Assembly: GCF_000317675.1 (NCBI RefSeq)
Contig: NC_019776.1
Location: 124,001-188,000 of the forward strand
Direction of reading: 5' to 3'
DNA: 64,000 bases
Origin: Cyanobacterium aponinum PCC 10605
Lineage (GTDB): Bacteria > Cyanobacteriota > Cyanobacteriia > Cyanobacteriales > Cyanobacteriaceae
A program made the position numbers and the translations under genes. Below, piece by piece: positions 1-64,000 of this stretch. How positions within the stretch are numbered: position 1 is the first letter of the stretch; every line of letters begins with the position of its first letter. Below the pieces are notes generated by a model. That model saw nothing but the letters and a program-made list of their open reading frames with translations. It was not told where the DNA came from and searched no databases.

Positions 1-1473
1 ACGATATTCTTCTTGCCAATAAGATTTACTTTTAAAGGCTTTCATCCACGATTCATAAATTCTTTGGGCATCTTCTGGATGAAGTCGTTTTGCCCACCCT
101 TCTCCTAAACATTCTTCAAAACTAATGCCTAAAAGTTCACTGGTTTTCTGATTAATATAAATACATTGACCCTCTGTATTATTGCGATATAAACCTATAG
201 GTAAAGATTCTGCTAACTCTGCATAACGATTTTCGCTTTCTTTAAGTGCAATTTCAGCTAATTTGGTTTGAGTGATGTTACGAATATTTATTAAAAATTC
301 TTGGTTATTTAAAGCAACTACTCTTGCTTCTTCATAGTTTATTTTTCCGTCTTTAAGTATGCAATAGTCAAATTTAACTACTTCTTTTGTTTGTTGACAA
401 TACTTTATGGCATCAAATATTTTTTGACAGAAGTAATCGGGAAAAACATCCATAATCGATTTAGATAAAGATACTTCAGCCGATAGATATAAGTTACTAA
501 AACGAGAAGAAGATTTATAGTCAATAATTATTCCTTGAGAAGAAATAGTTAAGAATAAGTCTGGCAGTGCGTCAAAGATGGCACTCATCTTTGCATTTGT
601 TTCTAAAAGTTGATTTTGGACTTTATTTTTTTCTGTTATGTCTTGCTGAAAACCAACGACTAAGTTAAATTCTTTAATATAGTTGACGCTAACTAGCAAG
701 TCCATCATTGTGCCGTCTTTACGTCGGTGTTTAGTTTCAAAACAAAGTTTTTGGGATTTGATAATCATTTCCGTCCTTTCTTGAAGGGTTTTAGGATTAA
801 GATCATATTCAATGTCTAAAATTGACATAGACAGTAATTCTGACTTGGTATAACCACTCATATAACAGTAAGCATCATTGACTTCCACTAGACGAGGAGG
901 ATTTGTGGCAACATCAACAATCCAAATACCATTCATGGCGGTTTTGAGTATTGTTTTATATTTCTTTTTTTGGCTTTCTAATTCTAATTGAGTTTGTTTG
1001 CGTAGGGTTGTATCTTCGTGAAAAATTATAATCTGTTTTAGTTTTTCTCTTTCTTGAGCAATAGTAGTTTGATAGTTTATGGTATTTTGTTTTAATTGTT
1101 TTTGATAACGGCTATTTTCAAGAGATAAACGGAGAGAATGTTCTAGTAAAACGGAATTTAATTGATTAACTACTAAATAATCGCTAATACCTTGATGTAA
1201 AAAATTTCTACCTGTTGCGATGTCTTCGGTGAGTAAAATTATTGGAGAGGGAAAAAGTTGTTTACACCATTGTTTGATATTATTTGCTGATGAGTTGATT
1301 ATATAAGCATCATAGTCATAAAATTGAGATGCGCTCACCGCAGCTTCTTGAATATTTTTAAACCATTTTAAACTGTAATCTGCATATTTTATTTGTGTGA
1401 GTAATTTGCGAATTAAACTATAATTACCTTTCTGTGGTTCAATTAGGAGTAAATTAATTTTTTCGGAACTCAT
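1..1473 (-). CDS. Multi-PAS sensor protein with degenerate receiver domain (partial, runs off the left edge)
   Basis: The reading frame is open from an ATG at 1473 down to base 1, giving 491 residues without a stop, so the C-terminal output domain lies outside the window. Residues about 1-115 look like a response-regulator receiver fold, but the usual acidic pair is reduced to Glu12 and the phosphoacceptor position reads YIINSS with Asn60 in place of Asp. A short coiled linker (about 112-165) follows. Three PAS-type domains then come at roughly 168-285, 288-400 and 405-491, with typical wording such as NGIWIVDV, LVEVNDAY and VGFQQDITEK. In the family such proteins usually end in a histidine kinase or GGDEF/EAL module; which one applies here cannot be seen. 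Cytosolic sensing of redox, light or a small ligand is inference. Confidence 0.85.
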   Translation of the reverse strand, partial: MSSEKINLLLIEPQKGNYSLIRKLLTQIKYADYSLKWFKNIQEAAVSASQFYDYDAYIINSSANNIKQWCKQLFPSPIILLTEDIATGRNFLHQGISDYLVVNQLNSVLLEHSLRLSLENSRYQKQLKQNTINYQTTIAQEREKLKQIIIFHEDTTLRKQTQLELESQKKKYKTILKTAMNGIWIVDVATNPPRLVEVNDAYCYMSGYTKSELLSMSILDIEYDLNPKTLQERTEMIIKSQKLCFETKHRRKDGTMMDLLVSVNYIKEFNLVVGFQQDITEKNKVQNQLLETNAKMSAIFDALPDLFLTISSQGIIIDYKSSSRFSNLYLSAEVSLSKSIMDVFPDYFCQKIFDAIKYCQQTKEVVKFDYCILKDGKINYEEARVVALNNQEFLINIRNITQTKLAEIALKESENRYAELAESLPIGLYRNNTEGQCIYINQKTSELLGISFEECLGEGWAKRLHPEDAQRIYESWMKAFKSKSYWQEEYR

Positions 1474-1740
1474 CACAGGATTGATAGTGATTTTCAAGAT
1501 TTGCTCAAATTATGACACGTTTTTTTCTTAATCAATGAAAATTTTAGGGATTAATCAATGTGTTAAAAGAAACAAAAATCCATGAAGATAAGTTTTATAT
1601 AATTCTTTAGCCTGTATAGATTGAATATCATTCAATACCTACTGTTTTACATTTTATTTTAGCCAAAAAAATTTCATTTCGAGCAGAGGTTATATATAAT
1701 ATATGCTGAAAGTCTAAAGATATTTTTACTGTTATTTTCT

Positions 1741-2895
1741 ATGAATAATTATGATGTAATCATTATTGGTGGGGGCTTAACTGGCTCTGTTTTAAGTTAT
1801 GAATTAGCTAAAAAAAATCTGCGAGTTTTGCTATTAGAAAAAGATTCCATTTTTAATAATGCTACAGTTTATAGTTATGGGGGAATTTCTTATTGGTGCG
1901 GAACAGATGAAACAACTATTAAATTATGCCAAGAAGGTATTAATATTTATCGTAATTTAACAGAAGAGTTAGACTATAACATTGATTTTCGAGAATTAGA
2001 TTTACTATTTACTATTGATAAAAATCAAGATCCTGAAAACACTTTTCAACAATATCAAAAATTTCATATTGCCCCAAAATTATTAGATAAAAAAGAAACT
2101 AATTCCCTTGAACCATTAATTAATATTGATGCTATTTCAGGTAGTTTAAGATTTCCTCAAGGTCATGTTCAACCAGAGAAAATGATATTTGCTTATCAAA
2201 AAGCGTTGATGAGATTAGGAGGAAAAGTTGAGCAAGAATTAGTAATTTCTGTAGAGAAAAACCAAGATAAAATTATAGGGGTAAAAACCGAAAAAAATAG
2301 TTATTCTGCTAGTCAAATAATTCTTTGTGCAGGAGCTTTTTCTCGTTCTATTTTGCAAAATTTAGGGATAAATTTACCTCTTTATTTTAGTCATGCCCAG
2401 TTAATTATGACTCCTCCTGCTCCCGTAAAACTAAAAACGTTGGTTATGCCTTGTACAATGAAACGTCTTGATACAGAAAAACAAGTGGCTCAATCAGCAG
2501 AAAAGATATGGCAAAAAGAAAGTAATACTCTATATGGAGATGTGTTAGAAGCTGGAGCAATTCAATTTCTTGATGGTAGCTTTTGTTTGGGACAAATCAG
2601 TCAAATAATTCCTAATCTTAATTCTCCCATTGATTCTGTCATCAGTGAAAAAAGACTCAGAGATGCGATCGCGTCTATTTTACCTTCCTTGGCTAACCTA
2701 TCGGGAAAATGGCATAATTGCCAAGTTGCCTTTACAGAAGGAATGCCTTTTTTAGTGGGAAAAATCGGACAAATAGAAGGATTGTCTATATTTTCTGGGT
2801 TTACCAGTCCATTTGTGTTCGTGCCTCCCCTTGCCCGATACTTTGCCGACTATTTAGTCAACGGCGAAGAAACCCTTATTTCCTTTAATTTGTAG
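1741..2895 (+). CDS. FAD-dependent oxidoreductase (DAO/glycine oxidase-like)
   Basis: A 384-residue protein that starts directly with a Rossmann FAD-binding fold. The dinucleotide motif GGGLTGS is at residues 10-16 after a hydrophobic beta strand, and LLLEKDS follows at the end of the second strand. A second FAD contact region (IILCAGAFSR) lies mid-protein, and the C-terminal GFTSPFVFVPPLARYFADYL matches the closing region of the DAO superfamily. Members oxidise amines or amino acids using FAD; the substrate cannot be deduced here. The ATG at 1741 is the only sensible start because the FAD motif begins five residues later. The last 11 bases overlap the 3' end of the convergent DUF928 gene. 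There is no biosynthetic partner next to it. Confidence 0.85.
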   Translation: MNNYDVIIIGGGLTGSVLSYELAKKNLRVLLLEKDSIFNNATVYSYGGISYWCGTDETTIKLCQEGINIYRNLTEELDYNIDFRELDLLFTIDKNQDPENTFQQYQKFHIAPKLLDKKETNSLEPLINIDAISGSLRFPQGHVQPEKMIFAYQKALMRLGGKVEQELVISVEKNQDKIIGVKTEKNSYSASQIILCAGAFSRSILQNLGINLPLYFSHAQLIMTPPAPVKLKTLVMPCTMKRLDTEKQVAQSAEKIWQKESNTLYGDVLEAGAIQFLDGSFCLGQISQIIPNLNSPIDSVISEKRLRDAIASILPSLANLSGKWHNCQVAFTEGMPFLVGKIGQIEGLSIFSGFTSPFVFVPPLARYFADYLVNGEETLISFNL

Positions 2896-3580
2896 CAAAA
2901 CTTTTTTCAGCATAATCATGCAAACCAACAGAAGTGAGCAACTCAATCCACTCTTGGGGTTGTGACTCCTTAACAGCAATAACATTAATCAAAGTTTCCG
3001 TCCAAATATCAGCATTGGCAAAAATTTGGGCTTTATCTAGGGTATCCCCTGTCATTTCTAATTGAGTTTGTGTTAACTCATCTAGGGATACTCTTTCAAT
3101 AGTACCCTTTGTATAATTACCACTATTAATAAACATGGGATTACAGACTAATGATATTTCCCAAGTATAGGTTTGACCCTCTGTTATATTTATTTGGTCA
3201 GATAAATTAATTTCAATAATGTAATCTCCATTTTCAATGGCTATTTCCTGAAAATCTAATTGAGTTCCATCTTCACTCTTAATTAGAAATTGTGCAGAAT
3301 CTGCCTTAGTTTTAGGAATATAAATATAAAAGGGAGGCTGAGAAGATATAGTTTTAATTTTGTTATCGTCTCCGGGGGTAATAGCTTTTATCGGTAAATC
3401 ACCTTGAACACAACCGCCCCTACGTCCACCCGCCGCCGTACTTTTAGGGGGATTTCTCTCAGGAGCGCTAGGAAATTCAAGGGCGTTGACAGATACAGGC
3501 AAGATAACCATGATACTTGTAACTGCAACAAATAATTTACTTATCCCTCGGAGGAAATAGGGATTATTGTTATTTTTCAT
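2885..3580 (-). CDS. DUF928 family exported protein
   Basis: A 231-residue protein with an N-terminal signal peptide (basic n-region, hydrophobic stretch to about residue 33 ending VNALE). The mature part matches my memory of the cyanobacterial DUF928 family: a GRRGGCVQGD segment soon after the signal, a PFYIYIPKT strand, a Thr/Trp-rich TYTWEISLVCN core and a C-terminal helical part ending in a WIELLTSVGL-like motif. DUF928 proteins are predicted periplasmic or cell-envelope proteins, often encoded near CHASE2 or hemagglutinin-like genes; no function is established. Here the neighbours are unrelated. It converges on the FAD oxidoreductase gene with an 11-base overlap of the 3' ends. Confidence 0.8.
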   Translation of the reverse strand: MKNNNNPYFLRGISKLFVAVTSIMVILPVSVNALEFPSAPERNPPKSTAAGGRRGGCVQGDLPIKAITPGDDNKIKTISSQPPFYIYIPKTKADSAQFLIKSEDGTQLDFQEIAIENGDYIIEINLSDQINITEGQTYTWEISLVCNPMFINSGNYTKGTIERVSLDELTQTQLEMTGDTLDKAQIFANADIWTETLINVIAVKESQPQEWIELLTSVGLHDYAEKSFATN

Positions 3581-3809
3581 TTTTCTACCTCATTAAAATT
3601 TTAATCTCATCTCTTATTCCTGCACATTTATGATAACAAGGGAATCAACAATAAGTAATGAGTTCAGGGTCATTATTCACTATTCACTATCAACTATTCA
3701 CTTTTGTCTCTTGCAACTACTATAGTATTGTTAAGATTTACTTTAAATTCAGAGAATATGTCAGTAGAATTGAGAAAAAGAGATATTCTAAGCTGAGAGA
3801 AAAATAGCT

Positions 3810-5411
3810 ATGACCCAATCCTCTGATAGATCTAAAAAACAGCCTTTACCTTTTCCTCCCATCATACCCCCAACTCAACGTCAGGGCATAACAGAAACTG
3901 ATGATGAAACCAGAATGAGTAATCGTAAATTTCCCTCTCTGGAGGATGATAGCCAAAGCCTTTCTTCTCAATCTCTTGACTTTGATGCCCCTGATTTTGA
4001 CGATGATGACGATTTTGAATCTGAAGATCAAACTCAAATCACCTCTCCTGATATGATGCCTCCTTTGGGAAGAAAAAGCCCCAATTTACCACCGCCTCCG
4101 GGGCTAAGAAAAGATACTAATTCTTCTCAACCCTCTAGTAGCCCCTCTCCATCGGCAAAAAATGTTCGCCCCGCTCCACCTCCCCTAACCCATCCCCCTT
4201 TAACTCCCCCTCCTTTAAGTCCTCCTCGTAGCACCGCTAGACCGGGAGAAACAGATGTACGCCGAGGTGGCACAGTACAGAAAGCTAATTTAAGACCGGG
4301 GCCACAGGCAGGGGTTCGCCCTTCAGCATCGGTGGGGAGATCCCCCGGACAACCTTCTCTACGAGAATTGGTTAAGTTGGCTTTTGATAATGGCTATTCT
4401 GATGTGCATTTAGGGGTGGGTGAATTACCCAGAATGCGCGATCGAGGTCAGATGATAATTTTGGAGCAATACCCAGAAATCGACCTTAATACTTTTATGA
4501 GTTGGTTAAGAGAGATTATGAGAGAGGAGGAAATCCAGAGATTTAAGAAGGAATTAGAATTTGACGGGGCGACTCAATATGACTTTGCCAGGGTAAGGAT
4601 TAATGTTTTTGATACTTTAACTGGTCCTGCTTTAGTATTGCGTTTAATTCCTTTAAAAATTCTTTCTATGGAACAATTACGCCTTCCTCCTGTTTTCAGA
4701 GATGTGTGTGAGGTTCATAAAGGCTTAATTTTGATCACAGGTCCTACGGGTTCGGGTAAATCCACTACCCTAGCGGCAATGATTGACTATATCAACAATG
4801 AATTTCCTAAGCACATTATTACCATTGAAGATCCTGTGGAATTTGTCCATAAAAGTCGTAAGTCTTTGATTAAGCAAAGAGAAGTAGGAATGAATACTCT
4901 ATTATTTGATAATGCCCTAAAAGCGGCACTTCGGGAAGATCCTGACATCATCCTAGTGGGTGAGATGCGGGATAAATCTACCGTTAACACGGCACTTAAA
5001 GCCGCCCAAACAGGTCACTTAGTTATGGGTACTTTACATACCAACAGTGCTATCAAAACCTTAGAACGTATTTTCACTTTATACACTGCCGAGGAACAAC
5101 CAGCCATTAGATCTGCGATCGCAGAGTCTTTAGTGTGCGTGATTGCACAGGGACTATGTCGCACTACTGACGGCAAACGAGCCGCTTACCACGATATTCT
5201 TATCAATACGGAAACAGTAAAAGATTACATTACCGGCAACAAATATGAAGAAATTGCTCAATTAATGGTAGATGGAGAATATGATGGAATGGTGACGATG
5301 AATAAATCTTTATTTAATCTCTATCAAGAGGGAAGAATCACCGAAGAAACCGCCCTTGAACATTCCCCCACTCGCAATGAAATGGCAATGATGTTGAGAG
5401 GTAGAGTTTAA
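3810..5411 (+). CDS. PilT-family type IV pilus retraction ATPase with long disordered N-terminus
   Basis: A 533-residue protein. Residues about 186-533 form a PilT-type hexameric secretion ATPase, the motor class that depolymerises type IV pili for twitching and phototaxis. The Walker A motif GPTGSGKST is at 311-319. The Asp-box/Walker B region, including DPDIILVGEMRD, is at 377-388. The His box in AAQTGHLVMGTLHTNS is the PilT rather than the PilB form. Canonical PilT is about 350-430 residues. This one carries an extra N-terminal region of about 180 residues that is Asp/Glu-rich (around 50-75) and then Pro/Ser/Arg-rich, with PPPLTHPP-like runs. Such a tail is likely disordered and may bind partners or regulate the motor (inference). 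No other pilus genes are adjacent, which is common in cyanobacteria. It may be a PilT paralogue and not the main retraction motor. Confidence 0.9.
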   Translation: MTQSSDRSKKQPLPFPPIIPPTQRQGITETDDETRMSNRKFPSLEDDSQSLSSQSLDFDAPDFDDDDDFESEDQTQITSPDMMPPLGRKSPNLPPPPGLRKDTNSSQPSSSPSPSAKNVRPAPPPLTHPPLTPPPLSPPRSTARPGETDVRRGGTVQKANLRPGPQAGVRPSASVGRSPGQPSLRELVKLAFDNGYSDVHLGVGELPRMRDRGQMIILEQYPEIDLNTFMSWLREIMREEEIQRFKKELEFDGATQYDFARVRINVFDTLTGPALVLRLIPLKILSMEQLRLPPVFRDVCEVHKGLILITGPTGSGKSTTLAAMIDYINNEFPKHIITIEDPVEFVHKSRKSLIKQREVGMNTLLFDNALKAALREDPDIILVGEMRDKSTVNTALKAAQTGHLVMGTLHTNSAIKTLERIFTLYTAEEQPAIRSAIAESLVCVIAQGLCRTTDGKRAAYHDILINTETVKDYITGNKYEEIAQLMVDGEYDGMVTMNKSLFNLYQEGRITEETALEHSPTRNEMAMMLRGRV

Positions 5412-5499
5412 GGGAATTTGGAGAGTTCGGGGTTAAGGATAAGGAGTGTTGATGACTTGGGGGATTAGGATTAGGGAGAAAATTTGATTGTTAATTTTT

Positions 5500-6018
5500 T
5501 TAATACTCAACAAGGCTAATACAGGGTAAATCAGGTAATTTTTTCCTACCCTCTAATCCTGTCAATTCTACAATAAAACCAAAGGCTACAAGTTCTGAAC
5601 CAATCTGTTGAACTAAATCTGACGTTGCTTTCGCTGTACCACCTGTTGCAATCACATCATCTACAATCATCACTTTCGAGCCGGATGGTATAGCGTCTTG
5701 GTGAATTTCCAATGTATCTGTACCGTATTCTAATTGATATTCGATGGAATGTACATCTGCAGGCAGTTTACCTTTTTTACGTACGGGAACGAATCCTGCG
5801 TCTAAATGATAAGCTAAAGCGGGAGCAAAAATAAATCCTCTTGATTCAATGCCGATAATATAGTCGGGAGTGTTCTCTAATTTTTCACACTCCAATGCAA
5901 GGGAGTCTATGACGTATTTCAAGCCCTTTGGTTCTTTTAATAATGTGGTAATATCTCTAAAAATGACACCGGGCTGAGGAAAATCTGGAATATCTCGGAT
6001 TAAGGCTTTTAAGTCCAT
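5500..6018 (-). CDS. apt: Adenine phosphoribosyltransferase
   Basis: A 172-residue enzyme that salvages adenine by transferring phosphoribose from PRPP to give AMP and pyrophosphate. The whole type I PRTase signature is visible: [13 protein letters not shown] near the start, [14 protein letters not shown] (the substrate-loop region), RKKGKLP and the PRPP-binding motif [13 protein letters not shown] at about 116-128. Length and N-terminus match the family, so the start is secure. It stands alone between pilT (convergent) and a small membrane protein gene (divergent). It acts in the cytosol. Confidence 0.95.
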
Positions 6019-6126
6019 AGTTTTTGATTTTATATAAGTAATTTTTATTGCTTTTAATCTAGTATTCTTTTTAACCAGAATTATACAATGACCTTTAGGA
6101 TTTAAGATTTTACCCTAAATTTTACT

Positions 6127-6369
6127 ATGAAAGAAAAATTGTTACTCTGGTTAGATCGCTTTTTAATCGCCGATGTATTTCTTGTGATTATTGGCTTTTT
6201 TTGGTTTGCGATCGCACTTATGGGACGTTCTTTAGGAATTTCTTTGGGTTGGGATATTTGGTATCAACTTTGGCAACCTGTTTTCAATCCAGCCATTGGA
6301 ATCTTATTCACAGGTGCATTGTTAAGTTGGTTGATCAAAAAAGTAGGAGAAAAATTAAGTAAAGAATAA
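6127..6369 (+). CDS. Small two-helix membrane protein, unknown function
   Basis: An 80-residue protein with two clear hydrophobic segments, about residues 13-35 (ADVFLVIIGFFWFAIALMG) and 50-68 (PVFNPAIGILFTGALLSWL). They are separated by a short polar loop, and the C-terminus is Lys-rich. The HIP1 octamer GCGATCGC is at 6208-6215 within the coding sequence. I do not recognise a named family. It looks like the small conserved inner-membrane proteins found in many cyanobacteria. It is divergent from apt and convergent with DUF3531. The codon usage and membrane pattern suggest it is real, but this is only moderately sure. Confidence 0.6.
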   Translation: MKEKLLLWLDRFLIADVFLVIIGFFWFAIALMGRSLGISLGWDIWYQLWQPVFNPAIGILFTGALLSWLIKKVGEKLSKE

Positions 6370-6394
6370 CTTTTAAGGCATAAAAAAAGATAAT

Positions 6395-6832
6395 TTAATC
6401 ATCAAAATCATTTCTTTTTTCTACTGTCCAATCCTCATTTTCACCGCCAATAATTAACTGAATAATGCCAACATATTCTTTTGCTAATTCCCGGAGAGAA
6501 TTGATTAAAACATCAAGAGCAATTAAGTCACTTGTGCCTAAATCAAACCAACATCTTCCCCAATTACCCACATACTCAAATTCTCCCATATTGTGCATAG
6601 GAGACATCATGGCGTTGTCCGCAAAATCATAATCATACTGTAGGTAACTAATATCAATTCCCGTATCTTGAATTTGTAAATTTTCTGCGTTAAAACCCCC
6701 TAATTTACCAATATAAAACCACGAATTAAATAATTCTTCTACATATTGCTTTTCCATTTCTGAGGGAACATGATCAAACTCTAACCAAATCCATAAATCG
6801 AAAGGGTTAAATTCTCTGAAGTTTATTTCCAT
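6395..6832 (-). CDS. DUF3531 family protein
   Basis: A 145-residue soluble protein. The opening REFNPFDLWIWLEF, the WFYIGKLGGFNAENLQ block, and the conserved tract ending in NWGRCWFDLGTSDLIALDVL match the DUF3531 family as I remember it, which is conserved in cyanobacteria and plant plastids and has no established function. Length and start (ATG at 6832, immediately before the conserved block) agree with that family. It is divergent from comF, with 46 bases between the two starts, so the two promoters must overlap. Confidence 0.8.
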   Translation of the reverse strand: MEINFREFNPFDLWIWLEFDHVPSEMEKQYVEELFNSWFYIGKLGGFNAENLQIQDTGIDISYLQYDYDFADNAMMSPMHNMGEFEYVGNWGRCWFDLGTSDLIALDVLINSLRELAKEYVGIIQLIIGGENEDWTVEKRNDFDD

Positions 6833-6878
6833 TTTTTAATAAGTTTTTATTTGCCAAGAATCAGTAAAAATTAAGGTA

Positions 6879-7538
6879 ATGTTAAATAATTTTTTGTCGT
6901 TATTTTTAAAGGATAATTGTCCCCTTTGTCAACGCACAGCAGAAAAGATTATTTGTTCTTATTGTCAACAAAAAATAGATCTTTGTCAACTGGACTCTTC
7001 CCAAGAATTAACATCTGATAATTTTCTTATTTTTGCATGGGGAAAATATGATGGCACATTAAAAAGAGCGATCGCATCTTTAAAGTATAATGGCAATAGA
7101 AATTTAGGGGTGTTAATGGGTCAATGGTTAGGAAAAAAATGGCTTGATTCGGGAAACAAAGAGAAATATAAAAAATTAACAGTAATTCCGATTCCTCTAC
7201 ACCCTGAAAAATTGAAACAAAGGGGATTCAATCAAGCCGAATTAATCGCTCGTGGTTTTACTCGAATTACAGGTTATTCTCTTAAGCCAAATCTTTTACA
7301 AAGAGTGAAAGATACAACAGCAATGTTTGGTTTAAATCCCTCTGCTAGAAAGAAAAATATCTCAAAGGCTTTTGAAATAGGGAAGGATTTAGCCACAATA
7401 AATAAAAGTTACCCAACCCTAATCGTAGATGACATTTACACCACAGGCACCACCGTTAATGAAGCCCGACAAGTTTTAACTAAACACAAATTACTATCGG
7501 TAGGAGTAGCTACTCTCTCTAAAGTGAATAGTGAATAA
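6879..7538 (+). CDS. comF: ComF family phosphoribosyltransferase-like protein
   Basis: A 219-residue protein with the two-part ComF layout. The N-terminal zinc ribbon uses CPLC at 14-17 and CSYC at 26-29. The C-terminal PRTase-like domain carries the PRPP loop LIVDDIYTTGTT, with the Asp pair at 184-185, preceded by the conserved RGFNQAELIARGF segment. ComF proteins take part in DNA uptake in competent bacteria; in cyanobacteria they are needed for natural transformation together with type IV pili, and a PilT-like gene lies 1.5 kb upstream. The final codons (KVNSE and stop) are written by two units of the GTGAATA heptad repeat, so the native 3' end may have been replaced by repeat DNA. Confidence 0.88.
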   Translation: MLNNFLSLFLKDNCPLCQRTAEKIICSYCQQKIDLCQLDSSQELTSDNFLIFAWGKYDGTLKRAIASLKYNGNRNLGVLMGQWLGKKWLDSGNKEKYKKLTVIPIPLHPEKLKQRGFNQAELIARGFTRITGYSLKPNLLQRVKDTTAMFGLNPSARKKNISKAFEIGKDLATINKSYPTLIVDDIYTTGTTVNEARQVLTKHKLLSVGVATLSKVNSE

Positions 7539-7565
7539 ACCTAAGTTCGGGGTTCTGAGTTAATA

Positions 7566-7670
7566 TAACCTGAGCTTTGGATAAGCTGAAAGCGTTATTT
7601 TCTCCTAGTCAGAAAACCTTATAGCTTCTTAGAAATAACAATAAAATTGCCTTAACCCGAACTGACGTTA
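7566..7670 (+). repeat. MITE-like element family B, copy 1
   Basis: A 105-bp element that is nearly identical over its length to the copy at 56798-56902. The shared core includes AAGCTGAAAGC and CCTTATAGCTTCTTAGAAA. It starts TAACCTGAGCTTTGGATAAG and ends CCGAACTGACGTTA, so its ends form an imperfect inverted repeat of the TAACCTGAGTTCGGG type. Family A elements carry the same terminal sequence, so A and B probably use the same transposase in trans. It contains no gene. It sits in the short convergent gap between comF and the MFS gene and ends four bases before the MFS stop codon. Confidence 0.75.
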
Positions 7671-7673
7671 CTC

Positions 7674-9083
7674 CTAATTGGAACTTTGCGGAAAAATAGC
7701 TTTCAACCCTTCCACTCTAGGTAGAGTAAAACCAGCACCAATAATCAGAAAAACTCCTCCTAAAACAACGGCTAAAAGATGATTGTCATGGAGAAAATAG
7801 TTCATAATCCAGCCAAAAAACAGAGAAACCGCAATTTCTGGTAAAACAATAAAAAAGTTAAAGATTCCTTGATAAATGCCTCGTCTTTGAGGGGGAATTG
7901 ATTCGGTTAACATGGCATAGGGCATAACTAAAGCACTGGCCCAAGCGATACCAAAACCAAACATGGAGAATAGTAATATATACTTGTCGTGGATAAATAG
8001 TAAAGCGATAAGACTAATACCACCACAGAATAAGCATAAACAATGAATTGTTTGACGACCTATTTTTTTGGCAAAGTTAGGTAACAAAAAGGAAAAAATA
8101 ACGCATACACCATTAAATAGAGCAAAACAGACTCCAGCCCATTCAATACCATCACTATAAAGCAGTGAACCTTGATTAGTTGCACCGAAAATATTTCTAG
8201 CTACGGCTGGGGGAAAGTAAAGAAAAAAACAGAATATACCTAACCATGTAAAAAATTGAATTTTGGCTAGATAAGTCATAGTAGAAGGCATATTTTGCAA
8301 TGATTGCCAACTTTCTCTTATACTACTCATAATTCCTCCTCTTTGTTCCTGTAGGCGCTCAAATTTTTCTAAGTTTTGAGGAGGATATTCTGGAGTTGTG
8401 ATAACAGTCCAAATTACTGTTCCTAAAAAGAGAATTGCACCAGTATAAAAGGAATATTCAACGGTTAAGGGTATTTGATGAAGAGCATTAGTGGTGTTAT
8501 CTATTTGAAAAAAGTGACTTAAAATCCAAGGCAGGGCAGAAGCTGAAATTGCCCCCATACCCACCATAACACTTTGTATCGCAAATCCCTTTGTACGTTG
8601 GTCTTGAGGCAGTAAATCACCAACAAAGGCTCGAAAAGGAACCATACTAATATTAGCACTACTATCTAATAGCCATAGTAGAATAGCCGCCACCCAAATG
8701 CTGGGAGAATGAGGCATAAATAAAAGTGCGATCGCACCTAAAACCGCTCCTCCTAAAAAATAAGGTCTTCTCCTACCTAAAGGAGTCCATGTATAGTCAC
8801 TTAAGTTACCAATAATTGGTTGAACTAATAAACCCGTTAAAGGTGCGGCAATCCAAAGAATAGGTAACTGATGAGCGTCTGCCCCTAGATACTCAAATAT
8901 AGCACTCATATTTGCCATTTGTAACCCCCAAGCAAATTGAATACCTAAAAAACCTAGATTCATATTCAATATTTGCCGAAAACTAAATTGAGGGCGATGT
9001 TGATTTACTTGTTGATAATTTTCTGATGTTTGCTGATTATCTGATACTTTTTCTGTACTCATAAAAGTTTCATTTTTCAACAT
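7674..9083 (-). CDS. MFS transporter of the GPH/SLC45 (sugar carrier-like) type
   Basis: A 12-helix major facilitator protein (469 residues from the start chosen). The cytoplasmic loop 2-3 signature appears as YTWTPLGRRRPYFLGG, and its mirror in the second half is NFAKKIGRQT. This wording, with early PIIGNLSDYTW, resembles the GPH/SLC45 sugar:cation symporter branch. The real substrate is unknown. The frame is open to 9146, but I choose the ATG at 9083 because an AAGGTG ribosome site lies about 8 bases before it, and the extra upstream codons are repeat sequence. An ATG at 9062 is a second option. The protein sits in the inner membrane. Repeats bound it on both sides: family B downstream and family A upstream. 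Confidence 0.85.
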   Translation of the reverse strand: MLKNETFMSTEKVSDNQQTSENYQQVNQHRPQFSFRQILNMNLGFLGIQFAWGLQMANMSAIFEYLGADAHQLPILWIAAPLTGLLVQPIIGNLSDYTWTPLGRRRPYFLGGAVLGAIALLFMPHSPSIWVAAILLWLLDSSANISMVPFRAFVGDLLPQDQRTKGFAIQSVMVGMGAISASALPWILSHFFQIDNTTNALHQIPLTVEYSFYTGAILFLGTVIWTVITTPEYPPQNLEKFERLQEQRGGIMSSIRESWQSLQNMPSTMTYLAKIQFFTWLGIFCFFLYFPPAVARNIFGATNQGSLLYSDGIEWAGVCFALFNGVCVIFSFLLPNFAKKIGRQTIHCLCLFCGGISLIALLFIHDKYILLFSMFGFGIAWASALVMPYAMLTESIPPQRRGIYQGIFNFFIVLPEIAVSLFFGWIMNYFLHDNHLLAVVLGGVFLIIGAGFTLPRVEGLKAIFPQSSN

Positions 9084-9145
9084 TATAACATCACCTTTAG
9101 AACGAGAAGGGCAATTAGTGAATAGTGTATAGTTGATAATTGTCA

Positions 9146-9399
9146 TTAACCTCAGTTCGGTTTAAGAATATTGGATAAGGGTAGGTGTCAGGTTTCAGGT
9201 TGCAGGTTGCAGGTGTTGAGATAAAGTAATGAGTAACAAATAATGAGTGTTCGGGGTTTTTAATTCCTAATTCTTAATTTTTCCTTTGCCCTCCCCCCTC
9301 TCGAGGGGGGATAAAGGGGGGTTCGCCTCTTGCCTCTTGCCTTTTGCCTTTTTTTCTCCATCATTCATAGATGAAAATTTATCCCGAACTCAGGTTAAT
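9146..9399 (+). repeat. MITE-like element family A, copy 1
   Basis: A 254-bp element starting TTAACCTCAGTTCGG and ending CCGAACTCAGGTTAA, which are inverted repeats of each other. Conserved end blocks (TTTAAGAATATTGGATAAGG on the left; TCATTCATAGATGAAAATTT on the right) recur in the copies at 17826-18098 and 20638-20838. The interior is a mosaic of 7-bp repeats (AGGTTGC, AGTAATG, TTGCCTC units) plus a C6-TCTCGA-G6-type hairpin at 9294-9310. There is no coding potential. Together with the heptads on both sides it fills the gap between the MFS gene and folP. Confidence 0.8.
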
Positions 9400-9432
9400 T
9401 AATAGTTAAAAACTCATTACTCGTTACTTCAG

Positions 9433-10281
9433 TTAATTTAGTCTTCGGGATATAGCATCTGTTACTCTGACAATATCGTACATAGGTGCAACGTCATGAA
9501 CTCTGAGAATATCTACTCCTTGAGTAATAGCATAAGCACAACTGGCGGCAGTTCCCCAAACTCGTTTTTTGGGATCGTCTTGGTTTAAAATTTTGCCGAT
9601 AAAACTTTTTCTCGATGTTCCCACTAACAGGGGAAAATTCATTAATTTAAATTGACTAATTGCTCTTAGTAATTCTATATTTTGCTCATAGTTTTTTGCG
9701 AAACCAATACCAATATCGATAATAATATGTTCTTTTTTTATTTCTAAGTTAGTTGCTTGATTAATTTGTTTTTGTAAAAAGTCTTGTATTTCTCCTATTA
9801 AATCTTGATAATCTGTTAAACTTTGCATAGTTTCAGGAGTACCTTTAATGTGCATTAAAATAATCGGTACATTTAATTTTGCGATTGTGGGTAGCATTTC
9901 CTGATCAAAAGTTCCCCCTGAAATATCATTAATTATATCCGCACCAGATGCGATCGCTTCTTTTGCAACTTCAGAGCGAGTGGTATCAACGGAAATAGGA
10001 ATATCAGATTTTTGCCGTAAAGCCTGAACCACAGGAATAACCCGATTCAATTCTTCTTCGAGAGTTATTTGTTTTGCCCCTGGGCGAGTGGATTGCCCTC
10101 CAATATCAATAATATCCGCACCTTCATCGACCATTTTTAACGCCTGTTTAACCGCATTATCCACAGAACAAAAATTTCCCCCATCACTGAAACTGTCGGG
10201 AGTAACATTGAGAATACCCATTAAATAGGTACGTTTACCCCACTCAAAATGATAATTGCGGATAGTTAAAGATTGAGTCAT
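9433..10281 (-). CDS. folP: Dihydropteroate synthase
   Basis: A 282-residue TIM-barrel enzyme of folate synthesis that condenses 6-hydroxymethyl-dihydropterin pyrophosphate with p-aminobenzoate. The family signatures are clear: ILNVTPDSFSDGG near residue 23, GADIIDIGGQSTRPGA, PISVDTTRSEVA, ADIINDISGG and MHIKGTPETMQ. The barrel then closes with GTSRKSFIG and RVHDV. Length is normal for folP. It lies downstream of tpiA on the same strand, but 184 bases of heptad repeats separate the two, so cotranscription is uncertain. It is cytosolic and is the sulfonamide target in the family. Confidence 0.96.
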   Translation of the reverse strand: MTQSLTIRNYHFEWGKRTYLMGILNVTPDSFSDGGNFCSVDNAVKQALKMVDEGADIIDIGGQSTRPGAKQITLEEELNRVIPVVQALRQKSDIPISVDTTRSEVAKEAIASGADIINDISGGTFDQEMLPTIAKLNVPIILMHIKGTPETMQSLTDYQDLIGEIQDFLQKQINQATNLEIKKEHIIIDIGIGFAKNYEQNIELLRAISQFKLMNFPLLVGTSRKSFIGKILNQDDPKKRVWGTAASCAYAITQGVDILRVHDVAPMYDIVRVTDAISRRLN

Positions 10282-10282
10282 C

Positions 10283-10445
10283 TAACAGTGAATAGTGAAT
10301 AGTGAATAGTTGATAATTACTCGTTACTGGTTACTCATTACTCCCTTAAACCTGACACCTGCCACCTGATACCTGCCACCTCTCCCCCCATCCCCTCATC
10401 TCCCCATCTCCTCCTCACCTGCAACTTGACACCTGACACCTCTTT
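10283..10445. repeat. Heptad-repeat mosaic between folP and tpiA
   Basis: Almost the whole gap consists of runs of degenerate 7-mers. A TAGTGAA run comes first, then units of the GTTACTC type, then a long run of ACACCTG/CCACCTG-type units (the complement of the AGGTGTC heptad), interrupted by a pyrimidine-rich C/T stretch. The same vocabulary of 7-mers recurs in other gaps of this window. It corresponds to the short tandemly repeated repetitive sequences known from cyanobacteria. No gene is seen here. Confidence 0.75.
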
Positions 10446-10465
10446 TCTAACCCCGAACCCATTAC

Positions 10466-11191
10466 CTATTGATAGTTAACCAAACGAGCAAAACTTTCAG
10501 GGTCTAAACTTGCTCCTCCAACTAATGCACCGTCAATTTCAGGTTGTGCCATGATTTCATCAACATTTTTAGGATTCACAGATCCGCCATACTGAATCGT
10601 AACGTTTTTATTCGTGAGCTGCGATCGAATCAAACCAATAACTCGGTTAGCCTCTGCCGCTTCACAGGTATCCCCAGTTCCGATCGCCCAGATAGGCTCA
10701 TAGGCAATTACCAAATTATTTTGATCCACATTCACCAAATCTTTCTCAATTTGAGCAGAAATTACCGCCTCTGTTTCCCCTGCATCTCTTTGAGCCTTAC
10801 TTTCTCCCACACATAAGATAGGGGTTAAACCGTGTTTTTGAGCCGCTAATAAACGAGCGTTAACTGTTTCGTCAGTTTCACCAAAATATTGACGACGTTC
10901 ACTATGACCAACAATGACATAGTTAATACCAAACTCTTTCAGCATTTCCCCAGAAATTTCTCCAGTAAATGCCCCTTGATCTGCCCAATGAATATTTTGA
11001 GCTCCCAACTTAACACGACTGCCATGAAGATTTTTCGACATGAAATTTAGGCAGGTAAAAGGTACACATAACACTGTTTCTCTTTCTTCGGGGGTATCTT
11101 CTAAATGAGAAAGAAAACCCTGTAAAAATTCTAAAGACTCTGTTTGAGTCTTGTGCATCTTCCAGTTACCAGCAATAATAATTTGTCTCAC
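10466..11191 (-). CDS. tpiA: Triosephosphate isomerase
   Basis: A 241-residue TIM-barrel enzyme interconverting dihydroxyacetone phosphate and glyceraldehyde 3-phosphate in glycolysis and the Calvin cycle. Catalytic residues can be read: Asn9 and Lys11 in AGNWKMHKT, the His in [12 protein letters not shown], and the Glu in [12 protein letters not shown], the last followed by the phosphate-gripping loop. The closing YGGSVNPKN and GALVGGASL blocks are also present. Length is normal and the start is fixed by the conserved N-terminus. It is on the same strand as folP, 184 bases upstream of it. Confidence 0.97.
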
Positions 11192-11690
11192 TTTACTTTC
11201 TATTAGTTATTAATATTATCAATTTCTTTTAATTATCCTATGTCCAAGCCTTATAGAAGTAAATAAGGAGTTCGCTTCACCATCAAAATAACTATTATTT
11301 GTCAATTTATTGACACAATTACCTTAAGGGAAGATAAAACCCTATTGATTTAGACATAAGTTTCAAAGTTTTTATTGTATAGTGTGTATGATGTTTAGGC
11401 AAATTGTCCTATTACGATACTCGGCAAGAGAATATAATTAGTAATTAGTAGTTAAGACAAGGCAAGAGGCAAGAGGCAAAAGGCAAGGGGCAAAAGGCAA
11501 GGGGCAAAGGTAAATAGTGAATAGTGAATAGTGAATAGTGAATAATTAAAAACTCCGTTCACGACTGAAGGGAGTTTACAAGCACAGCGAACTCTCATTT
11601 CCCCCTCTCACCCCTTCCCCTCATCTCCCTCTCTCCTTATCACCTCATCCTCAAATATCTCAATACCTTAACTCCGAACAGAGGTTATTT
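11192..11690. repeat. Gene-free gap with heptad arrays (core 11461-11545)
   Basis: About 500 bases without a credible gene. Positions 11461-11509 are seven consecutive 7-mers of the form GGCAARR, followed by four units of TAGTGAA to about 11545. The remainder is AT-rich DNA, then C/T-rich repeats of the CTCATCTC type (11590-11650). The right end reads CCGAACAGAGGTTA, which looks like a decayed family A terminus. The part next to tpiA (11192-11400) should hold the tpiA promoter; I could not assign -10/-35 boxes with confidence. Confidence 0.7.
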
Positions 11691-13334
11691 TTATTCCCAT
11701 ATCGGACAACTTAAGTCCCCTGACTTACGAGAAAAACGGATATTTTCACGATAATCCACAGGGCAATCTATCACCGCAGGAACATTGTCTTCAAGGGCAG
11801 TTTTAAGGGTAGGAATGAGGTCTTCGGAGGATTCCACACGATAGCCTTTTAAACCCATACTCTCGGCAAATTTAACGAAGTCTGGATTACCAAAATCAAC
11901 AAAACTTGTCGCACCAAATTGATTCATTTGTTTCCAACCAATTAAGCCATATCCATTATCGTTAAATATCAATGTCACAAAGGGAGTTTTTGCCCTTAAG
12001 GCGGTTTCTAATTCTTGGCAATTCATCATAAAGCCCCCATCTCCCGTTACTGCTACTACTTTTTTATCAGGGTGAACTAACTTAGCGGCGATCGCACCGG
12101 GAATAGCGATACCCATAGCTGCAAAACCGTTGGAAATAATACAAGTATTAGGGGCTTCACTGTGGTAGTGTCTTGCCATCCACATTTTATGAGCTCCCAC
12201 ATCAGAAATAACTATATCTTCAGAACCCATTACCTGTCTTAGATCATAGATAATTTTTTGCGGTTTGATGGGAAATCCCTCATCATGGGCATATTGTTCG
12301 TAGTCTTCCCGAATTTCCTGTTTGAGAGTGGCCGCAAAAGGTAAAGGTTTAGAAGTGCGATCGCATCTTTTAATAATTTCATTTAAAGCATCGCTAATAT
12401 CCCCAATTACTTCCACCGTAGGAATATAACTACTATCAATTTCAGCAGAAGTTTCAGCAATGTGAACAATGGGAATTGTGCCATCGGGATTCCAGCGTTT
12501 TGGAGAATATTCAATTAAATCATAACCAATCGCAATCACCAAATCACTTTTTTCAAAAGCGCAGGTAATAAAATCTCTCTGTTGTAAACCTACTGTCCAT
12601 AATGCAAGAGGGTGAAGATAGGGAATTGTACCTTTACCCATAAACGTATTCGCAACGGGAATATTTAACTCTGTAGCGAACTGGGTTAACGCATCCGCCG
12701 CTTTTGCTCGAATTGTGCCATTTCCTGCCAAAATTAACGGATTTTTAGCTTTTGCGATCGCCACTGCCGCACTATTAACACTTTTAAAAGAAGCATAGAT
12801 TTTTTCTCGATTATCGATACGTAAAGGAGAACCTTGAACCTCCATCGCCGCAATATTTTCAGGTAAATCAATATGTACCGCCCCGGGTTTTTCCTTCTCC
12901 GCTACCTTAAAAGCCTTCCTTACTACTTCAGGAGTTATACCCGGTCGTACAATTTGCTTATTCCATTTAGTGACAGGAGCGAACATCGCCACAAGATCGA
13001 GGTATTGATGTGACTCGATGTGCATACGATCAGTCCCCACCTGCCCTGTGATTGCTACCAAAGGAGCTCCATCTAAATTGGCATCAGCAACCCCCGTCAT
13101 TAAATTTGTCGCCCCTGGTCCGAGGGTGGAAAGACAAACCCCTGCTTTGCCCGTTAAACGTCCATATACATCAGCCATAAAAGCCGCTCCCTGTTCGTGG
13201 CGAGTGGTGATAAATTGAATGGAGGATTCCTTTAAGGCTTCAAGAATATGCAGATTTTCCTCTCCGGGCAAGCCGAAAATATATTCAACTCCTTCATTTT
13301 CCAAGCATTTGATTAATAATTCTGCCGTGTTCAT
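11691..13334 (-). CDS. ilvB: Acetolactate synthase-type thiamine diphosphate enzyme
   Basis: A 547-residue ThDP enzyme of the acetohydroxyacid synthase family, which joins pyruvate to pyruvate or 2-ketobutyrate. The N-terminal domain shows FGLPGEEN and the catalytic-Glu segment RHEQGAAFMADVYGR. STLGPGATNL follows, then the ThDP/Mg motif GDGGFMMNCQELETALRA...NDNGYGLIGWKQ in the C-terminal domain. At 547 residues it is shorter than the typical biosynthetic IlvB with its regulatory partner (about 570-620), and no ilvN small subunit lies beside it. It could therefore be a paralogue or a catabolic-type enzyme (inference). The gene symbol is given at family level. The promoter region is upstream of 13334, in the short divergent gap. 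Confidence 0.8.
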   Translation of the reverse strand: MNTAELLIKCLENEGVEYIFGLPGEENLHILEALKESSIQFITTRHEQGAAFMADVYGRLTGKAGVCLSTLGPGATNLMTGVADANLDGAPLVAITGQVGTDRMHIESHQYLDLVAMFAPVTKWNKQIVRPGITPEVVRKAFKVAEKEKPGAVHIDLPENIAAMEVQGSPLRIDNREKIYASFKSVNSAAVAIAKAKNPLILAGNGTIRAKAADALTQFATELNIPVANTFMGKGTIPYLHPLALWTVGLQQRDFITCAFEKSDLVIAIGYDLIEYSPKRWNPDGTIPIVHIAETSAEIDSSYIPTVEVIGDISDALNEIIKRCDRTSKPLPFAATLKQEIREDYEQYAHDEGFPIKPQKIIYDLRQVMGSEDIVISDVGAHKMWMARHYHSEAPNTCIISNGFAAMGIAIPGAIAAKLVHPDKKVVAVTGDGGFMMNCQELETALRAKTPFVTLIFNDNGYGLIGWKQMNQFGATSFVDFGNPDFVKFAESMGLKGYRVESSEDLIPTLKTALEDNVPAVIDCPVDYRENIRFSRKSGDLSCPIWE

Positions 13335-13495
13335 TTGCCCCCCACTTTGATTTGTTATCTTTAATTGATGTTTAAATTGATTATGTTCAATCTAGTTGTT
13401 ATATTCTAGGAAAAGGGTTTTTCACCGTTGCCAATAGAGGCGATTGATTTTATCCTACTAATTTCATCTTAACTTTTTCATCTGATATAGAGAGT

Positions 13496-14101
13496 GTGAG
13501 CGTCATTAATTCTTCTGATTTTTCTGCTAATTCTAACCCCGATTCTACTTTTCTCCTAGATCATCCTGCTATTGGCATTCCCGATCATCCCTTACAATAT
13601 AGAGCAATAGGTGTCATTCAAGGAATATATGAACCTTCGCAAAATGCTTTAACTAAAGGAATTATTACTACTGCTGACAATCAAACTTTTAATACTGTAC
13701 TATTAGGAAAAACCATTGGTGCGGTGAAAAATCATGTGGATTTAGACCAAGTACAAAATTGGGTTGTCTATCCTCATACTATTCCAGACACAGATAATAT
13801 TCATTTTCAAATAGCAGGAATCTATCAACCTCAAACAAATATTCCAGAAATTTTACCTGATAATTATTTTTCTATTCGAGGGGATATTGCTTATTCTTCT
13901 AAGTATAAAGAAAAAGTTATTGTCAAAATAAATCAAGGTCAATCTCGCCAAAGACCTAATTATTTTAAACTAGAATTAAAAGGCAAAATTCCCAATAATC
14001 AAATTAGACATTTTTTTACTTTTAGTGCTTGTTTAGAGGGCAAAATTTTACGAATCAAAAAATATTTAGATTTAGGTTTAATTGGTTTTAATTATCGATA
14101 A
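13496..14101 (+). CDS. Conserved cyanobacterial hypothetical protein
   Basis: A 201-residue protein with no recognised catalytic motif. The body from about residue 25 (HPAIGIPDHPLQYRAIGVIQGIYEP) to 120 looks like a beta-rich fold. A basic middle part includes KYKEKVIVKINQGQSRQRPNYFKLELKG. The general pattern resembles hypothetical proteins conserved in cyanobacteria, but I cannot name the family. The start is a GTG at 13496; no in-frame ATG occurs before the conserved part, and the next in-frame start would remove it. It is divergent from the acetolactate synthase gene. A soluble protein is likely, as no signal peptide or membrane span is visible. Confidence 0.6.
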   Translation: MSVINSSDFSANSNPDSTFLLDHPAIGIPDHPLQYRAIGVIQGIYEPSQNALTKGIITTADNQTFNTVLLGKTIGAVKNHVDLDQVQNWVVYPHTIPDTDNIHFQIAGIYQPQTNIPEILPDNYFSIRGDIAYSSKYKEKVIVKINQGQSRQRPNYFKLELKGKIPNNQIRHFFTFSACLEGKILRIKKYLDLGLIGFNYR

Positions 14102-14253
14102 TAGTGGCTCTGTCACTTCTCGTCGTGTCAATTATTGCTTAGGAAAAGGTGTCAGGTGTCAGATGAAATAAAATACTTCCTAATACCCCAATCCCCTAAA
14201 ACCCTAACTATCCGCACCAATCATCACTTATTTCTACTCAATATATTATTAAC

Positions 14254-15000
14254 ATGAATAATAAATTTGTGAACCAAGAAAAAAAAATTACTGCCGTTAT
14301 TTTAGCAGGAGGATTTGGCACAAGGGTAAAACATTTATTACCAGATATTCCTAAACCGATGGCAAAGGTTTTAGATAAGCCTTTTCTTGAGTGGATTATT
14401 CGTTATTTACATCAACAAAATATCAATAATTTTCTTCTTTCTACAGGGTATTTATCAACAATAATTAAAAATTATTTTAATACAAGTTTATTTGATAATT
14501 TATCTATCAAATGCTATGAAGAGTTAGAGCCTTTAGGTACTGGAGGCGGCTTTATTAATGCAGTTAAACAAGATAAAAGTTATACAGATTATTGGTTAGT
14601 AGCAAACGGAGATTCTCTTATTTTTAGCAATTTAAAACCTTTTTTTGAATGTTTAAATGATGACACTGTAGAAGGGGTTATTTTAGGTTTAACCGTAGAA
14701 GATGCTTCCCGTTATGGTTCTTTAAAATTTGATGATGATTATAATTTAATTAGTTTTGCCGAAAAAAAAGACGGTAAAGGTATAATTAATGGCGGAATAT
14801 ATCTTTTTAAAAATGATGTTTTAGCTAAGTTTCCTCAAAATAATAAATTGAGTTTTGAATATGATATTTTTCCTTATTTACTAAGTCAAGGTTGTAAGAT
14901 AAAAGTTCATATTACTTCTGCTCCTTTTTTAGATATTGGTACACCTGAAACTTTAATTCAAGCAGAAAAATTTATTGCTGAAAATTGGCAATCTTTTTAA
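14254..15000 (+). CDS. Sugar-phosphate nucleotidyltransferase (HddC/GMP-like)
   Basis: A 248-residue single-domain nucleotidyltransferase that activates a sugar 1-phosphate with an NTP. The nucleotide-binding signature LAGGFGTRVKHLLPDIPKPM begins at residue 17. The conserved LEPLGTGGGF and the metal-binding VANGDSL (D in GDS) segments follow, and DIGTPETL is near the end. The short length without a C-terminal left-handed helix suggests a heptose or mannose 1-phosphate guanylyltransferase-like enzyme, not GlmU or RfbA. The nucleotide and sugar are inference. It is followed after 82 bases, on the same strand, by a membrane glycosyltransferase, so the pair may serve envelope glycan synthesis. 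Confidence 0.8.
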   Translation: MNNKFVNQEKKITAVILAGGFGTRVKHLLPDIPKPMAKVLDKPFLEWIIRYLHQQNINNFLLSTGYLSTIIKNYFNTSLFDNLSIKCYEELEPLGTGGGFINAVKQDKSYTDYWLVANGDSLIFSNLKPFFECLNDDTVEGVILGLTVEDASRYGSLKFDDDYNLISFAEKKDGKGIINGGIYLFKNDVLAKFPQNNKLSFEYDIFPYLLSQGCKIKVHITSAPFLDIGTPETLIQAEKFIAENWQSF

Positions 15001-15082
15001 CAGGGGAGAAAATTTGAGCGTTAAAGAATTAAGCTATGATTTTTAGTTTAGATGCAAATTAACTTACAGGGAGGATAAATCT

Positions 15083-16849
15083 TTGCAATTTCAGCAGTTA
15101 TGGCATAAACAATCACAAAAATTATGGATAGTTTCTCTTATCTGTATCGGTATTGTTTGTTGGTTAGCTTTTTTGATGGGTTTAGGAAACATTGGTTTAA
15201 TCGACAAAACAGAGGCTTTATATGTAGAAGTTGCCCGTCAAATGGTGCTTACAGGTAATTGGATTAGCCCCCATTGGAATGGAGATTATTTTTATTCTTA
15301 TCCTGCGGGGGGATATTGGTTTCTGGCACTAAGTTTTAAAATTTTTGGTATCAGTGAATGGGCGGCTAGATTCCCTGTAGCTTTAAGTGCGATCGCATCT
15401 GTATTTGTGGTATTTTATACTTTACGTTATTTTGGCTTTATTGGTGAAAAACCAGAAATTAATTCGCCACAGTTATGGTTAACCGCTTGGATTGGTGCAG
15501 GTATTATGGCATTAAATCCCTATTGGATAGCTTGGGGTAGGGTGGCAGTGTCAGATATGTTGCTATCTAGTTTTGTTGGCTTGTCCATGCTATCTTTTTT
15601 TCTGGGTTATGCTCAACCTGAGAAACCAAAGCAACAAACGGTTTATTATTGTCTCTCTCCCATTTTAGCTGCGATCGCAGTTTTAATCAAAGGTCCCATT
15701 GGTGTTATTTTACCAGTGTTAGGAATAGGGGCTTTTTTAATCTATGTGGGCAAATTTTGGGAAATTTTCTGGGAAATAAAGCCTTTTCGTGCATTAACTC
15801 TATTTTTGCTCGTTGCCCTCCCTTGGTATATCATGGCTACCATTTTTGACGGAGAAATTTTTATCAATGAATTTATCCTAGAAAGTAACTTTCAACGCTT
15901 TACAGAAGTTGTTTTTAACCATCCAGGACCTTGGTACTATTACATTATTTGGGCTACGGTATTAATGTTACCTTGGTCAATTTATTTCCCCATCGCCGTC
16001 ATTCAATTATCTTGTTGGCGTATTCAAGCTGTAAGACAATCTGCCCGTAACTCTCACTTAGGAATATATGCTTTTGCGTGGTTTATTACCACTTTCGTTT
16101 TTTTCTCTTCCGCCGATACTAAATTACAGGGTTATACTCTTCCTATTACTCCCGCAGTAGTAATTATTTTAGCTTTATTTTGGGGCGAAAAACTTAGGGA
16201 AAATAAAAACCATAAAAATAAAAATAATTGGCTATTTATAATTAGTAGTATTGTTAATATTTTAATTCTTATTATACTTGCGATCGCATCTGGAATTAGT
16301 GGTAAATTAGTAGGAGAAGATCCCACCGCACCCACCTTAGCAGAAAATTTAGTAAAATCAGGAATCCCCATTATGGCGGCAATTTCTTGGGGAACAGGGG
16401 CTGTCTTCGGTATTTATTTATTATTTAAACAGAGGCTAAGAAAATGGCTTTGGAGTGCTAATTTTATCGCTTTTCTCAGTTTTATTACCCTAACTTTTCC
16501 TCCGTTAATTCCTCTTTTAGATCGAGAAAGACAACTAGAATTTAGAGAAATATCAAAACAAATTTCCCAAGTAATCAAACCAGAAGAAGAAGTGTTTTTA
16601 CTCGGTTTTACTCGTTATAGTACCGTTTATTATAGTAACCAAAACATTAATTTTATTTATGACACATCAGAACTAAAAGAGTTTTTGAAAACTCAAACAA
16701 TGCCTAGTGACACTATAATTATTCTGGGAGAATCTAACTACTTAAATAACAGTGAAATTAACAATATAAACTACGATATTTTATCAGAAAAAAAAGCCTA
16801 CAAATTAATTAGAATCGATAAAAAATGGATAATGAGTAATGAGAATTAG
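15083..16849 (+). CDS. GT39/ArnT-like membrane glycosyltransferase
   Basis: A 588-residue protein with about 11-12 hydrophobic segments in the dolichyl-phosphate-mannose mannosyltransferase (GT39/PMT) style. The first extracytoplasmic loop carries the diagnostic LIDKTEALYVEVARQMVLTGNW and then GDYFYSYPAGGYWFLALSFKIFG, with the acidic Asp/Glu pair expected for lipid-linked sugar transfer. IKGPIGVILP is in the middle. In the family the enzyme transfers a sugar from a polyprenyl-phosphate donor to a lipid or protein on the outer face of the membrane. The start is TTG at 15083, chosen because GGGAGG lies 8 bases ahead and no ATG occurs before the first membrane span. The donor and acceptor are unknown. 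Confidence 0.85.
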   Translation: MQFQQLWHKQSQKLWIVSLICIGIVCWLAFLMGLGNIGLIDKTEALYVEVARQMVLTGNWISPHWNGDYFYSYPAGGYWFLALSFKIFGISEWAARFPVALSAIASVFVVFYTLRYFGFIGEKPEINSPQLWLTAWIGAGIMALNPYWIAWGRVAVSDMLLSSFVGLSMLSFFLGYAQPEKPKQQTVYYCLSPILAAIAVLIKGPIGVILPVLGIGAFLIYVGKFWEIFWEIKPFRALTLFLLVALPWYIMATIFDGEIFINEFILESNFQRFTEVVFNHPGPWYYYIIWATVLMLPWSIYFPIAVIQLSCWRIQAVRQSARNSHLGIYAFAWFITTFVFFSSADTKLQGYTLPITPAVVIILALFWGEKLRENKNHKNKNNWLFIISSIVNILILIILAIASGISGKLVGEDPTAPTLAENLVKSGIPIMAAISWGTGAVFGIYLLFKQRLRKWLWSANFIAFLSFITLTFPPLIPLLDRERQLEFREISKQISQVIKPEEEVFLLGFTRYSTVYYSNQNINFIYDTSELKEFLKTQTMPSDTIIILGESNYLNNSEINNINYDILSEKKAYKLIRIDKKWIMSNEN

Positions 16850-16913
16850 AGCTAGAGGAGAACGCAAAAAACGCTCATGCACTCCCTTCGAACGAAGTTA
16901 GGAAAGAGGTTCA

Positions 16914-17402
16914 CTAAGAACCTTTAAGCGATTCTGAAGGGGTAATATTATCGGTATCTATTTCTATTTTATCGGCATACTTATCGGTATTGTTATCGGC
17001 TATTTTTGCCAATGTTCCTTCATTCACCGCTATGGATAGAATATCGGTATTATTATCGGTATAAGTTAACCGATGAATGGCCTCTGATAGCTCATTGAGC
17101 CTAGATTGAATGGGTACTAGCTCCTCCTTAATTAATTGCTTTACCCCTTTCTCAGTTATCGGTATGGTATCAGTATATTTATCGGTATCATACTTTTTTA
17201 TCAGTTCATTTCCATCGAGAAAAGATTGTATCCCTAGCTCTAAAAGATAAATTAAAGTCTGTGTTATTTCTGGTTTTCCACTGATGTGATGAATCCTTGC
17301 AGAAAAACTATTAACCGCTATTTTGGATATTTGCTCATAAACATCAATGGGCAATTTAACATCCAAACGATGAAACTCATTATTAACTCTTTTAGTCGCC
17401 AT
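16914..17402 (-). CDS. Small ribbon-helix-helix-like protein with iteron-encoded repeats
   Basis: A 162-residue acidic protein. Residues 8-65 (RLDVKLPIDVYEQISKIAV..., then EITQTLIYLLELGIQSFL) have the strand-helix-helix pattern of a ribbon-helix-helix DNA-binding domain, with a short insertion containing IHHISGKPE. A helical segment (GVKQLIKEELVPIQSRLNEL) follows. The rest has low-complexity Thr-Asp-Asn/Lys motifs (DTDKYTDT, YTDNNTDI, NNTDKYAD). The underlying DNA is a repeated ATACCGATA motif, the same iteron that stands in front of the gene. The start codon itself lies inside an iteron and there is no Shine-Dalgarno, which suggests autoregulation (inference). The family resembles small cyanobacterial proteins with SDN/TDN repeats; no function is known to me. 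Confidence 0.65.
   Translation of the reverse strand: MATKRVNNEFHRLDVKLPIDVYEQISKIAVNSFSARIHHISGKPEITQTLIYLLELGIQSFLDGNELIKKYDTDKYTDTIPITEKGVKQLIKEELVPIQSRLNELSEAIHRLTYTDNNTDILSIAVNEGTLAKIADNNTDKYADKIEIDTDNITPSESLKGS
16948..17188. repeat. Iterons inside the RHH gene
   Basis: Nine copies of TTATCGGTAT or close variants start at 16948, 16969, 16981, 16993, 17041, 17053, 17156, 17167 and 17179. Neighbours inside each group are 12 bp apart, except 17156 to 17167 (11) and 16948 to 16969 (21). On the coding strand most are read as ACC-GAT (Thr-Asp), but the copy at 17156 is read one base out of phase as ATA-CCG-ATA (Ile-Pro-Ile). Conservation therefore follows the DNA and not the peptide. Confidence 0.8.
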
Positions 17403-17554
17403 ATCGGTATAATAATCGGTATTGTTATCGGTTAGCTACTCCTATCTTATCAGTAAATTGAGTTATGTTGGTACAACAATCGGTTTAAAAATTATTGTTT
17501 ATCGGGATAAGATATATTAATTATTGGTATAACTATCGGTATTGTTATCGGCAT
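17401..17554. repeat. 12-bp iteron array upstream of the RHH gene
   Basis: Two groups of three iterons at strict 12-bp spacing start at 17401, 17413, 17425 and at 17521, 17533, 17545. Two diverged copies lie between them (17477 CAATCGGTTT and 17499 TTATCGGGAT). The consensus is TTATCGGTATTG. The first copy overlaps the ATG of the 16914-17402 gene. This arrangement is what is seen at plasmid partition sites or autoregulated operators bound by RHH proteins (established for ParR and CopG families). Here it is a candidate only. Confidence 0.8.
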
Positions 17555-17825
17555 AAACAAGCAATTATAAAAATATAGGTTTTCACTATTGTTGTTGAAC
17601 TACTCAAATTGAAGAAAGAAGTAATAGACTATGTTTTTACTACGTACGATAAAAACACCCTGTTAACCCTTAAAAGTTAAGGACTTAAGACACGAATAAC
17701 ACCCCATAAATTTAGACATAGCCATGCTACCACTTCCATTAAGAATCGTTACAATTTATCTTTGTTGCAACAATCGTTTGAACATAGTTCTATCAGAACC
17801 ACTGAAGTTTATCTCAATTAACCTC
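17555..17825. other. Gene-free stretch between iterons and element A copy 2
   Basis: About 270 bases of AT-rich DNA. It contains a CCCTTAAAAGTTAAGGACTT-like inverted repeat at about 17667-17687 and no ORF that I can support. It may hold promoters for either neighbour. Nothing else is recognisable. Confidence 0.4.
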
Positions 17826-18098
17826 TAACCTCAGTTCGGTTTAAGAATATTGGATAAGGGTAGGTGTCAGGTTTCAGGTTGCAGGTTACAGGTTGCAGGT
17901 GTTGAGAGAAAGTAATAAGTAACGAGTAATAAGTAATAAATAATGAGTGTTCGGGGTTTTTAATTCCTAATTCTTAATTTTTCCTTTGCCCTCCCCCCTC
18001 TCGAGGGGGGATAAAGGGGGGTTTGCCTCTTGCCTCTTGCCTTTTGCCTTTTTTTCTCCATCATTCATAGATGAAAATTTATCCCGAACTCAGGTTTA
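17826..18098 (+). repeat. MITE-like element family A, copy 2
   Basis: A 273-bp copy with the same terminal inverted repeats (TAACCTCAGTTCGG at the left, CCGAACTCAGGTTTA at the right) and the same end blocks as copy 1. The interior has the same order of heptad modules but different copy numbers: one extra AGGTTAC/AGGTTGC unit and extra AGTAATA units. The internal hairpin of C6-TCTCGA-G6 type is at about 17994-18010. No coding sequence is present. Confidence 0.8.
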
Positions 18099-18190
18099 AT
18101 AGGTTAAGGGATATTAAGAATATCTTTGTCTATGAATAAAAATACTTAGAATGAGGTCAATGTAAAACTAAAAACCAGTAATTTTTGATC

Positions 18191-20509
18191 ATGACGACAC
18201 TTAATGGGCAAGTTATTGCCAATGGCGAGGGTATCAGATTCGGACAGGTATTGGTATATAAATCAGATTTAAAAGAGGCTAATCTTGTTGGACAAACTAC
18301 CACTAATGGGAATGGTTCATTTCAATTTAATTTAGACAATTTTAGTGAAGATGATCTTTTTTATATTGTTGCTTCTGAAAGTAATGCTGAAGATAGTGAA
18401 GTTATCCTAATCAATGCCATTGGTAATGTTAATCCTAATTCAGATAGTCAAAATATTACTATCAATGAGAGAACTACTATCGCCTCCACTTATGCTTTAG
18501 CTCAGTTTATCAGCGATGAAGGTTTTATTTTTGGTCCTTCTCCGGGGTTGGATAATGCTTTTTCCATTGTGCCGAATATTGCCAATATTGAAACGGGTGA
18601 GGCAGGAGTAATTATTGCCAATGAAGATAATGAAGAAGCCCTGTTAATTTTTAATACTCTGGTTAATACTTTATCTGCTAGTATCGCTACTGAGCAAAAT
18701 CGCAATACTCTTTTTGATATAACTACTTTACCAAACGGCGATCGCCCTGAAAGCACTTTTGAGGCATTATTTAATTTAGCAGAAGAATTAAACCAAACTC
18801 TGAGTGAAGCCAATGCTAGAAGTTTTTTCCGTTTAGCAGAATCTGCCTCTAATCCTTTACCTATGTTAGAGGAATTTCGCACCACTTTACCTATTCCCCT
18901 TCACTATACCGCAGGTGGGATGTATGCGGTAGGTAGAATGGCTTTTGATAGTCAGGGTAACGCTTGGATTGCTAACAATTGGGATTATCAGTCTTTTCTT
19001 AATGGAGAAGGCGATCCCGAAGGGATCTGCTGCGCAGCACGCATCCCAGCCAGTCAGATAACAGTTTTAAATCCAGCCGGAGAGCCAATTTTAGGCAGTC
19101 CTATTATTGACAGTCCCATTCCCGACACCAGTTTAGTTAATGGGGTAGGTTACGGAGTGGCGGTAGGAGCAGATGATAAAGCGTGGTTTGCTAACTATGG
19201 TAACGGTTCTATTGTTCGTTTTACCCCTGACTTTGAAAATAACACGGCTAATTTAGACCTGTGGAGTAGTGCAGGTATCCAAGAAAATGATAACCCCCAA
19301 GGAATTGCTATTGATCAAGAAGGCAATCTTTGGATTCCCAATAGTGGAGGCTTTGCGGATTTAGATGATTTAGGCTCAGTCACCGTTTATCCTCAAGGTA
19401 ATCCATCTCAGGCGGTTACTTTCACCAATAATGATGTCATCGGTAAACCTTTTAACATTACCATTGATAACGAAGGATTGGCATGGGTAACAAATGATCA
19501 AGCAGGAAATAGTAGTGTTACTATCCTTGACTATGAAGATGGAGAAATCAAATTAATCGACAACATTCCCACCAACGCACCCCCTACATCCCCTCCTTTT
19601 CCCCACACCTTTGGCACACCGAGAACCGTTGCTTTCGATACAGAGGGCAACGCATGGGTTACAAACTGGACAACTTCTAGTTTAACTTTCATTGATAAAG
19701 AGACAAAAGAAACTCAAGAATTTCCCCTTGGTTTAGAAAATTTTGGCTTGTGGGGCTTATCTGTGGACTCAGGAAATCAAGTTTGGGCAGGGGGTTTTGA
19801 TAATTTTAGTTTAGTACTCCTCAATCAAGAAAATTCCAGAAATTCCACTGTTTTTGAAAGTGAAGCTCTACAGCATATTACAGCCGTACAAGTTGACCCT
19901 AGTGGTAATATTTGGTTAGCTAACAACTGGACAAGAGAAAGTTCTGTGTCAGATCCAGAAAATATAGTTGGTGGTGATGGAGTTGTACAATTTGTCGGTT
20001 TAGCAGATCCCGTTGAGCCTCCTTTAATTGGTACACCAGTAGATCCAGCAGATAAACCTGAAAACCTTTTAACCACTACCTTTAATCGTTTTCAAAATAG
20101 CGATCGCCCCGGCACTTATTTATATGCTAACGAAACCGAAAGCGAAGTTATCCGCCGAGATTTTACCAACTTTGTCGAAGAAGGATTTGCGTTTAAAGCC
20201 TCCAGCACAGAAAATGATACTTTAATTCGTTTGAATCGCTTTCAAAATACGGACGTACCCGGAACTTATCTTTATGCTAGCGAGGAAGAAAGCATTAGCA
20301 TTAGAGAAAATAATCCTAACTTTGTCGAAGAAGGAATCGCTTTTTATGCCTATGACGCAGATGCTAATATGGCGACGGACTTTTACCGTTTTCAAAATAC
20401 CCAACAACCCGGTACTTATATTTATGTTACAGAAACAGAAAAAAATAATATCTTAGAAAATTTCCCTCAATTTACCCTTGAAGGGGTAGCTTTTGAAGCG
20501 TTGACATAA
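18191..20509 (+). CDS. Large beta-propeller protein with C-terminal DUF5648-like repeats
   Basis: A protein of 772 residues. An N-terminal carboxypeptidase-regulatory-like beta domain (LNGQVIANGEGIRFGQVLVYKSD...) is followed by a helical linker. A Vgb/NHL-type beta-propeller then occupies about 240-615, with repeated GNAWIANNW, GNLWIPNSG, GLAWVTND, GNAWVTNW and GNIWLANNW blades. Three repeats of about 50 residues lie at the C-terminus (each NRFQN..PGTYLYA..E......NFVEEGFAF), resembling DUF5648. No signal peptide is seen; extracellular or surface carbohydrate or protein binding is inference. I prefer the ATG at 18191 to the TTG at 18185. A palindromic repeat at 19011-19047 adds GDPEGICCAARIP within the propeller. 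The gene is flanked by two family A elements. Confidence 0.75.
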   Translation: MTTLNGQVIANGEGIRFGQVLVYKSDLKEANLVGQTTTNGNGSFQFNLDNFSEDDLFYIVASESNAEDSEVILINAIGNVNPNSDSQNITINERTTIASTYALAQFISDEGFIFGPSPGLDNAFSIVPNIANIETGEAGVIIANEDNEEALLIFNTLVNTLSASIATEQNRNTLFDITTLPNGDRPESTFEALFNLAEELNQTLSEANARSFFRLAESASNPLPMLEEFRTTLPIPLHYTAGGMYAVGRMAFDSQGNAWIANNWDYQSFLNGEGDPEGICCAARIPASQITVLNPAGEPILGSPIIDSPIPDTSLVNGVGYGVAVGADDKAWFANYGNGSIVRFTPDFENNTANLDLWSSAGIQENDNPQGIAIDQEGNLWIPNSGGFADLDDLGSVTVYPQGNPSQAVTFTNNDVIGKPFNITIDNEGLAWVTNDQAGNSSVTILDYEDGEIKLIDNIPTNAPPTSPPFPHTFGTPRTVAFDTEGNAWVTNWTTSSLTFIDKETKETQEFPLGLENFGLWGLSVDSGNQVWAGGFDNFSLVLLNQENSRNSTVFESEALQHITAVQVDPSGNIWLANNWTRESSVSDPENIVGGDGVVQFVGLADPVEPPLIGTPVDPADKPENLLTTTFNRFQNSDRPGTYLYANETESEVIRRDFTNFVEEGFAFKASSTENDTLIRLNRFQNTDVPGTYLYASEEESISIRENNPNFVEEGIAFYAYDADANMATDFYRFQNTQQPGTYIYVTETEKNNILENFPQFTLEGVAFEALT
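19011..19047 (+). repeat. Palindromic repeat inserted in frame in the propeller gene
   Basis: A GC-rich palindromic segment (GCGATCCC-GAAGGGATC then TGCTGCGCAGCA) in an AT-rich gene. It is read in frame as DPEGICCAAR, a Cys-Cys peptide unlike the surrounding blades. It resembles the small palindromic repeats scattered in cyanobacterial genomes. Confidence 0.65.
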
Positions 20510-20637
20510 ATCCACTGAAGAATTAGCAATTAGTAATTAAAACCTAAAACCTGCCTCCTAACACCTGAAACTTATTTCCAAACTTTGTACCCTTTGCAGA
20601 ATGAGTGCAGTGAAATCGCCGAACCCAAGTTCACTAA
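20510..20637. other. Gap left of element A copy 3
   Basis: Heptad-type DNA (AACCTAAAACCTGCC) downstream of the propeller gene. No gene or clear terminator is visible. Confidence 0.35.
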
Positions 20638-20838
20638 TTAACCTCAATTCGGTTTAAGAATATTGGATAAGGATAGATGTCAGGTTTCAGGTTGCAGGTT
20701 GCAGGTGTTAGGTTTAAGGGAGTAATGAGTAACGAGTAACGAGTAATTATCAACTATTCACCCCAACACTATTTACCTTTGCCCCTTGCCCTTTTTCCAT
20801 CATTCATAGATGAAAATTTATCCCGAACTCAGGTTAAT
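20638..20838 (+). repeat. MITE-like element family A, copy 3 (short)
   Basis: A 201-bp copy. It starts TTAACCTCAATTCGG and ends CCGAACTCAGGTTAA, with the GAATATTGGATAAGG and TCATTCATAGATGAAAATTT blocks conserved. The middle lacks the G/C hairpin seen in copies 1 and 2 and has fewer heptads. The size differences of 201, 254 and 273 bp are therefore due to the internal repeats. Confidence 0.8.
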
Positions 20839-20901
20839 TATCTGGAACGATGTCGGGTTATAATTACTACCATTGCTTAATATGATGATTTTTTTATAAG
20901 A

Positions 20902-21450
20902 ATGGATATTAATAATTTTTTAGATAAATTTGTTGGTGATTGGTTTTCTCAACGCACTACTTATCATCTTCCTCAAAATCAAGTAGATAATGCAAAAGCT
21001 AATGTTACTCTTACTCTTTTAACTGCTGATGATAGCAAAATAACTCAGTTAGCTAACCAATATCATTTTAATCTCGATTTAAGTTTAGGTGCGTTCGGCG
21101 TAGCCGCACCCTTGGTGCTCGCATCTAGTTGGGATAATTCACCTGATTGGGGAAAACCAAAACAAACAGGAGAAAGTTTAATGTTAATATTCCGTTCTGA
21201 AAATGATCTCAATAAGGGTAATATTGTCAGAATTACTAACTCATCGGAAATAGTTAAAGGAGAATATGTTTTAGCAGAGGATGAGTCATTAATTTTAAGA
21301 ATAATAAAAGATGATCAATACCTTGAGGAAAGAATTAATTTTGCCAGTGATAATTTACGCCTAAGAAATACTATTTTCAAACACAATAATCAAGTACGGC
21401 AGACTTGCTTTTATTCCGAAATCAAAAGAGTAGTTAAAAAAGAAGATTAG
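20902..21450 (+). CDS. cpcS: CpcS/CpeS-family phycobiliprotein lyase
   Basis: A 182-residue protein of the lipocalin-like bilin lyase family that attaches phycocyanobilin or a related bilin to a cysteine of phycobiliprotein subunits (commonly Cys-84). Family landmarks are the opening FVGDWFSQRTTYHL, the mid-protein SSWDNSPDWGKP, and the C-terminal block EERINFASDNLRLRNTIFK...CFYSEIKRV. It is close to CpcS as I recall it, but CpcU or CpeS cannot be excluded, so the symbol is tentative. An in-frame palindromic repeat at 21089-21124 encodes the odd peptide GAFGVAAPLVLA between two strands and probably lengthens a loop. The start follows family length. No phycobiliprotein gene is next to it. Confidence 0.82.
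   Translation: MDINNFLDKFVGDWFSQRTTYHLPQNQVDNAKANVTLTLLTADDSKITQLANQYHFNLDLSLGAFGVAAPLVLASSWDNSPDWGKPKQTGESLMLIFRSENDLNKGNIVRITNSSEIVKGEYVLAEDESLILRIIKDDQYLEERINFASDNLRLRNTIFKHNNQVRQTCFYSEIKRVVKKED
21089..21124 (+). repeat. Palindromic repeat inserted in frame in the bilin lyase gene
   Basis: GTGCGTTCGGCGTAGCCGCACC followed by CTTGGTGCTCGC, a GC-rich stem-loop sequence. It is nearly the same as the copy in the beta-lactamase-like gene at 54044-54080 and is related to that at 49830-49854. It is read in frame as GAFGVAAPLVLA. Confidence 0.75.
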
Positions 21451-21519
21451 TTTAATAATTTTAGTAATAAATAGTTATCTATAATTTTCATCAAAATAGT
21501 ATTTGAAAACTAAATTTAT

Positions 21520-23067
21520 ATGTTTTTTAGACCCTTATATAAAGCCTTTATTTTCGGATTAATAATCTTTTTTGCTTGGACAAATAATTGTGAACTAGCT
21601 TTAGCTAAAATATCCCTAAATGAAAGCAATCAATCCATAGAACCCTATCTTAACCAAGTAAAAGAAGACATAACAGAATTTACCCTTAGCAACGGTATTC
21701 ATTTTATCGTTTTAGAAAATCACCAAGCCCCCGTTATTTCTTTTAACACTTATGTGGATGTTGGTGGTGCTAATGAACCAGAAGGAAAAACAGGAGTCGC
21801 CCATTTTTTAGAACATTTAGCCTTTAAGGGTACGAAGGAAATTGGTACGATCAACTATGAAAAAGAAAAACAGATTTTAGAAGAATTAGATAAAACTTTT
21901 CAACAGATAAAAGAAGCTAAAAAAGAGAATAATCAAGAACAATTAACCGAGTTAGAAAATAAATTTGAACAGTTAAATAATCAAGCCCATAATTTAGTTA
22001 AGCAAAATGAATTTGGACAAATAATAGAGCTGGAAGGTGGAGTTGGTCTAAATGCAGCAACTTCGGCAGATTCAACGGTTTACTTTTACAATTTTCCCTC
22101 TAACAAATTGGAATTATGGATGTATTTAGAATCCGATCGCTTCTTGAATCCAGTTTTTAGGGAATTTTATCAGGAAAAACAAGTAATTCTTGAAGAAAGA
22201 AAATTGCGTACAGACAATTCTCCTGTAGGCAAAATGGTAGAAGCCTTTTTAGATAGCGCTTTTACTACTCATCCTTATAAACGCCCTGTCATCGGTTATG
22301 AAGAAGATATTATTAACTTAACCAGAGAGGATGTACAAAATTTCTTTGATAGTTACTATGGGGGTAATAATATTACTATTGCCATTGTCGGAGATGTTGA
22401 CCCCAAAGAAGTTAAGCAAATGGCTAATAAATACTTCGGGCGTTTTCCTTCTAGCACCAAACCCGCTAAACTAAATATAGTCGAACCAAAACAAACTGAA
22501 ACAAGAGAAGTTGCGATCGAATATCCTTCACAACCTTGGTATTTAGAAGGCTACCATATCCCTAACATTAACGATCCTGATTATGTGGTTTATGATATTA
22601 TCAGTTCTATTTTGAGTAGCGGACGCACTTCCCGGTTGTATCAATCCTTAGTAGATGAACAAAAAATAGCTCTTTCGGCCGCAGGGTTTAACGGTTTTCC
22701 CGGAGACAAATACCCCAATTTAATGTTATTTTATGCCATGTTAGCTCCTGAAAGACAATTGGAAGATTTAGAAGTAGCTTTACACGAACAGATAGAAAAA
22801 TTAAAATCAGACTTAGTCACAGAAGAAGAATTACAAAGGGTAAAAACTCAAGCTAGAGCTAGTTTACTGCGTAGTCTTAACTCTAATGCAGGTATGGCGA
22901 AGTTATTAGCAGAATATCAAGCGAAAACAGGAGATTGGCGTAATTTGTTTTTAAGTTTAGACAAAATTTCTGCCGTTACTGCCCAAGATATTCAAAGGGT
23001 TGCTCAAAATACTTTTACCTCCGACAATAAAACCGTAGGTAGATTGATTACAAAACCTATGAATTAG
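21520..23067 (+). CDS. M16 family zinc metalloprotease
   Basis: A 515-residue exported peptidase of the pitrilysin/processing-peptidase family. The N-terminus is a signal peptide or anchor (hydrophobic residues 8-22, then a CELALA processing region). The inverted zinc motif HFLEH is at 95-99, with H95, E98 and H99. The third ligand region lies downstream in GLNAATSADSTVYFYNF...LWMYLESDR. An insertion of about 60 residues rich in Lys, Glu and Gln, predicted coiled coil, separates these. The C-terminal M16 domain shows LSSGRTSRLYQSLVDEQ. Many bacterial M16 proteins work as a pair, with the second subunit inactive; no partner gene is next door. Substrate unknown; the periplasm is likely. Confidence 0.88.
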   Translation: MFFRPLYKAFIFGLIIFFAWTNNCELALAKISLNESNQSIEPYLNQVKEDITEFTLSNGIHFIVLENHQAPVISFNTYVDVGGANEPEGKTGVAHFLEHLAFKGTKEIGTINYEKEKQILEELDKTFQQIKEAKKENNQEQLTELENKFEQLNNQAHNLVKQNEFGQIIELEGGVGLNAATSADSTVYFYNFPSNKLELWMYLESDRFLNPVFREFYQEKQVILEERKLRTDNSPVGKMVEAFLDSAFTTHPYKRPVIGYEEDIINLTREDVQNFFDSYYGGNNITIAIVGDVDPKEVKQMANKYFGRFPSSTKPAKLNIVEPKQTETREVAIEYPSQPWYLEGYHIPNINDPDYVVYDIISSILSSGRTSRLYQSLVDEQKIALSAAGFNGFPGDKYPNLMLFYAMLAPERQLEDLEVALHEQIEKLKSDLVTEEELQRVKTQARASLLRSLNSNAGMAKLLAEYQAKTGDWRNLFLSLDKISAVTAQDIQRVAQNTFTSDNKTVGRLITKPMN

Positions 23068-23149
23068 GAAAGTTCAGAGTTGAGAAAGAGGTGTCAGGTT
23101 TTAGGGTATTGGAATATTTGGGGATGAGGTGATGAGGGGAGAGGGAGAT

Positions 23150-23251
23150 GGGGGATTTTTGTTCATAAAGTTTTAACTAATAGAAAAAAATCCTTGTATC
23201 TCTTACTCTCACTTAATCTCAGTTAACCTAATTTTTTACTTTGAAACAGCC
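23150..23251 (+). repeat. MITE-like element family C, copy 2 (left end lost)
   Basis: About 100 bp matching the copy at 54826-54965 closely (shared blocks TTCATAAAGTTTTAACTAAT, CTCAGTTAACCTAATTTTTT) and ending TGAAACAGCC. The left inverted repeat GGCTGTTTCA is absent; heptad-type G/A repeats replace it. The rest of the 23068-23351 gap is heptad DNA, ending with CTCCGAACTCAAATTA, a decayed family A end. Confidence 0.7.
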
Positions 23252-23351
23252 CTGCTTTGAGAGAGGGGATAAAAAGAGGGAAATTTCTTTTTTATCTTAA
23301 CTCCGAACTCAAATTATTGCCCATTGCCCTTTTAACTTTGCTTTTTATTTA

Positions 23352-24692
23352 TTATCTTCCTGAGTATAATGCTACTTTAAGACCCGATCGCGGATGTAAA
23401 GATGGAATACGATCTAAAGATAAATCCTGATTTGGTTCTAATTGCCAATGATAGTTTCTCAATAATAGACTAGCAAAAATTTTCATCTCTAATTGGGCAA
23501 AAGCGTAACCGAGACAAAATCTTGCACCACCGCCAAAACCCACTAAACTAAAGTCAGTCTTTTTATGTTCCATTCTCTGACTATTGAATCTTTCAGGATC
23601 AAATTTTTTCGGTTCAGTATAGATGTTAGGATCTTTATGAGTCCTTTCTATTCTATACAATACTTGCCATCCTTTCGGCACATAGTAGCCATTATAAACA
23701 AAAGGCTTAACTACTCCTCTAAAACCACCAGCAACGGGAGGATATAACCTTTCTACTTCTTTTAATACTTGGTCTAAATAGGTCATTTTTTTGATCTGTT
23801 CCATCGTAAAATCAGACTCATCCATCAGAGTTTTTTGTTCTAAAATAGCCTTTTCCCGCACTTCGGGATTTTGTGCCAAAGCCATACAAAAAGAAGTTAA
23901 CATGGAGGTTGTAGTTTCATGTCCTGCGAATAGCATTAATAGGGCTTGAACTTTGATTTGGGCTTCAGAAAAACGGTTGCCTTCTTCATCTTGGCTCTGA
24001 AGTAGTAGGCTTATGGTATCTTCTTTTAGGTTATTTTTCCGTTTCTCGATTTCTTTTTCTATGTGTTGCAAAAGAAAATCCCTAGCTTTTAGAGCTTTAC
24101 CATAGTTAGTAAACGGTAGATTAAAGGGAAAAGCAAACAAGCCTTTAGTTAATTCGCCAAACTTTTGAGAAAGTAGCTTAATTTCTTCCCGATTGTCCAT
24201 TTCACTGCCCAACAATAGCACACTAGCAATCTCAAAGGTCATTTCTTTCATTTCTGGAAATAGGGTCAATTTCCCCATTTCTGCCCATTTTTTCAAGGTG
24301 CGATCGATGATTTCTTTCATGGTGTTAAAATATTTAGTCAATGCCACCCCATGAAATGCGGGCATCAGCAAACGTCTATTTTTTTGATGAATCTCTCCAT
24401 CTTGAAGAAATAGGGATTCTCCCAATAAAGTACGGAAATTTTCAGGCCATCCTTCTCGCCATGAAAAGTGATCGAAATGAGTTTGTAAGATAAAATGATT
24501 CGCTTCCGCACCAACCATAAATACAGTGGGTTTACCGATAATATTGGTTTTGAATATTGAGCCATATTTGGCTTCTTTTTTATTCCCGAAATTTGGGTCT
24601 TTTATAAAGCTGAGGGTTTCACCCATTAAGGGTAAACCAAAACTACCAGGGGGAAGCGGATATTCTTGTTTTTTCTCTCGATTAATAGTCAT
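23352..24692 (-). CDS. Cytochrome P450, CYP120 type
   Basis: A 446-residue soluble P450 monooxygenase. It has the proline-rich start (YPLPPGSFGLPLMGETL), the oxygen-binding I-helix motif LFAGHETTTS, the K-helix ExxR in KEVERLYPPV and the heme-thiolate loop FGGGARFCLGYAFA, with Cys as the heme ligand. The wording is close to cyanobacterial CYP120A1 of Synechocystis (444 residues), which hydroxylates retinoic acid. A retinoid or apocarotenoid substrate here is inference. It needs a ferredoxin-type electron donor not encoded here. It is divergent from the DUF6398 gene, and the two starts are 55 bases apart. Confidence 0.9.
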   Translation of the reverse strand: MTINREKKQEYPLPPGSFGLPLMGETLSFIKDPNFGNKKEAKYGSIFKTNIIGKPTVFMVGAEANHFILQTHFDHFSWREGWPENFRTLLGESLFLQDGEIHQKNRRLLMPAFHGVALTKYFNTMKEIIDRTLKKWAEMGKLTLFPEMKEMTFEIASVLLLGSEMDNREEIKLLSQKFGELTKGLFAFPFNLPFTNYGKALKARDFLLQHIEKEIEKRKNNLKEDTISLLLQSQDEEGNRFSEAQIKVQALLMLFAGHETTTSMLTSFCMALAQNPEVREKAILEQKTLMDESDFTMEQIKKMTYLDQVLKEVERLYPPVAGGFRGVVKPFVYNGYYVPKGWQVLYRIERTHKDPNIYTEPKKFDPERFNSQRMEHKKTDFSLVGFGGGARFCLGYAFAQLEMKIFASLLLRNYHWQLEPNQDLSLDRIPSLHPRSGLKVALYSGR

Positions 24693-24746
24693 TTTTTTCT
24701 GAATAATTTGCTAAAGTTTGAGAATAAATTTACTTTATTTCACATT

Positions 24747-25751
24747 ATGACTTTTCAGCTTAATAAACTAGATAATCTTGATTTTGATGAAGGACAGGAA
24801 ATCATTGAAGATTATATAGAAGATGCTATTTGGGATTTTGTTGATTCTCCCGTAGGACAAGAATATATAAAAACAAGAGAGCAAGGAGGTTTTTGGATTC
24901 ACCACTTTATTGAATTCGGTTATATGTATGAGGGTTATACCCTTTCAACCATGACTGTTAGCGATGTAAAAACTATCATGGAATATATCCTCCCCCGTAA
25001 ATTGATGATTTTGAATGAAGAAGAAGTGGAAGATGCGATTCCTGAATTAATTGCTTTTTGGCAATATTTGGGAGAAACTCATAAACGAAAAACGGCAAAA
25101 GGGATTATCAAATATCTAAAGACTTTGGAAAATAAATTTACCGCTATGATGACCGATGATAGCTCTGGTAGTTTTGTCAAATCAATGTTGATGAATGCCC
25201 ATAAATCAGGATTAGATATGACATCAGAAGAAGCATTAATAAAATTTCTTCAAGGTCAAAGTCAGAATAAAGTCTCATCTGATAAAAATCTTCAAGTTTC
25301 TCAACTACTTGGGAAAAGCACCATTCCCCCCTCCATGAAAAATAAATATGATGAAATAACCAATTTAACAGATGATTTTTGTCGCAATTATCTTAATGAC
25401 GAATATTTAGAATTTTCAAGAAAATTAACCACCGTTTTATGTAACTATCAACCATCCCCATTAAATAAAGGTAAGGCAAAATCTTGGGCTTGTGGTATTA
25501 TTCATGCTTTAGGGATGATCAACTTTTTAGCAGATTCTTCTTTTGAACCTTATATGAAATCTTCAGAACTTTATCAACGTTTCGGGGTTTCAGAAAGTAC
25601 AGGTTGCGGAAAATCAAAACAAATTCGTGATTTACTGGAAATGAGCAGATTGGATCAAGAATGGATGATGCCTAGTGTTTCTGAAAGTCATCCAATGTCG
25701 GCAATTGCCAATATAGCAAGCACCTTGAAGCAAATCTTGGATTGGGAATAA
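24747..25751 (+). CDS. DUF6398-domain protein
   Basis: A 334-residue soluble protein counted from the ATG at 24747. The frame is open further upstream but runs into the divergent P450 start, so I reject that extension. The N-terminal half (1-160) is helical and acidic with no known motif. The C-terminal part, from MKNKYDEITNLTDDFCRNYLNDEYLEF through KGKAKSWACGIIHALGMINFL to GVSESTGCGKSKQIRDLL, matches DUF6398. That domain occurs in many bacteria, often fused to plasmid pRiA4b-like or SEC-C domains, and may be nucleic-acid related (inference). The last 80 bases overlap the antisense AbfB-like reading frame. Confidence 0.75.
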   Translation: MTFQLNKLDNLDFDEGQEIIEDYIEDAIWDFVDSPVGQEYIKTREQGGFWIHHFIEFGYMYEGYTLSTMTVSDVKTIMEYILPRKLMILNEEEVEDAIPELIAFWQYLGETHKRKTAKGIIKYLKTLENKFTAMMTDDSSGSFVKSMLMNAHKSGLDMTSEEALIKFLQGQSQNKVSSDKNLQVSQLLGKSTIPPSMKNKYDEITNLTDDFCRNYLNDEYLEFSRKLTTVLCNYQPSPLNKGKAKSWACGIIHALGMINFLADSSFEPYMKSSELYQRFGVSESTGCGKSKQIRDLLEMSRLDQEWMMPSVSESHPMSAIANIASTLKQILDWE

Positions 25752-25983
25752 ATAAAGACTCATTCATGTCTAACTCTGTAATTACTTTAGTTAGTTGACC
25801 CAAATAATTACGGTGACGAATATATCTATCAGGGTAATTTGTAGAACGTAATGATATAACGTTACCTGATTTTAACAGTTGACGTTGTTTATTATTCGCC
25901 AAAGATTTACCAGTAATACTTAGTAGAATTAGTATAAAAAAATTTAATCCTAAAAATGAAAAATAATTTGTTTTGTTCTTCAC
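25672..25983 (-). CDS. Truncated secreted AbfB-domain protein (probable gene remnant)
   Basis: A 103-residue frame. Residues 1-30 are a good signal peptide (NYFSFLGLNFFILILLSITGKSLA). Residues 38-70 (GNVISLRSTNYPDRYIRHRNYLGQLTKVITELDMNESLF) match the first lobe of the AbfB arabinofuranose-binding beta-trefoil domain, which normally continues with two further lobes. The match stops abruptly where the frame runs into the antisense strand of the DUF6398 gene (from 25751). The last 27 residues are therefore accidental. It is best read as a gene cut short when the DUF6398 gene was joined here. Whether it is expressed is unknown. Confidence 0.55.
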   Translation of the reverse strand: MKNKTNYFSFLGLNFFILILLSITGKSLANNKQRQLLKSGNVISLRSTNYPDRYIRHRNYLGQLTKVITELDMNESLFIPNPRFASRCLLYWQLPTLDDFQKH

Positions 25984-26058
25984 TAATATTATAATTGTTT
26001 TTGAGAATAAAGTTTAACTTTTATTTATTTTGAATTCCTAATTCCCTATGAATAATAA

Positions 26059-27264
26059 TTAAATTTCTATTTTTATTTCCTTTTTATTAAAAGGTAAATC
26101 TTCATTAATTGCCCTTATTTCTTCCTCCGTTGCCATATTTATTTCATCAATATAATGATTTAAAATAGTATTCATTCTGGGGTGATAAAAACGGTGTAAA
26201 CTATAGTTAGGAGTGGCAGGAAAACCTCGCCTTCTCTTATGACTTCCTCCTGCCCCCGGGTCATACATTTTTACTCCATGTGCGATCGCCCATTCAATAG
26301 GTTTGTAATAACAAGTCTCAAAATGCAAACTGTCATATTCTTCTAAACAACCCCAATAACGCCCATATAAATTCTCCCCTTTCCGCACACAAAAAGACAT
26401 AGCAACGGGATGATGATCGTCATTTTCTCTATGCACAACCGCTAACATTAAACGATGGGAATAATTAGGATAAAGTTGCTCAAAAAACTTCTTAGTTAAA
26501 TACTTACTGCCCCAATAAAATTTATCACAGGTGCTACTATAAAAACGATAAATATAAGGATATAAATAATGGGGAATTTCATCTCCTACTAAGGTTTTTA
26601 AAATTAATCCGGCTTTCTCAACAACTTTCCTTTCTCTTTTGATATTTTTCCTTTGATTGGACTTAAATATTTTCAAAAAATCTTCAAAATTATGGAAGTT
26701 TTGGTCAGACCAAATATAACTATGGTGCATCCATGCACTATATCCTAATTGAGAAATAAGCTCTTTCCATTGAGGATCGACAAAGAGAAAATTACAACCA
26801 GATAATTTATTATTAATACAAAAATGGTCGATCGCATTCACCATCAACTCAGTAATTTGTAACTCATTTTCTCCCTCAGCAATTAAAAAACGATAACCCA
26901 CCGCAGGAGTGAAAGGAGTCATGCCCAACAATTTGGGATAGTATTGTATTCCTAAACGATAAGCCAAATCAGCCCATTGATGATCAAAAACAAACTCTCC
27001 ATAACTATGCCCTTTTATATATAAAGGAGCACCAGCAACCAAATTATTATCCCGCCATACCGTTAAATGACAAGATTGCCAACCAGCACGAGGTTTTACA
27101 CTACCCGAAGTTTCTAAGTTGTGTAACCATTCCCACTCTAAAAAAGGAGTTTTCAACGGTAAAGCCATTGCATTCCAAGCTGATTGAGGAATATCTGCCA
27201 TTTTTTCACACCAACGAATCGTATAATAAGGATATTGCTTCTGTGCTAAAATTTGCTCTTTCAT
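26059..27264 (-). CDS. GNAT/FemAB-like acyltransferase (COG3146 type)
   Basis: A 401-residue soluble protein of the peptidoglycan-synthesis-like acetyltransferase group (COG3146, DUF482-like). Typical features are the SAWNAMALPLKTPFLEWEWLHNLE opening, HLTVWRDNNLVAGAPLYIKGHSYGEFVFDHQWADLA, the RKNIKRERK basic segment, and the C-terminal HFETCYYKPIEWAIAHGVKMYDPGAGGSHKRRRGF. The family is widespread in proteobacteria and cyanobacteria; the biochemical role is unproven, and the Fem-like name comes from fold similarity. It is a single gene with gene-free DNA upstream. Confidence 0.8.
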   Translation of the reverse strand: MKEQILAQKQYPYYTIRWCEKMADIPQSAWNAMALPLKTPFLEWEWLHNLETSGSVKPRAGWQSCHLTVWRDNNLVAGAPLYIKGHSYGEFVFDHQWADLAYRLGIQYYPKLLGMTPFTPAVGYRFLIAEGENELQITELMVNAIDHFCINNKLSGCNFLFVDPQWKELISQLGYSAWMHHSYIWSDQNFHNFEDFLKIFKSNQRKNIKRERKVVEKAGLILKTLVGDEIPHYLYPYIYRFYSSTCDKFYWGSKYLTKKFFEQLYPNYSHRLMLAVVHRENDDHHPVAMSFCVRKGENLYGRYWGCLEEYDSLHFETCYYKPIEWAIAHGVKMYDPGAGGSHKRRRGFPATPNYSLHRFYHPRMNTILNHYIDEINMATEEEIRAINEDLPFNKKEIKIEI

Positions 27265-27687
27265 AACCTCAATCTTTTTGATTTTTTAAACACCTTAGAC
27301 GTACAATATTGCCATTATCTTAGCTTAATTTTATGAGACTTCTTGCACAAGTCAAACAAGAGAAAAGAGTTAATACAATTTCTCAGGTGTACAAAATCTC
27401 ACTTATCTGAGTTCAGAGTTCAAAGTTAGGAATTAGGAGTTAAAACTAATAGATATTGATGAAAAAAGCACATAAATTGATTTTTTTATTCTCAACTCTT
27501 TGATGGATTAATAAATGTTTAGAATATTAAAAACCGTCAAACTCACCATCTACCCAGATTAGATATTCTTGCCAAATGACCAAGGTTAAGTAATCTAAGT
27601 CAATCCTACTTTTTTAGAAAAATTATCAGTTTCCTGATAAAATCTGATTCTCAACAAAAATAAATTTATAACTTGCACAATTTTAAG
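27265..27687. other. Gene-free gap with heptad remnant
   Basis: About 420 AT-rich bases between the GNAT gene and sixA. Positions about 27402-27440 are degenerate 7-mers (GTTCAGA GTTCAAA GTTAGGA type). Promoters for both flanking divergent genes must lie here. No ORF, RNA or clear operator was recognised. Confidence 0.4.
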
Positions 27688-28182
27688 ATGAAGATATATT
27701 TAATTCGTCATGGTATCGCTGAATCAAGAGCGATGGAAAAAAATGATTCTCAAAGAATACTTACTCGCAAAGGCATAACTAAAACCCAAAAAGTTGCCCA
27801 AAAATTAACGAATTTGGATATAGAATTTGATGTTATTATCACAAGCCCCTACACTAGGGCAAAAGAAACCGCTATTATTTTGCAACAGGCAAAAAGAAGT
27901 TTAAATATTGTCGAACATTCTGCTCTAATACCCCAAGGAAATATTCTGGAATGGTTTAACTGGTTACAAACTTCTCCTTATAAATCTGCGGGAAACATTG
28001 CCCTAATTGGACACGAACCAGATTTAAGTGAATGGGCTCAGTTACTTATTTGGGGAAAAACTGAAGATAAATTAATCCTCAAAAAAGCTGGTATTATTGG
28101 TTTGGAAGTAGCTGACTTAAGCAATCCCCTTGGTACTGCCCAATTATTCTTGTTAGCTAGTCCAAAATGGATTAGTTGCTAA
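27688..28182 (+). CDS. sixA: SixA-type phosphohistidine phosphatase
   Basis: A 164-residue histidine phosphatase from the ATG at 27688. The frame also opens at a TTG 15 bases earlier, but the conserved protein starts MKIYLIRHG. The catalytic RHG motif is at 7-9, the second arginine is in SPYTRAKETA, and the second histidine is in IGHEPDLSEW, together giving the phosphoglycerate-mutase-like active site. In E. coli SixA removes phosphate from the HPt domain of ArcB or from PTS proteins. The cyanobacterial target is unknown. Length is normal for the family. Confidence 0.88.
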   Translation: MKIYLIRHGIAESRAMEKNDSQRILTRKGITKTQKVAQKLTNLDIEFDVIITSPYTRAKETAIILQQAKRSLNIVEHSALIPQGNILEWFNWLQTSPYKSAGNIALIGHEPDLSEWAQLLIWGKTEDKLILKKAGIIGLEVADLSNPLGTAQLFLLASPKWISC

Positions 28183-28458
28183 AGTATTAGTCGGCACTTT
28201 TATCATCATAAATTTTATAGTATATTAACTCCTTTGACCTCTAATAAGAGTAATCATAAACTTTCCCCATGATTTATTTTTAATTCAAAAACTCACGGGC
28301 AAACCAAAATATAAGTGAATGTTATTTTTTTTAGAGGTGAATTATTTTGTTACACCTTTGGTGAGGGCTCTTTCCTATTTTCCCCATAATATGGGTATGC
28401 AAATCTATTAATTTTTCCATCAATTTTGATTTTATTATATTTTTCTTGAGGTATAAAC

Positions 28459-29601
28459 ATGACAAAGCCTTCTTGCGAATATCAACCCGGATTAGAAGGA
28501 ATCCCCGTTGCTCAATCTAGTATTAGTTTCGTGGACGGCAAAAACGGTATTTTAGAATATAGAGGTATAAACATTGAAGAGTTAGCTCAAAAAAGCACTT
28601 TTCTGGAAACAGCTTATCTATTAATTTGGGGTAAATTACCCACGAAAGATGAACTTGCTAACTTCCAAGATGAAATTACACGCCATCGTCGTGTTAAATA
28701 CCATATTAGAGATATGATGAAGTGTTTTCCCGAAAGTGGTCACCCCATGGATGCCTTACAAACTTCTGCTGCTGCTTTGGGCTTATTCTATTCTCGTCGT
28801 GCTTTAGCTAAAGAAGAATATATTAGAGATGCTGTAGTTCGCCTATTAGCCAAAATACCCACAATGGTGGCCGCTTTTGCACAAATGCGCATGGGCAATG
28901 ATCCAGTACAACCAAGCGACAATCTAAATTATGCGGCTAATTTCCTCTATATGTTGACAGAAAAAGAACCCGAACCCCTAGAAGCGAGAATTTTTGATGT
29001 GTGCTTAATGCTTCATGCAGAACATACTATGAATGCGTCAACGTTTTCTGCCATGGTAACAGCTTCAACTTTAACTGATCCTTATGCCGTTGTTGCTTCG
29101 GCGGTGGGAACATTAGCAGGTCCTCTACATGGTGGTGCAAATGAGGAAGTGTTAGTGATGTTAGAAGAAATTGGTTCAGTGGAAAATGTACGTCCCTATA
29201 TTGAAGATTGTATTGAAAATAAAAAGAAAATTATGGGCTTCGGTCATAGGGTTTATAAAGTAAAAGACCCTCGTGCAAAGATATTACAGCAATTGGCAGA
29301 AAGATTATTCGAGCTAACTGGTCATGATGAATATTATGATATTGCCTTAGAAGTGGAAAAAGTGGTTACTGAAAAACTTGGTCATAAAGGTATTTACGCT
29401 AACGTTGATTTTTATTCAGGTTTAGTTTACCGTAAGTTGGGCATTAAGCCAGATTTATTCACTCCTATGTTTGCAATTTCTAGGGTTGCGGGTTGGTTGG
29501 CTCACTGGAAAGAGCAATTGGCCGTTAATCGTATTTTCCGTCCTACTCAAGTTTATATCGGTGATAGAGGTATTCCTTATGTAGCGATCGAAGATCGGTA
29601 A
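28459..29601 (+). CDS. gltA: Citrate synthase
   Basis: A 380-residue enzyme that condenses oxaloacetate and acetyl-CoA to citrate, feeding carbon to 2-oxoglutarate and nitrogen assimilation. It shows the full citrate synthase pattern: SSISFVDGKNGILEYRGINIEELA near the start, LHAEHTMNASTFSA with catalytic His, LAGPLHGGANEEVL with the second His, and IMGFGHRVYKVKDPRA with the Asp/Arg block near the end. The start ATG follows TTGAGG at 9 bases. The 276-base upstream region holds an inverted pair AGGTG/CACCT (28335-28358) and CCCATAATATGGG at about 28382; these may be regulatory but are unproven. Confidence 0.96.
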   Translation: MTKPSCEYQPGLEGIPVAQSSISFVDGKNGILEYRGINIEELAQKSTFLETAYLLIWGKLPTKDELANFQDEITRHRRVKYHIRDMMKCFPESGHPMDALQTSAAALGLFYSRRALAKEEYIRDAVVRLLAKIPTMVAAFAQMRMGNDPVQPSDNLNYAANFLYMLTEKEPEPLEARIFDVCLMLHAEHTMNASTFSAMVTASTLTDPYAVVASAVGTLAGPLHGGANEEVLVMLEEIGSVENVRPYIEDCIENKKKIMGFGHRVYKVKDPRAKILQQLAERLFELTGHDEYYDIALEVEKVVTEKLGHKGIYANVDFYSGLVYRKLGIKPDLFTPMFAISRVAGWLAHWKEQLAVNRIFRPTQVYIGDRGIPYVAIEDR

Positions 29602-29649
29602 AAGTTCGATGAGTTTATATGGATGAATTAGGGTATTCGGGTATTGGGG

Positions 29650-29760
29650 AGATAAGGTGTCAGGTTTCAGGTTTTAGAAGAAAGTAATGAATGTTCGGAG
29701 TTTTTAATTCTTAATTCTTAATTCTTAATTATCAACTATCAACTATTCACTATTCACCTT
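29650..29760. repeat. Heptad mosaic after gltA
   Basis: Consecutive units of AGGTGTC/AGGTTTC, then TTCTTAA repeated about four times (TTAATTCTTAATTCTTAATT), then CAACTAT/TCACTAT units. It runs into the 3' end of yidD. The same order of modules occurs at 36900-37010 and 44636-44765, so the modules are copied as blocks. Confidence 0.7.
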
Positions 29761-30026
29761 TGCCCTTTGTCTTTTGCCTTTTTTTTATTATTCAACAGTA
29801 ATTCTTCTAGTGAGGAAGGAACAGGATCATAACCGCCGGGGTGAAATGGATGACATCGCAAAATTCTTTTGATTGCTAAATAACTGCCTCTCCAAACTCC
29901 AAAAGTAGAAATAGCTGCGATCGCATATTGAGAACAAGTTGGTTGAAAACGACAAGAAGGAGGGAATAGAGGGGAAATATATTGTCGATAGATATTGATT
30001 AAAAATATTAGGATTACTTTTCCCAT
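29754..30026 (-). CDS. yidD: Membrane protein insertion efficiency factor YidD
   Basis: A 90-residue protein of the YidD family, which helps YidC insert membrane proteins at the inner face of the membrane. Signature elements are the N-terminal amphipathic helix ([28 protein letters not shown]), the three conserved cysteines and [17 protein letters not shown]. The family normally ends shortly after DPVP. Here the tail [15 protein letters not shown] plus the stop codon is written by the heptad array (GGCAAAA/GGGCAAA units), so the C-terminus seems to be repeat-derived. No rnpA/rpmH neighbours are visible. Confidence 0.92.
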
Positions 30027-30337
30027 TGTTCAGTTATTTTAATACCATTAAGTCATAAACTTCTATAGTGCTGAAAAATCTACTATACAAAAGATTATAA
30101 AGCCCTCATAGTTTCACAAAAAAGAAGAAGTTAAACCCCCCTTAACCTTAAAGGTTTATGATGGACGGTGAAAAAGCACACCATTATTTTTCAGCTACTT
30201 AATAGTTTTTTTCTCATTTACTATATAATAGCTATTTGATGACAAAAAAATGAAAAAGTTGTTATCTTAGTTACAGAAAAAATGGCAAAAAAGTAAATCT
30301 TTGTGCTATTAATTATTAAGAGACTGATATTCAAGGT
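30027..30337. other. Long leader region upstream of the porin gene
   Basis: About 310 bases, AT-rich, with a CCTTAAAGG hairpin at about 30143 and an ACTATATAATAGCT-type -10-like sequence at about 30219. Such long leaders are common before abundant porin genes. A precise promoter cannot be fixed. I see no ORF here. Confidence 0.4.
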
Positions 30338-30358
30338 GTGAGGAAACTTAAAAGAATT

Positions 30359-32095
30359 ATGTTTAAATTAGTCAAAAACTATACAATCGCAACTCCCGCA
30401 TTGATCGCAATGGCGATCGCATCTAATGGTTTAGCTCCCGTATCTGCCAATGCGAACGAAGTAGATACAGCTACTATTGACCAGATTTCTCAGTACAATG
30501 AAACCCAGCCTATGGGACAGGTAACATCTGTATCTCAGCTAAGAGACGTTTCTCCTACTGACTGGGCATTTGAAGCATTAAGAAGTCTTGTTGAACGTTA
30601 CGGCTGTATTGTTGGTTATCCTGATCGTACTTACCGTGGTAATCGTGCTTTAAGTCGTTATGAGTTCGCCGCAGGTTTAAACGCTTGTATGCAACAAATG
30701 GAGCGTTTAATTGCTTCTAGCGAGTCTGTACTTAGAGAAGATATTGAAAAATTAAAACGCTTAATGTCTGAGTTTGAAGCAGAATTAGCGGCTTTAGGTG
30801 CAAGAGTTGATAACTTAGAAGGTAGAGTAGCTTTCTTAGAAGATCACCAATTCTCCACCACTACCAAGTTGAAAGGGGAAGTTGTTATCGCAGCAGTTGG
30901 TCAAGGAGGCGGCACTGACGGTTTAGGTCTTTTCAATGAAAACTACTTAACTGGTGCTGGTGAAAGATTAAGAGACCTTCCTGCTGATTCCATTGATGAC
31001 CAATTTACTTTAAGTAATCGTGTACGCTTAACTTTAGATACTAGCTTTACTGGTAAAGACACCTTAAGAACTCGTTTAGCGGCTGGTAACATTGTTCGTT
31101 TGGGTAACGCCTTCGGTAGCGATATGGCTCGTCTCAACTTTGAACAAAATACTGGTAATGACATCATTCTTGATCGTGTATATTACAAAACCAAGCTAGG
31201 TGATAAAACAACTTTCTGGGTAGGTACTGAAATGCCTATCGAGGACATCTACGAAACCTTTAGTCCTTACACTGAAAGTAGTGGTACTGGTGCATTGTCT
31301 CGAGTTAACCGTTTTAACCCCTTCATTTACCGTCAACCCGGTAGTGCAGGTATCGGTTTAAAATATGCCTTCAACAAAAACTTTGACATTACTGCTTCTT
31401 ATTTAGCAGATAATGCGGCGGATGCTTCTCAAGGAAATGGTTTATTCAATGGTACTTATAGCACCGGTGTTCAGTTAGGGGTTCATCCTACTGATACTCT
31501 TAGCTTTGGTTTAGCTTATGTACACAGCTATTTTTCTCAGGATGATGTTAACTTAACTGGTAGTACTGGAAGTCGTTACACTGATGGTATCTCCAGTCAA
31601 ATTGCGGCATTAGGTTCTGGAAACAGAGACGGTGGTTTTGCAGGAACTAGTGATCCTTTCAGTGGTGCGGCTACTTCTTCTGAAAACGTTGGTTTACAAG
31701 CAACTTGGCGTGTAGCTGAAAAAGTAAACCTCGCAGGATGGGTAGGTTGGTCTTTCGCTCAAGCTCACTCTGCTGACAGCACCGGTGCTAACCGTAACGG
31801 AGATAACGCAGACTTATTTACTTGGAATACTAATGTTTCTTTCCTCGACTTAGGTAAAGAAGGATCTGTATTAACTATTGCGGGTGGTCAAGTTCCCCGT
31901 GCTGGAAGTGTTGATGGTACTATTGGACGTGACAGAGGACAATCTTGGGTTGTTGAAGGTCAGTATAAATATCCTTTAACCGACAATATTTCCTTAACCC
32001 CCGGTGTTTACGCTGTTTTCAATCCTAACAATAGTGACGACAGCAGAAACCAAACCGTTGTGGTTGGTGTTCTTCGTACCGTATTCAAATTCTAA
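30359..32095 (+). CDS. Iron-uptake porin (SLH domain plus OprB-type barrel)
   Basis: An outer-membrane porin of about 578 residues in the cyanobacterial SLH-OprB family. A signal peptide (to about ANANE) is followed by an SLH domain (VTSVSQLRDVSPTDWAFEALRSLVERYGCIVGYPDRTYRGNRALSRYEFAAGLNAC) that anchors to peptidoglycan-linked polysaccharide. A coiled-coil stretch (REDIEKLKRLMSEFEAELAALGARVDNLEGRVAFLE) comes next, then a beta-barrel rich in aromatic and Gly residues that ends with phenylalanine (VFKF). In the family such porins allow inorganic iron and other small solutes to pass. The ATG at 30359 gives a normal signal peptide; a GTG at 30338 would add seven residues. A strong terminator follows. 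Confidence 0.9.
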   Translation: MFKLVKNYTIATPALIAMAIASNGLAPVSANANEVDTATIDQISQYNETQPMGQVTSVSQLRDVSPTDWAFEALRSLVERYGCIVGYPDRTYRGNRALSRYEFAAGLNACMQQMERLIASSESVLREDIEKLKRLMSEFEAELAALGARVDNLEGRVAFLEDHQFSTTTKLKGEVVIAAVGQGGGTDGLGLFNENYLTGAGERLRDLPADSIDDQFTLSNRVRLTLDTSFTGKDTLRTRLAAGNIVRLGNAFGSDMARLNFEQNTGNDIILDRVYYKTKLGDKTTFWVGTEMPIEDIYETFSPYTESSGTGALSRVNRFNPFIYRQPGSAGIGLKYAFNKNFDITASYLADNAADASQGNGLFNGTYSTGVQLGVHPTDTLSFGLAYVHSYFSQDDVNLTGSTGSRYTDGISSQIAALGSGNRDGGFAGTSDPFSGAATSSENVGLQATWRVAEKVNLAGWVGWSFAQAHSADSTGANRNGDNADLFTWNTNVSFLDLGKEGSVLTIAGGQVPRAGSVDGTIGRDRGQSWVVEGQYKYPLTDNISLTPGVYAVFNPNNSDDSRNQTVVVGVLRTVFKF

Positions 32096-32157
32096 GCGTA
32101 GTTAATAATAATTACCGCAAACTCTCAAATTTTCGGGAGCTTTAACTAAATAATTCC

Positions 32158-32185
32158 CCTAGCCCATAGGGCTAGGTTTTTTTTT
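32158..32185 (+). terminator. Rho-independent terminator after the porin gene
   Basis: A perfect 8-bp stem CCTAGCCC/GGGCTAGG (32158-32165 and 32169-32176) with an ATA loop, followed by nine T. It ends the porin transcript and lies eight bases from the stop of the convergent nadE gene. Confidence 0.92.
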
Positions 32186-32192
32186 GATTTAA

Positions 32193-33857
32193 TTAAATCC
32201 AGCGACTGGCAATAGGCATTTTCCAACCAGTGCCAAAAGCTCGATCAGTAATTTTTAGACCGGGAGGGGCTTGTTTTCGTTTAAATTCTGCTCTTACAAC
32301 TAACTTGATTACTTTATTGATGGTATCTAAATCATGACCTGAATTTTCTATTTCTGTAACGGATTGATGATGGTTTATGTATCTTTCTAAAATATCATCT
32401 AATATTTCGTAAGGGGGTAAAGAATCTTGGTCTTTTTGATCTGGTTTTAGTTCGGCGCTAGGAGGTTTAGTGAGAATATTATGAGGTATGATTTCTTTTT
32501 CTTGATTAAGCCAATGACACAAGGAAAAAACTTGAGTTTTCGGTAAATCTGCAATTACTGCTAGTCCGCCATTCATGTCGCCGTATAGGGTGCAATATCC
32601 TACTGCCATTTCTGATTTGTTACCTGTTGATAATAGTAGATAACCAAATTTATTTGCGATTGCCATTAATAAAGTTCCACGAATACGAGACTGCAAATTT
32701 TCTTCTGCGATACCAAATTCTGTATTTTTAAAAAGAGGGTGTAAAGTAGAGTCATAACTTTTCATTACTTCTTGAATGGGCAATTTTTCGCTTTTTATAC
32801 TTAGATTATTGACCAGTTGTTCTGCATCTGTAATTGAATGGGCTGAACTGTAGGGCGAAGGCATTAAAACCCCTAAAACATTGTCTTTACCTAAAGCAGA
32901 AACGGCAATAGTTGCCACCAAAGCAGAATCTATTCCACCGCTTAAACCGATAATTGCTTGTTTAAAACCACATTTTTTTGCATAATCTTTTACACCTAAA
33001 ACTAAGGCTTGATAAATTTCTTCTTCTTTTGTTATATTTACTAAATTTATCTTATTTTCTGAGATTAAATCTTGATTTTTTTTGCAATAATCTACATAAA
33101 TTAAATCCTGTTGAAAGTTTTTGGCTTTATTAATAATATTGCCTTTTTTATCAACAACAAAACTATTACCATCAAAAATTAAATCATCATTTCCTCCCAC
33201 TTGATTCACATAAATAAGAGATTTTTTGTATTGTTTAGATAAATATATCAACATTTTTTCTCTAACTTGTTGTTTCTGTACAACATAGGGAGAAGCGGAA
33301 AGATTAACAATCAAATCAACATCAAGATTAACTAAATCTTTTACGGGGTTAGTAGTATAGTTTTTCTTACCCCAAAAATCCTCTTGATTCCACAAATCTT
33401 CACAAATTGTAACGCCTATTTTGACATCATCAAGATAAAAATAATTAGCCTCATTTCCTGCACTAAAATAGCGATCTTCTTCAAATACATCATAAGTCGG
33501 TAAAAGACGTTTATGAAAAAAAGTTTCAATTTTTCCATTTCTAATTAAAGCAGAACTGTTATAAAGGGTTTTTTTGCCTTCTTTTTCTGCATTATCATTT
33601 ATGACAGCAATTCCGATTAAAACCGATATTTGAGGATTGATTTCTTGAGCAAATTGTTCTAATTCTTTTTTCATTTGCCCTAAAAAATTTTTATTTAAAA
33701 GTAAATCTTTAGGAGGATAACCACATAATGATAATTCAGGAGTAAGAATTAATTTTGCTCCTTTTTTTTCAGCAATATTAACAGTTTCTTTTATTTGTTT
33801 AAGATTGTTTTTTATGTCTCCGATAGTCGGATTAAGTTGTGCGATCGCAATTTTCAT
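32193..33857 (-). CDS. nadE: Glutamine-dependent NAD+ synthetase
   Basis: A 554-residue two-domain enzyme that makes NAD+ from deamido-NAD, ATP and glutamine. The N-terminal nitrilase-type glutaminase (1-260) shows the catalytic triad regions LTPELSLCGYPP (Glu), HKRLLPTYDVFEEDRYF (Lys) and VTICEDLW (Cys). The C-terminal NAD synthetase domain has the PP-loop IGLSGGIDSALVATIAV, then STGNKSEMAVGYCTLYGDMNGG and the end GTGWKMPIASRW. Length is standard for the fused form. It is convergent with the porin gene and followed upstream by the CSP41-like gene on the same strand with 129 bases between. Confidence 0.95.
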   Translation of the reverse strand: MKIAIAQLNPTIGDIKNNLKQIKETVNIAEKKGAKLILTPELSLCGYPPKDLLLNKNFLGQMKKELEQFAQEINPQISVLIGIAVINDNAEKEGKKTLYNSSALIRNGKIETFFHKRLLPTYDVFEEDRYFSAGNEANYFYLDDVKIGVTICEDLWNQEDFWGKKNYTTNPVKDLVNLDVDLIVNLSASPYVVQKQQVREKMLIYLSKQYKKSLIYVNQVGGNDDLIFDGNSFVVDKKGNIINKAKNFQQDLIYVDYCKKNQDLISENKINLVNITKEEEIYQALVLGVKDYAKKCGFKQAIIGLSGGIDSALVATIAVSALGKDNVLGVLMPSPYSSAHSITDAEQLVNNLSIKSEKLPIQEVMKSYDSTLHPLFKNTEFGIAEENLQSRIRGTLLMAIANKFGYLLLSTGNKSEMAVGYCTLYGDMNGGLAVIADLPKTQVFSLCHWLNQEKEIIPHNILTKPPSAELKPDQKDQDSLPPYEILDDILERYINHHQSVTEIENSGHDLDTINKVIKLVVRAEFKRKQAPPGLKITDRAFGTGWKMPIASRWI

Positions 33858-33986
33858 GATGATAAGGAGTAATAAATAGGGAGATGGGGATTCAGAGTTC
33901 GGGGTTTGAAGTTAGGGGCGAATGGCTATTCGCCCGTACAGGAGTTTTTAATTCTTAATTTTTTACTCTTGCCCTTTTTACTTTTT

Positions 33987-34919
33987 CTAATTATTTAAGA
34001 TTTCTTGATCAAGGCTAAAATCAACATCGACTTTATCTCTACCATTAGCTAAATAGTCATTTTCAAAAGACTCTTTTAATCCAGAAATTAAATCATATTT
34101 TGGTTGCCAATTTAGTTCTTTTTGAGCTTTGGAAATATCGGCAAAAAAATGTTGAACTCTAATGGGAAAAGCCTTTCTTTTTTCTAAGTTAAATTGAGCA
34201 GGATCATAATATTTGATCTCAATTTCTTCTGGGTTTTTTCCCACAGCTTCGGCACAAGCTAAGGCTAGTCCCTTAAAAGTAACATAGCGATCGCCTGATA
34301 TATTATATATTTGTCCTACCGCTTGAGAATTTCCCAAAACCAGACTCATGGCAGTTGCTAAATCTTCCACATGACCAAATTGAGTAAAATGTAATCCATG
34401 ATAAGGTATTAAAATAGGCTGATTACGAAGGATGCGATCGAAAAACCATGCTTCTAAATCATTATAGTTGCCAGAACCATAAATATAAGTAGGACGAATA
34501 GAAGTGAAAGGCACACCCTCAGCTTTTAAGTAGGTTTCCGTTTCATATTTACCCTTGTGGCGACTTTGTGGGTCAACGGGATCATCTTCTCGATGGGGCA
34601 TTTGTTCTGATGGTAAATACACCCCCGCCGAGCTAACATAAACGAAATGGGATATTTGATCTTTGAATAACTCTACTAAAGGCTTTGTATCTTTTAATTC
34701 TCTACCATTATTATCGAAAATTGCATCAAATTTTTGTCCTGCTAACTTATCTTTTAATTCTGAAGCATTGGTGCGATCGCCGTGTATTTGTTCAATGCCG
34801 TTAACTGGTGCTGGTTTATTACCTCGATTAAAAAGTACTACTTCATGACCTTGAGCAACTAAAATTTTAGTTAGAGAAACCCCTATAAAACGAGTTCCTC
34901 CCATAATTAAAATACGCAT
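33987..34919 (-). CDS. CSP41-like NAD-dependent epimerase/dehydratase family protein
   Basis: A 310-residue atypical short-chain dehydrogenase. A Rossmann start MRILIMGGTRFIG at the N-terminus is followed by GHEVVLFNRG, FVYVSSAGVYLPS, SIRPTYIYGSGN and GQIYNISGDRYVTF. This pattern is that of the cyanobacterial homologues of plastid CSP41, proteins that bind RNA and are associated with ribosomes or plastid-type polymerase. Whether it is an enzyme or an RNA-binding protein cannot be decided from sequence. It has 128 bases to the next gene nadE on the same strand. Cytosolic. Confidence 0.85.
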   Translation of the reverse strand: MRILIMGGTRFIGVSLTKILVAQGHEVVLFNRGNKPAPVNGIEQIHGDRTNASELKDKLAGQKFDAIFDNNGRELKDTKPLVELFKDQISHFVYVSSAGVYLPSEQMPHREDDPVDPQSRHKGKYETETYLKAEGVPFTSIRPTYIYGSGNYNDLEAWFFDRILRNQPILIPYHGLHFTQFGHVEDLATAMSLVLGNSQAVGQIYNISGDRYVTFKGLALACAEAVGKNPEEIEIKYYDPAQFNLEKRKAFPIRVQHFFADISKAQKELNWQPKYDLISGLKESFENDYLANGRDKVDVDFSLDQEILNN

Positions 34920-35053
34920 ATACTAATTGATTATTATATTTTTGATCTTGCTCTTACTAATGTACCTGAGTTCGATTGCTTTTGTGATAACAGTTTTTGT
35001 TGCTCTTATTTTCTATTAATTTATCATAATCACCGGGTCAGAGCCTTAATTTT

Positions 35054-36721
35054 TTAGGCATCTTGTTTATAAACATAAATTGTTTGAGTTTCTAATTTTG
35101 GGGTTAACTCTTGAATAGAAGAATAATTAGAAATATTTTCTCTTTGTAATCTCACCTGTAATCCCAACATAGGATCATCCCCATCAGCTAGTAAAAATTG
35201 CACAGAATCAATATTTTCCCAAGTAAGGATTTTATCAATTATTTCTAAAATTCCATTCAAATAAGGATGATTTTTATTCTTATACCAGTTAGATTCAACC
35301 ATTTTAGGTCTATCAAAACCCAAGTGAAAAATCATTGATGGTTGACTAAATAAAGCAATAGAAACTGGGCGCATTTCTTCCTGTAAAAGTAAATTATTAC
35401 TACGCACCAAATAACGTATATTTTCTAGTTTTTCATAGCGCTTAGTGGCAGAGTTAAGGGGATTTTTCCATGTAACTGCAACGGTGCAAAGATAAGTTTG
35501 TAAGAGTAAATGTCCTAACTTTTCTGCTTTTGTGGCTAAATAATTAGAATTATAGTCATTGGCTTCAATAAATAAGGGTAAACGCTCCACAATTTCAATA
35601 CCATAACCCTTTAAACCAGCAATTTTACGAGGATTATTGGTAATTAAGCGAATTTGTTTAATGCCTAAATCATTAAGAATTTGCGCCCCCATACCGTAAT
35701 CCCTTAAATCCGCAGGGAAACCTAATTTTTCATTGGCTTCAACGGTATCAAAACCCTTATCTTGTAAAGTGTAGGCTTTGAGTTTGTTAACTAAACCAAT
35801 GCCCCTACCTTCTTGACGTAAATAAACAACTACTCCCAATCCTGCATTTTCAACCATTTTCAATGCCGCTTGTAACTGCATTCGACAATCACAACGTAAT
35901 GAGCCTAAAGCATCCCCAGTCAAACATTCTGAGTGCATTCTCACCATGACTGGTTGTTGGGAAAATTCGTTTATATCTCCTTTAACAATGGCTAAATGTT
36001 CCGTATTATTCAAAGCATTATGGTAGGCATAAATTTGAAAATCTCCAAATTGACTGGGAAAGTTACAAATTGTCTCTCTATATACGAAGCGATCGTATTT
36101 TAAGCGATAACTAATTAAATCGGCAATACTAATTAATTTTAATTGATGAGTTTGGGCATACTCATATAATTGAGGCAAACGAGCCATACTACCATCAGGA
36201 TTTTGAATTTCACAAATTACCCCTGCTGGGTATAAACCAGCCAGTCGAGATAAATCTACCGCCGCTTCAGTATGGCCAGCCCTTTTCAAAACCCCACCCT
36301 TTTTCGCTCTTAAAGGAAAAATATGTCCGGGCCGTGCTAAGTCTTCTGGTTGAGTTTGAGGATTAATAGCTATTTGTATCGTTTTTGCTCTATCATCGGC
36401 AGAAATACCCGTTGTTACTCCAAGATGTTTTGCCCCATCAATGCTAACAGTAAAAGCGGTTTGATTACTGTCAGTATTTTTTGTCACCATCAAAGGTAAA
36501 TCTAGCTCATCGAGTCTTTCCCCTGTCATTGCTAAACAAATTAAACCCCTTGCTTCTACCGCCATAAAATTAATCATATCGGGAGTAGCAAATTGGGCGG
36601 CACAAATTACATCACCTTCATTTTCCCTATTTTCATCATCCACTACTACAATCGCCTTTCCTGCTTTTATATCTGCTAAGGCGGATTCAATACTGTCAAA
36701 TTGGATATTTTCGCTCTTCAC
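35054..36721 (-). CDS. ribBA: RibBA: DHBP synthase / GTP cyclohydrolase II
   Basis: A 555-residue bifunctional riboflavin enzyme. Residues 1-205 are 3,4-dihydroxy-2-butanone 4-phosphate synthase ([17 protein letters not shown] with catalytic acids, [26 protein letters not shown]). About 205-400 is GTP cyclohydrolase II with the zinc ligands [14 protein letters not shown] and the [22 protein letters not shown] signature. About 150 further residues form a C-terminal extension with [10 protein letters not shown] and [20 protein letters not shown]. Such a tail is usual in cyanobacterial RibBA and of unknown role. No rib operon surrounds it. Confidence 0.95.
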
Positions 36722-36806
36722 AACTGCTGATTTACTTTTTATAGCTTTTTAGTAATTATTTGTTAATTTATTATTTTAACATTTCCTATCCATAGAGAAA
36801 AATGTA

Positions 36807-37080
36807 TTAAACCTCCGTTTGGTTTATGAATATCGGATAAGGCTAGGTGTCAGGGTGTTTAGAGGATGAGGAGATGAGGAGATGAGGAGAGAGGGAGATG
36901 AGGTGTCAGGTTTCAGGTTTTAGGTTTCAGGTTTTAGAAGAAAGTAATGAATGCTCGGAGTTTTTAATTCTTAATTCTTAATTCTTAATTCTTAATTATC
37001 AACTATTTACCTTTGCCCTCCCTCCTCTCGAGGGGGGATAAAGGGGGGTTTGCCCTTTGCCCATTCCCGAATACGGATAA
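36807..37080 (+). repeat. Degraded family A-like element with heptad interior
   Basis: The left end TTAAACCTCCGTTTGGTTTATGAATATCGGATAAGG matches the family A left end with several changes. The interior carries AGGTGTC, GAGGAGAT, AGGTTTC and TTCTTAA repeats and the CCTCTCGAGG hairpin module at about 37025. The right end CCCGAATACGGATAAG is only a weak match. It fills most of the 387-base gap between ribBA and the ammonium transporter gene. Confidence 0.6.
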
Positions 37081-37108
37081 GTGATGTGCCTCATAGTAAT
37101 GAGAATTG

Positions 37109-38812
37109 CTATAAAAAATCATCGATAGATTTTGCAGAGATGGCTTTTTTCAATAAATCGGCTATTTCACTTAAATTTTTTATTTTATGAATACTGACAT
37201 TTAATTGGGAGGTAATTTGTCCAAAACGAGTAGTTAAAATTTCTACTACCGTATCTTGTAAAATTCTTATTTCTTGATTATGGTTTTCTGGAGTTTCACC
37301 ACTTAAAATTTGTAGTTGTTCCTGTTGATTATTTATAATTGTAATCATCTCTTGAAGTGCTTGAGCAAGAATCCCTAATTCATCGGGGCGATCGCAAAAA
37401 GCATCAAAATCATCAGGGGAAAACTGTTTATTTTCTACAGCTGAAACGGCTGTTGCCGTCACTGCATATAATTCTTCTAAAGACTCCATATTTTGACGGT
37501 GATTTTGTTCAAGAGCATCCATAACTTGATTGTAACGAGTAGCAATATGACCCACTTCTGTAAAAGATTCTACCGGCACTCGCAAGGTTAAATCGTGGGT
37601 TTTTGCCTGTAAATCCATAACGTTTAATAATTCATATGTATCTGTTTTTGCTTCATGTTCAGCTACATTTAAACCTAATTCTTCTGCTTCAAGAGAGACT
37701 CGGAGGGGAAAAATCTGATTTAAAGGTTTCAAAATTAACCAAGTTAAACCAAACGCCCAAACCATAGCGATGACTATACCTAATAACTGAATTAACAATA
37801 ATTCTATTCGACTGATAGGCATCTTCATCAAAGCTAAATCACCAAATAACGCTACGGAAATAGTACCCCATAAACCAGCACCACCATGTACTGCTACAGC
37901 ATCCACCGCATCATCAATTTTGGCTCTAATTAAGGCTTGTGAAACAAATTTAGCCATCGCCGCCCCTGTCATGCCTACTATAATCGCCAAAGGATTAGGT
38001 ATTATATGACAACCCGCAGTAATTGCCACTAAACCAGAAATTGAACCGTTGATTAATTCTTCCACCTCAACCCGTTTTTCTTTTACTTGAGAAAAAATCA
38101 TTGCCATTATCATCCCTCCCACTCCTGCCAATACAGTGTTAAGAATAATTTTTGGTACTTGATTGTTAAAAGCGAAAGTGCTACCGCCATTAAATCCTAA
38201 CCAACCTAACCATAAAAATAAAGCACCTAACACGGCAAAAGGTAAATTTGAGCCTTGAATTTTATTAACCTCTCCTTTATCGCTAAATCTACCCTGACGA
38301 GAACCAATGATAATCAGAGTAGCGAATCCTACCCATGCACCAACACCATGTACCACAGTGCTTCCAGCAAAATCAATAAAACCTAATTGTTTTAACCAAC
38401 CACTACTATTCCATACCCAATGTCCATAAAAAGGGTAAATTAAACCTGAGACTAAGATGACAACTATAGTATAAGCTAAGAATTTAATTCGTTCTGCGAT
38501 CGCACCTGAAATAATAGTTGTTGCCGTACCACAAAACATGGCTTGAAACAGAAAAAAAACTGTCATATCTCCTTGGGTATCCGCAGAGAAAAAGAAATTA
38601 TCCCCACCAAACCAACTTCCTTGAGAAGCACCAAACATAATACCATAGCCAAAAGCCCAAAATAACAGTACAGAGATACCAAAATCTGCAAAATTTTTAA
38701 CAGCGACATTGATACTATTTTTAGAGCGAGTTAATCCTGACTCAAGGCACATAAAACCCGCTTGCATCAAAAAAACTAACCCCGTACATAACAATACCCA
38801 AAGTTTATCCAT
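37109..38812 (-). CDS. amt: Ammonium transporter with HAMP-like and DUF4351-like cytosolic tail
   Basis: About 567 residues. The first 390 or so are an Amt/Mep channel of 11 spans with LMQAGFMCLESGLTRSKNSINVAVKNF, GHWVWNSSGWL and VHGVGAWVGF (pore His). It ends in the normal signature LEAEELGLNVAEHEAKT. The further tail of about 175 residues is unusual. LRVPVESFTEVGHIATRYNQ followed by RPDELGILAQALQEM looks like two HAMP-type segments with coiled coil. The last 50 residues (VVEILTTRFGQITSQL...AKSIDDFL) resemble the C-terminal DUF4351. No kinase or GGDEF domain is present. The start at 38812 overlaps the upstream channel gene by 8 bases, so translational coupling is likely; the frame opens at 38857. 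Confidence 0.88.
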   Translation of the reverse strand: MDKLWVLLCTGLVFLMQAGFMCLESGLTRSKNSINVAVKNFADFGISVLLFWAFGYGIMFGASQGSWFGGDNFFFSADTQGDMTVFFLFQAMFCGTATTIISGAIAERIKFLAYTIVVILVSGLIYPFYGHWVWNSSGWLKQLGFIDFAGSTVVHGVGAWVGFATLIIIGSRQGRFSDKGEVNKIQGSNLPFAVLGALFLWLGWLGFNGGSTFAFNNQVPKIILNTVLAGVGGMIMAMIFSQVKEKRVEVEELINGSISGLVAITAGCHIIPNPLAIIVGMTGAAMAKFVSQALIRAKIDDAVDAVAVHGGAGLWGTISVALFGDLALMKMPISRIELLLIQLLGIVIAMVWAFGLTWLILKPLNQIFPLRVSLEAEELGLNVAEHEAKTDTYELLNVMDLQAKTHDLTLRVPVESFTEVGHIATRYNQVMDALEQNHRQNMESLEELYAVTATAVSAVENKQFSPDDFDAFCDRPDELGILAQALQEMITIINNQQEQLQILSGETPENHNQEIRILQDTVVEILTTRFGQITSQLNVSIHKIKNLSEIADLLKKAISAKSIDDFL

Positions 38813-39857
38813 GTTGATTAGTCGATAAAAAGCGATTAAGTCGATAGTAACGGGCAAATTGAGGCAAATCCGCTTGATGCCCTAAAACAATTAAAATATC
38901 TCCCCTATTTAAGATTAGAGTTGAGGCAGGATGACTAATTAAGTCTCCACTGTAACGCCGAATAGCCACCACTAAAAATGACCCCTTTCCACGAATTTCC
39001 AACTCTTTAACAGTTTTGCCCACCAAAGGAGAAGTATCAGCAAGGGATAACTCTTCTATCTGCACCTCTAACTGTTTAAGTAAATCATTAAGATAACTTT
39101 GCTCTTCAGGATGTTGAAAAAAGTCATTGGTATTAGGGGAAGTAATCAAATTCGCCATTCTCATGCCACTTACTGAAGCAGGTAAAACCACATGATTCGC
39201 TCCAGCTAATCGCAGTTTTTTTTCCGTGCTAGGAAACTCACCCCTTGCGATAATAATTAGGTTATGATTCAATTCACGGGCGGTGAGGGTAATAAAAACA
39301 TTACTAGCATCACTAGCTAATACTGTTACTAAGACTCTGGCTTTATCAATACCTACTTTCGTTAAAATATTTTCATCTGTTGCATCTCCCTCTTCAGTTA
39401 AGTAGTTACGACTTTTAGCTAATTCAATGATTTCATGGTTATTATCAATTACTACAAAATTCTCCGCTACTTCTTCTAGTTGTTGAGCCAAGACTTGTCC
39501 AATATGCCCAAAACCACAGATAATAACGTGATTTTCTAAGTTAGAAATTGTTTTCCTTTGTCTTTGAGCCTCTAAAGCTCGATTAATTTCTCCTTCTGTA
39601 ATCATTGAAATAAATCCCCCCAAACCATAAATAGCTGAAGATGTCCCTGCAATTATCACACTGATGGTAAAAATTTTTTCTGCGGGGGTTTGTAACGGTT
39701 TTACTTCTCCATAACCGACTCCAAAAATAGTAATTACAACCATGTAGGTTGATTCTAATAATGTCCAGCCAAAAGTCATGTAGCCAACAATAGCCACAAC
39801 AATGGTGACACAAAAAAAGACTGAACCTAGAATAATTCGATTAAGAGAGTTTTGCAT
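38805..39857 (-). CDS. Two-span potassium channel with RCK (TrkA-N/C) domains
   Basis: A 350-residue protein. Two membrane segments (about 8-29 and 61-83) flank a pore loop with IFGVGYGEVKP at 44-54, where Glu replaces the usual Asp after GYG. The cytosolic RCK domain begins at VIICGFGHIGQV (dinucleotide motif 115-121) with FVVIDNN and the TGLR-like SGMRMANLI, and a TrkA-C domain closes the protein. This is an MthK-like gated K+ channel arrangement. Its stop codon overlaps the start of the ammonium transporter, which makes a two-gene operon of cation proteins. Regulation is not visible. Confidence 0.88.
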   Translation of the reverse strand: MQNSLNRIILGSVFFCVTIVVAIVGYMTFGWTLLESTYMVVITIFGVGYGEVKPLQTPAEKIFTISVIIAGTSSAIYGLGGFISMITEGEINRALEAQRQRKTISNLENHVIICGFGHIGQVLAQQLEEVAENFVVIDNNHEIIELAKSRNYLTEEGDATDENILTKVGIDKARVLVTVLASDASNVFITLTARELNHNLIIIARGEFPSTEKKLRLAGANHVVLPASVSGMRMANLITSPNTNDFFQHPEEQSYLNDLLKQLEVQIEELSLADTSPLVGKTVKELEIRGKGSFLVVAIRRYSGDLISHPASTLILNRGDILIVLGHQADLPQFARYYRLNRFLSTNQHG

Positions 39858-40022
39858 TCATTTATTAAATCCCCTCTTAAAAAAAAATAAAGTCAAATTT
39901 AAACCATTTTTTCAAGTTAAGATTCAGAAAAATGCGATCTATATTCACTTAACAAAAAATATTGTGCAAAAATAGAATTAGTTTATTAATGTGAAGTGTC
40001 AGAAAATTAAAAGACTTGTATT

Positions 40023-40310
40023 TTAAAGAATACCTTTTATAATTTCTTCTAGTCGAGATTTATCCAATTCTGTGATCACAAAAACTTCTTGTACACTTTT
40101 CCCACATCTAGCAATCAGCTTAAACCCTCCCCGAATCGGCACGGATATTTTTAACTTCATATGGGGAGAGTGCGATCGCGATCTACTTAATACGGCTGGA
40201 GTAACGGTTTTAACGCCTTCATAAGTAATCAATTTTTCTAAAATGGGAATTAACCCGTCTAAATGGGTAGAATGATTCCAGACAATTCTCCCCTCTGAAG
40301 ATTTACTCAT
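40023..40310 (-). CDS. DUF2103 family protein
   Basis: A 95-residue protein from an ATG at 40310 that overlaps the clpS stop as ATGA. The frame is open further upstream inside clpS, but the conserved sequence starts at GRIVWNHSTHLDGLIPILEKL. This pattern with HMKLKISVPIRGGFKLIARCGKSVQEVFVIT matches DUF2103, described as a probable metal-binding family of archaea and cyanobacteria (His and Cys residues present). The function is unknown; the tight coupling with clpS suggests a shared expression programme. Confidence 0.8.
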   Translation of the reverse strand: MSKSSEGRIVWNHSTHLDGLIPILEKLITYEGVKTVTPAVLSRSRSHSPHMKLKISVPIRGGFKLIARCGKSVQEVFVITELDKSRLEEIIKGIL

Positions 40311-40612
40311 ACTGCCTCCAAGGGTGCCATGGTTAAACCTTCCCTTCTTAACTGTTGATGATACAACTCTGCTTGTTCCAATGGACCACTCCACACTAAA
40401 GCCTGTCCCTCAAAATGTACTTGATTAGTTAACTGCCAAGCATAATCAGGAGTCATATTAGGAATATACTTGATTAAACAATTAGCTACATGATCAAAGG
40501 TGTTAAAATCATCATTAAGGACGATAACTTTATAGTTTGGATATGGTTTGCGAGTGACTTGACTCGATTTATTCGGAGCAACAATAGTACTAGCTAAAAT
40601 GGTTGAAGTCAT
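40307..40612 (-). CDS. clpS: Clp protease adaptor ClpS
   Basis: A 101-residue adaptor that delivers N-degron substrates to ClpC/ClpA-ClpP. The core YKVIVLNDDFNTFDHVANCLIKYIPNM carries the Asn-Asp-Asp substrate-pocket residues, and the second half (HFEGQALVWSGPLEQAELYHQQLRREGLTMAPLEAV) matches the ClpS end. A flexible N-terminal tail of about 25 residues precedes the fold, as required for ClpS function. It overlaps DUF2103 by four bases at ATGA. Confidence 0.93.
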   Translation of the reverse strand: MTSTILASTIVAPNKSSQVTRKPYPNYKVIVLNDDFNTFDHVANCLIKYIPNMTPDYAWQLTNQVHFEGQALVWSGPLEQAELYHQQLRREGLTMAPLEAV

Positions 40613-40933
40613 ATTATTGCAGATAGGAAATTTTTGTTTATTTTTTAGGGAACATATTTAATTATACTCAATTTTGCTTTTGTTTATAATTTTGTATTGT
40701 TTATACATATTCTTCAGAGACTATCCAAACTATCTCGATAGCTACTTACAAAACAAAATCGGCTAATATTATTAGTATTTTATTTCCTTACGAGTACTGT
40801 CTATAAATTTGACTATTTAATCATAATTAATAATTACAATAAATATATATATAATCTAATGATTTGCTGAATAAAAGTTTTTTTCGATATAATTTAAAAG
40901 CATAATTAATAATCTACAAAATTATAAGCAAAA
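40613..40933. other. AT-rich divergent promoter region between clpS and asnS
   Basis: About 320 bases, more than 75 percent A+T by eye. It holds the promoters for the divergent clpS and asnS genes, with long AT runs such as ATATATATAAT at 40845. No repeat, RNA gene or small ORF was seen. Confidence 0.45.
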
Positions 40934-42319
40934 ATGGCAAGAATAATTAATATTTTGAGAAACGGAAAAGCTCAAGAAGAAATAGAAGTAAAAGGTTGGA
41001 TTAGAACTAAAAGAGAGTTAAAAGAATTTTCTTTTATAGAAATTAATGACGGTTCTTCCCTTGGGAATTTACAAGCAGTTTTAAACTCAGATTTACTAAA
41101 CTATCAAGATATTATTAAAAGATTAAATACAGGAGTTTCTGTTAGCATAAAAGGCATTTTAGTTGATTCTCCTGCCAAAGGTCAAAAAGTAGAATTACAA
41201 GCTCAAGAAGTAATCATTTTTGGTGATTGTGATCCTGAAACTTATCCTTTACAAAAAAAACGTCACTCTTTTGAATTTCTTAGAACTATTGGACATTTAA
41301 GAGGTAGAACAAACACCATTGGAGCAGTCATGCGAGTAAGAAATGCTTGTGCGAATGCTATTCATCAATTTTTTCAAAGTAAGGGTTTTTTATGGGTTCA
41401 TACTCCTATTATTACCGCCAGTGATTGCGAAGGAGCAGGGGAATTATTTACTGTAACAAATCTCTCTTTAGAAAAAATCATTCAAGATAAAAAAGATGAA
41501 ATTAATTATGAAAATGATTTCTTTGGCAGACAGGCTTACTTAACAGTTAGTGGTCAATTAGAAGCTGAAATTATGGCGATGTCTTTTCAAAATGTTTATA
41601 CTTTTGGCCCTACTTTTAGAGCAGAAAATTCTAACACTTCTCGACATTTAGCAGAGTTTTGGATGGTTGAACCAGAAATTGCTTTTTGTGATTTAGAAGG
41701 AGATCAAAATTTAGCAGAAGAATTTTTAAAATATGTCTTTAAATATGTTTTAGATCATTGTCCTGAAGATATGGCTTTTTTCAACCAAAGAATTAATCAA
41801 AATGTACTTATTAATGCAGAAAATATCATTAATAATGAGTTTGCAAGAATCACTTATACAGAAGCAATAAATCTATTAGAAAAAAGCAAGAAAAAATTTG
41901 AATTTCCTGTTGAGTGGGGGATAGATTTACAATCAGAACATGAAAGATACTTGGCTGAAGAATTATTCAAAAAACCCGTCATAGTTACTGACTATCCAAA
42001 AGAGATTAAAGCCTTTTATATGCGTCTCAATGATGACCAAAAAACCGTAGCGGCGATGGATATTTTAGCCCCGGGCATCGGCGAAATTATAGGCGGTTCA
42101 CAAAGAGAAGAAAGATTAGATGTATTACAATCTCGTATTGTTGAATGTAATATTAATGGCGATGAACTTTGGTGGTATTTAGATTTACGTAGATATGGCA
42201 CTGTTCCTCATGCTGGTTTTGGTTTAGGATTTGAAAGATTAGTTCAATTTATGACAGGAATGGAAAATATCAGAGATGTAATTCCCTTCCCACGCACCCC
42301 AATGAATGCAGAGTTTTAA
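40934..42319 (+). CDS. asnS: Asparaginyl-tRNA synthetase
   Basis: A 461-residue class IIb synthetase. The N-terminal OB-fold anticodon-binding domain ([33 protein letters not shown]) is followed by the catalytic domain. Motif 1 is within the stretch [18 protein letters not shown], motif 2 is near the [21 protein letters not shown] region, and motif 3 is [12 protein letters not shown]. The [11 protein letters not shown] wording and [14 protein letters not shown] support Asn over Asp. The start is secure from the OB-fold position. It is co-directional with trpS but separated by 294 bases. Confidence 0.95.
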
Positions 42320-42613
42320 CTGGGTTCGATATAAGATTATCGATTAAGGTTACAGCCTTGGGGGGTAACAAGGGGCTTAAGCCCCTTGCCTATTAACACT
42401 AATCCCAACACCCTAAGCCCCGACTTCCCTCTCTCACCCATTCCCCTTATCTTCTCATCACTCTCTCTTAATCTGATTACTTGTTGATTGCCATTGATTA
42501 CATCTTAATTTTTAGATCGAACTGAACAGAGGTAATGATATAATTTGCCCTTGGACATGAAAAATGTTGTTCATCATTAGTAAAATCCAATTCATATATC
42601 CTCTAACAGAATC
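42320..42613. other. Gap between asnS and trpS
   Basis: Contains the perfect palindrome listed at 42369-42388 and C/T-rich heptad stretches from 42400 to 42480. A CCGAACTGA-like family A end remnant (ATCGAACTGAACAGAGG) is at about 42515. No gene is seen. Confidence 0.45.
42369..42388. repeat. 20-bp perfect palindrome, copy 1
   Basis: CAAGGGGCTTAAGCCCCTTG, identical to the copies at 43660-43679 and 56904-56923. It sits soon after the end of asnS and could act as a bidirectional transcript end, although no T-run follows. Confidence 0.85.
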
Positions 42614-43624
42614 ATGACTAAAAAGCGTGTTTTATCAGGAGTTCAACCCACAGGAAATTTACACATAGGCAATTATTTAGGGGCAATTCGTAACTGGGTA
42701 GAAATACAACCTAATTATGATAATTTTTTCTGTGTTGTTGATTTACACGCTATTACAGTTCCCCACGATCGCACTTCATTAGCAGATAATACTTATACTA
42801 TTGCCGCTTTATATTTAGCTTGTGGTATTGATTTAAACTACTCCACTATTTTTGTGCAGTCCCATGTAAAAGCCCATACAGAATTAACATGGTTGCTTAA
42901 TTGTGTTACTCCATTGAATTGGCTAGAAAGAATGATTCAGTTTAAAGAAAAAGCGATTAAACAAGGAGAAAATGTCAGTGTGGGTTTACTAGATTATCCC
43001 GTACTAATGGCGGCGGATATTCTATTATATGATGCAGATCAAGTACCTGTAGGAGAAGATCAAAAACAACACTTAGAATTAACTCGTGATATTGCTATTC
43101 GTGTCAATGACAAGTTTGGTAGTGAAGATAAACCCGTTTTTAAAGTGCCTGAACCAATGATTAAAAAGGAGGGGGCTAGGGTTATGAGTTTAACTGACGG
43201 TACAAATAAAATGTCAAAATCTGATCCTTCTGAATTGAGTAGGATTAATTTGTTAGATAGCCCTGATGAAATTAGGAAAAAGATTAAAAAATGTAAAACT
43301 GATCCTATTATGGGTTTAAGTTTCAGTGAAGATCGTCCCGAATGTAATAACTTATTGGGATTATATAGCATTTTTAGTGGTAAAAGTAAGGATGAGGTAA
43401 GTGACGAGTGTGGGGATATGGGATGGGGTAAATTTAAGCCTTTATTGACGGATACGGTGATTGAAGCATTACAACCTATTCAAAATAAATATGCAGAAAT
43501 TATGGCAGATAAGACTTATCTCGATTCTGTGTTAAGGGATGGTAGGGAAAAAGCGGAAAATGTCGCCAATGCAACTCTAAAAAGAGTTAAAGATGCTTTG
43601 GGTTATTTACCACCGATTTATTAA
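42614..43624 (+). CDS. trpS: Tryptophanyl-tRNA synthetase
   Basis: A 336-residue class I synthetase. The HIGH-type motif is GNLHIGNYLG near residue 13, the KMSKS loop is present intact, and the fold between shows DLHAIT, LYLACGID, YPVLMAADILLYDADQVPVGEDQKQHLELTRDIA as expected for bacterial TrpS. Length is normal. It lies between asnS and metF on the same strand, each with a copy of the 20-bp palindrome in the gap after it. Confidence 0.96.
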   Translation: MTKKRVLSGVQPTGNLHIGNYLGAIRNWVEIQPNYDNFFCVVDLHAITVPHDRTSLADNTYTIAALYLACGIDLNYSTIFVQSHVKAHTELTWLLNCVTPLNWLERMIQFKEKAIKQGENVSVGLLDYPVLMAADILLYDADQVPVGEDQKQHLELTRDIAIRVNDKFGSEDKPVFKVPEPMIKKEGARVMSLTDGTNKMSKSDPSELSRINLLDSPDEIRKKIKKCKTDPIMGLSFSEDRPECNNLLGLYSIFSGKSKDEVSDECGDMGWGKFKPLLTDTVIEALQPIQNKYAEIMADKTYLDSVLRDGREKAENVANATLKRVKDALGYLPPIY

Positions 43625-43659
43625 TAGGGTGTTGGGGTATTGGGATTAGTGTTAATTAG

Positions 43660-43679
43660 CAAGGGGCTTAAGCCCCTTG
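43660..43679. repeat. 20-bp perfect palindrome, copy 2
   Basis: The same CAAGGGGCTTAAGCCCCTTG sequence, 36 bases after the trpS stop codon. It is followed by TTGCCTT-type heptads leading to the metF start. Confidence 0.85.
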
Positions 43680-43752
43680 TTACTCCTCGCCTCTTGCCTT
43701 TTGCCTTTCGCCCTTAACCTAAATATCCAATTAATTTTCCTACCCACTTATA

Positions 43753-44634
43753 ATGACTAAACTAGAAAATGCGATCGCATCTAAAGAATTCATCATCACC
43801 GCCGAGGTGACCCCCCCTAAAGGTGGCAATCCTGAACGGATGCTAGAAGTTGCCCGTTTACTCAAAGATAGGGTACACGGAGTTAATATTACAGATGGTA
43901 GTCGTGCCGTATTGCGGATGTCTTCTATTGCTTCTTGTGTGTTGTTGCAACGAGAAGGAATTGAGCCGATTTGTCAAATGACCGGGCGCGATCGCAACTC
44001 CATTGCATTACAAGCAGATTTAATGGGTGCTTATAGTTTAGGAATTAGAAATATTTTAGCCCTAACAGGAGATCCTTTAAAAGCAGGAGATCACCCTCAA
44101 GCAAAAGCAGTTTTTGAGTTAGAATCAGTCCGTTTATTAAAGTTAATTGGACAATTAAACGAAGGTTTTGATCTGAATAATAAAACCCTACCCGATGGAA
44201 ATTTAAACTTGTTTGCTGGTGCGGCGGTTGATCCTCAACTAAAGAGTTGGTCAGGGTTACAAAGACGTTTTGAACAAAAAATTAAAGCAGGAGCAAAGTT
44301 TTTTCAAAGCCAATTAATTACAGATTTTGATAAATTAGATCGCTTTATGAATGAAATTGCTAAAGGATGCGATCGACCTATTTTGGCAGGAATATTCTTG
44401 TTAAAAAGTGCTAAAAATGCTCGATTTATTAATAAAAATGTGCCGGGAGTAGAAATACCAGAACATATTATTAATCGCCTAGAAAAAGCAGAAAACCCAT
44501 TACTAGAAGGCATGACTATTGCCGCCGAACAAATCAAAGATGCCCAACAAATTTGCCAAGGAGTCCATCTAATGGCGGTTAAAAGAGAGGATTTAATACC
44601 ACAAATATTGGATTTAGCAAAGATTCATCACTAA
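43753..44634 (+). CDS. metF: Methylenetetrahydrofolate reductase family protein
   Basis: A 293-residue TIM-barrel flavoprotein of the MTHFR family, which reduces 5,10-methylene-THF to 5-methyl-THF for methionine synthesis. Visible are FIITAEVTPPKGGNPERMLE near the start, GVNITDGSRA, QMTGRDRNSIALQADLMGAYSLGIRNILALTGDP (folate and FAD contacts) and FFQSQLITDFDKLDRF. This short form lacks the C-terminal extension of the eukaryotic enzyme. The family also includes distant homologues, so the exact reaction is somewhat open. The start ATG is close to the end of the heptad tract. Confidence 0.85.
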   Translation: MTKLENAIASKEFIITAEVTPPKGGNPERMLEVARLLKDRVHGVNITDGSRAVLRMSSIASCVLLQREGIEPICQMTGRDRNSIALQADLMGAYSLGIRNILALTGDPLKAGDHPQAKAVFELESVRLLKLIGQLNEGFDLNNKTLPDGNLNLFAGAAVDPQLKSWSGLQRRFEQKIKAGAKFFQSQLITDFDKLDRFMNEIAKGCDRPILAGIFLLKSAKNARFINKNVPGVEIPEHIINRLEKAENPLLEGMTIAAEQIKDAQQICQGVHLMAVKREDLIPQILDLAKIHH

Positions 44635-44635
44635 G

Positions 44636-44775
44636 AGGTGTCAGGTTTCGGGTTGCAGGTGTCAGGGTGTTTAAGGGATAGGGGGAAACCAGTAATAAAT
44701 AATAAATAAGTAATAAGTGTTCGGAGTTTTTAATTCTTAATTATCAACTATTCACTATTCACTAATTACCTTTGC
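44636..44775. repeat. Heptad mosaic downstream of metF
   Basis: AGGTGTC/AGGTTTC/GGGTTGC units, then AATAAAT and AGTAATA units, then TTCGGAGTTTTTAATTCTTAA, then CACTATT units, in the same order as at 29650-29760. It fills the gap before the 44870 gene. Confidence 0.65.
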
Positions 44776-44869
44776 CCCTAAAATTATCTATTGACAAGAT
44801 TGGATGTAAAGATAGACAATAAGAAAACCTGTAAATATTTTCTAACAATCATCAATAAAATAAATATAT

Positions 44870-45904
44870 ATGGTGGAAACTGTTCCCTCTCCTGTTGAAA
44901 TTGCAGAAGCTCTTACCATCCCTGCTGATTTAGAGTTTAACTTACCCGATCCAGAAGATGATCAAATTGCGGAGGAGGATTTTCTGCAAAAGGTTGATGA
45001 TGTTTGGAAAGTGTGCGATCGCTTCGATTTACAGACAGATATTTGGCGTGGTAGAATCTTAAGGGCTGTTCGGGATCGAGAAAAAGTCGGCGGAGAAGGC
45101 AGAGGTACAGGTTTTTTAAATTGGCTAAAAAATAGGGAAATTACCAAAAGTCAAGCCTATGCTTTAATTCAACTTGCCAATAGTGCAGATACCCTCTTGG
45201 AAGAAGGAAATTTAGAACCTACCGCTATTAATAATTTCAGTAAACGGGCATTTGTAGAAACCGCCAAAGCAGAGCCTGAAATACAAAAATTAGTCAGCGA
45301 AGCGGCACAAAAAGGCGATCGCATCACCCGTCGAGAAGTAAAACAGTTGACGGATGAATATACAGCGATGAACTCGGATTTAATTCCTGAAAGTGTTAAA
45401 GAGAAAGCCGTTGATGGTTCATTACCTCCCCGTCATTTAGCACCTTTAGTCAAAGAATTAGAAAAACTACCAGAAGAACAAATTAGCGAAATTCAAAAAG
45501 AAATTGAAAGTAATCCTGATGTGGACACAGTTAAGCAGATGACTTCAACGGCGAAAAGTTTAAGTAAATATCTCGATTCTGCCGCCCAAGTAGAAACCCT
45601 GAGAGATTCTGCTGTAGATATTGAGTCTGCTTTACAAGAAGCCCTGAGATTAGATTGTTTAAGTCTGACGGCTGATTTAGTCAAACAAGCAACCAATTTA
45701 GAGCAGAATGTGGGTAAACTCTATACTCTCTGGAAAAAATTAGGTAGTATAGCTGATCGCCTTTATGTGGAAACAGGAAGTAGTACCCCAAGTTTGCGAT
45801 CGCTTCTTAGTTGTTTGGAAAAATTAACCAGTGAGGTCATCGAGTTACGTCTTGATGATGAGGGAGAAAAAATGATTCGTTTGCGTATTATGACAGATGA
45901 GTAA
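44870..45904 (+). CDS. Conserved protein of unknown function with HTH-like segment
   Basis: A 344-residue soluble, acidic and mostly helical protein. Residues about 40-110 (VWKVCDRFDLQTDIWRGRILRAVRDREKVGGEGRGTGFLNWLKNREITKSQAYALIQLAN) have a pattern reminiscent of the replication or ParB/KorB-like HTH region of some cyanobacterial DNA-binding proteins. The rest is long helices with Lys/Glu-rich segments. I do not recognise a named domain and assign no function. The length and clean frame support a real gene. It has weak conserved-type features (RRHLAPLVKELEK-like stretches) and ends in a beta hairpin (GEKMIRLRIM). Confidence 0.6.
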   Translation: MVETVPSPVEIAEALTIPADLEFNLPDPEDDQIAEEDFLQKVDDVWKVCDRFDLQTDIWRGRILRAVRDREKVGGEGRGTGFLNWLKNREITKSQAYALIQLANSADTLLEEGNLEPTAINNFSKRAFVETAKAEPEIQKLVSEAAQKGDRITRREVKQLTDEYTAMNSDLIPESVKEKAVDGSLPPRHLAPLVKELEKLPEEQISEIQKEIESNPDVDTVKQMTSTAKSLSKYLDSAAQVETLRDSAVDIESALQEALRLDCLSLTADLVKQATNLEQNVGKLYTLWKKLGSIADRLYVETGSSTPSLRSLLSCLEKLTSEVIELRLDDEGEKMIRLRIMTDE

Positions 45905-46033
45905 TGGGTTCGGAGTGACAAAATAAACATTGTTCTCTGTTCCCTTTCTCCCCTTTTAAGGGGAGACACAGAGGGGTTTCTCCTTTTTCTGACCCTAACC
46001 GAAAATTTTACATCGAATTCAAGGGAATTCAAG

Positions 46034-47953
46034 TTAAATACTAAATAAACCAGACGGATTAACAGATAATAAATCTCGTCGTTGTAAACCCTCTCGATAA
46101 AGAATAGCATTAGCAGACAACAAACCACTACTAATTGCCCTCTCCATTAAACCACAGGGAAAAGGCATTTTGACCCAATCTCCTGCAAACATTAAATTAC
46201 TAATTTGAGACTCGGTAGAAGGACGCATTTTAAAGCTATTGGGAGGATAACCAGAAAAATTCTTTTGGTTGACTAATTGCTGATGTAAAATGTTCGCATC
46301 GGCTAATTCCGGCACAATCTCAATCAATTCTTCTCTGAAGGTATTTAAAATAGCTTCTTGGGTAGGAAATTCTTTTTCTTTATAACAATAGGCGTGTAAC
46401 TCTACCACACTGCCCCCCGTTTTTTCCGCCCATGCTTTATATTCATTTTGAATGCGATGATAAAGAGTAATACTATCAGTGAGACGATAGCCTGATAAGG
46501 AAGCAAAATTACTGTGTTGCCACTCAAAATCTTTATCTAACCAAAAACGCCCAACGGCAAAGGGGTCAGCTAATGCTAAACTTTCTATTTGTGCTTTAGT
46601 TTCGGGATAACTTTTTGTGTCACCTTCTATGAGATTAAATAGGTGTTTTGTTCCTACCACATCAGTAGCAAAAACAAAATAATCCGCTTCAATGGTTTTT
46701 GGTTTACTGGCGGTTTTTTGATTTGCAACTAATTTGACTTGATTCTCTCCTCTTTCGATTACCTTATAAGTTTTTAAGTTACGTTTTGCAGGAGGATTTA
46801 GCACTTTCCCTTGTTGATCATATACTGCACCGTGACAAGGACAAACAAATTTTCCGTCTTCTTGTTTATTAACAATACAACCTTGATGAGTACAGCTTAA
46901 AGAAAAGGCTTCATCGGTATCTTTAACTACAGCAAAGAGGCGATCGCCTCCGCCATAATAGCTATAGTGTTCATCTTTTAAGAGGGGATTGAGATCTACC
47001 CAAAAAGGTACATTATTTTCCTCATCCCCTTGATAATATTCAATAGAAGTAATTTTCCCAGAACGGCAATTAATTTTACTAATATTGGCTTCAGTGATGA
47101 TTTTACCTTGATTATTGACGACGTGAGCGGCGATGGGTTCAACTAAACTTCTGCCCATATCATCTACTGTGCCGTTAAAAGCCAACCCTTCAGGATTACC
47201 GAAAAAGTAAAAGTGGAAAAATTGCATTAGTTCACCTGTACTGAGAACATCAGGGGCATTAAGAGAAGATTTTGCGAAGGGTAAAAAGTACAAATCGAAT
47301 AAACCTTGGGGAATACCTTTTGCCGCCCAGTCTGCCACGGAAATATTGTCTAGGTCATAGTAGGTGTCAGGAATTTTAAAGCTCGTAATAGCGTGAAAAA
47401 CTCGCCAATGGGCAGGATTTGTTAAATTAATACCCCAATGAAGAGAATTGCGAGAAGAAATAGCTAAATCAACGATATTCCAAGGGAAAGAAGAATGAGA
47501 AGGACGAAAATTTTCGGGTTTATATTTATCTCCTTTAAACACCACCGAATAATATTCTAATGATTGGAAATTAGATTCGATCGCAACCTCTTTTACAATA
47601 CTTTTAAGATTATAGTATTGGGGAAAAAAGCCATGAAAACCATGTTCCATCCTAAAACTATCATTTCCCACTTGAATGTCCCAACTAGCAATTTTACCGC
47701 CTAACTGGGGGGATTTTTCCAATAAAGTAACTTCAAAACCCCGACTACTCAACTCATAGGCAGAAGCCAATCCTGCCAAACCACCGCCAATAACTACCAC
47801 TTTCTTCGGCTTGCTTAAAAAGCGAGGTAATTCTAAAGTATCCCATTTATGAATTGTCGGCTGAGGCTTAACAACACGGGAATAGCCGAGAATACCAACA
47901 ATGCCACTAATAGCGGATAATTTTAGCAAACTGCGACGGGATATATTATTCAT
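46034..47953 (-). CDS. Tat-exported FAD oxidoreductase of the CrtU/CruE-CruH type with embedded Rieske domain
   Basis: A 639-residue protein. The N-terminus is a twin-arginine signal (SRRSLLK then a hydrophobic stretch). The FAD motif VVVIGGGLAGLASAYELSSRGFEVTLLEKSPQLGGK follows at about 48-84, typical of carotene desaturase-like enzymes. A Rieske [2Fe-2S] domain is inserted in the middle, with CTHQGC (C354, H356, C359) and CPCH (C371, C373, H374). The desaturase fold resumes with FAGDWVKMPFPCGLMERAISSGLLSANAIL. In cyanobacteria relatives called CruE and CruH act on beta-carotene to form aromatic synechoxanthin, and this gene may be one of them. That assignment is inference, and no other carotenoid gene is adjacent. 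Confidence 0.82.
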   Translation of the reverse strand: MNNISRRSLLKLSAISGIVGILGYSRVVKPQPTIHKWDTLELPRFLSKPKKVVVIGGGLAGLASAYELSSRGFEVTLLEKSPQLGGKIASWDIQVGNDSFRMEHGFHGFFPQYYNLKSIVKEVAIESNFQSLEYYSVVFKGDKYKPENFRPSHSSFPWNIVDLAISSRNSLHWGINLTNPAHWRVFHAITSFKIPDTYYDLDNISVADWAAKGIPQGLFDLYFLPFAKSSLNAPDVLSTGELMQFFHFYFFGNPEGLAFNGTVDDMGRSLVEPIAAHVVNNQGKIITEANISKINCRSGKITSIEYYQGDEENNVPFWVDLNPLLKDEHYSYYGGGDRLFAVVKDTDEAFSLSCTHQGCIVNKQEDGKFVCPCHGAVYDQQGKVLNPPAKRNLKTYKVIERGENQVKLVANQKTASKPKTIEADYFVFATDVVGTKHLFNLIEGDTKSYPETKAQIESLALADPFAVGRFWLDKDFEWQHSNFASLSGYRLTDSITLYHRIQNEYKAWAEKTGGSVVELHAYCYKEKEFPTQEAILNTFREELIEIVPELADANILHQQLVNQKNFSGYPPNSFKMRPSTESQISNLMFAGDWVKMPFPCGLMERAISSGLLSANAILYREGLQRRDLLSVNPSGLFSI

Positions 47954-48355
47954 GCAACAATTAGGATAAGATTATGGCAATTTTAATGATTTTAATAATA
48001 CTTAACATAAGTTAGCACGAATTTATAGAGCCTGAACGATGAGTATTTTCTTCATTCAACCCCTACCACCCCAAAACCCTAAGCCCCTACTTCCCCCTCT
48101 CACCCTCTCCTCTCATCTCCCTAACACCTGCAACCTGCAACCTGACACCTGAAACCTACCCTCATCCAATATTCTTAAACCGAACTGAGGTTAAAATTGA
48201 TTTTGAAGACCTTACGCTTTAGTTTTAATGTACTAATATGGGTTCTCAGTTAACGTCAAACAAAGGTAGATTTAGCAGTAAAACCGATATGTCAGTAAAA
48301 TATAGAGATTATAAATAAATAAATAACCAAAAAAAGAATAGAGAAGGAGATCACT
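47954..48355. other. Gene-free promoter region with a family A half-element
   Basis: Divergent promoters for the Rieske oxidoreductase and hemL. It contains the half-element listed at 48123-48194 and C/T-rich heptads at 48058-48122. The last 160 bases before hemL are AT-rich with no repeat. No ORF of note. Confidence 0.45.
48123..48194 (-). repeat. Family A half-element, inverted orientation
   Basis: Reading on the minus strand it is TTAACCTCAGTTCGGTTTAAG...ATATTGGATGAGGG followed by AGGTTTC/AGGTGTC/AGGTTGC heptads, which is the left part of family A. The right terminus is not found, so this copy is truncated. Confidence 0.65.
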
Positions 48356-49663
48356 TTGGTAAATACAGTATCATTCAAAACTACTAAATCCGATGAAATC
48401 TTTGCCGCGGCCCAAAAATTAATGCCGGGAGGAGTTAATTCTCCTGTAAGAGCCTTTAAATCTGTCGGTGGACAACCTATTGTTTTTGACCGTGTAAAAG
48501 GTGCATATATTTGGGATGTGGACGAAAATAAATATATTGACTATGTTGGGACTTGGGGACCTGCAATTTGTGGTCATGCTCATCCTGAAGTCATCAAATC
48601 TTTAAGTGAGGCTTTGGAAAAAGGTACAAGTTTTGGCGCTCCTTGTTATTTAGAAAATATCCTCGCCGAAATGGTGATTGATGCAGTACCAAGCATTGAA
48701 ATGGTGCGTTTTGTTAACTCTGGTACAGAAGCCTGTATTTCTGTTTTAAGATTGATGAGAGCCTATACAGGTAGAAACAAAATCATCAAGTTTGAAGGTT
48801 GTTATCATGGCCATGGCGATATGTTTTTAGTTAAGGCAGGTTCTGGAGTTGCTACCCTCGGCTTACCAGATTCTCCCGGAGTACCTAAAAGCGTTACATC
48901 TGATACTTTGACTGCACCTTATAACGATTTAGAAGCGGTGAAAAAATTATTTGCCGATCATCCTGATGAAATTGCGGGGGTTATTCTTGAGCCGGTAGTG
49001 GGTAACTCTGGTTTTATTGTCCCTGATGCGGGTTTTTTAGAGGGTTTAAGATTAATTACTGAGCAGAATGGTGCTTTATTGGTATTCGATGAAGTAATGA
49101 CTGGTTTCCGCATATCTTATGGTGGAGCTCAAGCTAAATTCGGTATTACTCCCGATTTAACAACTTTAGGAAAAGTTATTGGCGGTGGTTTACCTGTGGG
49201 TGCTTATGGTGGTAAAAAAGAAATCATGGCAATGGTTGCTCCTTCTGGCCCCATGTATCAGGCTGGTACTTTGTCTGGTAATCCTTTAGCTATGACAGCA
49301 GGAATTAAAACCCTTGAATTATTACAAAAACCCGGCACTTATGAATATTTGGAAGAAATTACCCATAAACTAATAAGTGGTTTATTAACTATTGCTAAAA
49401 ATACTGGTCATAAGGTTACTGGCGGTAATATTAGTGGTATGTTTGGCATGTTTTTCACTGGTGAAGAGGTTCATAATTATGATGATGCGAAAAAAGCTGA
49501 CACCAGTAAATTCGCCCGTTTTCATAGAGGAATGCTTGAGAGAGGAGTATATTTAGCACCCTCCCAGTTTGAGGCTGGATTTACTTCTATTGCTCACACC
49601 GAAGAGGATATAAACCAAACTTTAGCCATGGCGGAAGAAGTGTTGAAAGAAATTCCTGCCTAA
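48356..49663 (+). CDS. hemL: Glutamate-1-semialdehyde 2,1-aminomutase
   Basis: A 435-residue PLP enzyme that converts glutamate-1-semialdehyde to 5-aminolevulinate, the first committed tetrapyrrole precursor for heme, chlorophyll and bilins. The signature is complete: [13 protein letters not shown] near the start, [41 protein letters not shown], and the PLP lysine in [34 protein letters not shown] is also present. The start is TTG at 48356, supported by GAAGGAGA six bases upstream and by the family N-terminus; no nearby in-frame ATG gives a better fit. It relates by pathway to the bilin lyase and PucC-like genes elsewhere in the window. Confidence 0.97.
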
Positions 49664-49752
49664 CTAACAGTAAATAAGTCCATTAGAGAGGTTGACAATT
49701 AAAAACAAAAAATAGATAATAATTGACTGAATGCTGATAGCTGAAAGCTAAA

Positions 49753-49772
49753 CAGGGGGGTTATCCCCCTTG
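49753..49772 (+). terminator. GC hairpin after hemL
   Basis: CAGGGGGGTTATCCCCCTTG forms a stem of five or six G-C pairs 90 bases after the hemL stop. There is no T-run, so it may be a processing or pausing site and not a classical terminator. Confidence 0.4.
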
Positions 49773-49817
49773 TCACCTCTTAATTTATTAAATAAATATT
49801 ATTAAAGAAATATTGTA

Positions 49818-50174
49818 TTAAGCTGCCTTCACCGAAGGTGCGCCTGCGTCGGTGGAATCGTCACTTTCTAATTGTTGCCTATAATCCTTGTCTCTTATGC
49901 CGATAACCTTATCTAAACGGCTAATTTCAAATATCATTCTGACGGAAGGGGAAACATTGAAAAGATATAGGTTTTTCTCCTGTTTTTTCGCTTCTTGATA
50001 AATACGCACCAGAGCAATTAAACCACTAGAATCAACAAACTCAACACCCTTAAAGTCAACAACAACATCCTTTTCCTTTGTGTTGTCAATAAATTTTAAT
50101 AACTCTTCTTGAAATAGACTTTCATTGTTGTGGTCAATTATTCCTTGCGGTGTACAAATTTGCTGATTATTCAT
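49818..50174 (-). CDS. STAS-domain anti-sigma factor antagonist
   Basis: A 118-residue STAS protein of the SpoIIAA/RsbV type. The phosphorylation motif VDFKGVEFVDSSGLIALVRIYQ has Ser at 49-50, after a typical beta strand (KDVVVDF), and the second half LYLFNVSPSVRMIFEISRLDKVI is normal. Such proteins are controlled by serine kinases and phosphatases and regulate a sigma factor or a signalling complex. The C-terminus DSTDAGAPSVKAA is written by a small palindromic repeat at 49830-49854 and is probably not ancestral. No cognate kinase gene is adjacent. Confidence 0.88.
   Translation of the reverse strand: MNNQQICTPQGIIDHNNESLFQEELLKFIDNTKEKDVVVDFKGVEFVDSSGLIALVRIYQEAKKQEKNLYLFNVSPSVRMIFEISRLDKVIGIRDKDYRQQLESDDSTDAGAPSVKAA
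49830..49854 (-). repeat. Palindromic repeat forming the C-terminus of the STAS protein
   Basis: CACCGAAGGTGCGCCTGCGTCGGTG has CACCGA/TCGGTG ends and shares the CACCTTCGGTG part with the repeat in the beta-lactamase-like gene. It is read in frame as TDAGAPSV before the stop codon. Confidence 0.65.
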
Positions 50175-50856
50175 AACTGGTAGAACTCCTCATTATAGTA
50201 TGACGATCAATTCTAAATTTTATTGCTAATAAAACTAGGATATTATCATAGTGGTAATGATAATATGTTTTGGAAAATTTTGCTTAATAATTTATCATTC
50301 TAGGACAAAAACTTTAAATAAAATTTAATAAGAGTTAAAGTTTTGAAAAAAAACAAAGTAATAATAATAATTTCACACAAAAAAATGATTTACTATGAAA
50401 AATAAATATATTGTTATAGCAGTTTAATTTTATATTTTTATATCAAAAATTATTATTTATACTTAGAAAAGTGTAATTTAGAATACATTTTTCAAATTAA
50501 AAGATATTAATACTAAGATAGTCATTAAAAAAATCTGAAAGTAAGATCAATTCTTAAATTCAACTATTTTTATTAGATTTATTTGATGTCTTTTATGTTC
50601 CCACAATGATTTTTTTGCTAAAGCTACACTAAACAATCCGAATTCTGAGTTCAGGGTTTTTAATTTCTAATAGGTGGAACATTTTGCCCTTATTCCTTGC
50701 CTCGCCTTTTCCTCACTTTACCCAAACACTTTTAAGCAATCCCTAATTTAATAGACACTGACTGAATTTAAAATAAAAATCAATTATTGTTAAGAAAACG
50801 CCAATATTAACCCTGTTACCCATTACTTGTTCCCTATTGCCTGATTTTTGCAGAAG
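50175..50856. other. AT-rich gene-free stretch of 680 bases
   Basis: Long AT-rich DNA with no credible reading frame. The only structured part is a TTCTGAGTTCAGGGTTTTTAATT-type heptad remnant at about 50640-50690. It must contain the promoter of the STAS gene at its left side. I see no RNA gene, but a small RNA cannot be excluded by eye. Confidence 0.4.
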
Positions 50857-51333
50857 TTAATCTATTTTTTCGATATTACCTGCTTTAACCCAGCCCTCTT
50901 GCCCACTGCTAGGAATACGAATTTTTTGCCAACCGCCATCGTCACTTGTTCCAAGAATGACAATTTCCCAGTTATAGCCCACTCCTCCAATTCTTTCTGA
51001 ATCGATTCCGGGTTCTGCCCTTAAACTTAAACCAGTAGACCATATTACTTTACCCCTATAAGCTCCTTCTGGTAAATCTTCTGTTTCTTCATTGGTTGTG
51101 GTTTCTTGTGTCTCTTTGGCTGTTTCTTCCGTTGCTGTTTCTGCTTGATTGGAAGATTCATCAGGTTGTGGGATTTCTTCTACGGCGGAGTTTTCTTCTG
51201 GGAAACTCGGTTTAGGGGGATTGCCTGAGACTTGGGTTAGGAAAAAATATGCGCCTCCTGCAATTCCTGCGGTGAAAAGAATTATTCCGAGGAAAAAACC
51301 GATTAAAAATTGGAACAAGCTCGATATACTCAT
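50857..51333 (-). CDS. Membrane-anchored SH3-domain protein
   Basis: A 158-residue protein. One membrane span is at residues 10-33 (FLIGFFLGIILFTAGIAGGAYFFL). A low-complexity region rich in Glu, Thr and Gln follows (about 40-88), with repeated EETAKETQETTTNEETED. A C-terminal bacterial SH3 domain comes next (GLSLRAEPGIDSERIGGVGYNWEIVIL...WQKIRI...GWVKAGNIEKI). Such proteins probably bind peptidoglycan or a wall partner in the periplasm; this is inference. The gene is 47 bases from the HAD gene on the same strand and may be cotranscribed with it. Confidence 0.8.
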   Translation of the reverse strand: MSISSLFQFLIGFFLGIILFTAGIAGGAYFFLTQVSGNPPKPSFPEENSAVEEIPQPDESSNQAETATEETAKETQETTTNEETEDLPEGAYRGKVIWSTGLSLRAEPGIDSERIGGVGYNWEIVILGTSDDGGWQKIRIPSSGQEGWVKAGNIEKID

Positions 51334-51380
51334 CTTTAATGATTGGAAAATGTGAGATTTTAATAGTAGATATTAGCAAA

Positions 51381-52016
51381 TTATTTATAGAAGGGAAAAA
51401 TTTTATCTAAATTCATTACAGGATTCATATGTATTGCCTGTAAACCATATTTCTTTGCTTCGATCACATTATGATAATTATCATCAATAAATAGGGTACG
51501 AAGGGGATTAAGTTTTGAGGTTTTGACAACATAATCATAGATTGCTTGATCTGGTTTATGTAAACTTATTTCATGGGAATAATATATTTTCTCAAACAAG
51601 GATTCAAAAGTATATTCTTTTACACTTTGGGCAAATCTTTTTTTTACTTCTCGGATGTGAATGGGATTAGTATTACTTAGAATAAATGTCCTTTTTTCCT
51701 GTTTAATTTTAGCTAGTAATTCTCCCATATATTCAGGAACATAGTTTAGCATTTGATTCCAAATATTTTCTATTTCTACTAAATCTAAATCAATTTGTGC
51801 TTTTTTTTTGATGGCAGATAAAAAGGTTATATCTTCTATTTTTCCTATTTCATACTCATAGGCTATTTGTTTTAATTCAGACAGTAATTCTTGCTCATTT
51901 CTAGGGCTAATTTTTAATAGTGTTTGATAAGGGCTTTCCATTTCTACACCTATAATTACACCACCTAAATCAAAGATTATTGCCTCAATATTATCTAAGT
52001 TGATTTTATTTTCCAT
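51381..52016 (-). CDS. HAD-superfamily hydrolase (YihX-like)
   Basis: A 211-residue HAD-IA phosphatase. Motif I is FDLGGVI with nucleophile Asp16; Gly18 stands where many HADs have the second Asp, as in the alpha-glucose-1-phosphate phosphatase YihX group. Motif II is FILSNTNPIH, the lysine of motif III is in LHKPDQAIYDYV, and motif IV is LFIDDNYHNV. The cap domain is helical (about 25-90). The substrate is not known. Length is normal. It is on the same strand as the SH3 gene downstream. Confidence 0.85.
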   Translation of the reverse strand: MENKINLDNIEAIIFDLGGVIIGVEMESPYQTLLKISPRNEQELLSELKQIAYEYEIGKIEDITFLSAIKKKAQIDLDLVEIENIWNQMLNYVPEYMGELLAKIKQEKRTFILSNTNPIHIREVKKRFAQSVKEYTFESLFEKIYYSHEISLHKPDQAIYDYVVKTSKLNPLRTLFIDDNYHNVIEAKKYGLQAIHMNPVMNLDKIFPFYK

Positions 52017-52118
52017 GACACCTTTTATAACTTATAAATCGAAATTTTAATTCTATTTTTTCCGTTCCTTTTTTTTCCTAATTTTACCAAGAAACTTTAA
52101 TAAAAAATTAATTATTTT

Positions 52119-52283
52119 GGCTCTTCAGAGTGTGGTTATGATAAATTAATAGGAAATAACTTCTATAACTTATATGGAATAGTGTTTATAGTAAAATAAA
52201 AACTAAAAGTTTATAAATTATTATTTAATAATTACCTATTGCCTGCCTTAACTAATAATTTACATACTCAAAGTGATAGAGCC
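52119..52283 (+). repeat. MITE-like element family D, copy 1, with target-site duplication
   Basis: 165 bp beginning GGCTCTTCAGAGTGTGG and ending CAAAGTGATAGAGCC, inverted at the ends (GGCTCT/AGAGCC). It is flanked by ATTATTTT on the left and ATTATTTC on the right, a likely duplication of 7-8 bp. The interior TTATAAATTATTATTTAATAATT recurs in copy 2 at 63074-63242. It lies in the 268-base gap and ends one base before the stop codon of the MFS gene. Confidence 0.8.
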
Positions 52284-52284
52284 A

Positions 52285-53655
52285 TTATTTCACTGCATAT
52301 AAATCACTACTTATACCCCATGCAAATTTCCATGAGTTAGCTATATTTTTGTTACTAAAGCCGATAAAAATTAACAAAGCTGCGATCGCCATTAATGCTG
52401 TCACACCAAAGAGTACACGATAGCCAAAATCAAGAATTAAGCTACCTAAAACCGGTCCACCGAGAGCAACCCCCACATCAAAACCACTAACACATACTGC
52501 GAATACTTTACCACGTTCGATCGCACTGCAACGATCTGAAATTAAAGCAAGGGTAATAGGAACTAATACACCTGCACCTATTCCTTCTAATATTGCCGAA
52601 AGAATCAACATCATATTATCTTGAACAAAGGTGAGGAAAATCATAGATAAGATATAGCAAATTAAGCTACCACTGATGAATAAACCTCTGCCATATTTAT
52701 CAGATGCTCTCCCTGAAAGAAAACGTACTGCAAAAGATGCGATCGCAGCCGCAGTATAAAAGAAACCAACATTAAAGTTGAGTCCTAAATCTCGAATATA
52801 TAAGGGTAAAAATGTGACTAGAGTACCAAAAAGACAACCAATCAAGAGTAAAACTAAAGCAGGTACTGCAAAAGAAGCACTAAAAATTAACTCTTTAAAA
52901 TCACGGTTAATCAAAGACTCTTTACTTAATATTTCCCCTGACACAGAAATATTTTGATTTTTATCAACTTGAGAATCTAACTCTCGAATCTGACAAGCCA
53001 AAATTAACGCCATTAAACCGCAACTGGCCGAAAGGAGAAATAGAAATTCATAACTGGTGTAAACCTCTAAAAATCCCCCCATAGCAGGACCTATAGCCAT
53101 TCCAATCGGCACAGCCAAACTCATATAACCAATTAACTCCCCCTTTTGTTTCGGGGGTGATAAATCTACCACTAAAGCACTGTAACCCGTAGTAAAAGCC
53201 GCAATACTCACTCCATGAAAAGCACGATTAATCATTAATTCTGATAAAGAATCAAAAAATAAATATCCTAAAGGTGCAATAAAAGCGACAATTGTACCAA
53301 TGATAATTACAACCTTACGACTAGGATAATAAACTAATTTCCCCAAGAAGCGACGAAAAAAACGGAGAATAAAATTATTAATCCCAGAAGGAAAAGGAAG
53401 ATAATTAATAAATTTTTGTAAACCTTCGTCTGCTAATTTTCCTAACCATACACGAGATAAAAGTAAACCAATGGCAAAACAACCCATAATGTAACCTACT
53501 TGCTTCACCGTTGCCCCTATATTCTGAAGATAAGAAGGCAGAGTAGGAATTAGGCTAGTTAAACTCATCCAAAAAAACAAAGCACAGAAAAAAAGAATAA
53601 ATAAATTAACTAACTTATCTCTTTCAACGGCTTTAAAGGTATTGATAAAACTCAC
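52285..53655 (-). CDS. MFS transporter, drug/solute efflux-like
   Basis: A 456-residue major facilitator with 12 spans and an enlarged cytosolic loop after span 2. The motif-A region is LLSRVWLGKLADEGLQKF with a following basic stretch, and its mirror is SGRASDKYGRGLFI. Other points are IGAGVLVPITLALISDRCS and FDVGVALGGPVLG. The pattern is of the general MFS_1 class, often drug or solute exporters. No substrate can be named. The start ATG is 33 bases after the stop of the beta-lactamase-like gene, so these two minus-strand genes may form an operon. Confidence 0.82.
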   Translation of the reverse strand: MSFINTFKAVERDKLVNLFILFFCALFFWMSLTSLIPTLPSYLQNIGATVKQVGYIMGCFAIGLLLSRVWLGKLADEGLQKFINYLPFPSGINNFILRFFRRFLGKLVYYPSRKVVIIIGTIVAFIAPLGYLFFDSLSELMINRAFHGVSIAAFTTGYSALVVDLSPPKQKGELIGYMSLAVPIGMAIGPAMGGFLEVYTSYEFLFLLSASCGLMALILACQIRELDSQVDKNQNISVSGEILSKESLINRDFKELIFSASFAVPALVLLLIGCLFGTLVTFLPLYIRDLGLNFNVGFFYTAAAIASFAVRFLSGRASDKYGRGLFISGSLICYILSMIFLTFVQDNMMLILSAILEGIGAGVLVPITLALISDRCSAIERGKVFAVCVSGFDVGVALGGPVLGSLILDFGYRVLFGVTALMAIAALLIFIGFSNKNIANSWKFAWGISSDLYAVK

Positions 53656-53688
53656 AATAGTTAAGAAGGTTAATTTTGTTACAAAACT

Positions 53689-54714
53689 TTATCTTCCATT
53701 GTAGATTGCATTTTCAATAATTTTCAGACTAGCTTTAACAGAATTGAGGAAATTACTAGAAATATTGGCGGTTTCTTTGCCCGTAGAATCTTCCCAATTA
53801 ATCATAAAGGAATAGTAAGCCCATGTATCTGCAGAAAAATTAACTCCCCCTGCCAAACATAAAGCGTATTGGGGTTGTAAATCGATGCTTCCCCCTTTAA
53901 CATAACCAATCGCCCCAGAAGGAATAAATTTATCTAAAATGGCGGGAAGTCTTAATATACGTTTAAATTCCGTTAAGGTTTCTTCTTGTTTGAAAAACTC
54001 TCCCTGTAAAGCACGACTGTAAAAATTAACAAAATCAGTAGAAGATGCGCTCGGCGTAGCCGCACCTTCGGTGATCGAGCTTTGTTCTTGATTAATAATA
54101 CTTCTAGCGGGTAAATTAGGACTATTCATCTCTTGATTTATCTTTTCCCATCCCCAATCCTCGCCATTTTTCGCCCCTAAAAGATAAGAAAACATCACAC
54201 TAATGCTATCGGGAATTAAAGTATTTGCTAAACCGATTTCCGCAATAAATTCTCTTACCGCTTGAGGAGTGACGTAAGCCATAATCAAATCTGTTGCGGT
54301 ATTATCACTGTGCATCATCATCGCCTCTAAGGCAATCAAGGCAGTGGTTTTGCCCGATACACCCCCAAAAACCGGACTAGAAAGCACTCTCATCTCATCG
54401 TTTATCACCAACTCCTCTTCAAAATTAACCTTTCCTTCCTCCATTTGTCGCAAAAATACCGTTAAAACAAAAACTTTGAAACTACTACCACAAAAAAGAG
54501 GAATATCACTGTTAAGAGAAACATCCATAGAATTACCTTGGCTTACTGCTTTTATCTTCATAGTTGACTTACCCGGTAAATTCGTAAATAAAGGAAAAAT
54601 TTTTGCTTCTAAATCATCAGAATTAATTGCTTTACTTATCATAGGAGTAAAAAAAGTGCCTGCAGAAGCTAAAGTCAAAATAGAGAGAAAATCACGACGA
54701 AACCACTTAACCAT
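53689..54714 (-). CDS. Beta-lactamase/PBP-like serine hydrolase
   Basis: About 341 residues from the ATG at 54714 (the frame begins at a TTG two codons earlier). A twin-arginine-like start FRRDFLSIL precedes a hydrophobic signal. The class A-type active site appears as SSFK (Ser and Lys of SxxK), then MMHSDN (SDN motif) and YVKGGSI (KTG equivalent). The family includes beta-lactamases and related periplasmic hydrolases; resistance activity is not proven. The in-frame repeat at 54044-54080 inserts the peptide SITEGAATPSAS between the SDN and KGG motifs. It lies just upstream of the MFS gene on the same strand. Confidence 0.82.
   Translation of the reverse strand: MVKWFRRDFLSILTLASAGTFFTPMISKAINSDDLEAKIFPLFTNLPGKSTMKIKAVSQGNSMDVSLNSDIPLFCGSSFKVFVLTVFLRQMEEGKVNFEEELVINDEMRVLSSPVFGGVSGKTTALIALEAMMMHSDNTATDLIMAYVTPQAVREFIAEIGLANTLIPDSISVMFSYLLGAKNGEDWGWEKINQEMNSPNLPARSIINQEQSSITEGAATPSASSTDFVNFYSRALQGEFFKQEETLTEFKRILRLPAILDKFIPSGAIGYVKGGSIDLQPQYALCLAGGVNFSADTWAYYSFMINWEDSTGKETANISSNFLNSVKASLKIIENAIYNGR
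54044..54080 (-). repeat. Palindromic repeat inserted in frame in the beta-lactamase-like gene
   Basis: GATGCGCTCGGCGTAGCCGC followed by ACCTTCGGTGATCGAGC, closely matching the repeat in the bilin lyase gene (21089-21124) on the plus strand. It is read in frame on the minus strand as SITEGAATPSAS. It is much richer in G+C than the gene around it. Confidence 0.75.
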
Positions 54715-54751
54715 AATCAACCTCTGACAAAACTAAAATTAAAATCAATTT

Positions 54752-55010
54752 ATATAACCTGAGTTTGAGATAAATTTTCATCTATAGAGTGATGGTGAAA
54801 AGGGCAAACCCCTCTTTATCCCCAAGGCTGTTTCATTTTCGAGAAAAAAAAAGTGCGGGAAATAGGGGGATTTTTATTCATAAAGTTTTAACTAATAAAA
54901 AAAATCCTTGTATATCTTACTCTCCCTTAATCTCAGTTAACCTAATTTTTTACTTTGAAACAGCCCTGCCCTTTATCTCCCCTAAATTAGGAGGGAGGGC
55001 AAAGGTAAAT
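54752..55010 (-). repeat. Family A remnant with nested family C element
   Basis: Left part 54752-54785 is the complement of a family A right end (AACCTGAGTTTGAGATAAATTTTCATCTAT). The A-type GGCAAACCCCTCTTTATCCCC hairpin module is then interrupted at 54826 by a complete family C element, and resumes at about 54966 with CTGCCCTTTATCTCCCC and GGAGGGAGGGCAAAGG. Element C thus seems to have inserted into an older element A. The remainder up to 55139 is heptad DNA and AT-rich leader of the PucC-like gene. Confidence 0.6.
54826..54965 (+). repeat. MITE-like element family C, copy 1 (complete)
   Basis: 140 bp with perfect 10-bp inverted ends GGCTGTTTCA and TGAAACAGCC. The middle part is shared with 23150-23251. 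No gene inside; the short reading frames across it are by chance. Confidence 0.75.
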
Positions 55011-55139
55011 AGTTGATAATTAATAATTAATAACTTCTAACTCTTAACACAATACCCCTAACTCATTATTCTTAGAGTTACTTTCATCTTAATTGCTCAT
55101 CGACGTAAAATTTATTGAGAAAAATAACGAAAAATAACA

Positions 55140-56585
55140 ATGACAAGCAACAATTATCAATCTATCTCTTTATCAGACACAACCATTCCGAAAGTTAATA
55201 CTCTAACTATGTTTCGCCTAGGTTTATTTAACTTAGGTATTGGCTTAATTTCCGTATTAACCTTAGCAGTCTTAAATCGAGTCATGATTGCAGAGTTGGG
55301 TATTCCTGCCTCTATTGCCGCAGGGGTATTAGCGATTTCTCAATTAGTGTCTCCTACTCGCATTTGGTTAGGGCAATTATCCGATGGCAAAAAATTATTT
55401 GGTTTTCATCGCACAGGATATATTCGTTTAGGAGTCATTATTTCAGGTATTGCTATTTTCTTCGCTATTCAACTGGTATGGTTATTGGGGAGTAATATCA
55501 TCATTAATAATGGTTGGCAATGGAATAACGTGACGATTTTTGTTAGCATTCTTTTAGCAATTGTTTTTGTTGTTCAAGGTATTGCAACGGGGGCTTGTTC
55601 AACTCCTTTCACTGCTTTGTTAGTGGATATTTCCGATGAAGATAATCGCTCAAAAATTGTGGCTACCATTTGGTCAATGTTGATGGTAGGTATTGTTATT
55701 GGGGGTATATCGGGAAAAATTTTGTTAAATAATTTGTCGGGGGTAGAAGGTAAAGGGATACCTTTAGCAACTTTACAAGCTCCTATTAACGGTATTTTTC
55801 TTGTTGTGCCGATAATTGTGGTGATTTTGACTTTGGTGGCAACTTGGGGAGTGGAGAAAAAATATTCTCGTTTTCGGCAACGCTCGTCTTTTCAAGATAG
55901 AGAGGAAGGAGTTAGTTTTAAAAAAGCTCTCAAGATATTAACTTCTTCTCGTCAAACTGGTATTTTCTTCTCTTTTTTGGTGATGATTACTCTTAGTTTA
56001 TTTATGCAGGAAGCGGTTTTAGAGCCTTATGGGGCAGAGGTTTTTAATATGCCCATAGGAGATACTACTTTATTAAACTCTTTTTGGGGAATGGGTATTT
56101 TATTGGGATATGGCACAACAGGTTTTTTTGTTGTTCCTCGTTTGGGTAAAAATAATACTACTCGTTTAGGTTGTATTTTAGTAGCTTTATCTTTTGGTTT
56201 GATTATCTTTTCCGGTTTGACTCAGACTCCTTCTGTATTAAAAGGGGCGATGGTGTTATTTGGTATTGCGGCTGGAATTACGACTATCGGGGCGATTAGT
56301 TTAATGCTTGATTTAACGGTGGCTGAGACGGCTGGAACGTTTGTGGGGGCTTGGGGGTTGGCTCAATCCTTATCCCGTGGTATCGCCATCGCTGTGGGGG
56401 GATGGATTCTCGATTTAGGGCGTTTTTTGTTTAACAATCCTTGGTTAGCTTATAGCTTGGTTTTTGTTTGTGAAGCCTTATGTATCATAGGTGCGATCGC
56501 ACTTTTAAATCGGGTTAATGTTCAGGAATTTCAGGCCACTACCCGTAAAGCAACAGCTATGGTTATGGAAGGAGATTTAGATTAG
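55140..56585 (+). CDS. PucC/LhaA-type (bacterio)chlorophyll carrier family protein
   Basis: A 481-residue protein of the BCH/PucC family in the MFS fold with about 12 spans. Diagnostic segments are MFRLGLFNLGIGLISVLTLAVLNRVMIAELGIPASIAAGVLAI near the start, the SPTRIWLGQLSDGKKLFGFHRTGYI loop and the TAGTFVGAWGLAQSLSRGIAIAVGGWILDLGR block near the end. In phototrophs these proteins help light-harvesting complex assembly or (bacterio)chlorophyll delivery. The exact pigment or protein partner is not fixed. Its leader contains the nested repeats described at 54752-55010. Confidence 0.88.
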   Translation: MTSNNYQSISLSDTTIPKVNTLTMFRLGLFNLGIGLISVLTLAVLNRVMIAELGIPASIAAGVLAISQLVSPTRIWLGQLSDGKKLFGFHRTGYIRLGVIISGIAIFFAIQLVWLLGSNIIINNGWQWNNVTIFVSILLAIVFVVQGIATGACSTPFTALLVDISDEDNRSKIVATIWSMLMVGIVIGGISGKILLNNLSGVEGKGIPLATLQAPINGIFLVVPIIVVILTLVATWGVEKKYSRFRQRSSFQDREEGVSFKKALKILTSSRQTGIFFSFLVMITLSLFMQEAVLEPYGAEVFNMPIGDTTLLNSFWGMGILLGYGTTGFFVVPRLGKNNTTRLGCILVALSFGLIIFSGLTQTPSVLKGAMVLFGIAAGITTIGAISLMLDLTVAETAGTFVGAWGLAQSLSRGIAIAVGGWILDLGRFLFNNPWLAYSLVFVCEALCIIGAIALLNRVNVQEFQATTRKATAMVMEGDLD

Positions 56586-56987
56586 TTAACCTTTGTTGGG
56601 CGCAAGAATATTGGGCATTGGCGAATTAAGCCATGATTTTTCGGTTTAGATTGGGAATTAGGAATGGAGAATAGGCAATGGTAATAATAGACACAAATGC
56701 AAAATTAAAATTAAAATCAATTTCCCTAGAGAAATAGTCAATTTTTTATCGTTGCCTGTTGCCGGATTTCTACAACGAAGTCTAATTAAGAAATAAGTAA
56801 CCTGAGTTCGGGATAAGCTGAAAGCATTATTTTCTCCTAGTCAGAAAACCTTATAGCTTCTTAGAAACAACGATAAAATTGCCTTAATCCGAACTGACTT
56901 AAACAAGGGGCTTAAGCCCCTTGCTAAAAACCCCTACCACCTGCAACCTGCAACCTGCAACCTGACACCTAACCTTGTTGGATATTC
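56586..56987. other. Gap between the PucC-like gene and the inositol phosphatase gene
   Basis: It begins with AT-rich DNA and a weak heptad remnant (56586-56797). The rest is the composite repeat described at 56798-57006. No gene is visible. Confidence 0.45.
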
Positions 56988-57006
56988 TTAAACCGAACTG
57001 AGGTTA
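56798..57006. repeat. Composite A/B repeat (family B copy 2 plus palindrome plus inverted A end)
   Basis: Starts with a full family B copy (56798-56902, TAACCTGAGTTCGGGATAAG to CCGAACTGACTT). The 20-bp palindrome (56904-56923) follows, then ACCTGCA heptads, and it ends with the complement of a family A left end (ATATTCTTAAACCGAACTGAGGTTAA). Its outer ends are therefore inverted and of family A type, so the whole may be one A-like element with B inside. Its right end overlaps the 3' end of the inositol phosphatase gene. Confidence 0.65.
56904..56923. repeat. 20-bp perfect palindrome, copy 3
   Basis: CAAGGGGCTTAAGCCCCTTG, identical to copies 1 and 2, here inside the composite repeat. It shows the palindrome is a separate mobile or repeated module and not an asnS/trpS feature only. 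Confidence 0.8.
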
Positions 57007-57827
57007 AGTAAAGATTTAGGTTGATAAATTGACTCTACTAAAGGCTTAAAAACAGAAATTAAATTCTCTTTTGCCACTGCTAAACAAGGAAAACTGATAT
57101 TACCATAATTGACTCCTTTAGTAAGAGGAAAAGCATTTTCTGGATCGATATGGACAAAATTTCCCCCTGCGGCTAAAAGTATAGGATAAGCACCAGCAAC
57201 ATCCCAAATTTTCGGACTAGCTTCGATCGCCCCTAACGTAGCACCACAAGCGACAGAAATAAGATCGTAACTTGTCACACCAGTAATTCTAACTTTGCAG
57301 GGAAAGTCGTGTTTGAGAATATCTAAACTGCGGTTGCACATTGTCACCACATGATTCATGGTAGGAGATGCGTCACTGGTAGAAATAAGATTATTGTTGA
57401 GAAAAGCACCTTTGGGGCCAGTTAATCCCGTATTACCATAATAATAACCATGATAAGTTTGTTGTACTTGAGGAAAATGAACAAAACCGAAAACAGGAAT
57501 ACCTCGATAAAGTAAGCCGATGGATATACCCCAAATCGGAATCCCACGGGTAAAATTAGTTGTACCATCAATAGGGTCAATTACCCAACACCATTCATTA
57601 GGGGGTAAAATATGCTCGGTTTCCTCCGTCAAAACCCCATGGGTGGGAAAACATTGCTTAATTCCCAGTCTTAACTCCTCATCCGCCCATTTATCCGCCT
57701 TTGTTACTAGACTACCATCGGCTTTCCGAGTTGGTTCTAATTGAGCAAAATCCGCTAGTAAACTTTCCCCAATGCGGTGGGTAATCTGGTGACAGAAATT
57801 ATATACTTGATGCCAGAAATAAATCAT
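56988..57827 (-). CDS. Inositol monophosphatase family phosphatase
   Basis: A 279-residue Mg-dependent phosphatase. The metal motifs are VLTEETEH (Glu 68-69), WVIDPIDGTTNF (Asp84, Asp87) and the C-terminal PKIWDVAGAYPILLAAGG (Asp in WDVAG). The family covers inositol phosphate, fructose bisphosphate and 3'-phosphoadenosine phosphate hydrolases; the substrate cannot be told from these motifs. The last codons LLNLSSV and the stop TAA come from the terminal inverted repeat of a family A element (56988-57010), so the C-terminus was changed by the element. The start at 57827 fits the family. Confidence 0.88.
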   Translation of the reverse strand: MIYFWHQVYNFCHQITHRIGESLLADFAQLEPTRKADGSLVTKADKWADEELRLGIKQCFPTHGVLTEETEHILPPNEWCWVIDPIDGTTNFTRGIPIWGISIGLLYRGIPVFGFVHFPQVQQTYHGYYYGNTGLTGPKGAFLNNNLISTSDASPTMNHVVTMCNRSLDILKHDFPCKVRITGVTSYDLISVACGATLGAIEASPKIWDVAGAYPILLAAGGNFVHIDPENAFPLTKGVNYGNISFPCLAVAKENLISVFKPLVESIYQPKSLLNLSSV

Positions 57828-58011
57828 TTTTTCCTCAGTGAAATTGCTTGGACGAATAAATAAAGAGTTTGGAGTTTGAAGTTAGATAATAATTATGGTC
57901 TATTATTTATTTCTTAATTTTTAATTCTTGAATTATTAATTCAAAACTCTATCCTTTACAAAGTATAATTTATTATTCCGAACAATTGATAATTTATATT
58001 TATAGATATTC

Positions 58012-59100
58012 GTGTCTGTGAAACAACCTCGTTTACTCATTGCCGCCAGTGGCACAGGAGGGCATTTATTCCCTGCTTTAGCTGTAGCTCAACAGTTACC
58101 TGATTATCACATTCAATGGTTAGGTGTGCCTAATCGCTTAGAAACTACCCTTGTGCCTTCAGATTACCGTTTACATACCGTTGATATTGAGGGTTTTCAA
58201 ACCAGTTTCGGCATAAAAACTATTTTTGTCATGGGTAAAATGCTCAGTGCGATCGCACGTACTTATCAAATTATCAAAAAGAGTAAAATAGAGATAGTTT
58301 TCACCACAGGGGGTTATATTGCCGCTCCTGCCATTATTGCCGCTAAATTAGCCAAAATTCCCGTTATTCTACACGAATCTAACTATATACCCGGGAAAGT
58401 AACCAAGTTACTCGGAAAATGGTGTAAATTAGTGGCTATCGGTTTTCGAGGTACAGAAAAATATTTACCCAAAAGTAAAACCCAATGGGTAAGTACACCC
58501 GTTAGAGAGGAATTTTTACAACCCCAAACTTTGCCATTAGATATTCCTGACGATGTTCCTCTAATTGTCGCTATGGGGGGGTCACAAGGGGCAGTAGCCT
58601 TGAATAAATTGGTCAGACGGTCAGCACCTCAAATACTGGACACAGGGGCTTATATCGTCCATTTAACAGGCAATCAAGACGATGAAATCGGAACATTTAC
58701 CCATCCTCACTATTTAGAAATGCCTTTTTATGATAAAATGGGGGCATTATTACAAAGGGCAAATCTGGCCATTAGTCGTTCAGGTGCTGGAAGTTTAACG
58801 GAATTAGCCATTACTAAAACTCCCTCCATTTTGATTCCTTATCCTTTTGCCGCAGAAGATCATCAATTTTTTAATGGTCAAGAATTTGTTAACACTGAGG
58901 CTTCTTTGATGTTTAGGCAAGAACATTTATCCCCAGAACTATTAACAGAAACTGTACTAGATTTGTTAAATAATCATGATAAATTGATGAAAATGAGTTC
59001 CCATGCTCAACAGTTAGCTGATAGAAATAGTGCAAGTGCGATCGCACATATAATTATGAATGAATTAACTTATACTCGGCGAGAGAATAAAAAATATTGA
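58012..59100 (+). CDS. murG: UDP-N-acetylglucosamine transferase MurG
   Basis: A 362-residue GT28 glycosyltransferase that adds GlcNAc to lipid I to give lipid II at the inner face of the membrane. The N-terminal G-loop is ASGTGGHLFPALAVAQ (about residues 12-27), followed by VFTTGGYIAAPAIIAAKLAKIPVILHESNYIPGKVTKLLGK. The C-terminal part has GGSQGAVALNKL, SRSGAGSLTELA and IPYPFAAEDHQFFNGQEF. The GTG start at 58012 is two codons before the conserved core; no ATG fits. It is not in a dcw cluster here, as is common in cyanobacteria. Confidence 0.96.
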   Translation: MSVKQPRLLIAASGTGGHLFPALAVAQQLPDYHIQWLGVPNRLETTLVPSDYRLHTVDIEGFQTSFGIKTIFVMGKMLSAIARTYQIIKKSKIEIVFTTGGYIAAPAIIAAKLAKIPVILHESNYIPGKVTKLLGKWCKLVAIGFRGTEKYLPKSKTQWVSTPVREEFLQPQTLPLDIPDDVPLIVAMGGSQGAVALNKLVRRSAPQILDTGAYIVHLTGNQDDEIGTFTHPHYLEMPFYDKMGALLQRANLAISRSGAGSLTELAITKTPSILIPYPFAAEDHQFFNGQEFVNTEASLMFRQEHLSPELLTETVLDLLNNHDKLMKMSSHAQQLADRNSASAIAHIIMNELTYTRRENKKY

Positions 59101-59105
59101 TGAAG

Positions 59106-59205
59106 ACGAGGCAAGAGGCAAGAGGCAAAAGGCAATGGTAATTAAAAATTAGTAGTTAGTAATTAATTAAAACCTGAAACCTGACACCTGAAACCTGAAA
59201 CCTAT
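59106..59205. repeat. Heptad mosaic downstream of murG
   Basis: GGCAAGA GGCAAGA GGCAAAA GGCAATG units, then TAGTAATT-type units, then four ACCTGAA/ACCTGAC units. The same vocabulary as at 11461 in a different order. Confidence 0.65.
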
Positions 59206-59227
59206 TTTATAACTCCTAACCAAGAAA

Positions 59228-59887
59228 TCAGTTTAGACTATGTCTTAACGTCCAATGACGAGGAGAAGACTGATATACTTTAGCTGAGTGCCATTCCATT
59301 TCATGGGCTAAATCTTTTATTTCATCAACGGTTAAGGCCGCCCGTAAGGAATCTTTAAATAGTTGTTTCTGTCGAGGACTATAATCTAAGTTAGCTTCTT
59401 GAACAATTTTTTCTATATCATCCTCCGATTCAGGGCGGAATAAATCTCTAATTAAAATAGCTCCATTTGTTTTTACAACCCGATTAATTTCTTTGAGCAA
59501 TTCCAAAGGTTGCGGTATGTGATGAATCAAACTGTTAGAAATAATTAAATCAAAACTATTGTCAGGATAGGGCATTTTTTTGCCATCCACTAACTGTAAA
59601 GAAATTTGGGATGATTTATTTTTCTCCTGAATATTTTTTTCCGCTATTTTTAACATAGATGAAGCTAAATCAATAGCCGTAATGTGCCATTGAGGGCAAA
59701 AATCAGCTAGTATTAGAGGTATTCTGGCTGTACCAGTACCAACGTCAAGCACTTTACTTTGTTCTTTTCCTAATTTACTAGCAAGAAGGGCGAAATCTGT
59801 GTTAACTTCTGTGAAGTCCATTTGATCATATTCTTGGGCTTCTAAGTCGTCGTTCATGACTTCAGGTTCTAAAATACGCTCTATCAT
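59228..59887 (-). CDS. Class I SAM-dependent methyltransferase
   Basis: A 219-residue methyltransferase of the Methyltransf_11/25 type. SAM motif I is SKVLDVGTGTARIPLILADF at about 45-63, then HITAIDLASSMLKIA for the acidic ribose contact, and FDLIISNSLIHHIPQPLELLKEINRVVKTNGAILIRDLF for motifs II and III. The final part RHWTLRHSLN is not a known signature. The substrate is unknown. It is a single gene with AT-rich DNA in front. Confidence 0.82.
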   Translation of the reverse strand: MIERILEPEVMNDDLEAQEYDQMDFTEVNTDFALLASKLGKEQSKVLDVGTGTARIPLILADFCPQWHITAIDLASSMLKIAEKNIQEKNKSSQISLQLVDGKKMPYPDNSFDLIISNSLIHHIPQPLELLKEINRVVKTNGAILIRDLFRPESEDDIEKIVQEANLDYSPRQKQLFKDSLRAALTVDEIKDLAHEMEWHSAKVYQSSPRHWTLRHSLN

Positions 59888-60102
59888 TGATAAATTGGGT
59901 TCTCTTACTTTGGATATAATAAATTATCCCTAAAAAAAGGTTTCAGGTGGCAAGTTTTAGGTTGAATTAAAATTGTTAATTTATGAAGAATTGCATTGTT
60001 TACTTGAACAAATCCTTGTCAGTTAAAGTTTGTACTAATTATTTTATAGTATTTTGTCATACTTAATTTGTCATACTTACTGTGTAAAAGCCATAAATTG
60101 CT

Positions 60103-61365
60103 TTATTTATTGTTAATAACATTAGCAACAATTTGACTTATTTTTTCACTAGCTCCAGCACTTCCTCTGAGTTTCTGCAAATCCGATTTTATTTGCTTCA
60201 ATTTATCCTCATTATTCAACAAATCTAATACTAAATTACCCACTTCTTCTACTTTCAAATGTCCTATTAATTCAGGGACAATTTCTTTTTTTGCCCAGAT
60301 ATTAGGCCAAGCATAAAGTTTTTTATTTTTCACCGTATATTGAATAACTATCCAATTAATTAATTTAGCAAAATAATCACCAATAATTGGTAAGTTTGCC
60401 AATAACCCTAAGATTCCATCCCATGATTTCATTGCTGTTAGTTGATAGGTAGGAATTAAAACAATCATCGGCATAGTTAATGAGCCTAGTTGTGCGGTGT
60501 TTGCCCCTACGGTTGTTAAGCATAATTGACATTGTGTTATTTCTTCATAACAGGGAAATTTAGTGATTAATTTTATTTTTATTCCGTCAGATGTTTGTAA
60601 ATAAAGTTGTTTATTAATAGTAATTAATTCCCCTGTAATATTACCTAATTGTTCAATTAAATTATTATTCTCTTTTTTCCCGTAACTAGCTAATATTTCT
60701 GGAGTAATAGTTGGAGCAACAGGAATGATAAATTCCACATTATTACTATATTTATATATATAAGATGCGATCGCCATTAAAAAAGGTACACCTTGGGTTA
60801 ATTTTGCAGATTTAGAACCGGGCAAAAGTCCAATTTTAACTGTTTCATTACTTCCTATGTTTTGTAGGTTATTAGATGTTATATCCGCCATTAAATCCCC
60901 AACCAAATGGCATTTACCATGAAAATAGCTGGGTATTTTATCCAAAATAGATTGTTGCATCAAAGCAAAATAATCAATATACTTATACCATCTTGCATCC
61001 CATTCAGCATAAACTAAACTTAAAAAACCTAATCTTTTCGCAATAACAACAGTAAAAAATTGATCTCCTCCTAGAAATAAAACCAATCCTCGTTGATACC
61101 ACTCCCAATTATCTATTGTTTTTCCCCATAATAAAAATGAGAAAAAATTTTCAGCTCCCAAAATACGGTTAATTTCAGGCAATTTACGGGCAATATTAAC
61201 CTCATTACCCGTTGCATGAGGACAAGGAGATAAAATTAAAGAAATACGCAAATTTTCTTGATTAATAGTGGATAAAGAACGAATTTGCTTAACAATAGGT
61301 AAAACCCATGTTGTAATTTCCCCTGGCCCATTAGATAAAATTACTAAATCAAAATATGAGTCCAC
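60103..61365 (-). CDS. Lipid-A-disaccharide synthase-related protein
   Basis: A 420-residue GT19-like protein. The early FDLVILSNGPGEITTWVLPIVKQI, CPHATGNEVNIAR, GLVLFLGGDQFF, YAEWDARWYKYIDYF and KCHLVGDLMADI segments match the cyanobacterial group annotated as LpxB-related. The C-terminal half has IGLLPGSKSAKL and LCLTTVGANTAQL. It differs from true LpxB, which transfers UDP-2,3-diacylglucosamine, so the reaction is not proven; another envelope or glycolipid step is possible. It follows DUF4327 after six bases and surely shares its transcript. Confidence 0.8.
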   Translation of the reverse strand: MDSYFDLVILSNGPGEITTWVLPIVKQIRSLSTINQENLRISLILSPCPHATGNEVNIARKLPEINRILGAENFFSFLLWGKTIDNWEWYQRGLVLFLGGDQFFTVVIAKRLGFLSLVYAEWDARWYKYIDYFALMQQSILDKIPSYFHGKCHLVGDLMADITSNNLQNIGSNETVKIGLLPGSKSAKLTQGVPFLMAIASYIYKYSNNVEFIIPVAPTITPEILASYGKKENNNLIEQLGNITGELITINKQLYLQTSDGIKIKLITKFPCYEEITQCQLCLTTVGANTAQLGSLTMPMIVLIPTYQLTAMKSWDGILGLLANLPIIGDYFAKLINWIVIQYTVKNKKLYAWPNIWAKKEIVPELIGHLKVEEVGNLVLDLLNNEDKLKQIKSDLQKLRGSAGASEKISQIVANVINNK

Positions 61366-61371
61366 AATTTC

Positions 61372-61590
61372 TTAATCTTCCCAAGTTTCAGGTTGAATTA
61401 AATCAATAATATGATCTCTCAATAAATAACCATTAAATTCTAATTCTATTTCAATTGTGTGCCATTCTCCCGCAGGAATAAAATTACATAGAGTATAAAT
61501 AGGTTGTTGTCTACTAATTAATCCTTTCGAGACTAATTCTTTCGCTTTTTGTTTAATAATACCCACAGAATAAATAGTTTTAACACTCAT
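61372..61590 (-). CDS. DUF4327 family protein
   Basis: A 72-residue protein of the small cyanobacterial DUF4327 family, recognised from YSVGIIKQKAKELVSKGLISRQQPIYTLCNFIPAGEWHTIEIELEFNGYLLRDHIIDLI with the characteristic SRQQPIYTLC and LLRDHI motifs. The function is unknown. It is the first gene of a pair with the LpxB-related gene, with six bases between stop and start. Confidence 0.85.
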   Translation of the reverse strand: MSVKTIYSVGIIKQKAKELVSKGLISRQQPIYTLCNFIPAGEWHTIEIELEFNGYLLRDHIIDLIQPETWED

Positions 61591-62196
61591 AATTTTATCC
61601 CATTAATAACATCTATTTCAATACAACTCAAAGAGAATTCATCTGGAAAACTATCTGGTAAAAATTAAGATTGACTGATATTTATCAATAGTATAAATAA
61701 TTCATATTGATAATATAAGATAACAAAGAATCTATTGATTATTCTTGATGAGCTTTACTGAAAGCATATATAAAAACAGTCAATTTTTACTAAAAAAACT
61801 GCAAAAATTCTGTTGATAAATTCCCAAGTATCTTTTTTTTACTAACTCCTAAACAAATAAGTATTTGCAAAAAAGTTAGAGAGTTATTACTCATTATCTC
61901 AGATAAAAATACTTTTACTAGACTGAAAAAGTAATCTTAATCTTTTCTTTAACTTATGAGCTAATCAACATTAACTGTTAGAATTCCTTTTATTTGGTAA
62001 ATTATCAATCAGTAATTTGTAGTTAATTAAAATCTGAAACCTGCAACCTTACACCTAAAACCTGCCCCAGTTAAATATTCTTGTCATCAAACTGAGATTA
62101 TAAAAACTTCTGACTTTTAACTACCACCTAATTTATCTCCCAAACCTGTCAGATAACTGATATAACTAAGCTAAATAATAAACCTGATTAACAAAA
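61591..62196. other. Gene-free 600-base stretch with heptad and family A remnant
   Basis: 61591-62020 is AT-rich with no ORF, RNA or operator that I can support. 62025-62100 contains ACCTGCA/ACCTTAC/ACCTAAA heptads and ends ATATTCTTGTCATCAAACTGAGATTAT, a decayed inverted left end of family A. The lipid kinase promoter should lie in the last 100 bases. Confidence 0.45.
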
Positions 62197-63066
62197 ATGG
62201 GTCGCAAAGCATTATTATTGATTAATCGTCATTCCCGTAAGGGTGAAAAGTCTTTACCTTTAGCTGTAGAGTATTTTTATGCCCATGACTTGGAATTGAT
62301 TATTAAACCAGTCAAAGATGCCCAAGAGTTGGGAATTGTAGTCAGAGAATACCATCATCAAATTGATTTTGTCATTGTGGGCGGTGGTGATGGAACTTTG
62401 AATGCGGTAGTTGATAGCTTAGTGGAAACTAATTTACCCCTAGGTATTCTACCATTGGGAACGGCAAATGATTTAGCTCGAACCTTAAATATTCCTTTAG
62501 CTATGAGAGAGGCTTGTAATGTTATTGGTAACGGTAAATTAAAGTCTATTGATTTAGGGTGGGTTAACGGCAAGTATTTCTTTAATGTCGCCAGTATGGG
62601 TTTAAGTGTTGATATTACAAAAAAGTTGTCTCGTGGTGTGAAGCGTCGTTGGGGAGTTTTTGCCTATGCCATCACAGCATTACAAGTTATCAGCACTGCT
62701 AGGCGTTTTTCTGCCACTATTAAGGTGGATAACGAAACTTTACCCGTTAAAACCGTCCAAATTGCGATCGGTAATGGTAGATACTACGGAGGTGGGATGG
62801 CGATCGCAAATGATGCCGCAATAGATGATCAAAGACTTGATTTATATAGCATTGAACTACAACACTGGTGGCAAATATTCCCTTTAATTTGGCATCTACC
62901 AAAAGGAGAACATCATCAATTACAATGGGTAAGGACCATAGAAGGCAAAGAAATAGAAATCCACACTTATAAATCTTATAGTGTCAACACCGATGGTGAA
63001 ATTACCACTATTACCCCAGCTAAATTTAAAGTTATTCCTCATGCTTTAAAAGTTTTTGTACCCTAA
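62197..63066 (+). CDS. YegS/DgkB-type lipid kinase
   Basis: A 289-residue diacylglycerol-kinase-family protein. The N-terminus has KALLLINRHSRKGEKSLP, and the nucleotide motif VGGGDGTLNAVVDSL is near residues 65-80, followed by GILPLGTANDLARTLNIP, which is typical. The C-terminal domain shows KYFFNVASMGLSVDITKKL and VNTDGE. Family members phosphorylate diacylglycerol or related lipids at the membrane. The specificity here is not known. Length and start are normal. Confidence 0.9.
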   Translation: MGRKALLLINRHSRKGEKSLPLAVEYFYAHDLELIIKPVKDAQELGIVVREYHHQIDFVIVGGGDGTLNAVVDSLVETNLPLGILPLGTANDLARTLNIPLAMREACNVIGNGKLKSIDLGWVNGKYFFNVASMGLSVDITKKLSRGVKRRWGVFAYAITALQVISTARRFSATIKVDNETLPVKTVQIAIGNGRYYGGGMAIANDAAIDDQRLDLYSIELQHWWQIFPLIWHLPKGEHHQLQWVRTIEGKEIEIHTYKSYSVNTDGEITTITPAKFKVIPHALKVFVP

Positions 63067-63073
63067 ATATTAT

Positions 63074-63242
63074 GACTCTTCAGAATGTGGTCATGATAAA
63101 TTAATAGAAAAGAATTTTTGTAATGCCTGAATACTATTCATGGCAGAATATAAGCTAAAAATTTATAAATTATTATTTAATAATTGTCTATTGCCTCTTG
63201 CCTACCCTAACTAATAATTCACGTATTCAAAGTAATAGAGCC
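63074..63242 (+). repeat. MITE-like element family D, copy 2
   Basis: A 169-bp copy starting GACTCTTCAGAATGTGG and ending CAAAGTAATAGAGCC, aligned with the copy at 52119-52283 over most of its length. It carries a TTGCCTCTTGCC heptad insertion and TTATAAATTATTATTTAATAATT as copy 1. No clear duplication of the flanks is seen. The rest of the gap up to rpmG (63243-63402) is the rpmG promoter region. Confidence 0.72.
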
Positions 63243-63402
63243 TAAAATATCTTTGCCTCTTAACTTTTTCCTCTCTCCATAAGTGTTTTCTGACTATGAA
63301 AACTATTGATTATTTCACTGGGGGCTTGTCAAAAAAGGGGTCAATATAAGATAATAGTAGATTGTGTATAAAATTACTCCCATAGTAACTTAAGCTAAAA
63401 AA

Positions 63403-63597
63403 ATGGCAAGTAAAAAAGGTGTCCGTATTATCATCACTCTTGAATGTACAGAGTGTCGTACAAACCCTGACAAACGTTCTAAAGGGGTTTCTCGCTATAC
63501 TACCATGAAAAATAGAAGAAACACCACTGGTAGAATGGAAATTAAAAAATTCTGTACCCATTGCAATAAACATACTATTCACAAAGAAATTAAATAG
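63403..63597 (+). CDS. rpmG: 50S ribosomal protein L33
   Basis: A 64-residue ribosomal protein of the large subunit. The zinc-binding form is shown by ECTECRTN and FCTHCNKH (two CxxC pairs). The basic centre [19 protein letters not shown] is typical of L33. It is followed after 52 bases by rpsR, the pairing usual in cyanobacteria and plastids, so the two should share a transcript. The start ATG is at the usual position, two residues before KKG. Confidence 0.96.
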
Positions 63598-63649
63598 TTT
63601 TATTCGGTACAATTTTCAAAAAATTAAAGTAAAAAATTAAAGGTAAATT

Positions 63650-63865
63650 ATGGCTTATTTTCGTAAAAGATTATCTCCTATTCCTCTAAATCAAAAAATA
63701 GATTATAAAGATTTAGAATTACTCCATAAATTCGTAACGGAAAGAGGGAAAATGCTTCCTCGTCGTATCACTGGCTTAACCGCTCGTCAGCAAAGAGATT
63801 TAACCAATGCTGTAAAAAGAGCTAGACAATTAGCTTTATTACCTTTCTTAAACGTGGAAGGTTAA
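63650..63865 (+). CDS. rpsR: 30S ribosomal protein S18
   Basis: A 71-residue small-subunit protein with the S18 signature [50 protein letters not shown]. The length is normal and the N-terminal [11 protein letters not shown] segment fixes the start. It binds S6 in the platform region of the 30S subunit. An inverted repeat follows at 63923-63972. Confidence 0.97.
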
Positions 63866-63922
63866 ATTTAATTTGAAGGTTTAGTCGCTAATATTCTAAA
63901 TCACTTTAATGTGTAAAAAAGA

Positions 63923-63972
63923 CTCCCGTTAACTTTTCCCAAACGGTTATTATTCTTTTCAATTAACGGGAG
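63923..63972 (+). terminator. Perfect 10-bp inverted repeat downstream of rpsR
   Basis: CTCCCGTTAA (63923-63932) and TTAACGGGAG (63963-63972) are perfect complements with a 30-base loop that contains AAACGG. There is no T-run after the stem. It could be a transcript end or an RNA leader for the next gene beyond the window. Confidence 0.5.
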
Positions 63973-64000
63973 ATATATAGCAATTAAATTTAAGTTCTGA

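Follow-up and report, generated by a model that had tools for sequence, protein, structure and literature searches.

In a cyanobacterial chromosome, the gene of a small, probably DNA-binding protein lies within an array of 9-bp sites, which extends over the DNA upstream of the gene, its start codon and its own coding sequence. The same layout recurs, with other site sequences, in a family of relatives found mainly on plasmids. Judged from sequence comparisons, we consider it probable that the protein, which is RHH-like, binds the array of its own gene, represses itself in this way and, on plasmids, runs a one-protein maintenance system of the kind known for StbA.

The repeat array at the window locus

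In the window, i.e. the whole stretch of 64,000 nucleotides analysed here, the site reads ATACCGATA on the gene strand (TATCGGTAT on the + strand). With a copy defined as a + strand 9-mer with at most two mismatches from TATCGGTAT, at most one of them in the core, 18 copies were counted between 16949 and 17582, all of them on one strand (Table 1). A previous reading of the letters alone, here called the sequence-only reading, had claimed about 17 copies around and inside the gene. This array is real, and six upstream copies had been placed correctly, the unit counted there being a 10-mer with an additional T in front. Within the gene there are eight complete copies; one more touches the ATG and nine are found farther upstream, among which the copy at 17574 is weak. 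Nine had been assigned to the inside of the gene; eight of these belong there, whereas the ninth (17402–17410) covers just the first base of the ATG and is the copy for which an overlap with the start codon had rightly been described. Similarly, a 12-bp spacing had been put forward. The distances of 11–12 bp are indeed the commonest (eight times), but 21–22 bp occurs as well (four times), together with a few longer ones.

Such a density is not expected by chance. When at most one mismatch was allowed and both strands were searched, 14 copies were found in the 647 bp from 16914 to 17560, compared to an average of 0.53 and never more than 3 in 500 dinucleotide shuffles, and the next-richest among the 647-bp stretches sampled in the window had 2. 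Exact pairs of the type ACCGAT-N6-ACCGAT exist three times in the entire 4.18-Mb genome, all at this locus. The lack of a Shine-Dalgarno sequence 5–12 nt before the ATG was confirmed; an AGGAG is located ~45 nt upstream of the ATG, with no suitably placed start codon after it.

Many heptanucleotide tandem repeats (CAGGTTG, TTTGCCT and AAGTAAT types) occur elsewhere in the window. They resemble the short repetitive sequences known from cyanobacterial intergenic DNA.

Table 1. Coordinates of the features in the window and of selected genes in relatives
Feature	Position	Strand	Remark
Gene (with stop codon) of the 162-aa RHH-like protein	16914–17402	−	sister species has an 84% identical ortholog
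Conserved N-terminal DNA-binding-type domain, residues 9–63	17214–17378	−	family alignments; hhalign to Arc/CopG
Variable tail, residues 70–162	16917–17195	−	DTDN/TDN-type repeats are translated sites
Intragenic array, 8 copies of ATACCGATA	16949–17188	−	enriched over codon-order shuffles, p=0.001
Intragenic copies, + strand starts	16949, 16970, 16982, 17042, 17054, 17157, 17168, 17180		
Upstream array, 10 copies including start-codon copy	17402–17582	−	spacings 12, 12, 22, 30, 22, 22, 12, 12, 28
Start-codon copy and upstream copies, + strand starts	17402, 17414, 17426, 17448, 17478, 17500, 17522, 17534, 17546, 17574		
Site ending at start codon, ATACCGAT/ATG	17402–17410	−	same position occupied in many distant homologues
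Exact intragenic off-frame copy	17157–17165	−	encodes IPIT, others DTD or similar; identical in sister species
Remnant, C-terminal part of tyrosine recombinase	17654–17818	+	55 codons, one internal stop, divergent from gene
Heptanucleotide tandem repeats	17868–18052, 9189–9349, 11459–11544, 20680–20746, 36865–36997		
Slippery-heptamer gene, L044	1010–1453	−	
Slippery-heptamer gene, L020	1330–1665	−	
Slippery-heptamer gene, L004	3971–4321	+	
Slippery-heptamer gene, L038	541–1020	+	
Second-subfamily loci, Nostocales and Oscillatoria plasmids	L085 769–1677; L083 1234–1809; L091–L094		GTGTAGAC/A ending at ATG

The encoded protein

The conserved N-terminal domain consists of an RLDVKLP ribbon, helix A, an HHISGKPEIT loop and helix B. 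Across the family the pattern R-x-D-x-R/K-x-P, followed by HHxSGKPE and then the second helix, is kept, and the remainder is variable, including the tail, whose sequence is not conserved. A profile of this domain aligned by hhalign to Arc (score 23.0) and CopG (20.7), with ribbon and first helix in register, and none of 150 shuffles reached the score of either (maxima 14.7 and 13.7). The succession of a ribbon and helix A with alternating contact residues, as in RHH proteins, is present in the form of R-x-D-x-R/K. Because of the alignment in register and the shuffles that never reach these scores, the window protein is likely to be of RHH type.

The RHH assignment, already made in the sequence-only reading, is supported by this register, whereas no family cut-off was reached and the structure model is poor. 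Among the curated RHH models of Pfam and NCBIfam none matched the window protein; for relatives, matches below the cut-off were obtained with CopG_antitoxin (E=0.0027), RHH_5 (E=0.09) and a PHROG Arc-like repressor (E about 0.03). The model of the N-terminal domain, built from a three-sequence alignment with a mean pLDDT of 58, has helices at residues 19–33 and 48–63; its best PDB match in Foldseek, the ArtA-DNA complex, is not significant (E=8). Prediction of the full protein, also from a three-sequence alignment, gave a pLDDT of 37, and sequence searches of the PDB returned no relative. A downstream ORF that might be a toxin-antitoxin partner is not found family-wide, and downstream of the window gene there is none on the same strand.

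Conservation in a sister species and chromosomal setting

An ortholog exists in another genome of the same genus (G014), where it is likewise chromosomal and lies in a gene order shared with the window. The second contig of that genome matches pDongsha4a in position and sequence, and by this match G014 is Cyanobacterium sp. Dongsha4 or very close to it. The two genes are under moderate constraint (dN 0.078, dS 0.142; for the N-terminal 70 residues 0.037 vs 0.096). All upstream and intragenic sites are kept in the sister species, a few of them with one or two changes. Differences between the two genomes amount to 4.7% within the sites versus 9.7% outside (p=0.04), a contrast owed largely to the upstream DNA; within the coding part, sites and spacers do not differ significantly (p=0.52). 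A 9-bp indel in the coding sequence turns a 21-bp spacing into one of 12 bp, and these are the two preferred spacings.

Only few members of the family are chromosomal: the window gene, its ortholog in the sister species and a weaker member in G010 that has no intragenic array. The suggestion of a DNA-binding system on a chromosome needs modification, as most members are carried by plasmids, and the window copy is itself probably plasmid-derived. Divergent from the gene lies the remnant of a tyrosine recombinase (Table 1), which has a relative on the Geminocystis plasmid pGM3709_01 (E=1e-4) and sits in a stretch that has no counterpart at the locus of the sister species. It is a possible trace of a plasmid or integrase origin.

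A cyanobacterial, mainly plasmid-borne family

The family, read here from about 30 relatives, is cyanobacterial, previously undescribed and mainly plasmid-borne. A tblastn search of plasmid records found relatives on plasmids of Cyanobacterium, Stanieria, Planktothrix, Microcystis and Geminocystis, and with a profile of the N-terminal domain members were detected in 31 out of 391 genomes of the order; viral and phage collections yielded no relative. Many members are located on contigs of 9–20 kb; the ends of one of these (13,463 bp) overlap by 55 bp, as for an assembled circle.

Replication genes of the CyRepA1, DUF3987, DUF3854/DUF927 or DnaB-PolA type are found in the neighbourhood. Of the loci with sufficient flanking sequence, about half encode a serine or tyrosine recombinase no more than a few kilobases away, and at L002, L037 and L041 the divergent neighbour that shares the array is a serine recombinase. 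A partner gene common to the whole family was considered and rejected, as neighbours are shared by subsets only. In three Microcystis loci (L009, L010 and L030) the gene is directly followed by a small one, whose product is a coiled-coil protein ending in a hydrophobic helix, and a similar small gene is present at L048; this protein could be a membrane tether. Two other loci share another small protein.

In four relatives (L044, L020, L004 and L038) a slippery heptamer, AAAAAAG or GGGAAAG, precedes the stop codon by 7–22 nt. Behind it the −1 frame is open for 88–236 codons, coding for a linker or coil and a C-terminal HTH-like domain; a comparable domain is fused in frame in other members. From this arrangement, programmed −1 frameshifting appears likely in these four.

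Arrays and motifs across the relatives

For each locus the best motif was learned solely from the 250 bp preceding the start codon, and its occurrences in the coding DNA were counted afterwards. At 13 separate loci the upstream-derived motif was enriched in the coding DNA over codon-order shuffles (p 0.0005 to 0.046, combined p about 1e-23). In seven of these (L002, L035, L038, L040, L041, L044 and L048) it also exceeded synonymous shuffles, in which protein and codon set are kept (combined p for all 13 about 3e-10). Both combined values are rough, since the loci were picked after the motif test had been seen and independence is assumed. For the window gene alone the synonymous test gave no excess (p=0.62), so that the case for a constraint at the DNA level is made there by the off-frame copy, the copies upstream and the relatives. 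That the coding DNA itself belongs to the array, as the sequence-only reading had it, is thus backed by relatives with other motifs and by the codon-level tests. A plain 8-mer motif search with no background correction picked AT-rich words in AT-rich loci and was superseded.

The site itself is variable. Mostly it has the form TATC-N-GATA, but ATAC-C-GATA is found in the window, ATAC-G-GATA in C. aponinum and TAAC-T-GATA in Geminocystis, and the arrays of different members are built from ATACCGATA, ATACGGATA, TATCNGATA or GTGTAGAC. The motif changes between lineages yet stays with the gene. Position and spacing were compared with the universal pattern TAYCNGRTA, which misses other motif forms (window: 1+1) and was used for this purpose only. 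In 14 out of 34 loci a site ends exactly at the start codon (CNGAT/ATG). Upstream, the spacings of the relatives peak at 10–12 and 19–21 bp; in coding DNA there are peaks at 12, 21 and 24 bp, and 15 and 18 bp are nearly absent though frame-compatible. On an 11.2-kb contig (L063) a second cluster of seven TATCNGATA sites lies at 8500–9000, away from the gene.

Looking for the motif beside homologues, as the sequence-only reading had proposed, gave a mixed result: most relatives have sites, but by per-locus motif test and pattern scan arrays are absent in L042, L043 and L049 and largely so in L036. Members of the Stanieria type have two or three sites, upstream only.

When the C-terminal domain of L035 was used as query, plasmid proteins were retrieved whose RHH-like N-terminus is of another kind. 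On several Nostoc and Tolypothrix plasmids GTGTAGAC or GTGTAGAA stands immediately before the ATG. The Oscillatoria plasmid pOSCIL6304.02 has an upstream array with 8 copies of the motif of this second subfamily (0.4 expected) and an intragenic array supported by both codon-order (p below 0.002) and synonymous shuffles (p=0.012). As the motif GTGTAGAC of the second subfamily is unrelated, the layout is not bound to one motif or to one N-terminal subfamily. On the plasmid unnamed1 of Nostoc UHCC 0870 (L088, upstream of 1309), ATTGCGAC occurs 8 times versus 0.26 expected, and these repeats stop short of the gene, the true start of which may lie farther upstream than annotated. The locus adjoins CyRepA1, an integrase and a type III-B CRISPR gene.

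Possible function of the arrays

According to the reading favoured here, the protein would act as an RHH dimer of the Arc/CopG type on the 9-bp site, which is roughly two-fold (4-N-4). Since the spacing corresponds to about one or two turns of DNA, many dimers could align over promoter, start codon and coding DNA, and they would form one nucleoprotein filament over some 0.6 kb, the gene included. As the protein accumulates, the site at the ATG and those preceding it would become covered and the gene would be repressed; the conserved site abutting the ATG argues for such autorepression. On plasmids, gene and array would constitute a cis-acting locus for segregation, clustering or copy control, often beside a recombinase gene. 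The tail would tolerate changes of its sequence and would be shaped by the need to encode sites, and the window copy would be a chromosomal member still keeping its sites. Within this reading autoregulation is the safer part, and partition is plausible. A ParA is encoded within about 1 kb of the gene, not in an operon with it, on two array-bearing contigs (L060 and L064), for which reason a one-protein system may not apply to all members. We put forward only tentatively, and with some doubt, a bolder form, in which the ORF itself would be the centromere-like element of a one-protein, one-locus maintenance system, its tail dictated by the needs of DNA binding, and in which this arrangement would have arisen repeatedly with unrelated motifs.

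Plain autoregulation, with the array as one long operator whose intragenic sites add repression or a roadblock and with no role in maintenance, appears rather unlikely to be the whole explanation. Autoregulation is typical of the RHH superfamily (CopG, for example, represses its own gene), sites upstream and at the ATG occur in many lineages, the two-site ones included, and represent the minimal and most widespread state, and the window copy, being chromosomal, has no plasmid function left to fulfil. Yet up to a dozen or more sites over coding DNA seem beyond the needs of repression, and the sites are not clustered at other promoters of the plasmids concerned, with one exception. Strong intragenic arrays are, moreover, mostly found on small plasmid-like contigs, a tie that is suggestive and on which we place no weight, since the lengths of draft contigs confound it. 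An unlikely candidate is partition of type Ib, in which the protein would bind the centromere in partnership with a ParA whose gene lies elsewhere in the cell. The partners in that type are small RHH proteins which bind and repress via repeats upstream of the operon (PMC5016525), as would suit the family and the two contigs with a nearby ParA. Against this, ParA is not annotated on the complete plasmids pAL20118b, pAL20118a, Microcystis p1, pDongsha4a and pGM04, the gene tables of which are incomplete, and in the neighbour tables of 30 loci the small gene was never in an operon with parA.

Could the repeats instead be the iterons of a replication origin bound by a plasmid Rep, with the small protein as a regulator or mere neighbour? 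We regard this as very unlikely. Iteron origins are common and CyRepA1, DUF3987 or DnaB-PolA genes are near the gene on several plasmids; however, the small gene goes with the same type of site even where the plasmids have unrelated Reps, most sites on nine plasmids or plasmid-sized contigs fall on this gene and its promoter with no clustering at the rep genes, and the array is retained on both chromosomes, where no Rep gene adjoins it. Still less probable is selection on the peptide repeats of the tail (DTDN, LSDK, LTDN, LPDN) that would leave the intragenic DNA repeats as a by-product. The shared frame of most intragenic copies would fit, as would the result of the synonymous test for the window gene, but the same motif fills untranslated DNA, copies exist off frame (at 17157 in the window, and in all three frames in L002), codon choice in seven relatives favours the site beyond the protein sequence, and L085 of the second subfamily has the layout with a different motif, its VD repeats coming from GTAGAC. 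Finally, repeats born by slippage, or selfish ones, with no function at all are scarcely credible here. Duplication could give regularly spaced short repeats; but the spacers differ between copies, the copies of the relatives face both ways and both species have kept the sites. An origin by slippage or as a short tandem repeat was rejected, the arrays reported by Tandem Repeats Finder being only short and weak.

A literature search, in which few subscription journals were covered, found no earlier description of intragenic arrays or of maintenance systems of cyanobacterial plasmids like these. The site arrays of maintenance proteins are normally non-coding, and here, across many diverged lineages, the array passes through the gene coding for the presumed binder. 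If the binding is true, this would be a compact, self-contained locus for cyanobacterial plasmids which have no recognisable partition system, with a bearing on the persistence of small plasmids in polyploid cyanobacteria and on vector design. It would also be a clean case of selection at the DNA level that shapes a protein sequence.

Comparison with known systems

A binding site within the gene of its own binding protein is known from Bacillus subtilis, where parB (spo0J) contains ParB's own parS site. That site is single and palindromic, there is no array that shapes the peptide, and the protein is unrelated. With Arc and CopG the family shares ribbon and helix A in register, but it differs from them by the long conserved loop between the helices (HHISGKPEIT) and the long tail; Arc and CopG bind one or a few operators.

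By analogy, the nearest RHH precedent is type Ib partition, which requires ParA. ParG of TP228 and omega of pSM19035 are small RHH proteins that bind upstream arrays of direct and inverted short repeats, repress their gene and form a segrosome (PMC5016525). The small RHH-like protein and the short repeats upstream of its own gene resemble them, whereas their centromeres are located upstream or at several promoters and not within their own gene, and they need the ParA ATPase. KfrA of RA3 combines a DNA-binding domain with an alpha-helical coil, has a repetitive operator and plays a role in stable plasmid maintenance (PMC7783346). The family is likened to it by description, and the partners of KfrA (KfrC and segrosome proteins) are different.

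In its way of working, the putative system comes close to StbA of R388, one DNA-binding protein that suffices for plasmid stability (PMC3098194), which is consistent with the missing ParA annotation on the five complete plasmids, as far as their incomplete gene tables tell. Homology is not claimed. The stbA gene is in an operon with an ATPase, and the protein here looks RHH-like. Around its own promoter StbA recognises 9-bp direct repeats with 2-bp gaps and hence an 11-bp period, in two groups of five (PMC3098194). The sites in the window are likewise 9 bp long and arranged with a period of about 12 bp around the gene's own promoter, but where the described repeats are placed around the stbABC promoter and not within the gene, the array here runs on through the coding DNA.
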